Positions 1 to 46,957 of a stretch of 46,957 nt of DNA are shown here, piece by piece. The translations under genes were made by a program, and so were the position numbers. A model generated the notes under the pieces. It was not told the DNA's origin. It ran no database searches and saw nothing but the letters and a program-made list of their open reading frames with translations. Source of the DNA: Microcaldota archaeon (lineage in GTDB: Archaea; Micrarchaeota; Micrarchaeia; Micrarchaeales; CABMGC01); contig DAHXNY010000007.1 of the NCBI GenBank assembly GCA_027365175.1, positions 1 through 46,957 of the forward strand. Direction: 5' to 3'. How positions within the stretch are numbered: the first letter of the stretch is position 1; every line of letters starts with the position of its first letter.

Positions 1-674
1 CTTGCAACTTTTCTTTGCCATTTTGCGATATGCTTCTCTGCATTCTTCCTGAAGTTAGGTTTTGTTATCTTTGTTCCGTCGGATAGGACTGCGAATGTCT
101 TTAGACCCATGTCTATCCCGACTGGGTTCATGCCTTTTATCTTTGGAGGGTTTATCTCTTTTATCGTCGTAAATATCGCATAATACTTCCCTGCCTCCTT
201 TTTTATTGTAAGGGTCTTCATCCTTCCTTAGGTTTGCCTGTGCAATTCTATCTTCATAGTGCCTATCCTTGAGGCCCTTAGCCTGTCCTTCTTTATTGAG
301 AATGCGCCGTTGTCTTGAGGATAGACTATGCTGTAATATCTGTCCATTGACTTGAATCTTGGAAATCCTTTCTTTATTGATTTCTTTTCCCTGCATCTCC
401 TGAAGAAGTTTTGCTATGCCTTTAGTATGCGGTATTTTATTTCGCATCTTGTCTGCGAATATATTTTTAGGTATTTTTTATCCTTCTCTATTTCTTTTGC
501 AAACCTATTCAATGTTGCCATTGATAGCTTTTTGTCTCCATCTTGGTATGATTTTATTGACTTTTCGAGGAGCAAGTTGTAGAACTCCTTTGATATGAGA
601 AGCTGTGAATTTATCTCCGATTGGCGTTTAGAATCTGGGTAGAGCCTGAATTTATATACTCTTGTTGAATCCAT
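1..674 (-). pseudogene. tnpB: TnpB (IS200/IS605 OrfB) pseudogene, cut by window edge
   Basis: Reading the minus strand from ATG at 674 gives a TnpB-type protein: an N-terminal YKFRLYPDSKRQ segment, then RRCREKKSIKKGFPRFKS, then VGIDMGLKTFAVLSDGTKI, which carries the first RuvC aspartate. The same frame is interrupted by TAG at 414-416 and by TAA at 228-230, with homologous protein continuing in frame after each stop. The gene therefore decayed by point mutation rather than frameshift. TnpB is the RNA-guided nuclease of IS605-like elements. The C-terminal catalytic part lies beyond position 1, so the rest cannot be judged. An insertion-sequence end hairpin lies just upstream at 721-770. Confidence 0.85.
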
Positions 675-720
675 ATTTTTATATCGTTATCCATGTTCAT
701 ATACGTTTCTTAGGTTCGTT

Positions 721-770
721 TTCATCCCACCTCTAAAGAGTGTGGGATTTCCCGCTCACATTGTTAAGCA
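721..770 (-). repeat. IS605-type end hairpin upstream of tnpB
   Basis: On the minus strand this stretch reads TGCTTAACAATGTGAGCGGG, then AAATCCCACAC, then a CTCTTTAGAG hairpin and GTGGGATGAA. The first ~30 bases recur almost exactly at 27600-27632 (TGCTTAACATTGTGAGCGGG and onward). It sits about 50 bp upstream of the tnpB start, so it is probably the left end of that element. The pattern of a TTTA/TTCA-loop hairpin followed by GGATGAA is shared with the ends near both tnpA genes. Confidence 0.65.
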
Positions 771-775
771 TAGAA

Positions 776-885
776 TGCCGCAGGCCGGATTTGAACCAGC
801 GACATTCCGCTCTCTGTGTTTCGATAAAACTTTTACTAAAAGTTTTACTTCAGGCGGACGCTCTCCCGGACTGAGCTACTGCGGC
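776..885 (-). tRNA. tRNA-Phe(GAA) with a 36-nt intron
   Basis: The minus strand folds as a cloverleaf: acceptor GCCGCAG/CTGCGGC, D-arm GCTC/GAGC, anticodon stem TCCGC/GCGGA and T-arm GCTGG-TTCAAAT-CCGGC, with A73. The anticodon GAA is at 849-851. A 36-nt intron at 812-847 interrupts the canonical position 37/38. It contains a perfect 10-bp A/T hairpin (TAAAACTTTT/AAAAGTTTTA), consistent with bulge-helix-bulge splicing by the archaeal endonuclease. No CCA is encoded. Confidence 0.93.
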
Positions 886-910
886 AGTGTATAATCTGAT
901 TACTTGAAAG

Positions 911-918
911 TTTTTAAA
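911..918 (+). promoter_or_regulatory. TATA box of helicase gene
   Basis: TTTTTAAA lies about 35 bp before the ATG at 950, between the divergent tRNA-Phe and the helicase. This fits an archaeal TATA box with a short leader. Confidence 0.5.
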
Positions 919-949
919 TGCTCTAGTACGAAAGGATATTGCTGGTCAT

Positions 950-2503
950 ATGCCTATAGATGAGAGATGGTCCAGGCTTGGCCCAGCCTCGAATTACGTA
1001 AACCTTGAAGGGATAGAGTTCAGGGAGTACCAGTACAACATAATAAAGGCCATATTCGAGAAGGGCAATACACTTGTAGTGCTGCCAACAGGGCTCGGCA
1101 AGACGCTGATAGCCGTCTATGCGATAGCAGATTCGCTTTCTTCAAACAGGAAGGCAATGCTCCTCGCCCCAACAAAGCCCCTCGCAGAGCAGCATTATCT
1201 CACTCTGCAGAAAATGCTGAAGCTCAAGGATGATGAGCTGATGCTGCTTCTGGGAACTACTAACAAAGCCAAGCGGGAGGGGCAGATGGCAGACGCACGG
1301 GTCATAGTCGCCACACCACAGACCGTAGCCAATGAGCTGAAGAAAGGCACGCTCGACATAAGCAGGTACCATTCTGCTGTATTTGACGAGTGCCATAAAG
1401 CCGTAGGCAAGTATGCATACACATACATAGCAGATACCTGTTCTGAGTTTGGCATAAAGACGATAGGCCTGACAGCTTCTCCAGGCTCTAAGAAAGAAAA
1501 GATAAAGCAGCTGCTCCAGACGCTCAAGACAGAGCATATTGAGTCAAGGGTCTCATCAGATTCTGATGTCTCAAAGTATGTTATGCCAAAATCCATGCAC
1601 ATAATGGATATAGAGATGACAGACAGGATAAAGGAGATGGCCGCGCTTCTGCGTCCGGACATAGAGGCAAGCCTTACAAGCCTGAACAAAATGGGCTTCC
1701 TCCACTTCAAACATTTCGAGAACATACCTAGGGGAAGGATAATAGCGCTGGGCAATGAGATAAACAGGATAAGTTCTGACTACAAATACGCAGCTATATT
1801 CAGTTATGTAAAGCTGCTGAACCTGTCGCATGCATACGACCTTCTTACCGTAGAAGGGATACAGCCGTTCTTGGAGTACATGCAGTCATTGCAGAACAGG
1901 GAGAAGAAGAGCAAAGCTGTCCAGGGCATACTGAACAGCAAGAGGGTGATAGCTGCTATGTCTGCAGCAAAGGCTGCGCAAAGCAACGGGGAGGAGCACC
2001 CAAAAGTAATAGCGCTTCTCGACATACTGAGAAACTACAGGGGAAGGAGCGTGATAGTCTTCGTGCAGTACAGGTCTACCATAAAGATGCTTGTGGAATA
2101 CCTGAACAACAATGGCTTCCCTTCAAAGGCATTCACAGGCAAGAGGGATGGGGTAACCGAGGCGATGCAGAAGGCTCTCATAGGGGATTTCAGGAAGCAT
2201 GACTTCCATGTCCTTGTCGCAAGCTCCATAGGCGAGGAAGGGCTTGACATACCAAGCGTAGACGCGGTTATCTTCTATGAAGCTATACCGAGCGAGATAA
2301 GGAATATACAGAGAGGCGGTAGGACCGGAAGATTGACTCCTGGTAGCATATACATCCTCCTTGCCAAGGATACCAAGGATCAGGTCTATTTCTATGTATC
2401 AAGGAGGAAGGAGGAGAAGATGAACATGCTTATCAAATCATTAAACATGGAGTTGGCCAGGCTTCCAAAAAGGATAATAGATGGGAATCAGTCAAAGTTG
2501 TAG
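950..2503 (+). CDS. Hef/FANCM-type SF2 helicase without nuclease domain
   Basis: A 517-residue superfamily 2 DNA helicase resembling the helicase half of archaeal Hef, which processes stalled replication forks. Motifs in order are: QxxxI at the N-terminus (REYQYNII), Walker A PTGLGKT (46-52), APTKPL, ATPQT, DECH box (146-149), LTASP motif III, then the C-terminal RecA lobe with VIVFVQYRS, VASSIGEEGLDIP and motif VI QRGGRTGR. The protein stops soon after the helicase core. The ERCC4-type nuclease and helix-hairpin-helix domains found in full Hef are absent, so any nuclease partner must be encoded elsewhere. It stands alone, with a TATA box at 911. Confidence 0.9.
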   Translation: MPIDERWSRLGPASNYVNLEGIEFREYQYNIIKAIFEKGNTLVVLPTGLGKTLIAVYAIADSLSSNRKAMLLAPTKPLAEQHYLTLQKMLKLKDDELMLLLGTTNKAKREGQMADARVIVATPQTVANELKKGTLDISRYHSAVFDECHKAVGKYAYTYIADTCSEFGIKTIGLTASPGSKKEKIKQLLQTLKTEHIESRVSSDSDVSKYVMPKSMHIMDIEMTDRIKEMAALLRPDIEASLTSLNKMGFLHFKHFENIPRGRIIALGNEINRISSDYKYAAIFSYVKLLNLSHAYDLLTVEGIQPFLEYMQSLQNREKKSKAVQGILNSKRVIAAMSAAKAAQSNGEEHPKVIALLDILRNYRGRSVIVFVQYRSTIKMLVEYLNNNGFPSKAFTGKRDGVTEAMQKALIGDFRKHDFHVLVASSIGEEGLDIPSVDAVIFYEAIPSEIRNIQRGGRTGRLTPGSIYILLAKDTKDQVYFYVSRRKEEKMNMLIKSLNMELARLPKRIIDGNQSKL

Positions 2504-2570
2504 TCTACAAATTATAGCCAAAGCCGATTAAGATTCATGTCCGATACTATGCACCCGTGAAACAAAATTA

Positions 2571-2580
2571 TATTAAATAC
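2571..2580 (+). promoter_or_regulatory. TATA box of pilin-like gene
   Basis: TATTAAATAC lies 18-27 bp before the ATG at 2598, implying a leaderless or nearly leaderless transcript. Confidence 0.5.
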
Positions 2581-2597
2581 TGTGCAGAATATAACGC

Positions 2598-3998
2598 ATG
2601 CAGAAAGTTAGGAGCGAAAAGCACTCTGGAAAGATAAAAAATCCAAAAATAAAAAAGGAGCAGTCTGCTTTTGAATTCATAACGACATATGGCTGGGCAA
2701 TCCTTATACTTGCAGTTGTTATTGTCATGCTCTATTACTTCGTAGGAATCCCGTCTACATCTGTTCCGAATGAGTGCAAATTCATATTCGGGTCAAACTG
2801 CCAGGGGATAATCACAACATCGCTTGCAAGTTCAACCAGGATGACTCTTGTAATAACCAATTCGCAGAGCTATCCTATATTCAATCCACTGATAAAAGTT
2901 GCAACAGATTCATATGGGAACCTATCTGCAGCATGCCTCCCTGCAAATACGCTTGTCGATACGGGAAGTGAAATAATCTGCAATGTCACAATACCGCAGA
3001 AGATCTCGCCAGGAGTGTCAATAACAGGAACCATATACCTGAACATAACTGCCTGCCCCAGCGGAAACATCAACAACTGCCAGCCAAAACAGCTCCAGAC
3101 CTATAAGGGAGACATAATAACAAGGGTAACATCACAATCATCCAACATACATCTAACCTCAACATCTACCTCTTCTACCTCCACCACATCCACTTCAACG
3201 TCTTCAACATCTTCAACATCCACTCCGACTTCAACTACAAGCGTGAGCTGTCCGCCAGGTTCACAGAGCTATACATCTGCAGGAACCTACCACTTCACAA
3301 CACCTAGTGGTTGCGGAACCTCAGCTGTTTATACGATAAGTCTAGTCGGTGCAGGAGGAAGTGGTGCTACTACCCAGATTGCATGGTGTACCAGACTCCA
3401 GACTACGCAGTGCGGAAGATATTCTGGCGCAGGCGGTGGAGGCGGTGGATATGAGGTTGTCGATGCTTCAGGACTGGCAGCGGGAACTGCCATCACGGTA
3501 AATGTGGGAGCAGGAGGACCGGTACAGATAGGGTCGGCAGCGGAGGCAGGGGCGTCTTCTTCAGGAGGCACCAGCCCTAGTGGAGACCCAAGCAATGTCA
3601 TTGCAACAAACCTTGCGGCAAGTGCAGGCGGAGGCGGAGGCGCAACTGCAGCAGAGGAGATAGACGCGGGATCATGCAGTTATACCCTGTCTTCTGTTCC
3701 AGGCAGTGGCGGAACCAATACCTATAGCGGCAGTGCAGTAACCTCTGTGGTAACAAATGATGCAGGACAGACCGCACCTTGGTCTGCGGCAAATGCATGC
3801 ACGTATAGCCCAGGAGGCAATGGAGGAAACGCTGGAGGAAATCTGGGAGCTGGGGGCAGTGGAGGAGTCGGTTCTGCAAACGCGCTGTCAGGCGGGAATT
3901 ACGGAGGCGGAGGTGGAGGAGCTTCAGCAGGATCTAACGGAGTGAGTGGATATGCAGGTGGAGGGGGCAGTGGAGAGATAACTATCTCCTGGAACTGA
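2598..3998 (+). CDS. Pilin-like surface protein with class III signal peptide and Gly-rich head
   Basis: 466 residues in three parts. The N-terminus has a basic leader then QSAFEFITTYGWAILILAVV (22-41), the class III (archaellin/pilin-type) signal peptide and hydrophobic stalk; the usual Gly before Gln is Glu here. A Cys-containing ectodomain is followed by a Ser/Thr linker (about 184-213) encoded by repeated TCT/ACC/ACA codons. The C-terminal ~230 residues are glycine-rich (GAGGGGGGYEVV, TVNVGAGG, GGGGSGEITISW), resembling the Gly-rich adhesive domains of tail fibres and surface adhesins. It is probably a filament or pilus-associated adhesin. No assembly ATPase or signal peptidase gene is adjacent. 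Confidence 0.75.
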   Translation: MQKVRSEKHSGKIKNPKIKKEQSAFEFITTYGWAILILAVVIVMLYYFVGIPSTSVPNECKFIFGSNCQGIITTSLASSTRMTLVITNSQSYPIFNPLIKVATDSYGNLSAACLPANTLVDTGSEIICNVTIPQKISPGVSITGTIYLNITACPSGNINNCQPKQLQTYKGDIITRVTSQSSNIHLTSTSTSSTSTTSTSTSSTSSTSTPTSTTSVSCPPGSQSYTSAGTYHFTTPSGCGTSAVYTISLVGAGGSGATTQIAWCTRLQTTQCGRYSGAGGGGGGYEVVDASGLAAGTAITVNVGAGGPVQIGSAAEAGASSSGGTSPSGDPSNVIATNLAASAGGGGGATAAEEIDAGSCSYTLSSVPGSGGTNTYSGSAVTSVVTNDAGQTAPWSAANACTYSPGGNGGNAGGNLGAGGSGGVGSANALSGGNYGGGGGGASAGSNGVSGYAGGGGSGEITISWN

Positions 3999-4074
3999 AA
4001 AAGGCGCTATTCAAATAGCAATACTGATAGCAATATGATATCTACAAGGTATTAATCCCAAACTTCCACAAAAC

Positions 4075-4083
4075 CTTTAAATA
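4075..4083 (+). promoter_or_regulatory. TATA box of small ORF 4119-4361
   Basis: CTTTAAATA lies about 36-44 bp upstream of the ATG at 4119. Confidence 0.45.
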
Positions 4084-4118
4084 CCAGAAAACTTATTCCT
4101 TATATACGGGGGAAATGG

Positions 4119-4361
4119 ATGGGAAGGAGAATGGAAATGCTCCACAGTGAGCAGGACCTGGGAGAGATAAGCAACGAGGAAGTGCTAGCTAGGCTCTCAG
4201 AATACGCCTACAACTATCCAGAATCAAGGGCTGAGCTTGCAGAGACAATAGAAACGTACGCCCAAAGAACAAACACAGGAGCACAGAAATACACTGCTAT
4301 AAGCACGGCAGATGAAATAAGGGCGATAGAGATGCTGGAGATCCTCTGCTCTGAACTATAG
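4119..4361 (+). CDS. Small acidic protein of unknown function
   Basis: 80 residues, not recognised. It is acidic, lacks membrane segments and cysteine motifs, and reads as helical, with a heptad-like Leu/Glu pattern (EEVLARLSEYAYNYPESRAELAETIE). A TATA box at 4075 supports expression. Alternative in-frame starts are ATG at 4131 and 4137; the latter has GGAAGGAG at a good spacing and may be the true start, giving 74 residues. An out-of-frame ATG at 4115 leads to an early stop. Confidence 0.55.
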   Translation: MGRRMEMLHSEQDLGEISNEEVLARLSEYAYNYPESRAELAETIETYAQRTNTGAQKYTAISTADEIRAIEMLEILCSEL

Positions 4362-4455
4362 CCACAAGCGCTGCTGCCTCGGACATAGCCTATCCTGACC
4401 CATGCCTCTTAGCGCATATGCACCAGAATAATGCCGCGGAGAATGAAGAAAATGT

Positions 4456-4529
4456 ATGCGAGCGCCGGGATTTGAACCCGGGTTTTTGGCTTGGAAGGCC
4501 AGAGTCCTACCAGGCTAGACTACACTCGC
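4456..4529 (-). tRNA. tRNA-Gly(TCC)
   Basis: Minus-strand cloverleaf with acceptor GCGAGTG/CGCTCGC, D-stem GTC/GAC, anticodon loop CTTCCAA (anticodon TCC) and T-arm CCGGG-TTCAAAT-CCCGG, plus A73. No intron and no encoded CCA. It is tandem with a second tRNA-Gly 39 bp away. Confidence 0.93.
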
Positions 4530-4568
4530 ACTCTTTTCATACCTTAAGTAATCATATATATAAATAAA

Positions 4569-4641
4569 TGCGAGCGCCGGGATTCGGACCCGGGTTTTAG
4601 CCTTGGCAAGGCTATGTCCTACCAGACTAGACTACACTCGC
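4569..4641 (-). tRNA. tRNA-Gly(GCC)
   Basis: Same acceptor stem as its neighbour (GCGAGTG/CGCTCGC). The anticodon stem-loop is TAGCC-TTGCCAA-GGCTA, giving anticodon GCC, and the T-loop is TCCGAAT. The two glycine tRNAs share nearly all acceptor, D-arm and T-stem bases and look like a tandem duplication with a changed anticodon arm. Confidence 0.93.
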
Positions 4642-4724
4642 ACAAACAGCCTCTTATGCCAAGGTGATATTCATATTACCAGCAAACGCTTATTAATATT
4701 ATACAGTGATAAGGAAGCACAAAA

Positions 4725-5282
4725 GTGTTGGAAATGGCAGATGAAAATAAGCATACAGCGACCAAGAAAAGCACTACAGTAAAGCCTGTATACATAATTG
4801 CAGGAATAATAGCAGTGGTTATAATCATAGGGGCAGCCTATGCGCTTACCTCTTCGTCACCCACAGTAGTCGCAGGCGACAATGTCAGCGTATACTACAA
4901 AGGCAGTTTCACCAACGGCACGGTATTCAACAATAACTTCAATTCCACTCCTCTCACATTCATTGCAGGCTCCAATTCCCTGATTCCTGGATTCTCAAAT
5001 GCGGTCATAGGGATGAAGCTAAACCAGACAAAGACCATAACGCTTCCTGTAAACGAGGCATATGGCCCGGTCAATCCCAGCCTGTTTGTAAGCGTGCCCA
5101 TATCTGTGTTCGGCAATCAGTCCAACTCGTTGAAAGTTGGCGGTCTTGTGAGTTCAAGCACAGGGTCAACAGGTGTTATAGAGGCTATAAACGCTACCAA
5201 CGTAACAGTAAACTTCAATCCGCCTCTTGCAGGGAAGGCTCTGGTGTTTGAGATAAAGGTAGTGAAGATACGGAGTGCATGA
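4725..5282 (+). CDS. Membrane-anchored FKBP (SlyD-like) peptidyl-prolyl isomerase
   Basis: 185 residues. A Lys/Thr-rich cytoplasmic tail is followed by one membrane segment (about 22-43). The outside domain has FKBP hallmarks: VSVYYKGSFTNGTVFNNN, PLTFIAGSNSLIPGFSNAVIGMKLNQTKTITLP and AYGP. The flap is replaced by an insert (VGGLVSSSTGSTGVIEAINATNVTVNFNPPLAGKALVFEIKV), the insert-in-flap layout of SlyD-type chaperone isomerases. Several NxS/T sequons fit an exported domain. It probably helps fold secreted surface proteins. The GTG at 4725 is used here; ATG at 4734 (MADENK) is equally plausible. Confidence 0.88.
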   Translation: MLEMADENKHTATKKSTTVKPVYIIAGIIAVVIIIGAAYALTSSSPTVVAGDNVSVYYKGSFTNGTVFNNNFNSTPLTFIAGSNSLIPGFSNAVIGMKLNQTKTITLPVNEAYGPVNPSLFVSVPISVFGNQSNSLKVGGLVSSSTGSTGVIEAINATNVTVNFNPPLAGKALVFEIKVVKIRSA

Positions 5283-5327
5283 ACCATCTTCAAAAAGGGT
5301 TTTAAAAGTAAGCTGAACAAAGTATTC

Positions 5328-6227
5328 ATGCTCAAGTACTACCTTGCCGAGCTGTTCGAGCCTACGCTGCTTTACAGCCTGGCTCTTGCAGTCCTTGGGA
5401 TATCCGCTGCTTATCACTACGGGCACTTCTCAGCAATAAATGCCATCCTTCTGATAATAGGGAGCATACTCGCGCAGATGTCAGTCAACGTAATAAGCGA
5501 CTATTTTGACTATACAAGCGGGCTTGACAAGGAGCTTGCAAGGAACAAGTCTGGCAATCTTGCAGGAGGAAGCTCGCTCATAGCGGAGGGCAAGATTAAA
5601 CCGCTAAGCACCCTTCTTTCAGGAATCATAACGCTGATACTCGCCGCTATTATAGGACTGTATTTCCTTACCCTGCAGCTGGCTCTCCTCCCGATAATCC
5701 TGCTTGCAGGACTCTCAATACTCCTTTATGCTAGAGTTGTGAAGAGAATACCCTATCTTTCAGAGCCATTATGCACCATTAACTATACGCTGATTGCATA
5801 CGGCAGCTTCATAGCGATGGCAGGAATATCTGCAGTAAACTACACGATAGCATTTGCATTCATACCTGCAGGGATAATGCTCGGCGGCAACGCCCTGTTT
5901 ATAAACGAGATACCTGACAGAAAGACAGACAAGAGATATGCGGTGAGACACAGCGCCGTAATGCTTGGCACAAGCAGGAAGATAGCTGCATACTACCTGC
6001 TTTTCCAGGCAGCTGCGTACCTTATACTTATAGCCGGCCTTTTGACTGGTGAATTATCAATGTTGTCAATATCTGCTCTTGCTGTCCTTCCTGTAACCCC
6101 TTATATATTTGACGGAATATATAATGCGTATTCAAAGAGGTATCCGGAATATCTGGGCCTCCATACAATCGCATCTTTTGCGTTTGCGCTGCTGCTATCA
6201 GCAGCATTCCTGATTCCAGCTTTGTGA
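5328..6227 (+). CDS. UbiA/MenA-family prenyltransferase
   Basis: 299 residues and about eight or nine membrane helices. It has the first Asp-rich motif NVISDYFDY (N54, D58, D61) and the second NEIPDRKTDKR (N193, D197, D201), which bind the Mg-prenyl diphosphate in UbiA enzymes. The NEIPD-type second motif resembles MenA-like quinone prenyltransferases. The two UbiE-like methyltransferases directly downstream, 13 and 29 bp apart, suggest an isoprenoid-quinone tail-and-methyl pathway. A role in lipid biosynthesis (digeranylgeranylglyceryl phosphate synthase, also a UbiA) is the main alternative. Confidence 0.85.
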   Translation: MLKYYLAELFEPTLLYSLALAVLGISAAYHYGHFSAINAILLIIGSILAQMSVNVISDYFDYTSGLDKELARNKSGNLAGGSSLIAEGKIKPLSTLLSGIITLILAAIIGLYFLTLQLALLPIILLAGLSILLYARVVKRIPYLSEPLCTINYTLIAYGSFIAMAGISAVNYTIAFAFIPAGIMLGGNALFINEIPDRKTDKRYAVRHSAVMLGTSRKIAAYYLLFQAAAYLILIAGLLTGELSMLSISALAVLPVTPYIFDGIYNAYSKRYPEYLGLHTIASFAFALLLSAAFLIPAL

Positions 6228-6240
6228 TATTCGTGATCTC

Positions 6241-6927
6241 ATGAGCCAAAGAGTATACAAGATATTCTCGGAAGTGCACAGCCACTATGACGCTGTCAAT
6301 ACGATATGCAGTCTGGGTACAATAGTCAGATGGAGAGAGGAAGGTGCAAGGGAAGCCACTATTAACAAGGAGAGCTACAAGTTGCTGGACATAGCTACGG
6401 GCACAGGCGAATTCGCGATTACCTTGGACAAGGAAGCAAGGAAGCGAGGCAAAAAGGCCGACATAACAGGAGTGGACTTCTCAGAGAACATGCTGAGCGT
6501 TGCAAAGCGCAAGGCAAAAGAGAGGAACCTTGACATAAAGTTCGAGCATGGAGATGCCCTGCACCTGAGGTATCCTGACAAGTCCTTTGACGTAGTCACT
6601 TCATCATTCGCACTCAGGAACGTCGATGACCTTAACAAATTCTGCTCGGAAGCAAAGCGCGTCCTCAAGCCAGGGGGCAGATTCGTATTTATGGACATGG
6701 CAAAGCCTGACAAGGCTTGGCAGAGAGCCTTCCTCAAGTTCTTCTGGGGTGCATCTGGAATAATAGGATTTGCAGAGTATAAGGAAGCATTCGAATGGCT
6801 GATGGTGAGCGTAGACAGATTCGACAAGGAGAACTTTGTAAAGATAGTAAAGAAGAGCGGCTTCAAGAATGTAAAGAAGAGAAATCTCATCTCAGGAGCG
6901 GCATTCATGGTGACTGGGCACAGGTAG
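6241..6927 (+). CDS. UbiE/COQ5-type methyltransferase, copy 1
   Basis: 228 residues. The UbiE layout is clear: YKIFSEVHSHYDAVNTICSLGTIVRWRE at the N-terminus, SAM motif I LLDIATGTGEFA (D50), GVDFSENMLSVAKRKA, a FDVVTSSFALRNVDD motif and the ALRNV/KPGGRF region. Such enzymes C-methylate quinone precursors after prenylation. It begins 13 bp after the UbiA gene, so the two are probably co-transcribed. Confidence 0.87.
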   Translation: MSQRVYKIFSEVHSHYDAVNTICSLGTIVRWREEGAREATINKESYKLLDIATGTGEFAITLDKEARKRGKKADITGVDFSENMLSVAKRKAKERNLDIKFEHGDALHLRYPDKSFDVVTSSFALRNVDDLNKFCSEAKRVLKPGGRFVFMDMAKPDKAWQRAFLKFFWGASGIIGFAEYKEAFEWLMVSVDRFDKENFVKIVKKSGFKNVKKRNLISGAAFMVTGHR

Positions 6928-6956
6928 GTGCTTTACTGGAGAGCAAGAATTCAGCT

Positions 6957-7622
6957 ATGTATTCAGAAGCCCACAAGTCCTACGACGCTACAAACAGGCT
7001 CCTCAGTTTCAACACCGACAATATCATAAGAAAGAGGGCAGCTGAGGCTATTCTATCTTCAAACCCGTCAAATGTGCTAGACATAGCTACAGGCACGGGA
7101 GACCTGGCAATCCTGACTGCAAGATACGCAAATGAGAAAGGGCTCAAGACGAAGGTAACTGGCATAGACATGAATGCAGGCATGCTTGGCGTTGCAAGGG
7201 AGAAGGCATCAAGGAATGGGATAAAAAACGTAGTATTCGAGAAGGGCAATGCTCTCGGATTAAAGTACAGGACAGGATATTTTGATGCTGCGGTGTGCTC
7301 GTTTGCATTGAAGAACTTTGATTCCCAGGAAAGGTTCCTCAAGGAAGCTAACCGGGTGCTGAAAAGTAACGGCACATTTGTCATAATAGACATATCCAAG
7401 CCGAGCAGCATGACAGGAAGGCTTGCTTTCGGGGTTTATACGAAATACATGGAGATGTTCGGCATATTAACAGGCAAGAAACTTTACCAATGGCTTCCAG
7501 GAAGCACTGCAGGATTCAACAGAAACAATTTTGTAAAATTGATTAAGGCAGCCGGTTTCAGAAGCATACGTATCAACGAATATCTTTTCGGGATATCTTA
7601 CATGCTAATCTGTAGAAAGTAG
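6957..7622 (+). CDS. UbiE/COQ5-type methyltransferase, copy 2
   Basis: 221 residues from ATG at 6957 (MYSEAHKSYDATNRLLSFN). The open frame extends upstream to 6795 but that part overlaps copy 1 and has no homology. SAM motif I is VLDIATGTGDLA (D42), followed by GIDMNAGMLGVAREKA and AVCSFALKNF. It is a diverged tandem paralogue of the previous gene: the RWRE stretch is RKRAAE here, so the two may act on different ring positions or one may have changed substrate. GGAG lies about 17 bp before the start. Confidence 0.85.
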   Translation: MYSEAHKSYDATNRLLSFNTDNIIRKRAAEAILSSNPSNVLDIATGTGDLAILTARYANEKGLKTKVTGIDMNAGMLGVAREKASRNGIKNVVFEKGNALGLKYRTGYFDAAVCSFALKNFDSQERFLKEANRVLKSNGTFVIIDISKPSSMTGRLAFGVYTKYMEMFGILTGKKLYQWLPGSTAGFNRNNFVKLIKAAGFRSIRINEYLFGISYMLICRK

Positions 7623-7716
7623 CATCTTTGGTTGAATTAGGACAGAGCAAATTCCAGGATTATTGCGAGTATCTAAAAAACTCCGCTACTTTCAAGAATA
7701 GAACCGGTCAGGCAGG

Positions 7717-7726
7717 TATTTATAAG
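7717..7726 (+). promoter_or_regulatory. TATA box of 970-aa membrane protein gene
   Basis: TATTTATAAG lies about 52-61 bp before the ATG at 7778. Confidence 0.45.
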
Positions 7727-7777
7727 AAAAACCATTAACCTTATCTGAGCAGAATAAGACGTGTCAAAAGTGAACCG

Positions 7778-10690
7778 ATGTTTAATAATAAGTTGAAATT
7801 TTTTATTGCTGCAACTGCAGCAATCTTTATCTTCGCATACGTAAACAACCTGCAGCTGACTACTTTCTCTCTGCCACTATTCCTAATTGCAGGCTATCTG
7901 ATTTCAAAAGATGACTATCTGATAATGAGGTGTGCGGCTTCTGGGATCGGCATATTGGCCATAAGCATAATCTCCTACACTGTTTTTGTCCACATGACTA
8001 TTACTCCGATATTCAACATACACTACATACTGAATGTCATAATCGTAGGTTTCTATTTTATGATAAGCGCCATAACTGCGCTCATAATCAGGGTTTTTTA
8101 TGCATCTGACACGCACCAGCCTGACATCCTAGATGGTAAAAAAAAGCTATTCTACTATTCAATAGTACTTATAATTTTTCTTTCGTTCCTGCAGTCGTTC
8201 ATGATATTCAAGGGCAGTTACTATGACCATACTGACAGTGGCCTTGTAGGCTATCCAATCCACGGCGCGCTATCCCTTTCCTCAAGTATGTGGAATCCAA
8301 TGTACTATACTGGCAGCATGGCAGCCAGCATCAGTTCCACGCCAGGTCTCTTAATAGAAATGCTCCAAATGCTGTTCGCTTTGATATTTGGAAATATACT
8401 CGGAGCGGAACTCTTCTTCGGGCTATTGATCCTCGCAGGGGGGCTCGGGATATTCCTTATCGTTTATGAGCTAACCTCAAAATCAAGTACATCGACGAGA
8501 TGTATCGCCGGCATTGCTTCATTCATAATATTTTCTTATTATTTTTATCCCCAGTATGGTGCAACACACGCGTTGTATCAGGCATTCCTGCCTATAACTA
8601 TCTTCTTTTTGTTCAAGCTATACCAATCAGTTGAAGCCGATGCGGTCACTCCCCTAAGCATAATATTGCCTACAATATCATTAGCAACACTCATAGGCGT
8701 CGGCGAAGCTGGTTACCTGCTGCCAAACGGCGTCATGGTCGGCACATTTCTCATAACATTTATTGCATTCAGCAAGAATAAGATGGCTCTATTCAAATGT
8801 TCGATGTTTGTTATTCTGATATCACTGCTCATAAACGGCACGATATTCATATCCTTATTTACCTATATCCATAATAACTACCAGGGGTATTTCAACTCAT
8901 TTTCCTATAACATCTTGCTGAATACTAGCAAAGAGAACATACTGGTTCCTTTTGAAATTTACGGAGTAACTGCACCCTCACTAATGCTTCAATACTCTGG
9001 AAACGGAATTGCTGCCATGTTAGCAGAGACAATCATCCTCCTAATCGGATTTGCAGCAGTATATTTTTCAGCAAAGCTAAGGAGAGAAACGCAAATATTC
9101 ATTATCTGGCTGTTTATCGTTGTGATATCTCTCGTATTCTTTTATGGGAATCTTAGCGCCCCATTCGGCGACATTTTCAGTTTTATTCTGAACCATTTCA
9201 GTCTTCTTCTAGCGGACCGCGCCCCAGATCCAATTTTTTATTACAGCATGTTCTTTGCTGAGAGCGTTTTATTCTCGGTAGGGGCTGTATGCATAGGAGA
9301 ATCGTTAAAAGGCAGGAAGAGGCTTGCCTTTTTAGCCCTGATGATTGTGATACTGGCAGTTAGGCTATACTACTTCGATGGAATACCTCTTGTGAGCGTA
9401 AGCGGCATACAGATCCCCAATTACTACTATCAAGTTGCGAATTATATCAACAACAGGAGCAGCGGATTCAATACTGCCTTGCTTCCTGCAGAGTATCCAT
9501 TTGGACATTTTGCAAATTTCTACTACGGCACTGACATATATTCCTATCTTATCAACGGGTCAGTATTTACAGGAGGGTATACTGCCACCAGCATGTCCCA
9601 ACTCGGCCCGTCTGCTTCAACTGAAGCATACTATAACATATCAAACAGCATACAGGAAGGCAATATTCAAAATAAAAGCTACATTGCAACCAAGCTTGGT
9701 AATTTTGGAATCAGATACATAGTGGTACAAGGGGACAGTGCACCTAACGGCACTGCAAACGGCTATCTGGATTACAACTATTCATACATATATGCCAACC
9801 TTAACTCTTCAAATAATATCTCCTATGCTGCCCATTATGGAAACGCCTCAATTTATGAGAACAACAAAGCACTGCCTCTTGTATTTTCAGGAAACAACAA
9901 CAGCGTTTCATTCAATATAATTTCATACACGGAAATATCTGCAAACCTGCACAACGCATCTTCTGTATATTTAAGGCAGACTTACGATCCAGATTGGGTT
10001 GCATCATATCAAAACGGAACGGTCATATCCGATCACAGAGTCGGATTCGGCTACATGAATGAATGGGTAATAGCTCCTTCAGCAACAACGATCATTATTT
10101 CATACACACCGGAAAAATACGCATATTTGGGATTGTTCATAAGCATAGCATCTATATTCTGTCTAGCACTGCCATATCTGGTTATTAAAAGGAGAACGGT
10201 AGGAAAAGATAACGCTTCCAGCGCCCCTGCCGCAGCAGCATCTAACAGCCTGCAAACCAAAAAGATTACCCTCAGGGACATTGTTCTTGACCCATTTATA
10301 CTCTCATCGCTAATAGTGGTAATAAGTCTGTTTATTATGGCATCAGGGATTAGTATGCTTATGGGCAATGTGGTCAATACCACCGTCTTTAATGGCAGAG
10401 CAGGATATCTCATATTCCACAATAACAATCTTGGTTACATATATGCTATAAATTATACTTTGCCAAGTAAAGTGGTACCGAAATACGAAAATGAAAAGGG
10501 GATAATATTCTTTTATCAAAATACAACAGAATTATCAGCCTGCAGAACCAGCATAAAAAATATGAGCTATTTATTATACAATCTGCGTATGCAATCAAAC
10601 ACTACTATAAACGTATCCTATTCCTATGTAAATCCTGGGTTAGTACACTTCTGCAACAGTACGGTATACATACCTCCGCAGCTTCACTGA
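7778..10690 (+). CDS. Large polytopic membrane protein, GT-C-like
   Basis: 970 residues. About twelve or more membrane helices occupy roughly 1-530, an Asn/Ser/Tyr-rich exterior domain with many NxS/T sequons follows (about 530-780), and further helices and a second exterior segment end the protein. The first large loop carries YYDHTDSGLVGYPIHGALS, an acidic motif where GT-C glycosyltransferases hold their catalytic Asp. The layout resembles lipid-linked-sugar glycosyltransferases such as oligosaccharyl or arabinofuranosyl transferases. The family could not be fixed by eye. It probably serves surface glycosylation. Base composition is slightly more AT-rich than its neighbours. Confidence 0.6.
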   Translation: MFNNKLKFFIAATAAIFIFAYVNNLQLTTFSLPLFLIAGYLISKDDYLIMRCAASGIGILAISIISYTVFVHMTITPIFNIHYILNVIIVGFYFMISAITALIIRVFYASDTHQPDILDGKKKLFYYSIVLIIFLSFLQSFMIFKGSYYDHTDSGLVGYPIHGALSLSSSMWNPMYYTGSMAASISSTPGLLIEMLQMLFALIFGNILGAELFFGLLILAGGLGIFLIVYELTSKSSTSTRCIAGIASFIIFSYYFYPQYGATHALYQAFLPITIFFLFKLYQSVEADAVTPLSIILPTISLATLIGVGEAGYLLPNGVMVGTFLITFIAFSKNKMALFKCSMFVILISLLINGTIFISLFTYIHNNYQGYFNSFSYNILLNTSKENILVPFEIYGVTAPSLMLQYSGNGIAAMLAETIILLIGFAAVYFSAKLRRETQIFIIWLFIVVISLVFFYGNLSAPFGDIFSFILNHFSLLLADRAPDPIFYYSMFFAESVLFSVGAVCIGESLKGRKRLAFLALMIVILAVRLYYFDGIPLVSVSGIQIPNYYYQVANYINNRSSGFNTALLPAEYPFGHFANFYYGTDIYSYLINGSVFTGGYTATSMSQLGPSASTEAYYNISNSIQEGNIQNKSYIATKLGNFGIRYIVVQGDSAPNGTANGYLDYNYSYIYANLNSSNNISYAAHYGNASIYENNKALPLVFSGNNNSVSFNIISYTEISANLHNASSVYLRQTYDPDWVASYQNGTVISDHRVGFGYMNEWVIAPSATTIIISYTPEKYAYLGLFISIASIFCLALPYLVIKRRTVGKDNASSAPAAAASNSLQTKKITLRDIVLDPFILSSLIVVISLFIMASGISMLMGNVVNTTVFNGRAGYLIFHNNNLGYIYAINYTLPSKVVPKYENEKGIIFFYQNTTELSACRTSIKNMSYLLYNLRMQSNTTINVSYSYVNPGLVHFCNSTVYIPPQLH

Positions 10691-10745
10691 ATACCGCACA
10701 CATGCAAGAGGCACATAACTGCTTTAGTTATGAATTGCAATAGTT

Positions 10746-11366
10746 TCATGTTTTCCCAACAACAGCCTTGGCATTCCTCTTATACCAGTCGAAGAGCAAC
10801 AGGTAGGCCGGAACGAATTTTTCTCCATTCCTTATTTTCATGTCTATCTCATCAAGAGCATAAAGCTCCTGAGAGGCAGCGTCTTCATGCAACTGCGGCT
10901 TACTGTCGGATATGGCAACATAAAACCTGACAAATTCATTCTTGGTATCTGGCCCAATGGGTAGGCCATAAACAGGTTTAAGGCCAAGTCCATCTATCCC
11001 CAGCTCTTCAATACTCTCCATACGCGCTGCTTCATCATAGGTCTCTCCACTGCTGACATGGCCTGCAGCAGATGAATCATAACATCCCGGATGCGTATCG
11101 ACAGTCTGGCCCCTTTTCTCTATCCAGAGCTTTCCTTCAGAGTTGAACATGAAGACGTGTACTGCCAGATGGAGTTTGCCGGTCTTGTGCACTCCCTTCC
11201 TAGGTGTCACGCCTATCACAACATTATTCTCATCTACTACGTCACCATTTCTACCTGTCCGGCTTCCATCTGTATCACCATAATCTTGCACCATGCTTCT
11301 TACGCACGATTCAATATCCCCATAAACATTGGTGTAAATTCTTTCCACACACCTCAAAACCTCCAC
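10746..11366 (-). CDS. Nudix hydrolase, isopentenyl-diphosphate isomerase-like
   Basis: 206 residues. The core reads VIGVTPRKGVHKTGKLHLAVHVF, then THPGCYDSSAAGHVSSGET and EELGIDGLG, the pattern of Idi-type and YfcD-like Nudix proteins. The Nudix box GHVSSGE-x7-MESIEELGI keeps the three glutamates but has Met where the consensus has Arg. Function could be IPP isomerase or housecleaning hydrolysis; the PGCYDxSxAGH motif supports Idi-like ancestry. The start used is GTG at 11366; ATG at 11294 would remove a 24-residue extension without homology. A TATA-like ATTTAAAT is near 11411. Confidence 0.8.
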   Translation of the reverse strand: MEVLRCVERIYTNVYGDIESCVRSMVQDYGDTDGSRTGRNGDVVDENNVVIGVTPRKGVHKTGKLHLAVHVFMFNSEGKLWIEKRGQTVDTHPGCYDSSAAGHVSSGETYDEAARMESIEELGIDGLGLKPVYGLPIGPDTKNEFVRFYVAISDSKPQLHEDAASQELYALDEIDMKIRNGEKFVPAYLLLFDWYKRNAKAVVGKT

Positions 11367-11448
11367 CAGTCCTATTCCCTTCTTGACCTCACCCAGGTCA
11401 TCAAGGGATTTAAATCCGCACTCTTCCCATTCTTATTATGAGTAGATA

Positions 11449-11519
11449 TGGAGGCAAGGAGAATCGGACTCCTGCTTGCAGAATGTCAATCTGCCGTCCT
11501 ACCACTAGACGATGCCTCC
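11449..11519 (-). tRNA. tRNA-Val(GAC)
   Basis: Minus-strand cloverleaf: acceptor GGAGGCA/TGCCTCC, anticodon stem-loop GCAGA-TTGACAT-TCTGC (anticodon GAC), T-arm AGGAG-TCCGATT-CTCCT and A73. No intron. Confidence 0.9.
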
Positions 11520-11595
11520 TTTACAAGAAATCTGATTAGAAGCTCAGATTAATAACTACACATTGGTTATGCTGGTAATTTATTACTTATTGCAA

Positions 11596-12021
11596 TCACA
11601 CGAAAGAGCCTTTTCTAACCTTCTTAAATACTAACTCCATTTTTCCAGTTATTTGTAAGTTAAAGTCTTCATTTAAAGCATTTGCTGTTAATGGTCTAGG
11701 CGAAACGTCATTCGCTACGCATTCAAGTTTATACATGGAATCTGTAAGACTGGCATTTGCGACTTGTAATATCTTATTAGCATAGTCTATTCTAGACATT
11801 GCTATAAAGCCTATTTTGTCAGGATCTGGTGGAAGATAAATCTCATTTATTTCCTTCCACATGGGATCATCAAAACTAACAAGTCCTTTATTGTAATCTG
11901 TTTTAAAATTTCTAAAATGCATAATTAACTCTGAAACTCTGCTAAATGTCAATTTTACTCTATTAGTTTTAGAATCTAATTTTGGATAATCTTCTTCCGT
12001 ACCAGTTCTTTTATCTGACAT
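11596..12021 (-). CDS. Hypothetical protein, AT-rich patch
   Basis: About 141 residues from ATG at 12021 (MSDKRTGTEEDYPKL). The frame is open up to 12072, but the upstream part overlaps the end of a neighbouring broken frame, so the internal ATG is preferred. No membrane segment, signal peptide or recognised motif is seen; the region is AT-rich compared with the RNase Z operon beside it. A DDPMW motif in it resembles EDPMW at the end of the upstream remnant, so the two may share ancestry. Function unknown. Confidence 0.5.
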   Translation of the reverse strand: MSDKRTGTEEDYPKLDSKTNRVKLTFSRVSELIMHFRNFKTDYNKGLVSFDDPMWKEINEIYLPPDPDKIGFIAMSRIDYANKILQVANASLTDSMYKLECVANDVSPRPLTANALNEDFNLQITGKMELVFKKVRKGSFV

Positions 12022-12031
12022 ATTATTTGCT

Positions 12032-12243
12032 CTACCCCCACATCGGATCTTCAGAATTATAAAACGATTCATTATGCATAATAACAGAAGAACTGAATGT
12101 TCTCATTATAGATGCGGCCCCTGTAGCTTCTAACAAATCTGCATACGCACGATATAAGTGATTGAAATCGTGGGAAAGGTCATTTTAACATTATTTTTTG
12201 CTGCAGCCATGAGCCTTTTTCTCAGTTCATTATCCATATTCAT
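12032..12243 (-). pseudogene. Small frameshifted gene remnant
   Basis: From ATG at 12243 the minus strand reads MNMDNELRKRLMAAAKNNVK. Around the A-rich stretch near 12180-12187 a protein-like reading continues in another frame as NDLSHDFNHLYRAYADL, then LEATGAASIMRTF, ending EDPMWG at the stop 12032-12034. Neither frame alone gives a sensible gene. This looks like one small protein gene broken by a single indel. Family unknown. Confidence 0.45.
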
Positions 12244-12436
12244 ATTATAATAAGCAAAAATTAAAACTTACGTATTTGATTGGATTAGGAACTTGACATC
12301 TCTCTCAGCAAAGACACAATAAACTTCCATATTTATGGTATCCTCAGCAACTTCTTAGGATCTCCTCGAATAGTGGAATTGTCAAATGTCAACTTCCTAT
12401 TTGGATAAAAAGTCCAAGGAAATAAAATTGATAAAC
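12244..12436. other. AT-rich intergenic stretch
   Basis: Nothing recognised. Short minus-strand fragments are interrupted by stops in every frame. It separates the RNase Z operon end from the AT-rich hypothetical genes. Confidence 0.5.
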
Positions 12437-13336
12437 TTACACTAATATTATCATGCCGTCGTTTGCTATCTCTGTGTTCTTGAAGACCTTATTTGCATCT
12501 GTCTGAAGCTGTTTAACATCTTTATACCTTGCGCTTATATGCGTAAGGAGCAGACGCTTTGCCTTAGCCTTCTTTGCAACAGCCGCAGCCTCTGAAGCAG
12601 TGGAGTGCTTCCTATCAACAGCGAGCTTCTTCTCCTGCTCCGCAAAAGATGATTCATGTATGAGCAGGTCTGCGCCATTCGCTGCCTTTACAGTAGTTTC
12701 TACAGGCCTTGTATCAGAGGCATACACTATCTTCTTTCCCTTCACCTCCTTAGAGACCTTTGAAATCAATATCTTTCTGCCGTTTGCAACCACGCTGCCG
12801 TTTTCATTGAGCTCCTTGAACATAACTCCCTTTATGCCAAGCTTTCTGCAGAGCTCCTTGTCAAACTTCAAAGATGAGTTCTCTTCGAACACATAGCCCT
12901 TTGTCCCAATCGAGTGGCTGAGAGGAAAGGCCTTTACGGAGAAGCCCCTGCCTTTGTATATTGTGCCATTCCCTATCCCGTGCACATTTACCTTGTAGTC
13001 TATCTTTGCATTATCAAATGTCTTAAGCTTCTCTATCACGTCTTCGTAGCCCTTAGGGACAAAGATGTCTATCGGGCTCTGCCTGTTGTTTATCGCAAGC
13101 GTTCTAAGAAGGCCTGCTATGCCTATAACGTGGTCTCCATGGACATGCGTTATGAAGACGGCCCTTGTCTTGTATGTGTTAACTCCGTACTTGAGCATCT
13201 GCAACTGGGTGCCCTCCCCGCAATCGAAGAGGAAGACCTCGCCGTTGTATACAAGAGCATAGCTGGGGAGGTTCCTGCTCTTTGAGGGCGCAGAGCCTGC
13301 AGTCCCAAGTGCAATGATCTTAATCTGCATAATCAT
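12437..13336 (-). CDS. rnz: Ribonuclease Z (tRNA 3'-end endonuclease)
   Basis: 299 residues, full length for the short RNase Z. It cuts pre-tRNAs after the discriminator base so that CCA can be added, which fits the CCA-less tRNA genes here. Visible motifs are GTAGSAPSKSRNLPSYAL, FDCGEGTQLQ, the metallo-beta-lactamase signature THVHGDH (H64, H66, D68, H69), AFPLSHSIGTKGYVFEE, ASDTRP and LLLTHISARY. It is the last gene of a five-gene minus-strand operon, 6 bp after the NFACT gene. Confidence 0.95.
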   Translation of the reverse strand: MIMQIKIIALGTAGSAPSKSRNLPSYALVYNGEVFLFDCGEGTQLQMLKYGVNTYKTRAVFITHVHGDHVIGIAGLLRTLAINNRQSPIDIFVPKGYEDVIEKLKTFDNAKIDYKVNVHGIGNGTIYKGRGFSVKAFPLSHSIGTKGYVFEENSSLKFDKELCRKLGIKGVMFKELNENGSVVANGRKILISKVSKEVKGKKIVYASDTRPVETTVKAANGADLLIHESSFAEQEKKLAVDRKHSTASEAAAVAKKAKAKRLLLTHISARYKDVKQLQTDANKVFKNTEIANDGMIILV

Positions 13337-13342
13337 ACATCC

Positions 13343-14437
13343 TTACAGTTCTATTGTGACTGTCTTCTTCTTAAGGTCTATTCCAGTTACCTTTACTGCA
13401 GAAGAGGCATTCAGCTCCTCTACAGTTGGCTTCCTTTTCCTTTTTATCTCGTCTATAAGAGCGTTTATTGTATTCATGTTCTCAAGAACATTCCTTCCCA
13501 TCTCAGCATACCCCTTCTCTTCATCTGCAAACCTCCGTGCAAGCTGCCTCTGCTTGCTTATGCTTGAGTCCATCTCAGCAACCTTCCTGTTGCTCTCCAT
13601 GTCTTCTTCTACTCTCTCATCCTTGTTGAACTCGTCAAGCAGCCCATTCATGCTTGCAAACCTCTCCTTCTGCAAGCTGCCGTACCTTTCCAGAGGGTAT
13701 GCCGAATAGTCGACATAAGCGCCGTTCTCTGAGTATGCGACAGGATCAGGAGATGCTATTCTTGTGAAGATGTATCCTATGGCAAGCGCTACCTGGTCTC
13801 TGTCTACAGAATCAGCCCTTGCCTTAGGGTCTATCTTGTGCATCCTTAGCGCATCATCAAGATACGCAGGGCCGATGCTGATATACCTTGAAACGGCTCT
13901 CATCAACATGTCCTCTTCGGAGCATGCATGCTCTACAAGCTCAACCAGATTGTTCTCCGTCTCCTCGATGCCCATCCTGCCCTCTATTATCTCATAAGGC
14001 ATCTTCGACCTTATCTCCCTGTCCCTGTATATTATGCGCTTGTAGCATAAGTCTATGATCCCGTTCTTCACCAGTATCACATTCCCCCTGCCGAACATCT
14101 CGATGACAAAGCTGTATTCTCCATCTTTCGATGAGAACTCAATGACTATTATCCTGTCAGTGCCGTACTGGTAGATTCGCTTGACCTTGCAGTTTTCTAT
14201 CCTCTTCCTCACTGCCATCGCAAAAGAGGTAGGCGCTCTGGGCACAGGCGAATATCTTGTAGAGTTGAAGGTCTTAAGGAGCATGCAGTGCACTGCAATG
14301 TTGCCCTCTGAGTTGTGGAAGACGAATCTGAACGAGTCCTTTCCGTCTTCGTAGAACTTTTTGAGGAAAGCTCCCTCTACGCCCTTCTTCAATTCCTTAA
14401 TCGCAAGATGCAGTTCAAGCGAGGCTATCTCTCGCAT
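13343..14437 (-). CDS. NFACT/Rqc2-like protein, short form
   Basis: 364 residues. The N-terminal half matches the NFACT-N domain of archaeal Rqc2/NEMF and bacterial RqcH: IKELKKGVEGAFLKKFYEDGKDSFRFVFH, RYSPVPRAPTSFAMAVRKRIENCKVKRIYQYGTDRIIVIEF, FVIEMFGRGNVILVKNGIIDLCYK. A helix-hairpin-like middle and a coiled coil (about 270-340) follow. Family members are usually about 650 residues and end in an NFACT-R domain, which is missing. Rqc2 proteins bind the 60S/50S-nascent-chain complex with peptidyl-tRNA. No downstream NFACT-R gene is seen, so this is a natural short form or a split gene. Confidence 0.85.
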   Translation of the reverse strand: MREIASLELHLAIKELKKGVEGAFLKKFYEDGKDSFRFVFHNSEGNIAVHCMLLKTFNSTRYSPVPRAPTSFAMAVRKRIENCKVKRIYQYGTDRIIVIEFSSKDGEYSFVIEMFGRGNVILVKNGIIDLCYKRIIYRDREIRSKMPYEIIEGRMGIEETENNLVELVEHACSEEDMLMRAVSRYISIGPAYLDDALRMHKIDPKARADSVDRDQVALAIGYIFTRIASPDPVAYSENGAYVDYSAYPLERYGSLQKERFASMNGLLDEFNKDERVEEDMESNRKVAEMDSSISKQRQLARRFADEEKGYAEMGRNVLENMNTINALIDEIKRKRKPTVEELNASSAVKVTGIDLKKKTVTIEL

Positions 14438-14446
14438 AAGTATCAG

Positions 14447-15244
14447 CTAAAGTTTCTTCTTACCCTCTTCTTTGACTATCTTCGCAAAGTGCTCTGCAGC
14501 TTTCTTTGCCTTGTCAGACTGCTCTATCGCTGTGCCTATCTGCACTATGTCAGCGCCTGCCTTTATCGTCTCCCTAAGATTCTCCTCATTCATTATGCCT
14601 CCGGCAACTATGTACGGAACATCTATGGTGCTCTTTACCGTGCGTATCATCTTTGGCGGCACCGGCCCGGATCCCATCATCTGCGGATTCGAACCTACGT
14701 CAGTCAGTATGAATTTGTTCCCAAGATACTGGCCTGCAAGCGCAAGCGCAGCTGCGACCTTCTCCTTCTCCCTGGGGACCATATTGGCATCTCCAACCCA
14801 TCCTACGGTGCCTCCTGGCTCTACTACTATGTAGCCTATGGCGAGAGGCTCTATTCCAAGCTGCTTCACCAAAGGCGCGGAGAGCATCTGTGCATGCGTT
14901 ATCCAATAGGTATTCCTTGCATTGAGCAATGACATGAAGTAAACGGCATCGGCATGCCTTGTAAGCGTCGCTATGTTTCCAGGGAAGAGAACGACGGGAA
15001 CGTCGACCTGCTCCTTAACGCGTTTTGTGACGTCGTCCAGAAGCTCGCCCTGTGCGCCTATGCTCCCTCCCATCAGTATCACGTCAGCGCCGCCGTCAGC
15101 AGCAGCCTTGGCTGTCTTTACTGCCTGGTCAGGGCTCTCATAATCTACAGGGTCTACAACCATGAACATGAGTGCTCCTTTCTCACCGAGCCTCTCGTAA
15201 ATGTAATGCTCTACCTTTCCAAGGCTTTTATTCATGTAATTCAT
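14447..15244 (-). CDS. Geranylgeranylglyceryl phosphate synthase
   Basis: 265 residues, PcrB/GGGPS family TIM barrel. It joins geranylgeranyl diphosphate to glycerol-1-phosphate, the first committed step of archaeal ether lipid synthesis. Diagnostic segments are MFMVVDPVDY, ADVILMGGSIG, VPVVLFPGN, YFMSLLNARNTYWITHAQ, GYIVVEPGGTVGWVGDANMVPR and VPYIVAGGIMNEENLRETIKAGADIVQIGTAIEQ. It sits between the SDR and NFACT genes, with 28- and 9-bp gaps, so it is co-transcribed. Confidence 0.95.
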   Translation of the reverse strand: MNYMNKSLGKVEHYIYERLGEKGALMFMVVDPVDYESPDQAVKTAKAAADGGADVILMGGSIGAQGELLDDVTKRVKEQVDVPVVLFPGNIATLTRHADAVYFMSLLNARNTYWITHAQMLSAPLVKQLGIEPLAIGYIVVEPGGTVGWVGDANMVPREKEKVAAALALAGQYLGNKFILTDVGSNPQMMGSGPVPPKMIRTVKSTIDVPYIVAGGIMNEENLRETIKAGADIVQIGTAIEQSDKAKKAAEHFAKIVKEEGKKKL

Positions 15245-15272
15245 TTGATCATCTCAGAAGCTGATATTATAA

Positions 15273-16289
15273 TTATGCTCTTTTGTACTTTTCTTCGAAG
15301 TCCTTTATCATCTCTCTCCCTTCCTTCTCAATGCTCGCCTTCGGCTTGAAGCCGAGCACCTTCATGGCCTTCTCTATCGATACTCGCCTGTCGCTTGTTA
15401 CGAACCGCAGCTCATCGCTGTCAAGACCTCTCCTCTTGGCGACTATAGAGACTATAACGGGGCTTATGTGCCTCTCTATCTTATCCATGCCGAGCTCCTT
15501 GGACGCGAAATTGAAGAGATACTGCTGCGTGTACTCAACACCGTCAGTCAGATTGTATACGCCCTTAGGGGCATCCATGCCCAGCATCAGCCCCCTTATT
15601 ACGTCGTCTATATGCACGAGCGCAAAGTAATTTCCTCCATTCCCTATGAGATATGCTTTCTTCTCCTTTATGGCCCTGAAGACCTTGAAGAAAGAGTGTT
15701 CGAAACCCTTTCCGTATACTGTGCCCATCCTGAATATCGTATAATCGAGAAGGTTGCCGTTTGCGATTATCTCCTTCTCCGCAAGCATCTTCGTATGCCC
15801 GTACCTGTCGGAAGGCTTCGGCTCCGACTCCTCTGTAAGTATGCCCTCCCTCTTCTTGCCGTAAACATCGACTGTGCTTGTGTATATCAGTTTCTTAACA
15901 TTGTTGCGTATGCATAAATCTACTACATTCGCTGTGCCCTCTACATTAACGCGGACAAGCTCATCGGTATATGCCTTGTATTCGCTTACAATCGCTGCCA
16001 GGTGGAAGACATAAGATACTCCCTGCAGCGCCTTCCCGAGCTTTTCCTTGTCATTTATGTCGCCCACATAAGGCACGACTCCTGATTCCAGCGCCTGAAG
16101 CTGCTCCATCTTCTCGGCATAAGCCCTTACATGGTATCCGTGCGCAAGCAGCTCCTTTATCAGAGCCCTGCCAAGCCTGCCCGTGCTGCCCGTAACGAGC
16201 ACGGCCTTTCCGGAAACTCTGCCGTTCCCTGCATCCTTCCTAACAGCTTTTTGCGTCTTTTTAGTCGTCGTGAAACAGCCTCTTTGCAA
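15273..16289 (-). CDS. NAD-dependent epimerase/dehydratase (extended SDR)
   Basis: About 338 residues. The Rossmann motif TGSTGRLGRAL starts near 33, then YVGDIND, FHLAAIVSEY, the catalytic YTSTVDVYG and YGHTKMLAEK (YxxxK). It belongs with nucleotide-sugar epimerases and 3-beta-HSD-like SDRs, acting on sugar nucleotides or lipids. The only start in frame before the Rossmann fold is TTG at 16289, which overlaps the end of the upstream proline-dehydrogenase-like gene by 29 bp. The N-terminal ~25 residues are Lys/Thr-rich and may be untranslated in part. Confidence 0.85.
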   Translation of the reverse strand: MQRGCFTTTKKTQKAVRKDAGNGRVSGKAVLVTGSTGRLGRALIKELLAHGYHVRAYAEKMEQLQALESGVVPYVGDINDKEKLGKALQGVSYVFHLAAIVSEYKAYTDELVRVNVEGTANVVDLCIRNNVKKLIYTSTVDVYGKKREGILTEESEPKPSDRYGHTKMLAEKEIIANGNLLDYTIFRMGTVYGKGFEHSFFKVFRAIKEKKAYLIGNGGNYFALVHIDDVIRGLMLGMDAPKGVYNLTDGVEYTQQYLFNFASKELGMDKIERHISPVIVSIVAKRRGLDSDELRFVTSDRRVSIEKAMKVLGFKPKASIEKEGREMIKDFEEKYKRA

Positions 16290-17079
16290 AGAATTTCATA
16301 TACCCTTCAGGTGCGTTTCCCATCGCATAGTTTACCCAATCCTTTCCGAAAGGCACCAAGACGCTCACCTTCGCCTTCCTCTTCTGAGCCTTCTTCAAAT
16401 GCCTCTTGTTGTATCCTAGTCTGAATTCAAAGATTAAATTCCTTTCGTTTCTGCCAGCCTTTGAGAGTTTTGAGAGAAGCTCATCAGAACCCGAAGAGAG
16501 AACCGGCATCTCAACCCTTTTCGCTATTGCACCTATGCGTTTTGCTATCTCCTTGTCCTTCCTGTTCTCCTCGCCAAGGAGCACCTTCACATACTTGGTG
16601 CTCTTCCCTCCATTGACATAGCGCTCCGCATCATCCAGGCTGCACGCTATCCCTATCTTCATAGCTGAGAGCTCCCTGATAAGCGGCTTGCTCAGCGAGT
16701 CCGTCTCTGCCCATACGAAGACTCTGTTCCTGTTCGATATCTCTTCTATCTTCTTCATGTTAGCAATCGCTACGCTGTCCCCTATGCCGAGGCCTATCTG
16801 CTCCAGCCTTACGTGAACACTTGCCCCTATCCCCAATCTGGCTATCCTCCTTATCAGTTCCAGGTATGTGCTTGTAACATATGCTGCTTTGGGCTTGTCC
16901 ATAGCTGCACCGCTGAGGAACATTATAGAGGTGCTTATGCCCTTGTCGCTTATGCCTTTGGCAGCATCCAAGGCAGAGCTCATAGTCGTTCCCGCAATGT
17001 GCTTGGAGACAAGCCTGTGGAGCACCTTCTCCATTATGGGTTCATTGCTCTTTATCTCAGAATCAACCAAAAACATCAC
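16261..17079 (-). CDS. Proline dehydrogenase-like TIM-barrel protein
   Basis: 272 residues. It reads like the catalytic barrel of proline dehydrogenases: KHIAGTTMSSALDAAKGISDKGIS, then SVHVRLEQIGLGIGD, VFVWAETDSLSKPLIREL, YVKVLLGEENRKDKEIAKRIGAIAKR, then a C-terminal VSVLVPFGKDWVNYAMGNAPE and the FFAKRLF end. The family oxidises proline with FAD to feed electrons to the quinone pool. Divergence at several positions makes substrate uncertain. It is first in the operon; its start faces the truD start across 114 bp. Confidence 0.7.
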   Translation of the reverse strand: MMFLVDSEIKSNEPIMEKVLHRLVSKHIAGTTMSSALDAAKGISDKGISTSIMFLSGAAMDKPKAAYVTSTYLELIRRIARLGIGASVHVRLEQIGLGIGDSVAIANMKKIEEISNRNRVFVWAETDSLSKPLIRELSAMKIGIACSLDDAERYVNGGKSTKYVKVLLGEENRKDKEIAKRIGAIAKRVEMPVLSSGSDELLSKLSKAGRNERNLIFEFRLGYNKRHLKKAQKRKAKVSVLVPFGKDWVNYAMGNAPEGYMKFFAKRLFHDD

Positions 17080-17174
17080 TTAATGAGTACCTACATGCAA
17101 TAGGGCCATGCAGAATGCATAATAGCATATAGGATTCTATCTTGAATCGTAGCTATATATTAGTTTCTAAGAAG

Positions 17175-17184
17175 CTTTAATAAG
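17175..17184 (+). promoter_or_regulatory. TATA box of truD
   Basis: CTTTAATAAG lies 10-19 bp before the ATG at 17194. This spacing is shorter than usual, so the RNA may start within the first codons or at the downstream ATG 17233. Confidence 0.35.
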
Positions 17185-17193
17185 GTAAATTCT

Positions 17194-18426
17194 ATGCTCT
17201 GTCTATCCAAATCAAGAGGCACAGGAGGAAGCATGAAGGCCCAGCCGGAGGACTTCATAGTAAGGGAGATAACCAATAAAGGGGTAACTCTCGAGCTTCA
17301 GAAGGTATACTCCGCACAGGACCTTAAGGAAGAGGAAGCCAAGGAAGGCAGATTCTGCACCTTTGTGATAGAGAAGAGGAACTGGAATACGATAAACGCG
17401 CTTCTTGCAGTCGCAAAGCGCCTTGGCCACGGAAGGAAGTCCATAGGCTATTCTGGAATAAAGGACAGGAGCGCCCTGACCGTACAGGTGGCAAGCATCT
17501 TCGGCGCGGAGCCGGAAGCGGTAATGCGCACGCGGATAAAAGACCTATCGATAAATGGCGCATGGAAGAGCGATGGGGTAGAGATGGGGAGCAACCTTGG
17601 CAACGCCTTCTCAATAAGGATAAGGGACACAATAAACGGCGACATGGACGCTACCCTCGAGGAGCTCTCAGGCATGGCACCAAATTATTTTGACGCACAG
17701 AGGTTCGGCTCAAGGCTAAACAACGCTGCCGTAGGGCTCTGCATAATAGAAGGGAGATTCGAGGATGCTGTAATGGAGTTCCTGACAGGCGCTGAGAACG
17801 AGACAAGTGCAGACGCTATAGCGGCAAGGAAGCACCTCAAAGAGGAGCAGGATTTCAAGCAGGCTATGGAGTACTTCCCAAGATATTTGAAGACGGAGCG
17901 CACCGTGATAAGCGCACTGTGCCGGGAGAAAAATTATGCGAATGCGCTACGTGCGATGCCAAGGGGAATAAGCCTGCTCTTCATACATGCGGTAGAATCG
18001 TACATCTTCAACGCAGAGCTGGAATCGAGGATAAAGGCCGGCGATCTTTCATCGGGAATAAGGTTAGGGAGCAATATCGCAGGCTTCCCTGATTCAAAGT
18101 CCGCATCCGAAGATGGATTTCCTGCCGCTCCGCTTATAGGATACAAAACAGATGAGAATGCAGTAAGCGGATATGCTGAAGAGGCAATGGGAAAGCTGGG
18201 GATAAATAAAGAGAGCTTCCTGATAAAGAGCATGCCTGAGCTCTCTATGAAAGGGGATGTCAGGGCGCTTCTCATGCCCTTCCGGGACTTCTCATATGCC
18301 AATGAAGAGGAGAACCATGCGCTTAACCTGAATTTCTCCTTGCCATCAGGCTCCTACGCTACGATATTTGTAAATGAGATAACAAAGAGCAGCGCCTTCT
18401 CGCTGGGCAGCATAAGGACAAGGTGA
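17194..18426 (+). CDS. truD: tRNA pseudouridine synthase TruD
   Basis: 410 residues. TruD isomerises U13 in tRNAs, and in archaea has wider targets. Motifs: GTGGSMKAQPEDFIVREI at the N-terminus, KRNWNTINAL, the catalytic GIKDRSALTVQ with D91, and PNYFDAQRFGS. The lineup of GTGxxKAxPEDF with other TruD proteins supports the ATG at 17194, although ATG at 17233 has a better ribosome site (AGGAGG 5 bp upstream). It is divergent from the proline-dehydrogenase-like operon. Confidence 0.93.
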   Translation: MLCLSKSRGTGGSMKAQPEDFIVREITNKGVTLELQKVYSAQDLKEEEAKEGRFCTFVIEKRNWNTINALLAVAKRLGHGRKSIGYSGIKDRSALTVQVASIFGAEPEAVMRTRIKDLSINGAWKSDGVEMGSNLGNAFSIRIRDTINGDMDATLEELSGMAPNYFDAQRFGSRLNNAAVGLCIIEGRFEDAVMEFLTGAENETSADAIAARKHLKEEQDFKQAMEYFPRYLKTERTVISALCREKNYANALRAMPRGISLLFIHAVESYIFNAELESRIKAGDLSSGIRLGSNIAGFPDSKSASEDGFPAAPLIGYKTDENAVSGYAEEAMGKLGINKESFLIKSMPELSMKGDVRALLMPFRDFSYANEEENHALNLNFSLPSGSYATIFVNEITKSSAFSLGSIRTR

Positions 18427-18446
18427 GGGCAGGCTGCATGCTATGG

Positions 18447-18758
18447 CTACGACATAAACTGTTCGATAGAAGAGAGCTCGGTCATCAACTCTGCATTGTC
18501 GTTAGGCGCTCCAAAGACATTTCTCTCCTCACCGCATTCGGTGCATCTGTGCATTATGACAAAGCCAGTCTTATCATACAATGTGCCTATCGGTTCCATC
18601 ATTCCCCTGCACTTATTCTGCCTGTCTCCGGGGCCAATATCCACGTGCATTGACCACAGGCACCTGGAACAATGGTTCGTATATCCGTTGCCAATGACGA
18701 ACATGCCGCAGTTCATGCATTTGAAGTTCTCCTTCTTTCTCTCGAATCCTTTTGCCAT
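18447..18758 (-). CDS. RNHCP-type zinc protein
   Basis: About 103 residues from ATG at 18758 (MAKGFERKKENFKCMNCG). A CxxC pair, then NGYTNHCSRCLWSMHVDIGPGDR, CRGMMEPIG and HRCTECGEERNVFGAPND fit the RNHCP domain with its [RT]NHCPxCL...PGDR signature. The frame is open up to 18836 but that part lies inside tRNA-Ser, so the shorter start is chosen. The family is zinc-binding and probably acts in translation or RNA metabolism. It is convergent with truD. Confidence 0.85.
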   Translation of the reverse strand: MAKGFERKKENFKCMNCGMFVIGNGYTNHCSRCLWSMHVDIGPGDRQNKCRGMMEPIGTLYDKTGFVIMHRCTECGEERNVFGAPNDNAELMTELSSIEQFMS

Positions 18759-18781
18759 CAGATCAACACATGGAATGTGAG

Positions 18782-18892
18782 CGCCGGGATTGGGATTTTC
18801 AGAAGATCTTTTGAACCCAAAAGGCCCGAAGGCCACCAGATCTCGAGTTTCGCCAAAGTTTCTGGCGCGATACCTGATTCTGCCATCCCGGC
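18782..18892 (-). tRNA. tRNA-Ser(CGA) with two tiny introns
   Basis: The minus strand has acceptor GCCGGGA/TCCCGGC with G73, as in archaeal tRNA-Ser, a long variable arm (GGCC-TTC-GGGCC) and anticodon stem CCAGA/TCTGG around loop CTCGAGA (anticodon CGA at 18843-18845). Two insertions break the cloverleaf. A 13-nt insert at about 18848-18860 lies between the anticodon stem and loop. A 14-nt insert lies in the T-loop (18795-18815, 21 nt instead of 7, between TTGGG and CCCAA). Both are away from the canonical 37/38 site. Exact splice sites cannot be fixed because flanking A-runs allow shifts. Confidence 0.85.
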
Positions 18893-18990
18893 ACGCAAAT
18901 TTATTTAAATACGCTAAACTAATAAAACCTTAACAGACATTACAAGTTAATAAAACCTTCACAGGCATGTAATGTTATTACTATAAAAGA

Positions 18991-20562
18991 ATGGTCAAAA
19001 TGCTTCTGAACAAGACTAACGTATTGATGCTCATACCGGTAGCCCTCTTTCTCATACTTACAATAAGCAGTGGCCTGTTCTCGGTATATCTGCTGTATCT
19101 TGCAGGATATGCGCACTCGATTTCAATAACCGCACTAGCCATAACCTTCCTGACGCTCTCACTGCTCTCCGGATTTTTCAACATCTTCACGGCATACTCG
19201 TATTACAGGTCGCAGCTCTACTCCAAATATCTGAAGAGGATACAGAACAGGCTCAAGCCATTAACGAAATTCCCTGCAGTCGCAGTGGTCATGCCTATTT
19301 ACAATGAGGATCCTGCTCTTGTCAAGAAGAACATGCTCCGCCTCAAGGATCTTGACTATCCAAAGGATAAGGTCAATTTCTATATTCTGGATGATTCGAC
19401 AAAGGCCAATATCGCAGAAGAGATAAAGGGTTTCGCAGCGGCTAACTCAATAAGATATATACACAGGAAGAACAGGAATGGCTACAAAGCGGGAGCGCTG
19501 AATAATTTTGTCAAGGCGGCAAAGGAGGAGTACCTTGCAATATTCGACTACGACGAGTATCTTACCGATACCGCATTCCTAAAGGAGCTGCTCCCATACT
19601 TCAGCATAAAGGACCTCTCGTATGTGCAGACGGAAAAGAGCTATTCCAAAGGTACCTTCTTCTCAGAGACCATAAACCTCTTCGACGAATTCTTCTTCAA
19701 TTTCGTGCAGCCGTCAAGAGCCCTAAATAACACGGCCATATTCGCAGGCTCATGCGGGATAATAAAGAACAGTGCAATAAAGAAGATAGGCGGCTTCCCG
19801 GAATATGTCATAGAGGACACCTTCTTCAGCTTCGAATCCGACATACACAACTACAAGAGCCTGTATATTCCGAAGATATATGCGCTCGGCAAACCGATAA
19901 AGACCTTCACCGAGCTAAGCAGGCAGCAGTGGCGCTATAATTATGGCGATACGCAATTCCTTAATTACTTCTTCAAAAGGACTGCATCAAAGAAATCGAC
20001 CAGGCTGTCGGTGCTCTCAAACATCGATTACATAACGCACGGTTCCGGGTTGAACTACATCTCCTTTGTACTTGTGCTATTCACGCTGGTATCAGTACTG
20101 ATAGTCTTTGCAACAGCCGCGGCACCGCTCACATCGCTGAACATAACCGAGCTTTTCAAATCAAGCTCGCTGCCTGCAACTATAGAGGCACTGGGCATAA
20201 TGGCCTTCATAGTATCGCTGCTCGCCCCAGTGCTGCTGATAAAGCTGCAGTTCAAGTCGGTAAAGAAGGGCATAATGGTGCTCTTCCTTAACTTCGCACT
20301 TGCCATTACAAGGACCAGGGCAGCCTTTGCAGCCCTGTTTTCCAACAAGCAGTCCTCTCTATGGGCCAGGAACTTCACCAGCAAGGGTCCGAGGATAGCG
20401 AATGCCCTGAAGAGCTCCTTCTCAGAGATAACCTTCGCATCAGCGCTATTCATGCTCTCAATCTTCGCAATGTTCATAAACAACGTATCAGGAGCGATAT
20501 GGCTCTTCTGGTACTCGATACTCTACTTCTCGACCTTCGCGTTCTTCTACAAATACGGCTGA
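18991..20562 (+). CDS. Membrane glycosyltransferase family 2 (cellulose-synthase-like)
   Basis: 523 residues. Two membrane helices (about 9-72) precede a cytosolic GT2 domain and four or five C-terminal helices. GT2 motifs: VVMPIYNEDPALV, FYILDDST, the metal-binding FDYDEYL, the acceptor-site VIEDTFF and SRQQWRY, corresponding to QxxRW of processive enzymes. It likely polymerises or transfers sugars at the membrane. The QxxRW-like motif suggests a processive, polysaccharide-forming enzyme but the product is unknown. DUF424 follows 9 bp downstream. Confidence 0.87.
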   Translation: MVKMLLNKTNVLMLIPVALFLILTISSGLFSVYLLYLAGYAHSISITALAITFLTLSLLSGFFNIFTAYSYYRSQLYSKYLKRIQNRLKPLTKFPAVAVVMPIYNEDPALVKKNMLRLKDLDYPKDKVNFYILDDSTKANIAEEIKGFAAANSIRYIHRKNRNGYKAGALNNFVKAAKEEYLAIFDYDEYLTDTAFLKELLPYFSIKDLSYVQTEKSYSKGTFFSETINLFDEFFFNFVQPSRALNNTAIFAGSCGIIKNSAIKKIGGFPEYVIEDTFFSFESDIHNYKSLYIPKIYALGKPIKTFTELSRQQWRYNYGDTQFLNYFFKRTASKKSTRLSVLSNIDYITHGSGLNYISFVLVLFTLVSVLIVFATAAAPLTSLNITELFKSSSLPATIEALGIMAFIVSLLAPVLLIKLQFKSVKKGIMVLFLNFALAITRTRAAFAALFSNKQSSLWARNFTSKGPRIANALKSSFSEITFASALFMLSIFAMFINNVSGAIWLFWYSILYFSTFAFFYKYG

Positions 20563-20571
20563 GGGCTGACT

Positions 20572-20877
20572 ATGATATATGTTAAAAAGCACAGCAGCGA
20601 CCATGGCACTGTAATAGCTATGTGCGATGAGGAGCTTCTTGGCAGATTGATAGAGGAAGGGAAGAGGGTCATAGACCTTAAGACCCACGCGAATTTCTAC
20701 AAAGGTTCGCTCCTTACAGAGGAAGAGGCAGCAGAGGAGCTAGAGCCTGATGTATACTCTGCGAATATAGTGGGGAAGAGGGCAGTAAAGATAGCTGTAG
20801 AGAAGGGTCTGGCCACAAGGGAGCAGGTGATGCGGATAAAGGATGTGGAGATACTCCAGATATTCTCTATCTTCTGA
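20572..20877 (+). CDS. DUF424 family archaeal protein
   Basis: 101 residues. MIYVKKHSSDHGTVIAMCDEELLGRLIEEGKRVIDLKTHANFY, then the C-terminal AVEKGLATREQVMRI, matches the DUF424 family found across archaea, whose function is not established. It starts 9 bp after the GT2 stop and is convergent with the NAC gene. Confidence 0.85.
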   Translation: MIYVKKHSSDHGTVIAMCDEELLGRLIEEGKRVIDLKTHANFYKGSLLTEEEAAEELEPDVYSANIVGKRAVKIAVEKGLATREQVMRIKDVEILQIFSIF

Positions 20878-20930
20878 ATCGCCGGACAGCTGCGCCGATG
20901 CTCTGCATCAATTACTGCTATATACGTGCC

Positions 20931-21278
20931 TTAAGCAGCATCTCCTTTCAACTTCAATATGGCCTCTGCTATATTGCCGTTTGACTCTTCCAGCGCCTCC
21001 CTTGCTGAAGCTTCATCAGATATCCCTGACTTTTCCATGACAAGCTTCACATCCTCTTCATCTATAGATACCCTTGCCTTGTCCACCTCCTTCACCTCCC
21101 CGCTTATCTGGAAGCTGGTATTCCCCTGCGCGTTTATCGCCACAACCTCAGGATTCTCTATGACTATGTCTTTGTCAGCTGTCTCTATTACCACTCTTGA
21201 AGCATCTATGCTCTCACTCTTTATGCCCATGCGGTCCATTACCTTTTTCAACTGCCTTGGGTCTATGTTTGGAATCAT
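20931..21278 (-). CDS. nac: Nascent polypeptide-associated complex protein (archaeal NAC)
   Basis: 115 residues. N-terminal MIPNIDPRQLKKVMDRMGIKSE is typical of archaeal NAC. The NAC beta-domain (about 25-70) contains VVIETADKDIVIENPEVVAINAQGNTSFQISG. The C-terminal UBA domain (about 78-112) ends EALEESNGNIAEAILKLKG. It forms a homodimer at the ribosome exit and shields nascent chains. It is transcribed divergently from the S-layer region. Confidence 0.95.
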   Translation of the reverse strand: MIPNIDPRQLKKVMDRMGIKSESIDASRVVIETADKDIVIENPEVVAINAQGNTSFQISGEVKEVDKARVSIDEEDVKLVMEKSGISDEASAREALEESNGNIAEAILKLKGDAA

Positions 21279-21336
21279 GCGAAAACCTCAAACCATTATA
21301 TACAATATATATTAATTAACGCATGCGTAATAGCAT

Positions 21337-21483
21337 ATGGCTGCCAAAACTGTCCGTCACAAGACGTATAACTCGGCAGGATTGGGTCGCATGAAGGGGC
21401 AATATTGTCCTAAAATGCTCTGTTTCAGCATATGCCAGGTTCGACGTCAAACTGCCATGAGACAGGCAAAAATTCGCCTATAA
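21337..21483 (+). CDS. Possible 48-aa basic peptide
   Basis: An ATG-to-TAA frame in the 330-bp gap between NAC and the S-layer gene codes for MAAKTVRHKTYNSAGLGRMK and 28 further residues, rich in Lys, Arg and Gln with three Cys. AT-rich TATA-like sequence lies about 30 bp upstream. It has no homology I recognise. The evidence is only the open frame and promoter context. Confidence 0.25.
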   Translation: MAAKTVRHKTYNSAGLGRMKGQYCPKMLCFSICQVRRQTAMRQAKIRL

Positions 21484-21553
21484 AAGAAGCCATGTATCAC
21501 ATATGACGAATTATAAAGAAGAATATGCAAATTAAAGTTTAAACATAACAGCA

Positions 21554-21563
21554 CTATTTAAAT
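21554..21563 (+). promoter_or_regulatory. TATA box of S-layer gene
   Basis: TATTTAAATA lies 46-55 bp before the ATG at 21609, leaving a leader of about 20-25 nt with no strong Shine-Dalgarno sequence. Confidence 0.6.
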
Positions 21564-21608
21564 ACCTTGCACCTGACATACATCTCGAAATACTAAAAGT
21601 GTGGTAGA

Positions 21609-24575
21609 ATGAAATCTCTAAAAGCTAAGAGAATAGCCGCCGTCGCGGCAAGCGTACTCGTCGGTCTTGCATTTGCAGGACAGGGAGTGACATTTGGTAA
21701 CATACCTATAATAAACAGCCAAGGACAACCTGTTGTCCAGATAGTTGTGGGATCAAGTGCAGCCCCTAGCGATGGAGTAGTCGCAGCAAACATTGCAGCC
21801 GTAATAGGCAACCTAGCGTTCACATCAACGAACGTAACGGCAACAGTAGGTGGCACCTCAAACCTGAAGTGTGTCATCTCAACGCCAACGTGCACGCTGA
21901 CAAACCAGCAGGTGTACTTGGGTGAATCAGGACTAGCTTCTTCAAGCAGCTCCTATGTCTTCTCTGCATTAATAGGATCTGTATTGAACAGAGGAGTCTC
22001 ACTCAACACGCCAGCAAGCACAAAGGCACTGCAGACTGGAAACCAGTATGCGTTCCAGGAGAGCGACTCATTGTCTCTGTCCCCAAGCGCAAGCCCTTAC
22101 ACTGCAGCAGGGTACGTTCCATTCTCAACAGTTACCGCAACTAACAATGGCGGCGGAGTATCATTTGCAGGATTCTCTTCAGGAGGATACGACAACATAC
22201 TCCAGGTAACGAATGCAAACCTGCCTTCGCTCCTGAACAACTATGGAGGAAATGGTGAATCAGAGGTACTATGGTTAACAGGATTCCCTGTATACGACCA
22301 GCAGAACTCTGTACACGCATTCCAGCTTCTCAGCGCAGGCGGAGCATATCAGGTAGTCTTCAACACGCCTATACAGAACAGGACGAGCTCAAACTCAGTC
22401 CAGATAAACACACCTATAAAGCTTCTTGGTAAGAGCTGGACAATCCTGAGCGCAATAGGAGGCGGACATGGAGTTGCAGTAACCTCTTCAACAGCAGTTG
22501 CAGGAGGAAAGCTGAAGCTTGCATCCTCACTGACCCCATTAACTACATTATATGTAGGTCAGAACATGACAACAGGTCCATTCACAGTGGTTCTTCAGGA
22601 CCTCGGACAGCCTAACTCCAATGGAGTATCCCCTGCTTCAGTAGCAATATACACCAATGGCAAGCTGACAAACGAGACAGCAATAGCCCCAGGAAACGCA
22701 AACATAACAAAGTTCAACGTTTCAGGCCAGACGCTGTATCTTGAGGTGAACCAGACCTTTGCAGGATTGTATGCATACCAGAAGTGGGCAAAGATACAGG
22801 CTTACTCAAACATAATGAATGTAACGAGCGGCCATGTATTCAACCAGACAAACGACCCAGGATGGTACACAGAACTGCTCTGGACCAACACAACCTCAAC
22901 CGGAGGAAACGCAAACGCAGTGGCTCTGAAGAGTATTATAATATACAATACTACTCCAACAAGCCTAAACGCAGGACAATCGTTCTCGTTCATCCAGAAC
23001 CCATCAGCGTACAAGCTGACATTCGTCGGCAGCACTCTGGGCTCATCGAACTACGATCCTGTAACTGCTACATCCAGCTTCCAGGGATCTATACAGTACC
23101 AGAATCTTGGAACCGTTGCAGCTGAAGGCCCGACAAACGTAACCGAACCTGCACAGGTGCTCACAGTAACGAGCTCAATACCTGGCGCATTCAGTTATGC
23201 AGGCCAGACAGGCTCCTCAGTGATGTATGACCTGACGCCGTACGAGCTTGCGACAAGCGGAACTGGAATAACTGCCAACACAGCTGCTTTCACAGGCAAC
23301 CCTGTTTCGACGAACGTTGTCCTTAGCTATGGTGACGCAAACATGATAACATCGTCAAACCCGCTTACAGTAACTATAACGGGGTACCCTATAATATCAG
23401 GGAACACGGCAGGGCAGAGCGCAATAACAGAGCAGGCGCAGTTCAACAGCGACGCTGCAGGTGCAAACGTAGTCGATCTGACATCCGTTCTGTACAACGT
23501 AACAGCAATAAAGCTGAGCAGGGCACTCCCTGGGGCATTGACCGTAAACGTCATAACCTCTAACAGCGTCCAGACTAGCAATACTGCGGTACAGGGCATG
23601 CTGACTAATGCAGCAAACGGCTACATACTGTATGGCCCTCAGAGCGGAAAGGTCTACTACAGCGTATCAACTGCAGCAGCAGGAAATGCTGTGATCTACA
23701 ACCAGCAGAACGGCCAGCCTACGTCAAACTTCCAGCTGACTCTGGCAAACCCTACTCTGGCACCAGGCGTCAACCAGTATGGTTACTTCACAATGAATGA
23801 GGTAGCTGTACCTACAAACACTGCCGCACAGGATCAGCTCAACTTCGGTATATACAACAGCACCGGAGGAGTCAATGCGAACCCATTGTTCCAGCTGAAC
23901 GACTCGGCCACGTTGACAAGCCCATCATTCACTGGTGGAACGAGGAACAACATGACCTACGTGTCAACAGCAGGAGACGCAATGAACGTAAACCAGGGCT
24001 TCGTAACAGAGCGTGGAAGCGTAGTGCAGACAATATCGCCTACAAGCGTAACTGTCAACTTCGCAAAGAGTGTTGGCATGCTGCAGTTCATAGCTTCAGC
24101 ATCAAACGCTACAGTGGCTAACACCACGACCCACGTGGTAGGTCCTATAAAGATAGGGCAGTCTGTACCAGGCTTGGCAAACGTAACAGTGGAGAACGTA
24201 ACGGCAAGCTGCGCAGTAGGAGCATCATCAGGAAACTGCACAGTATCAGGTGTATCAAACCTGACCGCAACGCCTTCAGTAACACAGGCAGTAACACCTG
24301 TGAAGCTGAACACTGCAACAACGCCTCTGGCAGTAGTAGACAGCAACGCAAACAACGCCTCAACACTGATAGTCGTAGGAAGCAAGTACGTCAACTCAGT
24401 GGCAGCGCAGGTATTCGCACAGAACCCATCACTGAACTCATCGTTCGGTCCAGGATCTGTAGTGGTACAGGCCTTTGGCGGTAGCAGAATACTGGTAGCT
24501 GGATACACTGCAAACCAGACAGTACAGGCAGGAAACCAGTTCATACAGGACCTGCTCTCTGCAAGCAGCGCGTAA
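21609..24575 (+). CDS. S-layer protein
   Basis: 988 residues. A Lys-rich start and hydrophobic segment (MKSLKAKRIAAVAASVLVGL) form a signal peptide. An S-layer-type N-terminal stretch follows (VTFGNIPIINSQGQPVVQIVVGSSAAPSDGVVAANIAAVIG), and the C-terminus repeats the motif in reverse style (STLIVVGSKYVNSVAAQVF ... GPGSVVVQAFGGSRILVAGYTANQTVQAGNQFIQ). This N/C pairing is typical of archaeal S-layer proteins with a split anchoring domain. The body is Ser/Thr/Asn/Ala-rich beta-type with many N-glycosylation sequons and few cysteines. Codons are biased and a strong terminator follows, both fitting high expression. Confidence 0.9.
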   Translation: MKSLKAKRIAAVAASVLVGLAFAGQGVTFGNIPIINSQGQPVVQIVVGSSAAPSDGVVAANIAAVIGNLAFTSTNVTATVGGTSNLKCVISTPTCTLTNQQVYLGESGLASSSSSYVFSALIGSVLNRGVSLNTPASTKALQTGNQYAFQESDSLSLSPSASPYTAAGYVPFSTVTATNNGGGVSFAGFSSGGYDNILQVTNANLPSLLNNYGGNGESEVLWLTGFPVYDQQNSVHAFQLLSAGGAYQVVFNTPIQNRTSSNSVQINTPIKLLGKSWTILSAIGGGHGVAVTSSTAVAGGKLKLASSLTPLTTLYVGQNMTTGPFTVVLQDLGQPNSNGVSPASVAIYTNGKLTNETAIAPGNANITKFNVSGQTLYLEVNQTFAGLYAYQKWAKIQAYSNIMNVTSGHVFNQTNDPGWYTELLWTNTTSTGGNANAVALKSIIIYNTTPTSLNAGQSFSFIQNPSAYKLTFVGSTLGSSNYDPVTATSSFQGSIQYQNLGTVAAEGPTNVTEPAQVLTVTSSIPGAFSYAGQTGSSVMYDLTPYELATSGTGITANTAAFTGNPVSTNVVLSYGDANMITSSNPLTVTITGYPIISGNTAGQSAITEQAQFNSDAAGANVVDLTSVLYNVTAIKLSRALPGALTVNVITSNSVQTSNTAVQGMLTNAANGYILYGPQSGKVYYSVSTAAAGNAVIYNQQNGQPTSNFQLTLANPTLAPGVNQYGYFTMNEVAVPTNTAAQDQLNFGIYNSTGGVNANPLFQLNDSATLTSPSFTGGTRNNMTYVSTAGDAMNVNQGFVTERGSVVQTISPTSVTVNFAKSVGMLQFIASASNATVANTTTHVVGPIKIGQSVPGLANVTVENVTASCAVGASSGNCTVSGVSNLTATPSVTQAVTPVKLNTATTPLAVVDSNANNASTLIVVGSKYVNSVAAQVFAQNPSLNSSFGPGSVVVQAFGGSRILVAGYTANQTVQAGNQFIQDLLSASSA

Positions 24576-24589
24576 AGCTCTTAATGCAA

Positions 24590-24626
24590 GCATGGGGCCT
24601 TCGGGCCCCATGCGTTTTTGTTTTTT
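24590..24626 (+). terminator. Hairpin plus T-run terminator
   Basis: The perfect stem CATGGGGCC-TTCG-GGCCCCATG is followed by GCGTTTTTGTTTTTTAT, 15 bp after the S-layer stop codon. Few genes in the window have so clear a terminator. Confidence 0.9.
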
Positions 24627-24635
24627 ATATTAAGG

Positions 24636-24785
24636 ATCTATTTCTAAAGAATCTGTAAAATTCCAAGACTTTCTTTCTCAAAAGGCAGCCTGACGCAGAT
24701 AAATAACAGAATCTATTTCTAAAGAATCTGTAAAATTCCAAGACTCTCTTTCTCAAAAGGCAGCCTGACGCAGATAAACAACAAT
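24636..24785. repeat. 75-bp tandem repeat, two copies
   Basis: Units at 24636-24710 and 24711-24785 begin ATCTATTTCTAAAGAATCTG and end GACGCAGATAAATAACAG or a close variant, with few mismatches. They sit between the S-layer terminator and the next surface-protein gene. Because 75 is divisible by three, a minus-strand frame stays open through both, but no start context suggests coding. Confidence 0.9.
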
Positions 24786-24878
24786 ATCCATTCCATGATA
24801 AGGCAGATGTCTCGCCTAACTTCATGAATAGGTATTTAAATATTCATTGCTTATTTAAAAGCATTTCAAGGGTTGTTT

Positions 24879-26942
24879 ATGCTTAAATATTTGGTCCTGT
24901 TGGCTCTACTGGCTGCGTCAGTCAGTGCAGCTTCCTATTCATCAGTACTAGCAAAATACAACATCTCTTCATCAGTAACGAGCATACTGGTTCCTGTGCC
25001 GCTGCAGTTTAAAGGGGCAAACTACACGCTCCTTTATCTTCATGGTAACCCTTATCTACTAGCGAATGATACGAACGGCACGCTTGTCTTCAGCAGCAAC
25101 ACTACATTCGCCGTTGCAGGCAACTACATAACGACCAATGCCCTCAGTTCCCCTTACATACATGAAGCATATGTACAGATGCAGAACTACGAAGCATCAT
25201 CGGCATCCTCTATAAACGACTGCACCCAGGAGACAGGGATCGCAGGCACAACAGGAGAAAACACATGTACCAATTCAAACTTCTGTGCATCATGCGGCAC
25301 AATACCAGTATGCAAGAAGGTGCTCTCAGGCACTGGAGGCCCGCTGGGCCCATTCGGCCAGGGCATAATGCAATTCGAAGCACAGTACTCCAACCTGACT
25401 TCCGACTACGCTGCTTTCTACTCGTCAGCAGAATACATAAACGCAAGCAATGCACAGTCCAGCGTCACGAGCATGAACAACGCCTTCAATCAAATATCTT
25501 CTATAACAAAGAAGATATACCAAAACCCTATCTTCCCTCCCACCGCAAACCTTACTGCATCGTCATACTCACAGTGCAACATCCCTGGCAACATAGGCCT
25601 AAGGTCTAATCTGTCATCAAGCAGCGGTCCATGGTACTGCAATGCTGTAGGCTTCTGCGCAGCTACTACCTACAACTATTCGGCTCTCAGCAGCATAAGC
25701 TCCCTCCTCTCAAGCATATCATCGCTTCCTATATCAAATGCTGCAGTCGCAACAATAGCAGGGAACCTGAGCAATACTGCATACTCATACTACAAGCCCA
25801 TACTGTACAGGCAGAAATCGGTGGTATACGCTCACATTCTAAACACAACGCTATTCGGCTATGGCAAACTTGTAAACAATTCATTAAACCTATCTGCGCA
25901 CATATCCAATTCAACCTTCGTAGGCGCGCTGTCTTCGCTTCAAAAGAGCTATGCGAACCTCTCCACAGACTATGTGAACCTCAATCTAACTTCCTATAAC
26001 AGGACTCTTGCTCTACAGATGGGCTCCCTGATTAGCCAGTACAAAACAGTAAATGCAACCTATTCATCAATAAAGAAGCTATCGGAATCTAATACCAAGC
26101 TGATAATCACATACCAGCTGGACTCAAATTCCCAGCCATCCCAGCTTTCTGCGCTCGCTTTCTCAGAATATGCCATAAACAATCAGGTATCATCCAAGAT
26201 CAGCAACACCAAGGCGACTTATTCGCAACTACAGTCGATAAACCAGAGCCTGCACACTATATCGGCGCAAGCGCCGATTCTTCCTGAGATCGCAAGGGCC
26301 TTCGATTCAGGAATAGTCACCTCAATAGAGGCAGGCATGTCGGCACCATACGCAATAAAGGTAGCTTCGGCTCCTGCATACGCCGCTCTCATCTCCCTTA
26401 TAATAGACCTGATACTTCTTGCGATACTCTTTGCACTCTACCTGCACCTTAACAGGAAGCACCACATGAGCGCAAAGCCTGAGGCAAGGAGGAACTGGCG
26501 CATAATCTTTGCAGTAGCCATTATACTGATAATACTTGATGTAGCCGCTACTTATTCATCAGCTATGCAGGCAAGCTCCTTCGCTCCTGCAAGCTCCTTC
26601 GTAGCAGCTGTAAACTCTGCAAAGACCGTCCTTATAATAAACAACGGAACCTCCGCAGGCATAACAAACTGCTCCAGACAGCTCTCAGCGGCACTCTCTT
26701 CGGAGGGTAAAACTGCATCCATCGTCAGCATATCCTCCACAGGATTATGCACGATCAACGGCTTCGTAGGCAACGAATCATCATGCCTGGATCACGCTGC
26801 AGCGGAGTCCTATCCTGCAATCGTGCTCTCGAACGGCAATTCATCATCCATAAACACCTATTCATTCTACGGATCCGCATTATTCGTCTCCGGAAGCGAC
26901 AGCTTCCTGAACCAGTGCATACCTGCACAACTCATCGGGTGA
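24879..26942 (+). CDS. Secreted surface protein with C-terminal membrane anchors
   Basis: 687 residues from ATG at 24879 (AAGGG about 10 bp upstream; a TTG at 24873 is also in frame). The signal peptide is MLKYLVLLALLAASVSA. A Cys-rich patch (about 110-150) and a Ser/Asn/Thr-rich helical ectodomain with many NxS/T sequons come next, then two membrane helices (about 505-530 and 550-570) separated by a short basic loop (HLNRKHHMSAKPEARRNWR), and a final Cys-containing domain. Family not recognised. It is followed 4 bp later by another membrane-anchored protein, so the two may form a complex at the cell surface. Confidence 0.65.
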   Translation: MLKYLVLLALLAASVSAASYSSVLAKYNISSSVTSILVPVPLQFKGANYTLLYLHGNPYLLANDTNGTLVFSSNTTFAVAGNYITTNALSSPYIHEAYVQMQNYEASSASSINDCTQETGIAGTTGENTCTNSNFCASCGTIPVCKKVLSGTGGPLGPFGQGIMQFEAQYSNLTSDYAAFYSSAEYINASNAQSSVTSMNNAFNQISSITKKIYQNPIFPPTANLTASSYSQCNIPGNIGLRSNLSSSSGPWYCNAVGFCAATTYNYSALSSISSLLSSISSLPISNAAVATIAGNLSNTAYSYYKPILYRQKSVVYAHILNTTLFGYGKLVNNSLNLSAHISNSTFVGALSSLQKSYANLSTDYVNLNLTSYNRTLALQMGSLISQYKTVNATYSSIKKLSESNTKLIITYQLDSNSQPSQLSALAFSEYAINNQVSSKISNTKATYSQLQSINQSLHTISAQAPILPEIARAFDSGIVTSIEAGMSAPYAIKVASAPAYAALISLIIDLILLAILFALYLHLNRKHHMSAKPEARRNWRIIFAVAIILIILDVAATYSSAMQASSFAPASSFVAAVNSAKTVLIINNGTSAGITNCSRQLSAALSSEGKTASIVSISSTGLCTINGFVGNESSCLDHAAAESYPAIVLSNGNSSSINTYSFYGSALFVSGSDSFLNQCIPAQLIG

Positions 26943-26946
26943 TATC

Positions 26947-27528
26947 ATGGCGACAAAGAAGGATAAGAAAGAGAGTACCACTAAAAAAGTCGAGAAGGAA
27001 GCAAGGAAGGCAGGCAGTTCCTCAGCAAGCAAGCAGCCAGACAAAAAGAGCAACAAGACTACTTATGCCGTAATAATAATAGCCATACTTGCAGTGGCTG
27101 CGATAATAATCTACTCCGTATCTTTCCAATCAAACGCATCCGTTCCATTCTCTACATTCAAACAGAACTTCAACAATGCGCAGAGGGTAAGCATAACCTC
27201 CACATACAACACGGAGGGGCAGTTTATAAACGAGAGCCAGTGCTTCTCCTCAATAATACAGATAGTATCACACACCAGGCTGCCCAGCACCATAGACTTC
27301 TACCTGATAAACCAGACCTCCTGCACCTATTCAAAGACAGGGCTCGGCAACCAGGTCAACCCTATAACGACAAATGCCTCATACTGCAGAGGAAAAGCAT
27401 TTAATGAGACGGGTGTATTCCTAAACTACAGCCTGGGGAACTACACCTACATAGAGCCTCAACACATGTACATATACGGCGACTCTCCATACATGAAGGC
27501 ATGCCCCATAGCTGCAGACTTTGCTTGA
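26947..27528 (+). CDS. Membrane-anchored exported protein, unknown
   Basis: 193 residues. A highly charged Lys/Glu/Ser tail (1-40) precedes one membrane helix (about 40-60, TYAVIIIAILAVAAIIIYSV) and an ectodomain with four or five Cys and several sequons. The charged-tail-plus-helix layout is like that of the FKBP at 4725. It starts 4 bp after the previous stop, so they are an operon. Function unknown. Confidence 0.6.
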   Translation: MATKKDKKESTTKKVEKEARKAGSSSASKQPDKKSNKTTYAVIIIAILAVAAIIIYSVSFQSNASVPFSTFKQNFNNAQRVSITSTYNTEGQFINESQCFSSIIQIVSHTRLPSTIDFYLINQTSCTYSKTGLGNQVNPITTNASYCRGKAFNETGVFLNYSLGNYTYIEPQHMYIYGDSPYMKACPIAADFA

Positions 27529-27598
27529 AGGGACAGGTTTCTATTTCTGCATGAAAAACTGCTATGGTGCAACTCGCAAGCAGCTATTATGTTAGAAC

Positions 27599-27662
27599 CT
27601 GCTTAACATTGTGAGCGGGAAATCCCACACCCTCTTTAGAGGGCTCCCTTCAGGGGCGGGAG
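27599..27662 (+). mobile_element. Insertion-sequence end remnant
   Basis: TTGTGAGCGGGAAATCCCACAC and its flank match the end at 721-770. They are followed by two hairpins with CTTTAGAG-like and CTTCAGG-like loops (CCCTC-TTTA-GAGGG, then CCC-TTCA-GGG inside CTCCC/GGGAG). No transposase is adjacent. The open frame of the Fic fragment begins at its edge, so this looks like the scar of an insertion that cut the Fic gene. Confidence 0.6.
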
Positions 27663-27663
27663 G

Positions 27664-27936
27664 ATGTCACATCCCATAGAAAAGGCCACTATCGCACATT
27701 ATAAGTTTTATAGAATCCATCCCTTTCTTGACGGTAATAAAAGAGTCTGCCGATTGATCTTCAATAAGACACTGTTCGATGAAGGCTTTCCGCTTCTCAA
27801 TGTCTCTCTAGAGAAAGAGCAGTATTCTGAGGCACTTATCGAAGCTGTTGAAAAAGATCAGGCTAAAAAGTTAACCGAATTCGTTCTTAAACAGTATTAT
27901 GCACAAGTCAAGGAGTTCCTAATAAAGTTTCAGTAA
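27664..27936 (+). pseudogene. Fic-domain protein, N-terminally truncated
   Basis: 90 residues remain. HPIEKATIAHYKFYRIHPFLDGNKRVCRLIFN carries the Fic motif HPFxDGNxR, with Lys where most Fic proteins have Gly (GNKR as in Doc). Fic enzymes transfer AMP or another nucleotide to a protein hydroxyl. The inhibitory helix and most of the helical core upstream are missing. The ATG lies inside the insertion-sequence scar. Probably inactive, but the catalytic loop is intact. Confidence 0.75.
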
Positions 27937-27960
27937 CATATATGGACAAAATGTATAATG

Positions 27961-28368
27961 CTAGATGCTGTACTCTGGGAAGTGCATCTTCAGCACATCC
28001 TCGGTTGCCCTGTTTATCTCCAGAACCTTCTTCATGGTCACATTGTAGTTGGACCTGCCTTTCGTGAATTCCGAGAGCTTGACAAAGTACCAGCCCTTAT
28101 TGTTCATGCGCCATGCAACATACGTGGGAAAAGCGGTATTCCTCTCCCACTCAAGCAGTTTGACGAACTGGTCTTCGTCTAAAGATAGGCTGCCCCTGTC
28201 CCAGGCCTTGCACTCAATGGATAAGCATACCTTGTCCTTTATAGCGATGATATCCGGCCCAAGTGCGTTCACTCCGGAACCAGCTGCCCTCATCACCGAA
28301 TAACCCATGCCATAAAGCTTATTGAGCAGCTCTCTCTCACTTCTTGCTCCTTTAACATACCTGTGCAC
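27961..28368 (-). CDS. hjc: Holliday junction resolvase Hjc
   Basis: 135 residues, normal for archaeal Hjc. It cuts four-way DNA junctions in recombination and fork repair. Motifs: KGARSERELLNKLYGMGYSVMRAAGSG, PDIIAI with D39, and IECKAWD with E52 and K54, forming the nuclease active site. It is convergent with the Fic remnant and divergent from the Toprim-DnaG operon. Confidence 0.92.
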   Translation of the reverse strand: MHRYVKGARSERELLNKLYGMGYSVMRAAGSGVNALGPDIIAIKDKVCLSIECKAWDRGSLSLDEDQFVKLLEWERNTAFPTYVAWRMNNKGWYFVKLSEFTKGRSNYNVTMKKVLEINRATEDVLKMHFPEYSI

Positions 28369-28441
28369 ATGGCCACCAAAGCATTTATAACCTTTTTATT
28401 ATATAAAGATTTAGAATAAGTTGCATTAAAGCGGTGTAAGT

Positions 28442-28522
28442 TTGATATTCAATATTTCGTCTGTAAACAAGCTGAAGGAGCTTTACAAGCTGCAGGGTTA
28501 CGTGCAGTTATACGACGAATGA
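28442..28522 (+). CDS. Possible 26-aa leader peptide
   Basis: A frame from TTG at 28442 to TGA at 28520-28522 codes MIFNISSVNKLKELYKLQGY plus six residues, just before the Toprim gene. It reads like a helical peptide and could be a small gene, a leader, or a remnant. The only support is the frame and its position in the operon. Confidence 0.25.
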   Translation: MIFNISSVNKLKELYKLQGYVQLYDE

Positions 28523-28547
28523 TACTCCGCCACCTGCAACTAATTTT

Positions 28548-28904
28548 GTGATAGAAGTGGAAAGGGAGCAAAGGAGCAAGGCAGTTTCACGCATAATGGC
28601 AGAGCTTGCGTGCTCAACAGTGATAGTTGAGGGCAAGCATGATGTAGATGCGCTTGCCAGCCTTGGTATAGCTGCGATAACTGAGGGCAGCATTGCAAGA
28701 AACAGGATAGAGGGCAAGATATGCCTGCTCATGGACAATGACAGGAGGGGCATACAGAGAAGGGAGAGGCTCTACAACAGGCTCCTTGAGATGGACAAAG
28801 GGATACGGATAGACATTGCCTCCGGGGAGAGGCTGCAGAAGATGCTCAATATAACTTCGATAGAGCAGCTCTGCGGGCCTGTCAGAGAGGCGATGTACAG
28901 GTGA
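28548..28904 (+). CDS. Small Toprim-domain protein
   Basis: 118 residues with GTG start. It is almost only a Toprim fold: TVIVEGKHDVDALASLG (E28) and LMDNDRRGIQRRERL (D63, D65). Single-domain Toprim proteins include RNase M5-like enzymes and primase accessory proteins. Its stop overlaps the region just before dnaG by a few bases, so both are co-translated and the link to DNA priming or RNA processing is likely. Exact activity unknown. Confidence 0.8.
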   Translation: MIEVEREQRSKAVSRIMAELACSTVIVEGKHDVDALASLGIAAITEGSIARNRIEGKICLLMDNDRRGIQRRERLYNRLLEMDKGIRIDIASGERLQKMLNITSIEQLCGPVREAMYR

Positions 28905-28909
28905 TAAAT

Positions 28910-30316
28910 ATGGCAAAAACATATCTTGAGATAGTAAAATACATGGTTGAATCAAAATTCAACATAGATGGAGTGGTTGACAAACCAGACATAATAGGCG
29001 CGGTCTTCGGACAGACTGAAGGCCTTCTCGGCAGCGAGCTTGACCTGAGGGAGCTCCAGAAGAACGGGAAGATAGGAAGGATAGAGATTGACGTTTCACA
29101 AACCTCCAACAAGAGCTACGGAAAGCTTCATCTGCCGGCATCGCTGGACAGGATAGAGACCTGCATACTAGCAGCAGCCATAGAGTCTGTGGACAGGGTT
29201 GGCCCTTACGAAGCTAAATTCGTGATAGACAAGATAGAGGACACAAGGTCTGAGAAGAGGAGAAAGGTTCTTACCAGAGCCAAAGAGCTCCTTAAGATTC
29301 TCATGAATACGGAGATACCCGACAGCAAGGAGATATCCGAAGTTGTGCAGTCAGAGCTTCGCGTAAGTGAAATAGCCGCATACGGCCCGGAGCACCTGCC
29401 AGCAGGTCCTGAAGTGGGCAAGAGCGATGAGCTGATAATAGTGGAGGGAAGAGCCGACGTACTTACACTGCTCAGGAATGATATGGCAAACGCAATAGCC
29501 GTAGGCGGTGCAGCATCGAACGTTCCAAAGTCAATAATAAACCTCTCAAGAGAGAAGGAGACCACTATCTTTGCAGACGGAGACAGGGGAGGCGACCTGA
29601 TAATAAGGTCGTTGCTCAATGTGGCAGAGGTGGACTTTGTGGCAAAAGCTCCAGACGGCAAGGAGGTCGAGGACCTTACAAGGAAGGAGATAATAAAGGC
29701 TATGCGGTCAAGGATACCTGTAGACCAGTACCTGAATGCAAGGCCTTCACAGCAGACGGGAAATCAGCACCACAGGAACTTCCCCCCAAGGCCCGAGCAG
29801 GAGCATAAGCCTGCAGCAGCTCCGGCCCCTGCCCCACGCCCTCCTCAGCAGCAGGTGCAGGAGCACGAATCCAGAGAGCCGGAAGTGCACGAACAGGAAG
29901 CGCATGAGAGCGGTATAAGCTCAATGGATGAAAGCCCTGACGACCTGCCTGTGATAGAGCGGGATGCAGGGATAGAGGACAGGAGGGGCTCTGAAGACGA
30001 TGCCAAGCCCGCCCTTGAATCGGTCATACTGACACAGCTGTCAAGCGGGCTTGACGAATTGTCAGGAACGCTCCGCTCAAGGCTCTATGACAGCATGGGC
30101 AACATGATAAAGGAGATACCCATAAGGGAGCTCCTTGTAACAGTCCAGGAGACCGACAATGTCTATGGAATAGTGCTGGATGGCGTTATAACACAACGGC
30201 TTCTCGAGCTGGCACAGAACAAGCGCATAAAGGCCATATATGGCATAAAGGCAAACCAGCTGAACAAAAGATACAGCAACATGGTGCTTTACACCAAGGA
30301 GAGCGGCAAGATCTGA
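28910..30316 (+). CDS. dnaG: Archaeal DnaG-type primase/exosome subunit
   Basis: About 468 residues from ATG at 28910, with GGTGAT 3 bp upstream; GTG at 28901 is the other option. The N-terminal domain (KTYLEIVKYMVESKFNIDGVVDKPDIIGAVFGQTEGLLG) is the archaeal DnaG type. The Toprim core has ELIIVEGRADV and TTIFADGDRGGDLII. A Pro/Gln/Glu-rich low-complexity insert (about 285-360 of the product) precedes the C-terminal helical domain. Archaeal DnaG makes primers in vitro and is a stable subunit of the RNA exosome. Confidence 0.93.
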   Translation: MAKTYLEIVKYMVESKFNIDGVVDKPDIIGAVFGQTEGLLGSELDLRELQKNGKIGRIEIDVSQTSNKSYGKLHLPASLDRIETCILAAAIESVDRVGPYEAKFVIDKIEDTRSEKRRKVLTRAKELLKILMNTEIPDSKEISEVVQSELRVSEIAAYGPEHLPAGPEVGKSDELIIVEGRADVLTLLRNDMANAIAVGGAASNVPKSIINLSREKETTIFADGDRGGDLIIRSLLNVAEVDFVAKAPDGKEVEDLTRKEIIKAMRSRIPVDQYLNARPSQQTGNQHHRNFPPRPEQEHKPAAAPAPAPRPPQQQVQEHESREPEVHEQEAHESGISSMDESPDDLPVIERDAGIEDRRGSEDDAKPALESVILTQLSSGLDELSGTLRSRLYDSMGNMIKEIPIRELLVTVQETDNVYGIVLDGVITQRLLELAQNKRIKAIYGIKANQLNKRYSNMVLYTKESGKI

Positions 30317-30417
30317 CTTAGCCGCTCTTCCTGCGGCCCTCCGTTACCGCAGTGTTCATTTTATACTATATGCTGAAGAATAAGCGGATATAATCAGGCA
30401 GGCTGGCAGCTCTGCAT

Positions 30418-32289
30418 TCAGCCGAAGTAAGGTCTCTTAGACAGGAGTATGTTCATTGTAAGAGGTGCTTTAGGCATTCCTATAGTCGCCTCATTTATCC
30501 TGTCTGCAAGTTCTGATACCGGCATGCTCGCATTCTTCTTATCCTTCTCTGCCCTTATCCTTACTGCAACGGTGCCATTGGCTATCTCCTTCTCACCGAC
30601 AACACAGATGTAAGGCACCCATTCCTTCTCTGCATTCATTATCTTCTTACTCAGCGTATTGTCAGTATCATCAACATCTGCCCTTATTCCGCTCTTTGCA
30701 AAGGTACCTGCGATCTCTACAGCTTGCGTTGTGAACTTCTCTGATATCGGGAGTATCCTTACCTGCGTAGGCGTTATCCACAATGGGAGTGCAGGCACTC
30801 TCTGACTGGCTTCATCTATGGATGCGAGCTCAAGAAGCGCATATATGACACGCTCTATCGCACCGCTTGGGCTGCAGTGCAGAACTATCGGATACCTCTT
30901 ATTGCCGCTCTTGTCGACATAGCTCATTCCATACCTCTCTCCGTTCTCATGGTCTATCTGCACCGTAGCTAAGGCTGTGGCTTTATCCGCAGAATCTATT
31001 ACGTTGAATTCAAACTTCGGATCAAAATACGCATACCTGAAATTCCACATCTCTATCAATGCGGGTTTTTTCAGTTCTGTAGAGACGATATTCTTTATGA
31101 AATCCGCATTTCCCTTCCAGAACTCTTCTGTGAACCTGAATGCGGCTTCATACTTGTCCATGCCTATCCCTATTCCTTTCAGCACGTCTACGCAGAACCT
31201 GAACTGGTCCCTGAACTCGGACATAGCATGGTCAAGATCCTCGCAAAGGGTGTGCATATCCGGCATGGAGAAGGCGCGCAGCCTCTTCAGGCCTGTAAGC
31301 TCCCCGCTCTTCTCCCTCCTGAAGCTGTATCTTGTAAGCTCATAGAACCTGAAAGGCAGATGCTTATATGATATGGTTGCATCATGGGCCATGAGGAACT
31401 GCCCGAAGTCTGCAGAGAACCTTAGGAAGTATTCCTTGTCATCGGACTTGAGTACATAGTGCCTTGCAGGGAACCTGTGCAGATATTCCTTGAGGGCAGG
31501 ATGTGCATAGTCATACATTATAGGGGTCTCTACCTCTACTGCACCGTAGTTTACCACTTTGGATGTGACATAATTCTCAAGAAGCGATTTTATCAGCTTG
31601 CCATTAGGGTAGTACCTGAAGTTTCCAGGATCAGAGCCAGGCTCATAGCCGACAAGCTGAAGCCTCTTCATGTGCGCTATGTGCGGAGGCTCCGTACTGT
31701 ATGTCCTGACCTTCTTTATCTCATAATCAGCAAACTTCTTCAGATTCACGCTCTTTGAAAAATTGAATTCAGAATAAGGCCATAGCTTTCCATGCTCATC
31801 CAGTATGTACCATGTAGAGACTACCTTGTCCTCTTCCTTAAGCGCCTGCGACTCCTCATCATTCTTCTGCTTGCTCTTGCCAGAAGGGGCAAAGCTCCTT
31901 GCCTGCTCTGCAAGCGGATGGCCTTTTATGTCGAGCATAAGCTTCTTGTTCCATCCAAAAGGCGCCTTTACAGCTTCATATTTGGCGCCAAGCTTCTCAT
32001 ACATGTACTCTATTATCCTCTTCGCATCCTTTGGACCTGAAAGGTCGCTGCTCAGATGCGCATAGGGGTATATAACAACCTTATTCCGCTTCAGGTTGTC
32101 CATAAATTTGCTAATGTCATTTATTGCAGAATCAGCGGCAGCTTCATCATCACCCTTCTCAACGCTTACAAGAACGACAAGAGCATCATTAACCATTATC
32201 TCCTTAAGCTCCACCTCATCATGCAGTTCTGCCTCTGCCTTGACAGGAGAAAATGCAATCTTATCAACGTCAAGCTCAAGTATTCTCAT
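30418..32289 (-). CDS. thrS: Threonyl-tRNA synthetase (archaeal form)
   Basis: 623 residues. The N-terminal ~140 residues (VVIYPYAHLSSDLSGPKDAKRIIEYM) are the archaea-specific D-aminoacyl-deacylase-like editing domain, not the bacterial TGS-SAD. The class II core follows with motif 2 region FYELTRYSFRREKSGELTGLKRLRAFSMPDMHT, motif 3 region PIVLHCSPSGAIERVIYALLE, and the anticodon-binding domain (PTQVRILPISEKFTTQAVEIAG). Complete and co-linear. It is convergent with dnaG. Confidence 0.95.
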   Translation of the reverse strand: MRILELDVDKIAFSPVKAEAELHDEVELKEIMVNDALVVLVSVEKGDDEAAADSAINDISKFMDNLKRNKVVIYPYAHLSSDLSGPKDAKRIIEYMYEKLGAKYEAVKAPFGWNKKLMLDIKGHPLAEQARSFAPSGKSKQKNDEESQALKEEDKVVSTWYILDEHGKLWPYSEFNFSKSVNLKKFADYEIKKVRTYSTEPPHIAHMKRLQLVGYEPGSDPGNFRYYPNGKLIKSLLENYVTSKVVNYGAVEVETPIMYDYAHPALKEYLHRFPARHYVLKSDDKEYFLRFSADFGQFLMAHDATISYKHLPFRFYELTRYSFRREKSGELTGLKRLRAFSMPDMHTLCEDLDHAMSEFRDQFRFCVDVLKGIGIGMDKYEAAFRFTEEFWKGNADFIKNIVSTELKKPALIEMWNFRYAYFDPKFEFNVIDSADKATALATVQIDHENGERYGMSYVDKSGNKRYPIVLHCSPSGAIERVIYALLELASIDEASQRVPALPLWITPTQVRILPISEKFTTQAVEIAGTFAKSGIRADVDDTDNTLSKKIMNAEKEWVPYICVVGEKEIANGTVAVRIRAEKDKKNASMPVSELADRINEATIGMPKAPLTMNILLSKRPYFG

Positions 32290-32377
32290 TAAATCCCGTT
32301 ATATCCTAAAAGTACTATACGGCCTAATATCTAAACCTTTCTGAGGCATAAACAAGGCCGTTTAAGAGTGGATAAAG

Positions 32378-32387
32378 TATATTTATA
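32378..32387 (+). promoter_or_regulatory. TATA box of truncated surface-protein gene
   Basis: TATATTTATA lies 26-35 bp before ATG 32413, implying a leaderless transcript that now runs into the recombinase remnant. Confidence 0.5.
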
Positions 32388-32412
32388 TTCCTTTCTTGGA
32401 TGATAATAGCTA

Positions 32413-32712
32413 ATGTCTTCTAATAGCATTGTTGGGAAAATGGCACGAAGCAATAACCTATACTTAATTGCGCTGTCATTCTGCATCTTCTCAGGTTTAG
32501 TTTCGGCGGCTCCAACTATACCTTCGAACATAGTGGCGTACCTCCCAATAACTCTCTCAAACTCCCAAAGTACAGCAGTGACTGCAAATACTCCAATTGC
32601 AATAGGCACCTATTCATCTTCAGGTAACATAATAGGCTTCAATGCAATCGCATATGCAAGATATGAGCTCCCTGAACTCAATAACACCGAATTCTTCTTC
32701 GCCAACGGCCCA
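32413..32712 (+). pseudogene. Surface protein, 5' fragment
   Basis: About 100 residues: signal peptide (LYLIALSFCIFSGLVSA), then IPSNIVAYLPITLSNSQSTAVTANTP and NAIAYARYELPELNNTEFFFANG. This N-terminus is the start of a large family of archaeal surface proteins, which continue after FFYANG with a W-rich segment. Here the reading changes abruptly at about 32712 to recombinase sequence in another frame, so the remainder is lost. The joined frame stays open to 33000 by chance, giving a meaningless tail. Confidence 0.75.
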
Positions 32713-32716
32713 CAGG

Positions 32717-33472
32717 ATGATAGAGTCGGCCTCGAATCCGAGGGACAAGGCGATAATAGCCCTGCTCTACGATTCGGGGATAAGGGTCGGCGAGCTGCTG
32801 AGCCTGAAGAAGAAGAGCGTCGACCTGGACAGCGAGCCGGGCCACGTGGTCGTAGACGGGAAGACCGGCATGAGGAAGATACCGATACTGTTCAGCGCCC
32901 CGTATCTCGCAGGCTACCTCGAAATGGAAAGGGGCAAAAAGCCGGACGACTATCTCTGGACCGGAATAGGCACGTGGAAGGGGTCCGCGAAGCTGGTTGA
33001 CGATTCCGCTATAAGGAAGATGCTGAAGATCGCAGCCAAGAGGGCCGGAATAGGGAAGCGCATATACCCACATCTATTCAGGCACAGCAGGGCCACATAC
33101 TATGCAAACAGGCTTACAGAGCAGCAGCTCAAGGCGCTCTTCGGATGGACCGGGGACAGCAGGATGGTAAGCATCTACGTGCACATGTCAGGCAGGGACA
33201 TAGACGATGCGGTGCTCCAGGCATACGGAAGGCAGCCTAAGGCTGCGGTAGTGCCCATATTGACTGAAAAGATATGCCCGAGATGCAGGTATGCCAATGG
33301 CATAGACTTCCTGCACTGCAGGAGGTGCGGAGCGCCCCTTGACGACAGTCAGGTCAACAGGGAGGACGTGCTGAAGAGGGCAGTAGCAGACCACCTCGAG
33401 GATCCGGAGTTCTTCGATGAGCTGATGTGCGCGTATCTAAAGAGGCAGAGGCAGAGGAAGAGGAAGGAATGA
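32717..33472 (+). CDS. Tyrosine recombinase, lacking N-terminal DNA-binding domain
   Basis: About 251 residues from ATG at 32717. The catalytic domain is complete: SGIRVGELLSLKKKSVDL (Arg I), HLFRHSRATYY (HxxR), FGWTGDSRMVSIYVHMSG (Trp and nucleophile Tyr). A four-Cys zinc ribbon follows (CPRCRYANGIDFLHCRRCGAPL) and a basic tail. The core-binding SAM-like domain expected before it is missing because the gene is joined to a surface-protein fragment. It is GC-richer than the flanks. It may have lost activity, or use another start. Confidence 0.75.
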   Translation: MIESASNPRDKAIIALLYDSGIRVGELLSLKKKSVDLDSEPGHVVVDGKTGMRKIPILFSAPYLAGYLEMERGKKPDDYLWTGIGTWKGSAKLVDDSAIRKMLKIAAKRAGIGKRIYPHLFRHSRATYYANRLTEQQLKALFGWTGDSRMVSIYVHMSGRDIDDAVLQAYGRQPKAAVVPILTEKICPRCRYANGIDFLHCRRCGAPLDDSQVNREDVLKRAVADHLEDPEFFDELMCAYLKRQRQRKRKE

Positions 33473-33552
33473 GATGATGGTAAAAGACATTGTTTACAAT
33501 GTACACTGTCGTCTTACGATAAACTTTTATTTGTTTGTTGTAGGATTTCTAC

Positions 33553-33576
33553 AAAGCCATAGTGCGGCATGGCTTT
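33553..33576. promoter_or_regulatory. Upstream operator half-pair of mer operon
   Basis: AAAGCCAT-N8-ATGGCTTT is a perfect inverted repeat whose right half overlaps the TATA box CTTTAAAT (33573-33580). Its geometry (8-8-8) equals that of the second operator. Confidence 0.6.
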
Positions 33577-33580
33577 AAAT
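33573..33580 (+). promoter_or_regulatory. TATA box of mer operon
   Basis: CTTTAAAT lies 23-30 bp before the ATG at 33603, fitting a leaderless mRNA. It is embedded between the two inverted repeats. Confidence 0.6.
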
Positions 33581-33582
33581 AG

Positions 33583-33606
33583 TCATATGTCTAAATATAC
33601 ATATGA
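33583..33606. promoter_or_regulatory. Downstream operator of mer operon
   Basis: TCATATGT-N8-ACATATGA is a perfect inverted repeat that overlaps the start codon at 33603. Its centre is 30 bp from that of the first repeat. A repressor dimer here would cover the transcription start. Confidence 0.65.
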
Positions 33607-33956
33607 ATAAAAATGAAATCTTTTCTTGCGAGCTGCTTTTCAAGGTGCTCTCTAATAGTACCAGGCTGAAAATCGCCGCGTCTCTGATTGGAGGCAAGAA
33701 ATCAGTAAGCGAGATCTGCACTGAAACAGGGACAGACCAGGCAAGAGTTTCGCACGAGCTGCGCTGCCTTACCGTCTGTGGTCTTGTTGACTTTGCAAGA
33801 GATGGGAAACAGGTGATATACTCGCTAAACAGGGAGACGGTGTTGCCCATACTAGAAGCTGCAGGAGAGCATGTTAAAAGATTCGGCGACAGGATGGGCA
33901 GCTGCGATATAATATCGGAAGCCAAGAGGGTGAAGACCGGCGATGTCACATTATAA
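33603..33956 (+). CDS. ArsR-family metal-responsive repressor
   Basis: 117 residues with the winged helix of ArsR/SmtB repressors: LLFKVLSNSTRLKIAASLIGGKKSVSEICTETGTDQARVSHELRCLTVCGLVDFARDGKQVIYSL. Cysteines at 9, 39, 55, 59 and 101 could bind metal; C39 lies where ArsR has its ELCVC motif. It heads the operon with merA, so it is probably the mercury sensor, taking the place of MerR. The two inverted repeats at its promoter are its likely operators. The stop overlaps the next gene by 14 bp. Confidence 0.85.
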   Translation: MNKNEIFSCELLFKVLSNSTRLKIAASLIGGKKSVSEICTETGTDQARVSHELRCLTVCGLVDFARDGKQVIYSLNRETVLPILEAAGEHVKRFGDRMGSCDIISEAKRVKTGDVTL

Positions 33957-34476
33957 AATTGCGTATTTAGGTATGGTGCGTGCTGCAATCAATCAAATGC
34001 TTAGAAAGAGGAGGTATCTGTCGGCTTTCATCGCACTGACCGTGCTGCTGTTCTTTGCATATGCATACCTCTTCTCATATTTTGCGTTTGGCATTTTGTT
34101 TTTTGGGAAACTTTACCCTGCATTCGTGGTGCTAATCTCAATTATAATAAGCGTATTGTTGTCCTTGGTTTTGACGCTAAATGCCTATTCTTTAAGCAAT
34201 TATCAGAGATCTTACAAACAGGTTGGCTTGCCTTCGATGTCTGTCATCTTATCTGCTTCACTTAGTTTATGCTGTGGCACAGTAATACCTTCGCTGTTGG
34301 CTGTTTTTGGTGCATCGACCCCTTTCATTCTATCAAACGGCGGAAAGATTGAGGGCTTCTTTTCCACCTTTGAGATACCGCTTATAGCCATTTCTATTAT
34401 TCTGCTGCTCTTTAGTTTATACATGGTTTCTAAAAGCATATGTGACGTGTGCAAGATAAAAAGCGAATTGAAATAA
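33943..34476 (+). CDS. MerT-like four-helix membrane protein
   Basis: 177 residues with about four membrane helices (26-48, 57-81, 100-125, 143-163). The third helix has SASLSLCCGTVIPSLLAVFGAS, with vicinal cysteines 110-111, as in MerT, where a Cys pair in the membrane accepts Hg(II). A second pair, CDVC (167-170), ends the protein. Sequence similarity to MerT beyond this motif is weak, so the role as mercury transporter rests on the Cys pair and on merA two genes downstream. A thiol-oxidoreductase partner of the next gene is the alternative. Confidence 0.6.
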   Translation: MSHYKIAYLGMVRAAINQMLRKRRYLSAFIALTVLLFFAYAYLFSYFAFGILFFGKLYPAFVVLISIIISVLLSLVLTLNAYSLSNYQRSYKQVGLPSMSVILSASLSLCCGTVIPSLLAVFGASTPFILSNGGKIEGFFSTFEIPLIAISIILLLFSLYMVSKSICDVCKIKSELK

Positions 34477-34488
34477 TATGGTAGTGCT

Positions 34489-35178
34489 ATGGAATTTATC
34501 AAAAAACAAATAAAATGCAAAACCTGCAGCAAGGAATTTGAAACCCAAGAAGCATTTAGCCGCCACAATAAAGACGTGCATGATGGAAGCAGCGCTGGTT
34601 CAGCGAGCCACTTACCTCTATCAAAAAAACGAATTTATTTGATATTGGCAGTTGTTATAATTGCAGCTGTAACGATCTTATTGCTAGTCCAAAATATAAA
34701 CGGCAGCAAAAGCAATAAAGCAACATCGCTCGCAACGCAAGGAAACGTTGCTCCGAATTCAACATTTACTTTGTCGAATGGAAGTGTGGCTAGTGTATCA
34801 CAGTACAGGGGCAAAACAGTATTATTGTGGTTCGTAAGCACATGGTGCAGCTCCTGCGCTCAGGGGAACGGGGCAATAGACCAAAACATAAATTTCTTCA
34901 AAAGCAAAAATGTGACCTTGATTGAAGTTGAAACGTACAGGAATCTCGGGTATTCTGGGCCTTCAATAAGCAGTTTCGTGAGCACGTACGCACCGCTGGC
35001 ATATGCAAACAGCTCTATCATTATCGGCGAGTCGAGCTACGGCATGATGACAACATACGACAGCGGGGGCTATCCCGACATATACTATCTGATAGCAAGG
35101 AACGGCACGATAGTGTACATCAGCGGTTCTCCGGCCGCTACGATGGGCAGCCTGAAGGCTGAAATCAATGCGCTATGA
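34489..35178 (+). CDS. Zinc-finger, membrane-anchored thioredoxin-like protein
   Basis: 229 residues in three parts. A C2H2 finger (CKTCSKEFETQEAFSRHNKDVH; C10, C13, H26, H31) faces the cytosol. A membrane helix (about 48-67) follows. Outside is a TlpA-like thioredoxin fold with FTLSNGSVASVSQYRGKTVLLWF and the WCSSC active site (C120, C123). TlpA-type proteins reduce or oxidise thiols outside the membrane. Its place between the MerT-like gene and merA suggests handling of mercury-bound thiols. The finger-plus-thioredoxin layout is unusual. Confidence 0.75.
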   Translation: MEFIKKQIKCKTCSKEFETQEAFSRHNKDVHDGSSAGSASHLPLSKKRIYLILAVVIIAAVTILLLVQNINGSKSNKATSLATQGNVAPNSTFTLSNGSVASVSQYRGKTVLLWFVSTWCSSCAQGNGAIDQNINFFKSKNVTLIEVETYRNLGYSGPSISSFVSTYAPLAYANSSIIIGESSYGMMTTYDSGGYPDIYYLIARNGTIVYISGSPAATMGSLKAEINAL

Positions 35179-35195
35179 TGCTTTGAAGTGATACG

Positions 35196-36611
35196 ATGGA
35201 AGAATTCGACTACGTGATAATAGGGCAGGGATCCGCCGCTTTTTCGGCAGCGATAAAAGCTAACGATCTGGGCATCAAGACCGCGATGGTTGGAAGCAAT
35301 GCCACCGAGGGTGCAGTGCTCGGGGGCACATGCGTCAACGTGGGGTGCGTGCCTAGCAAGAGGATGATAACGGTTGCCTCTTTTCTCCACGAAGTGCGCC
35401 AAAACCGATTTGCAGGGATAGATGCAAAGGTCAACAATGTCAGATACAGAGAAGTAGTTGAAGAGAAGGACAGGCTGGTGGAAAAGTTCAGGACTGAGAA
35501 GTACAAGAACGTCTTGGACAACTTGGAAAATGTGACCTACGTAGAGGAATCAGGATCGTTTATAGATAAGAATACCATAAAAGCGGGGAAGAGAGAGCTG
35601 CATATGAAATATGCGCTAATAGCCACAGGCGCAAGGTCGCAGGTTCCTAAGGTAAAGGGTATCGAAAGAATAAAATACATGACCAATGAAGAGGCTCTCT
35701 CACTCAAGGAGCTGCCCAAATCGTTAATCGTGGTGGGCGGAAGGGCGCTGGGCCTTGAATTTGCGCAGATGTTCGCAAGGTTTGGAGTCAAGGTCACGCT
35801 ACTGCAACGAAGCGACAGGATACTGCCAAACTGGGAGCCTGAGATAAGCAGCCACCTGCGGGAGTATCTTGAAGAAGAAGGAATAAAAATAATCACAAAT
35901 GTAGACTTGAAAGAGCTGGACGAGGTGGACGGCACGAAGCAGGTGTCGTTAGCGGTCAGCGGCAAGCCTACCAATTTTGAGGCAGAGCAGATACTGTTCG
36001 CTACAGGGAGGGTGCCAAACACAGAAGGACTGAACCTTAAAAACGCCGGTGTCGAACTTGACGAAAAGGGATTCGTGAAGATAGACAGGAAAATGAAAAC
36101 AAGCGCAAATAGCATATATGCAGTGGGTGATGCCACCGGCCAACCGATGCTGGAGACGCTCGCCGCAAAGGAGGGCAGTGTGGCTACGGCGAACATATTC
36201 GGAAGCGCAAAGAAGGAGATAAACCTGAACGAAGTGCCGAGCGCGGTTTTCACAGATCCTGAAGCTGCGATGGTCGGAGCTACAGAGGAAGAGGTGCTTA
36301 AGGGCGAAATAAAGTGCGCCTGCAACCCCATAACGTTTGAACTCGTTCCGAAGGCGTCTATAATAGGCGATACAAGGGGAGTAATCAAAATATTGATAGA
36401 CAATAAGACGAAGGTCATATTGGGCGTCCACATACTAGCACCTCATGCCGCAGACCTAATACACGAGGGCGTGCTCGCTGTCAAGCACAAGCTAACGATA
36501 GACGACATTATAGATACTGTGCACGTGTTTCCCACACTTTCAGAATCGATGAAGCTGGCAGCGCAGGCGTTCTACAAAGACATAGGAAGCCTGAGCTGCT
36601 GCACAGAATGA
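35196..36611 (+). CDS. merA: Mercuric reductase
   Basis: 471 residues, pyridine nucleotide-disulphide oxidoreductase. It reduces Hg(II) to volatile Hg(0) with NADPH and FAD. The N-terminus binds FAD (YVIIGQGSAAFSAAI), the redox disulphide is GGTCVNVGCVPSK (C46, C51), the NADPH motif is VVGGRALGLEFAQM, and FATGRVPNTEGL plus YAVGDATGQPML complete FAD binding. The C-terminus, AAQAFYKDIGSLSCCTE, has the vicinal Cys pair that defines MerA and sets it apart from lipoamide dehydrogenase. There is no N-terminal HMA domain, as in other archaeal forms. Confidence 0.95.
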   Translation: MEEFDYVIIGQGSAAFSAAIKANDLGIKTAMVGSNATEGAVLGGTCVNVGCVPSKRMITVASFLHEVRQNRFAGIDAKVNNVRYREVVEEKDRLVEKFRTEKYKNVLDNLENVTYVEESGSFIDKNTIKAGKRELHMKYALIATGARSQVPKVKGIERIKYMTNEEALSLKELPKSLIVVGGRALGLEFAQMFARFGVKVTLLQRSDRILPNWEPEISSHLREYLEEEGIKIITNVDLKELDEVDGTKQVSLAVSGKPTNFEAEQILFATGRVPNTEGLNLKNAGVELDEKGFVKIDRKMKTSANSIYAVGDATGQPMLETLAAKEGSVATANIFGSAKKEINLNEVPSAVFTDPEAAMVGATEEEVLKGEIKCACNPITFELVPKASIIGDTRGVIKILIDNKTKVILGVHILAPHAADLIHEGVLAVKHKLTIDDIIDTVHVFPTLSESMKLAAQAFYKDIGSLSCCTE

Positions 36612-36712
36612 TTATGACCGGAACGATATACGGCGAAAGAGAAGAGAGCATGAGGCACGAATGCGAACGACTCTCGAGCTGGGAACGAGCTAAGATTTTG
36701 GAGAAATCATAA
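36608..36712 (+). CDS. Possible 34-aa peptide overlapping merA stop
   Basis: ATG at 36608 overlaps the merA TGA as ATGA, a common layout for coupled translation. It codes MIMTGTIYGEREESMRHECE and 14 more residues, charged, with a single Cys. It could be the last gene of the mer operon or a chance frame. No homology is recognised. Confidence 0.35.
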   Translation: MIMTGTIYGEREESMRHECERLSSWERAKILEKS

Positions 36713-36905
36713 TGCCGATTGAATCCTCCTGATCATATGAAGCAGAAGTAATACTTTTATCTTTATGCAGGGCGAGGCGCCGGCGCCGAGGTTTCGAGCG
36801 TAGCGAAGAAACCGAGATCGGCGCTGAGCCCACAAGCTTTTACAACGCCAGCTAGCGCGCCTTGAGTTTCCCAGCAGGCTCGGCTACGACAAGGCGTAGT
36901 CGTCC

Positions 36906-37001
36906 ATGCTAAAGCTCATGGCGGCGTTGTTGTTTGTGTTGGTGGTGCTGTTGTTGGCGTTGCCGCTGCTTGCGCTGGCGCTGTTGCTTGTGTTGGCCTA
37001 G
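36906..37001 (+). CDS. Possible 31-aa hydrophobic peptide
   Basis: ATG to TAG in the GC-rich stretch. The product starts MLKLMAALLFVLVV and continues as Leu, Ala and Val with one Pro, to LVLA, a single membrane helix and nothing else. There is no Shine-Dalgarno sequence, and the codons are runs of GTG, CTG, TTG and GCG, so it may instead be low-complexity DNA. It resembles small hydrophobic toxins only in composition. Confidence 0.3.
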   Translation: MLKLMAALLFVLVVLLLALPLLALALLLVLA

Positions 37002-37179
37002 CTAATATTTAGTGCTAAAGCATGAGAGCAGGCTAAAGAGCACGCTAGGGCCCAAGCGGGCTACGGGCGGCTCCGCTAATCGCCGCCCTTCGCCCGCAGA
37101 GTTGGATGAAAATCAACAGATAATAGCACATTTTCCATTCCAAATACATGGAACTCAGATGTAGTAACCTGTCGTCTAG

Positions 37180-37244
37180 ACTACACTACACCTCCCCTCT
37201 GTAAAACTACACATCGATCAGGCGAGGTTTAAGTGTAGTGTAGT
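37180..37244. repeat. 12-bp inverted repeat near 3' end of RNA-ligase remnant
   Basis: ACTACACTACAC (37180-37191) pairs perfectly with GTGTAGTGTAGT (37233-37244) across a 41-nt loop that has a further CTACAC. It follows the stop of the minus-strand gene at 37261, so it may act as a terminator. Confidence 0.55.
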
Positions 37245-37260
37245 AGGAATATTGCTGCCC

Positions 37261-37608
37261 TTATTTCTTCAACATTTTTATTGCTATCGCTACTCTCCTT
37301 CTTCCTCTTATCCTATACGAAACCATCACCTTATTTACTGTGAAGCTTCCGGAAAATCTGAAACCCTTATTCTCCCTCAATGCTCTATTGAAATTCTCCT
37401 TGCTCAGGTCATGATAAGCTAGGGTCATATGCGGTACAAACGGCAAATTGTTTGCTTTATACTTTCGCAACTTCTTGTTTATCCTTTGCCAGAGCGCGCC
37501 AAGTTGCCTGCTTTTGATCACCCTGAGGTATATCACATAATTCATGCGCTTTCCATATCTCTTCATGAAGTATCCAGTGTCCTTTATCTGCACCCTTATG
37601 GGCCTCAT
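37261..37608 (-). pseudogene. 2H phosphoesterase (2'-5' RNA ligase-like), N-terminally truncated
   Basis: 115 residues. The second HxT motif is visible (FVPHMTLAYHDLS), with YVIYLRVIKSRQLGALWQRINKKLR before it and a C-terminal VNKVMVSYRIRGRRRVAIAI. LigT/2'-5' RNA ligase-like proteins have two HxT motifs; the first should be about 60-80 residues further upstream and is absent. The start codon is 20 bp from the IS200/IS605 left-end hairpin, so an insertion removed the 5' part. Confidence 0.65.
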
Positions 37609-37741
37609 TTCTGAGTGAACGGGTAGTCTGAAGGGTCAAGAAACCTAGCAAACGACCGCCCTTCAGGGCGGAGATGAATTGACCCTTCAGTGCAGTCTAG
37701 TCCTGATAACAAAATAAGAGCTTTACGGCAGAGTTTTTCTT

Positions 37742-37787
37742 GGCGGCGGTGCGGCGCGGTTTTGACGCGCCCAGATTTTTCGCCGCC
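37742..37787 (+). promoter_or_regulatory. Nested hairpin before tnpA (A)
   Basis: GGCGGCG (37742-37748) pairs with CGCCGCC (37781-37787), and inside it GGCGCG (37753-37758) pairs with CGCGCC (37766-37771). It ends 11 bp before the tnpA start and would hinder ribosome entry, as reported for IS200 transposases. Confidence 0.6.
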
Positions 37788-37798
37788 GAAGTGAAAAC

Positions 37799-38257
37799 AT
37801 GAATAGTGGAAACTCTATAAATATAAACCATGGTGTTGGGGAGAACAAACACCACCTAGAATGGTGCCCAAAATACAGATTTGAAGTGCTAAGGAATCCG
37901 TACATTTCGCAAGAGATGCAAGGAATTCTTGAACAAATTGCCCACGAAAAAGGTATAATAGTGCACAAGATTGTTGTTGATTCTGATCATGTACACATGT
38001 TCGTATCGATGCCTTTGTGGATGTCTGTTTCGACGGCACTACAGTATTTGAAAGGAATATCTGCATACAAGATTTTCAGACTACATCCAAATTTCAGAAA
38101 GAGATACAGAAAAGGGTCATTCTGGAGTCCCGGACATTTCTCACGAAGTGTGAGTAATGTAACACAATCTGCAGTTGAACATTACATCGACAAACACGAA
38201 TATCCGAAGTTCCTTCCAGGAGATGACAAAGGGCAGATGAAGTTGCATTTCAATTAA
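37799..38257 (+). CDS. tnpA: IS200/IS605 transposase TnpA (A)
   Basis: 152 residues, Y1 transposase that cuts and rejoins single-stranded ends. The HUH motif is DHVHMFVSMP (H64, H66) and the catalytic Tyr is in AVEHYIDKH (Y129). HHLEWCPKYRFEVL at the N-terminus is the IS200 type. It is complete and could be active. No tnpB accompanies it. Confidence 0.93.
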   Translation: MNSGNSININHGVGENKHHLEWCPKYRFEVLRNPYISQEMQGILEQIAHEKGIIVHKIVVDSDHVHMFVSMPLWMSVSTALQYLKGISAYKIFRLHPNFRKRYRKGSFWSPGHFSRSVSNVTQSAVEHYIDKHEYPKFLPGDDKGQMKLHFN

Positions 38258-38269
38258 ACTGCAACGAAG

Positions 38270-38289
38270 CCTCGGGCTTTAGCCCGAGG
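38270..38289 (+). repeat. Right-end hairpin of element A
   Basis: CCTCGGGCTTTAGCCCGAGG is a perfect 9-bp stem with a two-base loop, 13 bp after the tnpA stop. Confidence 0.7.
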
Positions 38290-38290
38290 T

Positions 38291-38533
38291 AATTCACATG
38301 TTAATGTAAATGCAATCAAATCTACTAATGCTTTTTTGGTAGCAAAACATGGTACATTCATATTGGGAAGAAACTATATTTCCACACTCAAAAAGGCAAT
38401 AGCATTGGAGGAATGTGCTAAGTTAAACTACAATGCACTATTATTGTCAAATAAAATAACTCCCCTTGCTACAGAAGATGTTGAAATAATGCATAATTTT
38501 TACATTAATAAATATGCAAATAAAATTAATTAA
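38291..38533 (+). pseudogene. Class II aldolase, C-terminal fragment
   Basis: The frame is open from the insertion-sequence end without a proper start: NAIKSTNAFLVAKHGTFILGRN, then ALEECAKLNYNALLLSNK. The HG motif after LVAKH and the ALEECAKL helix are the C-terminal end of class II aldolase/adducin proteins (such as fuculose-phosphate aldolase). The metal-binding N-terminal two-thirds is missing. Element A evidently inserted in the gene or carried a deletion. Confidence 0.6.
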
Positions 38534-39519
38534 TGTTTTTTAATCTTTATTTTAATAAAATCTGAATCAGCTTCAATACTCGCATCCCCACCTACGGGGA
38601 ATGTCATTATGGGATTAGTGTGGCCAAAGTCAAGTCCACCAATAACTGGAATATCCATCAGCTCTTTTTTCATAGTTACAATACTCCTCAAGATATCTTT
38701 AGTTATGCCTGAAGATTCTTGGAAACGACCTATCATAACGGCTTTTACCTCTTCAAACTTAGGCAAATTGATTAAACCCTGCAAATTTCTACTGAATAAA
38801 TATGGATTTGTTCCCTTATCATCCTCTATAAATAATACGGAATTATTAAAGTCTGGCATAAACGCTGTTCCTTGCAATAAATTAAGCGTGCATAAATTTC
38901 CTCCGAGAATTTTGCCTTCAGCAGAACCATCATTTACAATAAACGGCCCCGTATTATTTATAAATTTCCTGTTTTGCTGATCTGCGTACCATCTATCATC
39001 ACTCCATTCTTTTGAAAAATCTACAAAATAAATCTCATTATTCATAACACATTTTTTAAAATAATCTAATGTATACTCCAATCCCTCCTGCATTCCAAAT
39101 GTGGAAAAAAATGGCCCGTGATATGTAATCATTCCTGTCTTTGCATATATTCCATTAAGTAATGCAGTAATATCAGAATATCCTAAAAATATCTTCGGAT
39201 TATCCTTAATAACCTCGTAGTTCAAATGGCTTAAAATCTCACCGCAGTTATATCCGCCAACCGCCGTAATTATACCTTTCACATTTTTATCTAAAAATGC
39301 AGAATTTATGTCATTTGCTCTGGATTCAATTGGAGAAGAACCAAAAATATCATTTTCCATCGCGTATTCGGCTATGCTGATTTTAAACCCTAGAGATTCC
39401 AACTTTGTCATGGCTAACTCTTGTATCTCTTTAGATATTCTAGCGAGACTATAGGAAGGTGCAACCACTCTTATCTCATCCCCTGGTCTTATTTTTTCAG
39501 GTATTATATCTTTTACCAT
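38530..39519 (-). CDS. S66-family peptidase (MccF/LD-carboxypeptidase)
   Basis: 329 residues. S66 serine peptidase: IRPGDEIRVVAPS, ITAVGGYNCGEILSHLNYE, the nucleophile GYSDITALL (S115), ILGGNLCTLNLLQGT, FIEDDKGTNPY for the Glu and LDFGHTNPIMTFPVGG for the His. Bacterial members cut murein LD-peptides or, as MccF, destroy microcin C-type peptidyl-adenylates. Archaea lack murein, so self-protection against nucleotide-peptide antibiotics, or cleavage of a neighbour's peptides, is more likely. It is AT-rich and probably acquired. Confidence 0.88.
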   Translation of the reverse strand: MVKDIIPEKIRPGDEIRVVAPSYSLARISKEIQELAMTKLESLGFKISIAEYAMENDIFGSSPIESRANDINSAFLDKNVKGIITAVGGYNCGEILSHLNYEVIKDNPKIFLGYSDITALLNGIYAKTGMITYHGPFFSTFGMQEGLEYTLDYFKKCVMNNEIYFVDFSKEWSDDRWYADQQNRKFINNTGPFIVNDGSAEGKILGGNLCTLNLLQGTAFMPDFNNSVLFIEDDKGTNPYLFSRNLQGLINLPKFEEVKAVMIGRFQESSGITKDILRSIVTMKKELMDIPVIGGLDFGHTNPIMTFPVGGDASIEADSDFIKIKIKKH

Positions 39520-39630
39520 CTAATTTCCTCACAATGCACTATAGCACTCCAATAAAGTGATACAACTTTCAGTAATATAAAATCATCACAAATACTGATA
39601 TTCCTTTCCTTCCAATAAAAAGTGACAATT

Positions 39631-39714
39631 ATGTTTGAAGACAGCGGAATAAAGAAGCTCCTCCCTGAATCGGAGAAGCTCGAATGCCACTGCGTGTACA
39701 AGGCAGTATCCTAA
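39631..39714 (+). CDS. Possible 27-aa fragment
   Basis: ATG to TAA coding MFEDSGIKKLLPESEKLECH and seven residues. GC-richer than the genes beside it. Could be the start of a lost gene. Weak support. Confidence 0.25.
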   Translation: MFEDSGIKKLLPESEKLECHCVYKAVS

Positions 39715-39747
39715 AGTTCTCTAATCCGGTTACAAGCAGGGATATCT

Positions 39748-40380
39748 ATGATGATAGTTGTAGATGGCACCGACGGTGTAGGCAAGAGCACACTAAGCAG
39801 GAATCTAGCCACGCATATTGGAAACCCTAAGCAGGCAATAACACATTCTGAAAATACGCTTCTCGGGCCCGTTATCAAGAACATAATGAGAGAGGAACCA
39901 TTAAATCTTGTGGCACGCACTATTCTTTATGCATCTAACCTGAAATATACTTTAGAAAAAATAACCTATGACAAATTATGTTCTAAAGATACACGCTACG
40001 TATTTGACAGGTACATATATCCGACCCTTGCATCTCACAAAGCAATGTCAATATGCTTAAAAGACAGTGAGCCATTAAATATTATTAATAAACTGTTTTT
40101 TGTAGCCATGTCTGAATTTAAAGTACCTAACGCAACATTTTTTCTATACGCAAATAATGAAGAGAGAGCAAAGAGGGTTGAAAGCCGGCATAATAATACT
40201 CTACTTGATAGAATGTCTGGTTCTAAGGAATTAGAACAGGAATTATACTTAGATATTGCAAAATTGCTCAGAGACAAAGGTGCAACAGTCTACGAAATAG
40301 ATACTACTAAATTAACTGCTGACGAAGTAAATAATATATCATTAGAATTACTAAGAGCTTCTAATATGTGCGGTATATAA
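39748..40380 (+). CDS. dTMP-kinase-like P-loop kinase
   Basis: 210 residues. The P-loop is DGTDGVGKSTLS, the DRY-type motif is FDRYIYPTLASH, and the lid region is SRHNNTLLDRM. It looks like thymidylate kinase or a related deoxynucleoside kinase, which phosphorylates a (deoxy)nucleoside monophosphate with ATP. It is AT-rich and far from other nucleotide genes, sitting before the CYTH gene. The latter hints at a shared nucleotide or polyphosphate theme, though this is guesswork. Confidence 0.8.
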   Translation: MMIVVDGTDGVGKSTLSRNLATHIGNPKQAITHSENTLLGPVIKNIMREEPLNLVARTILYASNLKYTLEKITYDKLCSKDTRYVFDRYIYPTLASHKAMSICLKDSEPLNIINKLFFVAMSEFKVPNATFFLYANNEERAKRVESRHNNTLLDRMSGSKELEQELYLDIAKLLRDKGATVYEIDTTKLTADEVNNISLELLRASNMCGI

Positions 40381-40437
40381 TATATTAAGTTACTACTTAA
40401 AATAAACCCTATAGCTTTTTCATGCATATGTGATCCT

Positions 40438-41061
40438 ATGACCAATAATCCTGCACATACTATTAACAAAAAACCTCCTATAGAGATAGAAACAAAGATA
40501 ATAGACATAAACCCGTCAGAAGTAAGAAAGAGGCTTAAACTATGCGGTGCAACTTTTATAAAGAAGATAAATTACCGGATTTTGACCATAAATAAGTATG
40601 AAGCGAAATCCAGAAAGAAGACCATAAGGATAAGAACTGATGGCCAAGAAACTACTATTACTCTAAAAGACAGAAGTCCATTCAGAAAGCATCCATATGA
40701 ATATGAGACTACTATAGCTAGTTTTGAAACCTGTGCAAAGATAATCTCAATTTTCATAGGCGAACTGGAATACTCTGAAAAAACCAGAGAAATATACACT
40801 CTTGGAAGAGCAACAATAGTAATAGATAAATACAAGGATTTACCCTATTACATGGAGATAGAAGCTCCTACCGAAGAGCATGTAAAAATGGCATATGAAA
40901 AACTGGGCAGGCCTGGGAAACAATTTGGAAACTTCTCGACAGGAGAACTTTACAAGCATTACGGATTTACTAGTAAGAAGAAGACCTATGTTAAAAAATA
41001 TGGAATTGTACTGAAAGCTCCCGTAAGGAAGAATAAGCTATCTCATCAAGCACTGGCTTAA
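40438..41061 (+). CDS. CYTH-domain protein (class IV adenylate cyclase/triphosphatase)
   Basis: 207 residues. The ExExK motif is IEIETKI and the strand pattern TIRIRTDGQETTITLKDRSP, PYEYETT, ATIVIDKYKDLPYYMEIEAP matches the CYTH triphosphate tunnel. Such proteins hydrolyse triphosphates (tripolyphosphate, ThTP) or make cAMP. The C-terminus has an extra basic helix (KKKTYVKKYGIVLKAPVRKNK). AT-rich, with 57 bp separating it from the kinase gene. Confidence 0.85.
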   Translation: MTNNPAHTINKKPPIEIETKIIDINPSEVRKRLKLCGATFIKKINYRILTINKYEAKSRKKTIRIRTDGQETTITLKDRSPFRKHPYEYETTIASFETCAKIISIFIGELEYSEKTREIYTLGRATIVIDKYKDLPYYMEIEAPTEEHVKMAYEKLGRPGKQFGNFSTGELYKHYGFTSKKKTYVKKYGIVLKAPVRKNKLSHQALA

Positions 41062-41097
41062 ACATGATTATACTGAATAATTCCTTACCCAACCCAT

Positions 41098-41117
41098 GCC
41101 GCTGGACTTCCAGCGGC
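41098..41117. terminator. GC hairpin after CYTH gene
   Basis: GCCGCTGG-ACTT-CCAGCGGC is a perfect stem with T-poor 3' side, 36 bp after the CYTH stop. It could be a terminator or an insertion-sequence end, as it looks like the right-end hairpins of the tnpA elements. Confidence 0.5.
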
Positions 41118-41256
41118 TTTATGCTTGATTGGCAGCTACGGGCTGACGAAATCCTAAGAATATTTAAAAGGCTTACGTTAACTCAAAAGGAGGGTTTATA
41201 TATTAGAGTATATGAATTTGTATTCAGATATGACCTCCTGCTAAAGTGGTGAGAAA

Positions 41257-41376
41257 ATGAGAGATATAAGAAATGAAAATGAGACGAGATGTCCAATATG
41301 TCATATGACCTGCCAGGGCTGCGGTTCAACATGCCCAGGTTGCGGTGGAAAGGCAGTTGTAAGGCCAATGAGGTAA
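41257..41376 (+). CDS. 39-aa six-cysteine mini-protein (zinc ribbon-like)
   Basis: MRDIRNENETRCPICHMTCQ is followed by GCGSTCPGCGGKAVVRPMR. There are six Cys and one His in 20 residues (CPxC, CxxC, CPxC), enough for a compact zinc or metal knot. GGTGAG 3-8 bp upstream acts as ribosome site. The next gene begins 4 bp after its stop, so the two form an operon. A TATA box ATATTTAAAA lies near 41158. Function unknown. Confidence 0.6.
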   Translation: MRDIRNENETRCPICHMTCQGCGSTCPGCGGKAVVRPMR

Positions 41377-41380
41377 TGGA

Positions 41381-41863
41381 ATGGCCAGGACAAAGCAAAA
41401 AGTAGATGAACTGCTTGGAGAGGCTGTAAATGTCTCTCCCTGTCCTGCTTGCAGATATGATATGACTCTATTACGTCAAGCACTGCAAACCAACAATACA
41501 GAAGTTGAAAGGTATGTAAGTAAGAGAGTACGCCTAGGAGTAGCAGGCATAAGTATAAGCAAAATATTAGCCCCTCTTGTCAGGCATATACCTGCGGAAT
41601 ATGAAAAGTGGTACAATGACAATAGGGGTGCAAATGTGGAAGTATATACTAAAGTGAATGAAGCCATACAATTTACTGATAATGAAACAGTAAAAAACAT
41701 GTGGAAGTTGGCAAAATTCCGTGCAACAAATACATTGAAGCAACACACGGCATTTGTAAGGCTAATGGAATTCTATCTGAAATACCTTAATAATGAGCCA
41801 GAAATTCCCACAAGCGCAGATACTGCATCTGCCATTGCAGAAGCAAAGAAAGTGGCACATTGA
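41381..41863 (+). CDS. Hypothetical protein with CPxC
   Basis: 160 residues, not recognised. SPCPACRYDM near the N-terminus is a lone CPxC pair; the rest is helical with a basic middle (YVSKRVRLGVAGISISKIL) and no membrane segment. It follows the six-Cys mini-protein by 4 bp and could form a shared zinc site or complex with it. AT-rich accessory gene. Confidence 0.55.
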   Translation: MARTKQKVDELLGEAVNVSPCPACRYDMTLLRQALQTNNTEVERYVSKRVRLGVAGISISKILAPLVRHIPAEYEKWYNDNRGANVEVYTKVNEAIQFTDNETVKNMWKLAKFRATNTLKQHTAFVRLMEFYLKYLNNEPEIPTSADTASAIAEAKKVAH

Positions 41864-41896
41864 TTATGCAAACGCAGACAACTTAATATAGAAACT

Positions 41897-42109
41897 ATGG
41901 AGACTGACGGCGAGAAAATGAAACAACAAACAATTGTAAAAAGAGAACAACGCAGTATAACGACATTAGTTAACGACACTTTCATAGAAACAAGCACAAT
42001 AAATTCTGACAAATATGACGGAGTATTTGTTAATGGAAGGCGCCCACATTATTTAGACAGCATGGAAACTAACTCTATCAAAGAACTGTTTAGCATAAGG
42101 GTAGTTTGA
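41897..42109 (+). pseudogene. Short ORF running into insertion-sequence end
   Basis: 70 residues (METDGEKMKQQTIVKREQRS and onward), with no recognised domain. The last codons lie in the left end of element B (GGTAGTTTGA), so the natural 3' end was probably removed by insertion. Confidence 0.5.
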
Positions 42110-42202
42110 AGGGTTCAAGAAACCTGACCGGCCTTCAGGCCGGAGATGAACTAAACCCTTCAACGCATCGGTAAGTAGAATATCTTTTCCTCAATAAAAA
42201 AT

Positions 42203-42256
42203 ATCAGTGGTAGCAGAGCCGCAGGTTTTTACTGCGGCCAATATTCTGCCACTGAT
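42203..42256 (+). promoter_or_regulatory. Nested hairpin before tnpA (B)
   Basis: ATCAGTGG (42203-42210) pairs with CCACTGAT (42249-42256), and inside GCCGCAG (42218-42224) pairs with CTGCGGC (42232-42238). It ends 8 bp before tnpA, like the hairpin of element A, and could block translation. Confidence 0.65.
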
Positions 42257-42264
42257 GCGACAAT

Positions 42265-42723
42265 ATGGAGAGTGTAAACTTTACAAAGAATATAGAACCA
42301 CAGGTCAAGGAACTCGGCTACCAATACAACCATCAGCACCTCGTCTTTGTGACGAAATACAGGAACAAAATTTTCAAGTACCAAGAAGTAATTGATGCAA
42401 TACGTCGTGGTATTGTTGAAATGTGCGAAAGACTCGGAATTGAGATAATAGAGTTCTCATTCGGAGACATATACGATCATGTTCACATGGAAGTTAATAT
42501 CCCTAACAAATACTCGGTATCTCAAACTGTACAGGCGTTGAAGAGTCATTCCGCTTCTGTTGCACTCCACGAAGCACCAATAACGAAATCATGGTTCTGG
42601 GGCGGAAATTTCTGGAACGGAGGTTACGCCAACGGTAGTGTAGGATTTGCAACAGAGGATGTGGTCAGAAACTACATAAAGAAACAGGACATCTCAACAG
42701 GACAGCGAAGACTTACTGTCTAA
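42265..42723 (+). CDS. tnpA: IS200/IS605 transposase TnpA (B)
   Basis: 152 residues, Y1 transposase. HUH motif DHVHMEVNIP (H72, H74), catalytic Tyr in VVRNYIKKQ (Y137), and YQYNHQHLVFVTKYRNKIF at the N-terminus. It differs from copy A along most of its length, so it is a distinct lineage. Complete, without tnpB. Confidence 0.93.
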   Translation: MESVNFTKNIEPQVKELGYQYNHQHLVFVTKYRNKIFKYQEVIDAIRRGIVEMCERLGIEIIEFSFGDIYDHVHMEVNIPNKYSVSQTVQALKSHSASVALHEAPITKSWFWGGNFWNGGYANGSVGFATEDVVRNYIKKQDISTGQRRLTV

Positions 42724-42734
42724 CTGCTAGAATA

Positions 42735-42753
42735 CCCCCGACCTCGTCGGGGG
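42735..42753 (+). repeat. Right-end hairpin of element B
   Basis: CCCCCGAC-CTC-GTCGGGGG, a perfect 8-bp stem, 12 bp after the tnpA stop. Confidence 0.7.
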
Positions 42754-42784
42754 AGGAGGTCATATGCATTTTGAATTAACCCGA

Positions 42785-43390
42785 CTATTTTAGAAAAGAA
42801 ACCTGCCCGTACTGCAGCAGGATTTTCTCCAGTGCCATGGTCACTCTTCTGCCGCTCCTCTTCGCATATCCGGCGAGCTTTTTCCTGTCAGATGCATTGA
42901 TCAGCCTTATTATGTCCTCGCCGTTCAGCTTCCTTCTGTAGTATATGAAGTCCACAAGGATCTTCTCGGTTTCCGACACCGGAACAAACATTCCGGAGTA
43001 ATTCACGTAACCGTATCCAAAAAACATGCGCTTGGATATGCGCCTTACCACAATCTTGCGGTTCATCGCAAGCCTTGGTCCTGGAACAGCGGAGGTAGCG
43101 GTTATCACCACAGGATTTGCCATCTGCGTCCATAATCTGCGTATGGTCATCGCATATTCCATGCCGTAATAGAAAGGCCTGAACATGAATCCTGCCACAG
43201 CCTCATTGTCTTTAAAGGTGTACATTCCCCTGCCAATCCTAAGAGCCTTCTTCTTCTTGACCTGGTTGTGAAGGAAGAGCTTAATGTAAGAATCTGATGC
43301 CCCTGCCTTCCTGAGGAAACGCCCGGCATCCTTGGATGAGAAAACTGCAGTCTTTGAGAAATATGCAGTAAAGTCTTTTTCATACTTCAT
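42785..43390 (-). CDS. AbiEi-type antitoxin/regulator
   Basis: 201 residues from ATG at 43390, which overlaps the preceding stop by 11 bp. MKYEKDFTAYFSKTAVFSSKDAGRFLRKAGASDSYIKLFLHNQVKKKKALRIGRGMYTF is the winged-helix N-terminus typical of AbiEi proteins. A conserved middle (FRPFYYGMEYAMTIRRLW) and a helical C-terminus follow. It normally represses its own operon and neutralises the AbiEii toxin. In most systems the antitoxin is first; here it is second. Confidence 0.8.
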   Translation of the reverse strand: MKYEKDFTAYFSKTAVFSSKDAGRFLRKAGASDSYIKLFLHNQVKKKKALRIGRGMYTFKDNEAVAGFMFRPFYYGMEYAMTIRRLWTQMANPVVITATSAVPGPRLAMNRKIVVRRISKRMFFGYGYVNYSGMFVPVSETEKILVDFIYYRRKLNGEDIIRLINASDRKKLAGYAKRSGRRVTMALEKILLQYGQVSFLK

Positions 43391-44024
43391 CTGTCCACCT
43401 TCTAAGATATGCTGCCATTTCATCAAATGACATTGCCCTTCCCTTGTAGACCAGTGCTTCAAGTATGTCTGCATCAGAAGGCTCGCCTAGGGATTTCAGG
43501 AAGGCCCTGAGCTTAGGCAGTATGTACTGGTCTTTATTGTCAAGATAGTTTGTGAGCTGCACGATGTCATACATGTCCCTTATGTACCTCCTGCCGCCGT
43601 ATGCTTCCAGCTTTCTTATCATTAACTCTGCCGGAGAGAGCGCAGATATTGTCATCGAAGTGCCGTCTACGCGCAAATACTGCGTTATCATGCTTTCTGA
43701 CAGCAGGCCATTCTTCGCTTCAAGCAGCACCTGGGTCTTGCCATCTGCAATGCGCATGTTCAGCGGAAATTCCTCATCCTGCCATTCTATGCGTAATCCG
43801 TTATCTTCCATTGCATGCCTGAATCTCTTCTCAAACCCAGGACCTACATATGTGTCTATGCCCTCAGAGAACCTTCCACCGTTAAAGCATCTCCATACTG
43901 CAGTGCCTCCGTACAGAACCGCATCAGTCTGCACATAATCATATATGATCTCTATCATCCTATCCTGAAGCCTCGCGACATCGAGCTTCATGCCGCTCAA
44001 TACGCTTTCAATAGGCAGTTCCAT
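43380..44024 (-). CDS. AbiEii-type nucleotidyltransferase toxin, altered active site
   Basis: 214 residues from ATG at 44024; a TTG at 44042 is the longer option. The nucleotidyltransferase motif reads VLYGGTAVWRCFNGGRFSEGIDTYV, where family members have SEDLD or similar. The first catalytic Asp is Gly (GGC codon). A helical C-terminus (SPAELMIRKLEAYGGRRYIRDMYDIVQL) keeps the conserved KLxAxxxRxxxRDxxD signature. AbiEii toxins transfer nucleotides to tRNA 3' ends. The TATA box TTATATATTAAT lies upstream. Loss of the Asp suggests weakened or lost activity. Confidence 0.8.
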   Translation of the reverse strand: MELPIESVLSGMKLDVARLQDRMIEIIYDYVQTDAVLYGGTAVWRCFNGGRFSEGIDTYVGPGFEKRFRHAMEDNGLRIEWQDEEFPLNMRIADGKTQVLLEAKNGLLSESMITQYLRVDGTSMTISALSPAELMIRKLEAYGGRRYIRDMYDIVQLTNYLDNKDQYILPKLRAFLKSLGEPSDADILEALVYKGRAMSFDEMAAYLRRWTDEV

Positions 44025-44218
44025 GATTATATAATGAACCAAAGTTATATTAATATATAACTTACACTTATCCTATAAAACCAAGACAGGAGGACTCATG
44101 ATACCACATAGTTATACTATTTTATAACTAAAAGGTACCCACGTATTGCTTTAACCATGCATATATAAGGAGCTGCCATTTACATCAGACAACCCCAATC
44201 AAGACAGATAGCTGGTGT

Positions 44219-44520
44219 CACATCAGGTAACTGACCAGATACGCGGTAATGCAAGATCGGATGTGTATTGATACCTTTTTCAACCCCGTTACCCTGTTCT
44301 TTGCGAGTCCGAAGACCTCCTTTAACCTTGAGGAGATCCTCTCAACTGCCTATCTCTTTCCATATTCTGGATCCTTTGGCACTTAGAATTTTCTATGCCC
44401 CCTTCCACTGATCGAGATGACTGCTTTGACCACATCTTCATGAAGCTCTCTGAGAACCAGGTGTTTGGTATTCAGCACCATAGCGACCAAGTGCTTTATG
44501 CCAAGCCTCATACATATGCC
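44219..44520 (-). pseudogene. DDE transposase, C-terminal remnant
   Basis: Minus strand reads GICMRLGIKHLVAMV, HEDVVKAVISISGRGHRKF, stop, VPKDPEYGKR, stop, AVERISSRLKEVFGLAKNRVTGLKKVSIHI. The end is the AVERxFSRLKExxGLxxxRxxGL signature of IS4/IS5-like DDE transposases, including the last catalytic Glu. Two in-frame stops (TAA and TAG; the latter probably a former Trp codon) show decay. It was read from raw sequence because no single open frame spans it. Confidence 0.7.
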
Positions 44521-44782
44521 GTTTCTGCAAATGCAAACCTATTGCATGTATATAACTATACGTGCGTATATCTTATTTCGGGAATTAACGAAAGGTATAT
44601 AAATCCACTCGCATAATATCAACAACGGTGTTTAAGATGCGCGAAATATTGTCCATGTAAAGGTAATATTATCAGCGCAGCAAGGCAGTAAAACACTAAC
44701 TTCTTCTCGTTTCACAGATAATACGTGTTAGAGTATCATCCATGAATCTGCAGAACCGATCTTCCATGCACAATTTACGCTT
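44521..44782. other. Intergenic stretch before ABC exporter
   Basis: No gene or repeat recognised. It separates the dead transposase from the ABC genes and must hold their promoter; an AT-rich GATAATACG is near 44717. Confidence 0.4.
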
Positions 44783-45763
44783 ATGGAGAAGATAATAGAG
44801 ATAAACGAGCTGCGAAAGAGGTTCAAGGCTTATGAGCACGTAGACAAAGGCACACTGCTAGCCAAGCTAATGCGCAAGAGCTATTACAAAAAGGTGCTCG
44901 ACGGCCTCACTTTTTCCGTGAACCACGGAGACATAGTGGCACTGCTAGGTAGGAACGGAAGCGGCAAGTCAACGCTCATAAAGACAATGACGGGGATACT
45001 GCATCCTGACAGCGGAAGCGTTAGAGTATTCGGACTTGATCCTTGGGAGAACAGGATAAGTATAGCGTCGCAGATAGGTGTAGTGTTAGGGGCGCACGGC
45101 CAGCTCTACTGGAATCTGCCTGCAATGGATACCTTCAACTTCATGAAGGCGCTTTATCACATACCTGAGAAGGATTTCAGGAAGCGCCTTCGCCATCTTG
45201 TATCCATGCTGGACCTTGAAAAGGTCTACATGAGGCCTGTAAGGACACTCTCTTTAGGGGAGCAGATGAAGTGCAACTTCGTGGCATCGGTACTGCACAT
45301 GCCTAAGGTAGTCTTCCTTGATGAACCTACAATAGGCGTAGATCTGCCTTCAAAGACAGCTTTGAGGTCAATGATACTCACGATGCGCAAGGAGTATGGA
45401 ACGACCTTCATCATAACGACGCATCTTGTTGAAGACATAACGATGGCCGAGAAGGTAATACTGATAAACAAGGGAAAGCTGATATTCGACGGATCCAGGG
45501 ACAAACTGGAGCATATATTCGGTAACAAGCGCATGATAGACCTCGAACTCAAGAATTCCGGCAGGATTAAATTCGGGTCGTATGGGAAGGTAGTCGAACA
45601 CACCGGCGACTTTGTGAAGCTAGAGGTAAACAAAGAGGTTCTCAAGAGCAAGAGATTCATAGCCCTGCTTTCAGGAGACAATCTTGTGGATTACAAGGTG
45701 TATGAGCCAGGACTGAATTTCGTGCTTTCAAAGCTTTACAAGAAGACTGATAAGAAGAGGTGA
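44783..45763 (+). CDS. ABC-2 exporter ATP-binding protein
   Basis: 326 residues. Walker A is GRNGSGKST (56-64), signature LSLGEQMKC in place of LSGGQ, Walker B VVFLDEPTIG, switch His in TTHLVED. An N-terminal extension with HVDKGTLLAKLMRKSYYKK and a C-terminal domain suggest the subfamily that pairs with DUF990-type permeases. It begins an operon whose two permease genes follow with 4- and 0-bp gaps. Confidence 0.92.
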   Translation: MEKIIEINELRKRFKAYEHVDKGTLLAKLMRKSYYKKVLDGLTFSVNHGDIVALLGRNGSGKSTLIKTMTGILHPDSGSVRVFGLDPWENRISIASQIGVVLGAHGQLYWNLPAMDTFNFMKALYHIPEKDFRKRLRHLVSMLDLEKVYMRPVRTLSLGEQMKCNFVASVLHMPKVVFLDEPTIGVDLPSKTALRSMILTMRKEYGTTFIITTHLVEDITMAEKVILINKGKLIFDGSRDKLEHIFGNKRMIDLELKNSGRIKFGSYGKVVEHTGDFVKLEVNKEVLKSKRFIALLSGDNLVDYKVYEPGLNFVLSKLYKKTDKKR

Positions 45764-45767
45764 AACC

Positions 45768-46568
45768 ATGTCAGCATTCGAGACATATGCGGGAGTATTC
45801 CGGATAAGCGCAAAGAACCTGCTTTATTACAAGGCAGATTTTATACTTAACATGCTATTCAGCATAGGCTCAGCGCTAGTCATGGTCTTTGTCTGGATGG
45901 CGATATTCGCAGGATCCGGTCAGAGCAGCATAGGCGGATTCAATGCGGAGAGCATGTATGCATATTTCTTCCTGTTCAGTGCAATCATGACATTCACAAA
46001 TTCACGTATATTTAACTACATGCAGGGGGATATAGATGAAGGAACCATAACCCTGGCAATGATAAGGCCCTACAATTATGTCATACAGCTGTTAACAGTC
46101 TCACTGAGCAACATCATGGTGTCATCTGCGATACTGTCTGTCCCGATGATAGCCATCGCCACACTTCTTGTACCTATCTCTGTCAACATGTACACTGCAG
46201 CACTGCTGATTTCAAGTATTGCGATAGGTTTTACAGTATCAAGCATAATCAGCTTCCTCATCGGAACCGTGGCAATATTCACTACTAACATATACGGATT
46301 CAGGTATGTCTATTGGACACTATTTTCTATTGCAGCAGGTGGCACAGTTCCGCTCAGCCTTTTCCCGCAAAGCATTTCGAACTTCCTGTATGCGCTGCCA
46401 TTCCAGAATATGGGATATCTTCCAGTAGCGATGATTCTTGGCAAAGCCTCCATGGCCCAGGTGACCAATGGCCTGATAGTAGGGGTCATATGGGCTATTG
46501 GATTGGCAGTATTTGCATTTTTCTGGTGGAAAAAGGCAAAGAGGCACATCACTTCGGTAGGTGGTTGA
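45768..46568 (+). CDS. ABC-2 exporter permease, first
   Basis: 266 residues and six membrane helices. Starts MSAFETYAGVFRISAKNLLYYKADFILNMLF, followed by GDIDEGTITLAMIRPYNYVIQLL, the coupling region of this permease type. It resembles DUF990-type permeases that export unknown substrates with the neighbouring ATPase. Complete. Confidence 0.88.
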   Translation: MSAFETYAGVFRISAKNLLYYKADFILNMLFSIGSALVMVFVWMAIFAGSGQSSIGGFNAESMYAYFFLFSAIMTFTNSRIFNYMQGDIDEGTITLAMIRPYNYVIQLLTVSLSNIMVSSAILSVPMIAIATLLVPISVNMYTAALLISSIAIGFTVSSIISFLIGTVAIFTTNIYGFRYVYWTLFSIAAGGTVPLSLFPQSISNFLYALPFQNMGYLPVAMILGKASMAQVTNGLIVGVIWAIGLAVFAFFWWKKAKRHITSVGG

Positions 46569-46957
46569 ATGAATAGGTTTATGGAAAATCTTAACTTCAT
46601 TGTTGAAACGCAAAAGATGGCATGGAAGTCATTCTTAGTATACCGTGCCCAGGCATCAGTCTGGAGTATAGCGTACGCGTTGAACATTGTCAATATGGTC
46701 GTAGCCATAACTGTAATCTACAGCGTGTCAAGCGGGATACCTGGCTGGACGTACTTCCAGATACTCGCGCTATCCAGCCTAGCCACGATGGTGCTTGGCA
46801 TAGTGAATTATTTCATAGCCTCATGGAATCTCGTTGACCAGCTCAGAAGGGGCATGCTGGACCTGTGGTTTACCAAACCCTACAGCTACCTTATGGTACT
46901 GTCAGGCGCATCAATAACCGTCACATTCTTTGTAGATATCATAGGGGGACTCGTTCT
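46569..46957 (+). CDS. ABC-2 exporter permease, second (cut by window edge)
   Basis: 130 residues are visible. ATG follows the previous stop directly (TGAATG). MNRFMENLNFIVETQKMAWKSFLVYRAQASVW, then LVDQLRRGMLDLWFTKPYSYLMVL, matches the first permease in layout, so the two form a heterodimer. The rest of the gene lies past 46957. Confidence 0.88.
   Translation, partial: MNRFMENLNFIVETQKMAWKSFLVYRAQASVWSIAYALNIVNMVVAITVIYSVSSGIPGWTYFQILALSSLATMVLGIVNYFIASWNLVDQLRRGMLDLWFTKPYSYLMVLSGASITVTFFVDIIGGLV

Follow-up and report, generated by a model that had tools for sequence, protein, structure and literature searches.

A tight operon of four genes, encoding an ArsR-type repressor, a four-helix membrane protein with a Cys-Cys pair (which we name TM4), a thioredoxin and a mercuric reductase (MerA), probably forms a self-regulated system for Hg(II) detoxification with a transporter of a new type, in which the thioredoxin would take the role of MerP and TM4 that of MerT, together feeding MerA. 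The window, by which we mean the whole stretch of DNA analysed, comprises 46,957 nt from a Microcaldota archaeon (contig DAHXNY010000007.1 of assembly GCA_027365175.1, positions 1-46,957 of the forward strand); its source is a tiny archaeon of an acid mine. The features of the locus are as follows.

33574..33581, + strand: TATA-box-like TTTAAATA, inferred from reading of the sequence, ∼26 bp 5' of the ArsR start codon
33583..33606, + strand: putative ArsR operator TCATATGT-n8-ACATATGA, a perfect 8-nt inverted repeat overlapping the ArsR ATG
33603..33956, + strand: ArsR/SmtB-family repressor of 117 aa, from profile matches, with CmtR-like Cys55, Cys59 and Cys101
33943..34476, + strand: TM4, a MerT-like membrane protein of 177 aa with Cys110-Cys111 and C-terminal Cys167/Cys170, from weak Pfam MerT matches in homologues
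34489..35178, + strand: zinc finger, TM segment and TlpA/ResA-fold thioredoxin with WCSSC, 229 aa, from profile matches and the predicted fold
34510..34584, + strand: part of the thioredoxin gene encoding the C2H2 zinc finger, residues ∼8-32, predicted to be cytosolic, motif CKTCSKEFETQEAFSRHNKDVH
35196..36611, + strand: MerA, a mercuric reductase without an NmerA domain, 471 aa, over the TIGR02053 cut-off and matching solved MerAs

The arsR and TM4 genes overlap by 14 nt, TM4 is separated from the thioredoxin gene by 12 nt, and the latter from merA by 17 nt. The original prediction of these four genes in a tight operon is thus borne out by same-strand open reading frames and profile matches, and its view of the set as a separate mer architecture stands as well, since no mer operon of this composition was found in the searchable literature.

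The window MerA scores 555.8 bits against the TIGR02053 equivalog model (cut-off 454.45), carries the active-site pair Cys46/Cys51 (CxxxxC) and the C-terminal vicinal pair Cys468-Cys469, and matches the solved MerAs 5x1y and 4ywo along its length, terminal Cys-Cys included; it has no N-terminal HMA domain. It is very improbable that this flavoprotein is some other disulfide reductase of the MerA superfamily, with the operon serving thiol redox or another metal: the family is large and lipoamide dehydrogenase models also give high scores, but these stay under their own cut-off, whereas the protein exceeds that for MerA, ends in the Cys-Cys pair and has MerAs as its nearest solved relatives. MerA has previously been recorded in 22 Micrarchaeota genomes (PMC8261052), although we found no description of its operon partners there.

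The four genes are associated far above chance. In a set of 301 genomes from Micrarchaeota, the phylum of the window, MerA is present in 57, of which 54 encode the thioredoxin as well (Fisher p=6e-48), the remaining three MerA genes sitting at contig ends. MerA, TM4 and thioredoxin form a group in at least 52 Micrarchaeota stretches, and the complete genome of Micrarchaeum A_DKE has all three (locus L175). For the subfamily of the window, the membrane and thioredoxin genes therefore recur with merA rather than mainly without it, and the expectation that the set would be found together holds. Its presumed restriction to archaea does not: the TM4-thioredoxin-MerA arrangement is also present in 10 Parvarchaeota/Nanoarchaeota loci and several bacteria, the module adjoins merA in Actinobacteria, Chloroflexi and Proteobacteria, and plasmids of Acidiphilium, Acidithiobacillus and Halorussus carry it. 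The plasmid copies are annotated as "hypothetical protein" and "redoxin." In fresh samples of 237 genomes of the Parvarchaeota/Nanoarchaeota phylum and 201 relatives of Actinocrispum, all seven newly inspected mer-type TM4s adjoin merA and arsR. The survey of Boyd and Barkay (2012) recorded mer transport genes as absent in archaea except for one Ferroplasma merP, leaving open the route by which Hg(II) reaches archaeal MerA (PMC3466566); here, in genomes of ∼1 Mb, almost all of the Micrarchaeota MerAs found come with a transporter-like gene and an external thiol protein. 

Window TM4 has no hit over cut-off in Pfam or NCBIfam and belongs to no named family. Its cysteines are Cys110-Cys111 and Cys167-x2-Cys170; the vicinal pair is invariant (70/70 aligned TM4s), Cys170 is present in 93%, and a C-terminal cysteine pair occurs in 61 of the 70. 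The AlphaFold2 model is all-helical (pLDDT 79.6), and a fold search with it against the PDB gave no match. Pfam MerT matches several homologues from the Cys-Cys to the next helix (E 6.6e-5, 1.5e-4, 0.0034 and 0.0096), as does NCBIfam MerTP; the PF02411 scores, 22.3 bits for the TM4 of locus L177 and 17.8 and 16.4 for others, are all under the gathering cut-off of 32.9. The window's own TM4 has no match to PF02411, nor has the rest of its genome, the latter result being uninformative because control genomes gave none either. Alignment by hhalign with a shallow MerT alignment of seq­uences numbering seven was not significant (probability 4%), and comparisons with a single MerC and a single MerF, also from shallow alignments, gave no decisive score. 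Like MerT, TM4 has vicinal cysteines in a membrane helix together with a second cysteine pair, the latter presumably on the cytoplasmic side. In contrast to the three helices of proteobacterial MerT, with Cys-Cys in the first, it has two further helices N-terminal of the Cys-Cys and lacks the third MerT helix, with no helix beyond the C-terminal pair. These weak but specific profile matches and the cysteine positions point to a MerT-like core in TM4, extended by two helices at the N terminus. 

This relation to MerT, which the original prediction had missed, bears on its two proposals, that the membrane and thioredoxin proteins pass Hg(II) or restore thiols: it makes Hg(II) import the likelier and thiol restoration the less likely. 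In the latter scheme TM4 would send reducing equivalents outward, as CcdA/DsbD do, so that the external thioredoxin stays reduced and restores surface thiols that Hg(II) has attacked, with Hg(II) entering unaided and MerA acting alone. We consider this unlikely, although it accords with the TlpA/ResA/DsbE fold and WCxxC of the thioredoxin, and a Pseudonocardia plasmid has merB-merA-arsR adjoining TlpA and CcdA. In its cysteines TM4 is closer to MerT than to CcdA, and CcdA/DsbD models do not match it. Moreover, three Actinobacteria loci (L251, L252 and L254) have TM4 with merA and arsR but without the thioredoxin, which argues that TM4 has MerA as its core partner, as an Hg(II) importer should.

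The thioredoxin of the window is over cut-off for Pfam AhpC-TSA/Redoxin, is ResA-like, and in its predicted fold matches ResA/DsbE in Foldseek (E ∼4e-9). It shares fold, TM anchor and WCxxC (here WCSSC) with the ResA/TlpA/DsbE oxidoreductases, and differs from MerP, which has an HMA (ferredoxin-like) fold with GMTCxxC. Unlike those oxidoreductases, the mer thioredoxins are linked to merA, some have N-terminal zinc fingers, and most are without the cis-Pro-loop proline: at least 71 of 75 homologues lack it, two could not be scored, and the column is uncertain by one residue. A passage in PMC2757866, citing Su 2007, holds that this proline may prevent metal binding by CxxC. Its absence from most homologues speaks for metal binding and against the thiol-repair scheme, whereas the window thioredoxin (PDIYYLI) and that of Halorussus retain it, within the same one-residue uncertainty, which favours that scheme and weakens the metal-binding argument for the window member. 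A helix at residues 46-70 separates the thioredoxin domain from a single C2H2 finger (C-x2-C-x12-H-x5-H) that Pfam C2H2 models match below threshold (E ∼0.005). The zinc finger is an optional rather than a defining part of the protein, being present in 10 of the 75 homologues examined; it occurs in the window, in a divergent Micrarchaeota clade and in Halorussus (four fingers). Haloarchaeal zinc-finger/DsbA fusions adjoin DsbB, not merA, and are a separate matter; no relatives of the thioredoxin were found in viral contigs.

The known relay passes Hg(II) from MerP Cys33/36 through MerT Cys24/25 and MerT Cys76/82 to MerA Cys558/559 (PMC5715351). In the operon described here, the tethered external thioredoxin would bind Hg(II) through its WCxxC pair and pass it to the buried Cys110-Cys111 of TM4, from which it would move to the C-terminal cysteines on the cytoplasmic side and on to Cys468-Cys469 of MerA for reduction to Hg(0), a less harmful vapour. 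The zinc finger, predicted to be cytosolic, may help to dock the relay or keep Hg(II) near MerA, replacing NmerA. MerA, an outside cysteine-pair protein, a membrane Cys-Cys protein and the expected order of hand-over are common to the proteobacterial merTPA operons (Tn21/Tn501 type); the window differs in having a membrane-tethered thioredoxin fold for MerP, ArsR for MerR and no NmerA. Hg(II) binding by the thioredoxin and TM4, and the direction of transport, are inferred. We put at about even the chance that TM4 and the thioredoxin form an undescribed Hg(II) acquisition pair, a thioredoxin-fold mercury chaperone feeding a MerT-like importer, spread in acidophilic DPANN archaea, haloarchaeal and bacterial plasmids and Actinobacteria, with a fused cytosolic C2H2 finger as the inner hand-over site in some lineages. 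If so, annotation has missed a mercury transport family common to archaea and bacteria, with many members from acid mine drainage, and the pair allows a direct test of whether metals can be carried by a thioredoxin fold.

The repressor matches Pfam HTH_5 (E=3.5e-10) and is over the NCBIfam HTH_metalloreg cut-off. CmtR is a Mycobacterium Cd/Pb sensor with the ligands Cys57, Cys61 and Cys102. Window ArsR residues 12-77 align with 14-79 of CmtR (2jsc), placing Cys55 and Cys59 on 57 and 61, and Cys101 is equated with Cys102 solely from its location near the C terminus; among aligned ArsRs from mer loci, Cys55 and Cys59 are kept in 100% and Cys101 in 98%. ArsR fold and three-cysteine set are thus alike, but the protein scores 34.7 bits against the CmtR equivalog (cut-off 150 bits) and has a different gene neighbourhood. 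The 24-bp palindrome lies on the arsR promoter; in loci L109 and L110 the same repeat, 1 base longer, stands at the same place before arsR, and other loci have similar palindromes. ArsR would repress from this palindrome and be released upon binding of Hg(II) at its three-cysteine site, Hg(II) being the presumed inducer; given the likeness to CmtR, the inducer may include more than Hg(II). 

That likeness also fits a scheme in which TM4 and the thioredoxin export Hg(II), or a different soft metal (Cd/Pb, for example), or hold it outside, with MerA as a second defence, and three related loci (L239, L242 and L243) have TM4 and thioredoxin in stretches that contain no convincing MerA. We regard this as improbable, the more so than thiol repair: there is no ATPase or known exporter motif, the cysteine layout of TM4 is MerT-like, and the genes are closely linked to that of MerA, an enzyme that acts on Hg(II) in the cytosol. 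The ArsR sensor had been counted as part of the novelty, but mer genes under an ArsR-type regulator had already been described in Sulfolobus, other archaea and Streptomyces (PMC3466566). The Sulfolobus locus (ArsR-type MerR, the TRASH protein MerH and MerA) likewise has an archaeal MerA under an ArsR-type repressor; the window differs in having no TRASH protein and in its transporter-like and thioredoxin genes.

In the MerA tree the window first fell beside the main Micrarchaeota clade, whereas its ArsR clustered with the zinc-finger clade, the divergent one. A mosaic origin of the operon is not required, since the AU test did not reject grouping of the window with the zinc-finger clade for MerA (p 0.53), the thioredoxin (0.56) or TM4 (0.66), in keeping with the placement of ArsR.

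The mer operon of the window is real, conserved and distributed more widely than the archaea. Its four open reading frames, in a source genome of 795 kb and 29 contigs, run head to tail, with a 14-nt overlap between ArsR and the four-helix Cys-Cys membrane protein (TM4) and spacings of 12 and 17 nt between the genes that follow. The operon and its flanks comprise these features:

32642-33472, tyrosine recombinase (XerA-like) with a C-terminal zinc ribbon, directly upstream of the operon
33603-33956, + strand, ArsR, above the HTH_metalloreg cut-off
33943-34476, + strand, TM4, no family above any cut-off
34489-35178, + strand, thioredoxin; Pfam AhpC-TSA/Redoxin, closest NCBIfam ResA, fold ResA/DsbE-like
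35196-36611, + strand, MerA, TIGR02053 at 555.8 bits
37799-38257, IS200-type transposase, downstream of the operon

MerA exceeds the TIGR02053 cut-off of 454.45 bits, scores under that for lipoamide dehydrogenase, aligns along its whole length with the solved MerAs 5x1y and 4ywo, and ends in SLSCCTE. TM4 reached the cut-off of no family in Pfam or NCBIfam. The XerA-like recombinase on one side and the IS200-type transposase on the other suggest a mobile neighborhood. Near the transposase begins an AT-rich island (38000-42000; GC ∼0.36 versus 0.45-0.50 around it) encoding an S66 peptidase, a thymidylate-kinase-like protein and a CYTH protein, and the window also holds a 75-bp tandem duplication, 97% identical, at 24636-24783.

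Among 301 genomes of the phylum, Micrarchaeota, MerA (E ≤ 1e-90) is present in 57 and the thioredoxin (E ≤ 1e-20) in 61, with both in 54 (Fisher p = 6e-48); in the three MerA genomes without the thioredoxin (G205, G213 and G261), MerA lies at a contig end. MerA, TM4 and thioredoxin occur jointly in at least 52 stretches, most commonly as TM4-thioredoxin-ArsR-MerA, but also as ArsR-MerA-TM4-thioredoxin, as TM4-thioredoxin-MerA without ArsR, and with MerA pointing away from ArsR, a zinc-finger thioredoxin and TM4; the window order, ArsR-TM4-zinc-finger thioredoxin-MerA, was found only once in this set. Constant gene content with shifting order is as expected of a functional module. The original prediction of a mer operon is borne out. 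Three relative loci (L239, L242 and L243) carry TM4 and thioredoxin, two of them also ArsR, with no convincing MerA within the examined stretch, and we read these as cases of MerA lost or replaced.

In an alignment of 70 TM4s, Cys110-Cys111 is invariant, Pro116 is conserved in 96% and Cys170 in 93%, and 61 of the 70 have a cysteine pair inside the last 35 residues. MerT matches TM4 in its Cys-Cys helix, the helix after it and a cysteine pair toward the C terminus, which in MerT lies in the cytoplasmic loop. Pfam MerT also matches several TM4 homologues, at the same stretch where coordinates were shown, but never above the gathering score, so we call TM4 MerT-like rather than MerT. More distant paralogues have a CGC motif in the same genomes or FCCN in others from Nanoarchaeota, none of either kind being near merA; the stand-alone paralogues with Cys-Gly-Cys in place of Cys-Cys, at nine loci of the same phylum (L229-L231, L233, L234, L236-L238 and L245), lie away from merA. 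In the known relay, Hg(II) passes from MerP Cys33/36 to MerT Cys24/25, MerT Cys76/82 and MerA Cys558/559 (PMC5715351). Every station has a cysteine pair in the window, and by analogy it is plausible that Hg(II) would be bound by thioredoxin Cys120/123 and transported via TM4 Cys110/111 and TM4 Cys167/170 to MerA Cys468/469.

The architecture is not purely archaeal: the genes are also found in Actinobacteria, Chloroflexi, Proteobacteria and bacterial plasmids. When 84,980 genomes were scanned using the thioredoxin alignment as query, ten Parvarchaeota/Nanoarchaeota loci proved to hold TM4, thioredoxin, MerA and ArsR, and the TM4-thioredoxin pair turned up in Actinobacteria, one Chloroflexi and one Proteobacteria MAG; in many of these, MerA lies within the 5-kb flanks. 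On plasmids of Acidithiobacillus ferrooxidans (CP084175) and Acidiphilium (pACMV1), merA is followed by an annotated "redoxin" and "hypothetical protein," which are the thioredoxin and TM4. In fresh TM4 searches, all three further strong Parvarchaeota/Nanoarchaeota matches inspected were TM4-thioredoxin-ArsR-MerA, and all four further actinobacterial matches inspected have merA and arsR as neighbors, although three of these loci lack a thioredoxin of this type. That TM4 can adjoin merA without the thioredoxin counts against the alternative that it serves solely as electron donor to the thioredoxin, rather than as a station of the proposed Hg(II) relay. A Halorussus plasmid carries merB, merA, ArsR, TM4, a small Cys-Cys protein of two helices that resembles MerF on visual inspection, and a fusion of four C2H2-like fingers, thioredoxin and DUF3105 (L214, 4371-5822). 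On a Pseudonocardia plasmid (L215), a divergent TlpA-CcdA pair adjoins merB, merA and arsR, a different merA-linked thioredoxin paired with a known electron carrier.

MerA has been listed for 22 Micrarchaeota genomes (PMC8261052), Boyd and Barkay described archaea as without Hg transport genes, Ferroplasma merP excepted (PMC3466566), and merA with merP is reported from acid mine drainage Thermoplasmatales (PMC3750248). We found no description of the TM4-thioredoxin pair in the open-access literature searched.

Cys55 and Cys59 are present in 100%, and Cys101 in 98%, of the aligned ArsRs from the loci; in an alignment with CmtR (2jsc), the first two land on CmtR positions 57 and 61. Overlapping the ArsR start codon is a perfect inverted repeat with 8-nt arms (33583-33606). 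The same repeat stands at the equivalent place in two relative loci (L109 and L110) whose ArsR is only about half identical to that of the window, and related palindromes lie 5′ of further operons.

The AlphaFold2 model of the thioredoxin has a confident ResA-like domain (pLDDT mostly >95) and a helix at residues 46-70, while its N-terminal finger is modeled with moderate confidence. Lying N-terminal to the transmembrane helix, the finger is predicted to be cytosolic. Besides the window protein, it is carried by eight loci of a Micrarchaeota clade that is divergent, and by the Halorussus plasmid. The cis-Pro loop consensus of the group is GYLDIYYLI, with proline seen only in the window and Halorussus proteins (motif unfound in two of 75; column accurate to ±1 residue). 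Zinc fingers joined to a thioredoxin fold look like an archaeal fusion that recurs: on two haloarchaeal plasmids (L256 and L257), similar zinc-finger segments are attached to thioredoxin/DsbA-family proteins whose neighbors are DsbB and COX15/CtaA, at a distance from merA.
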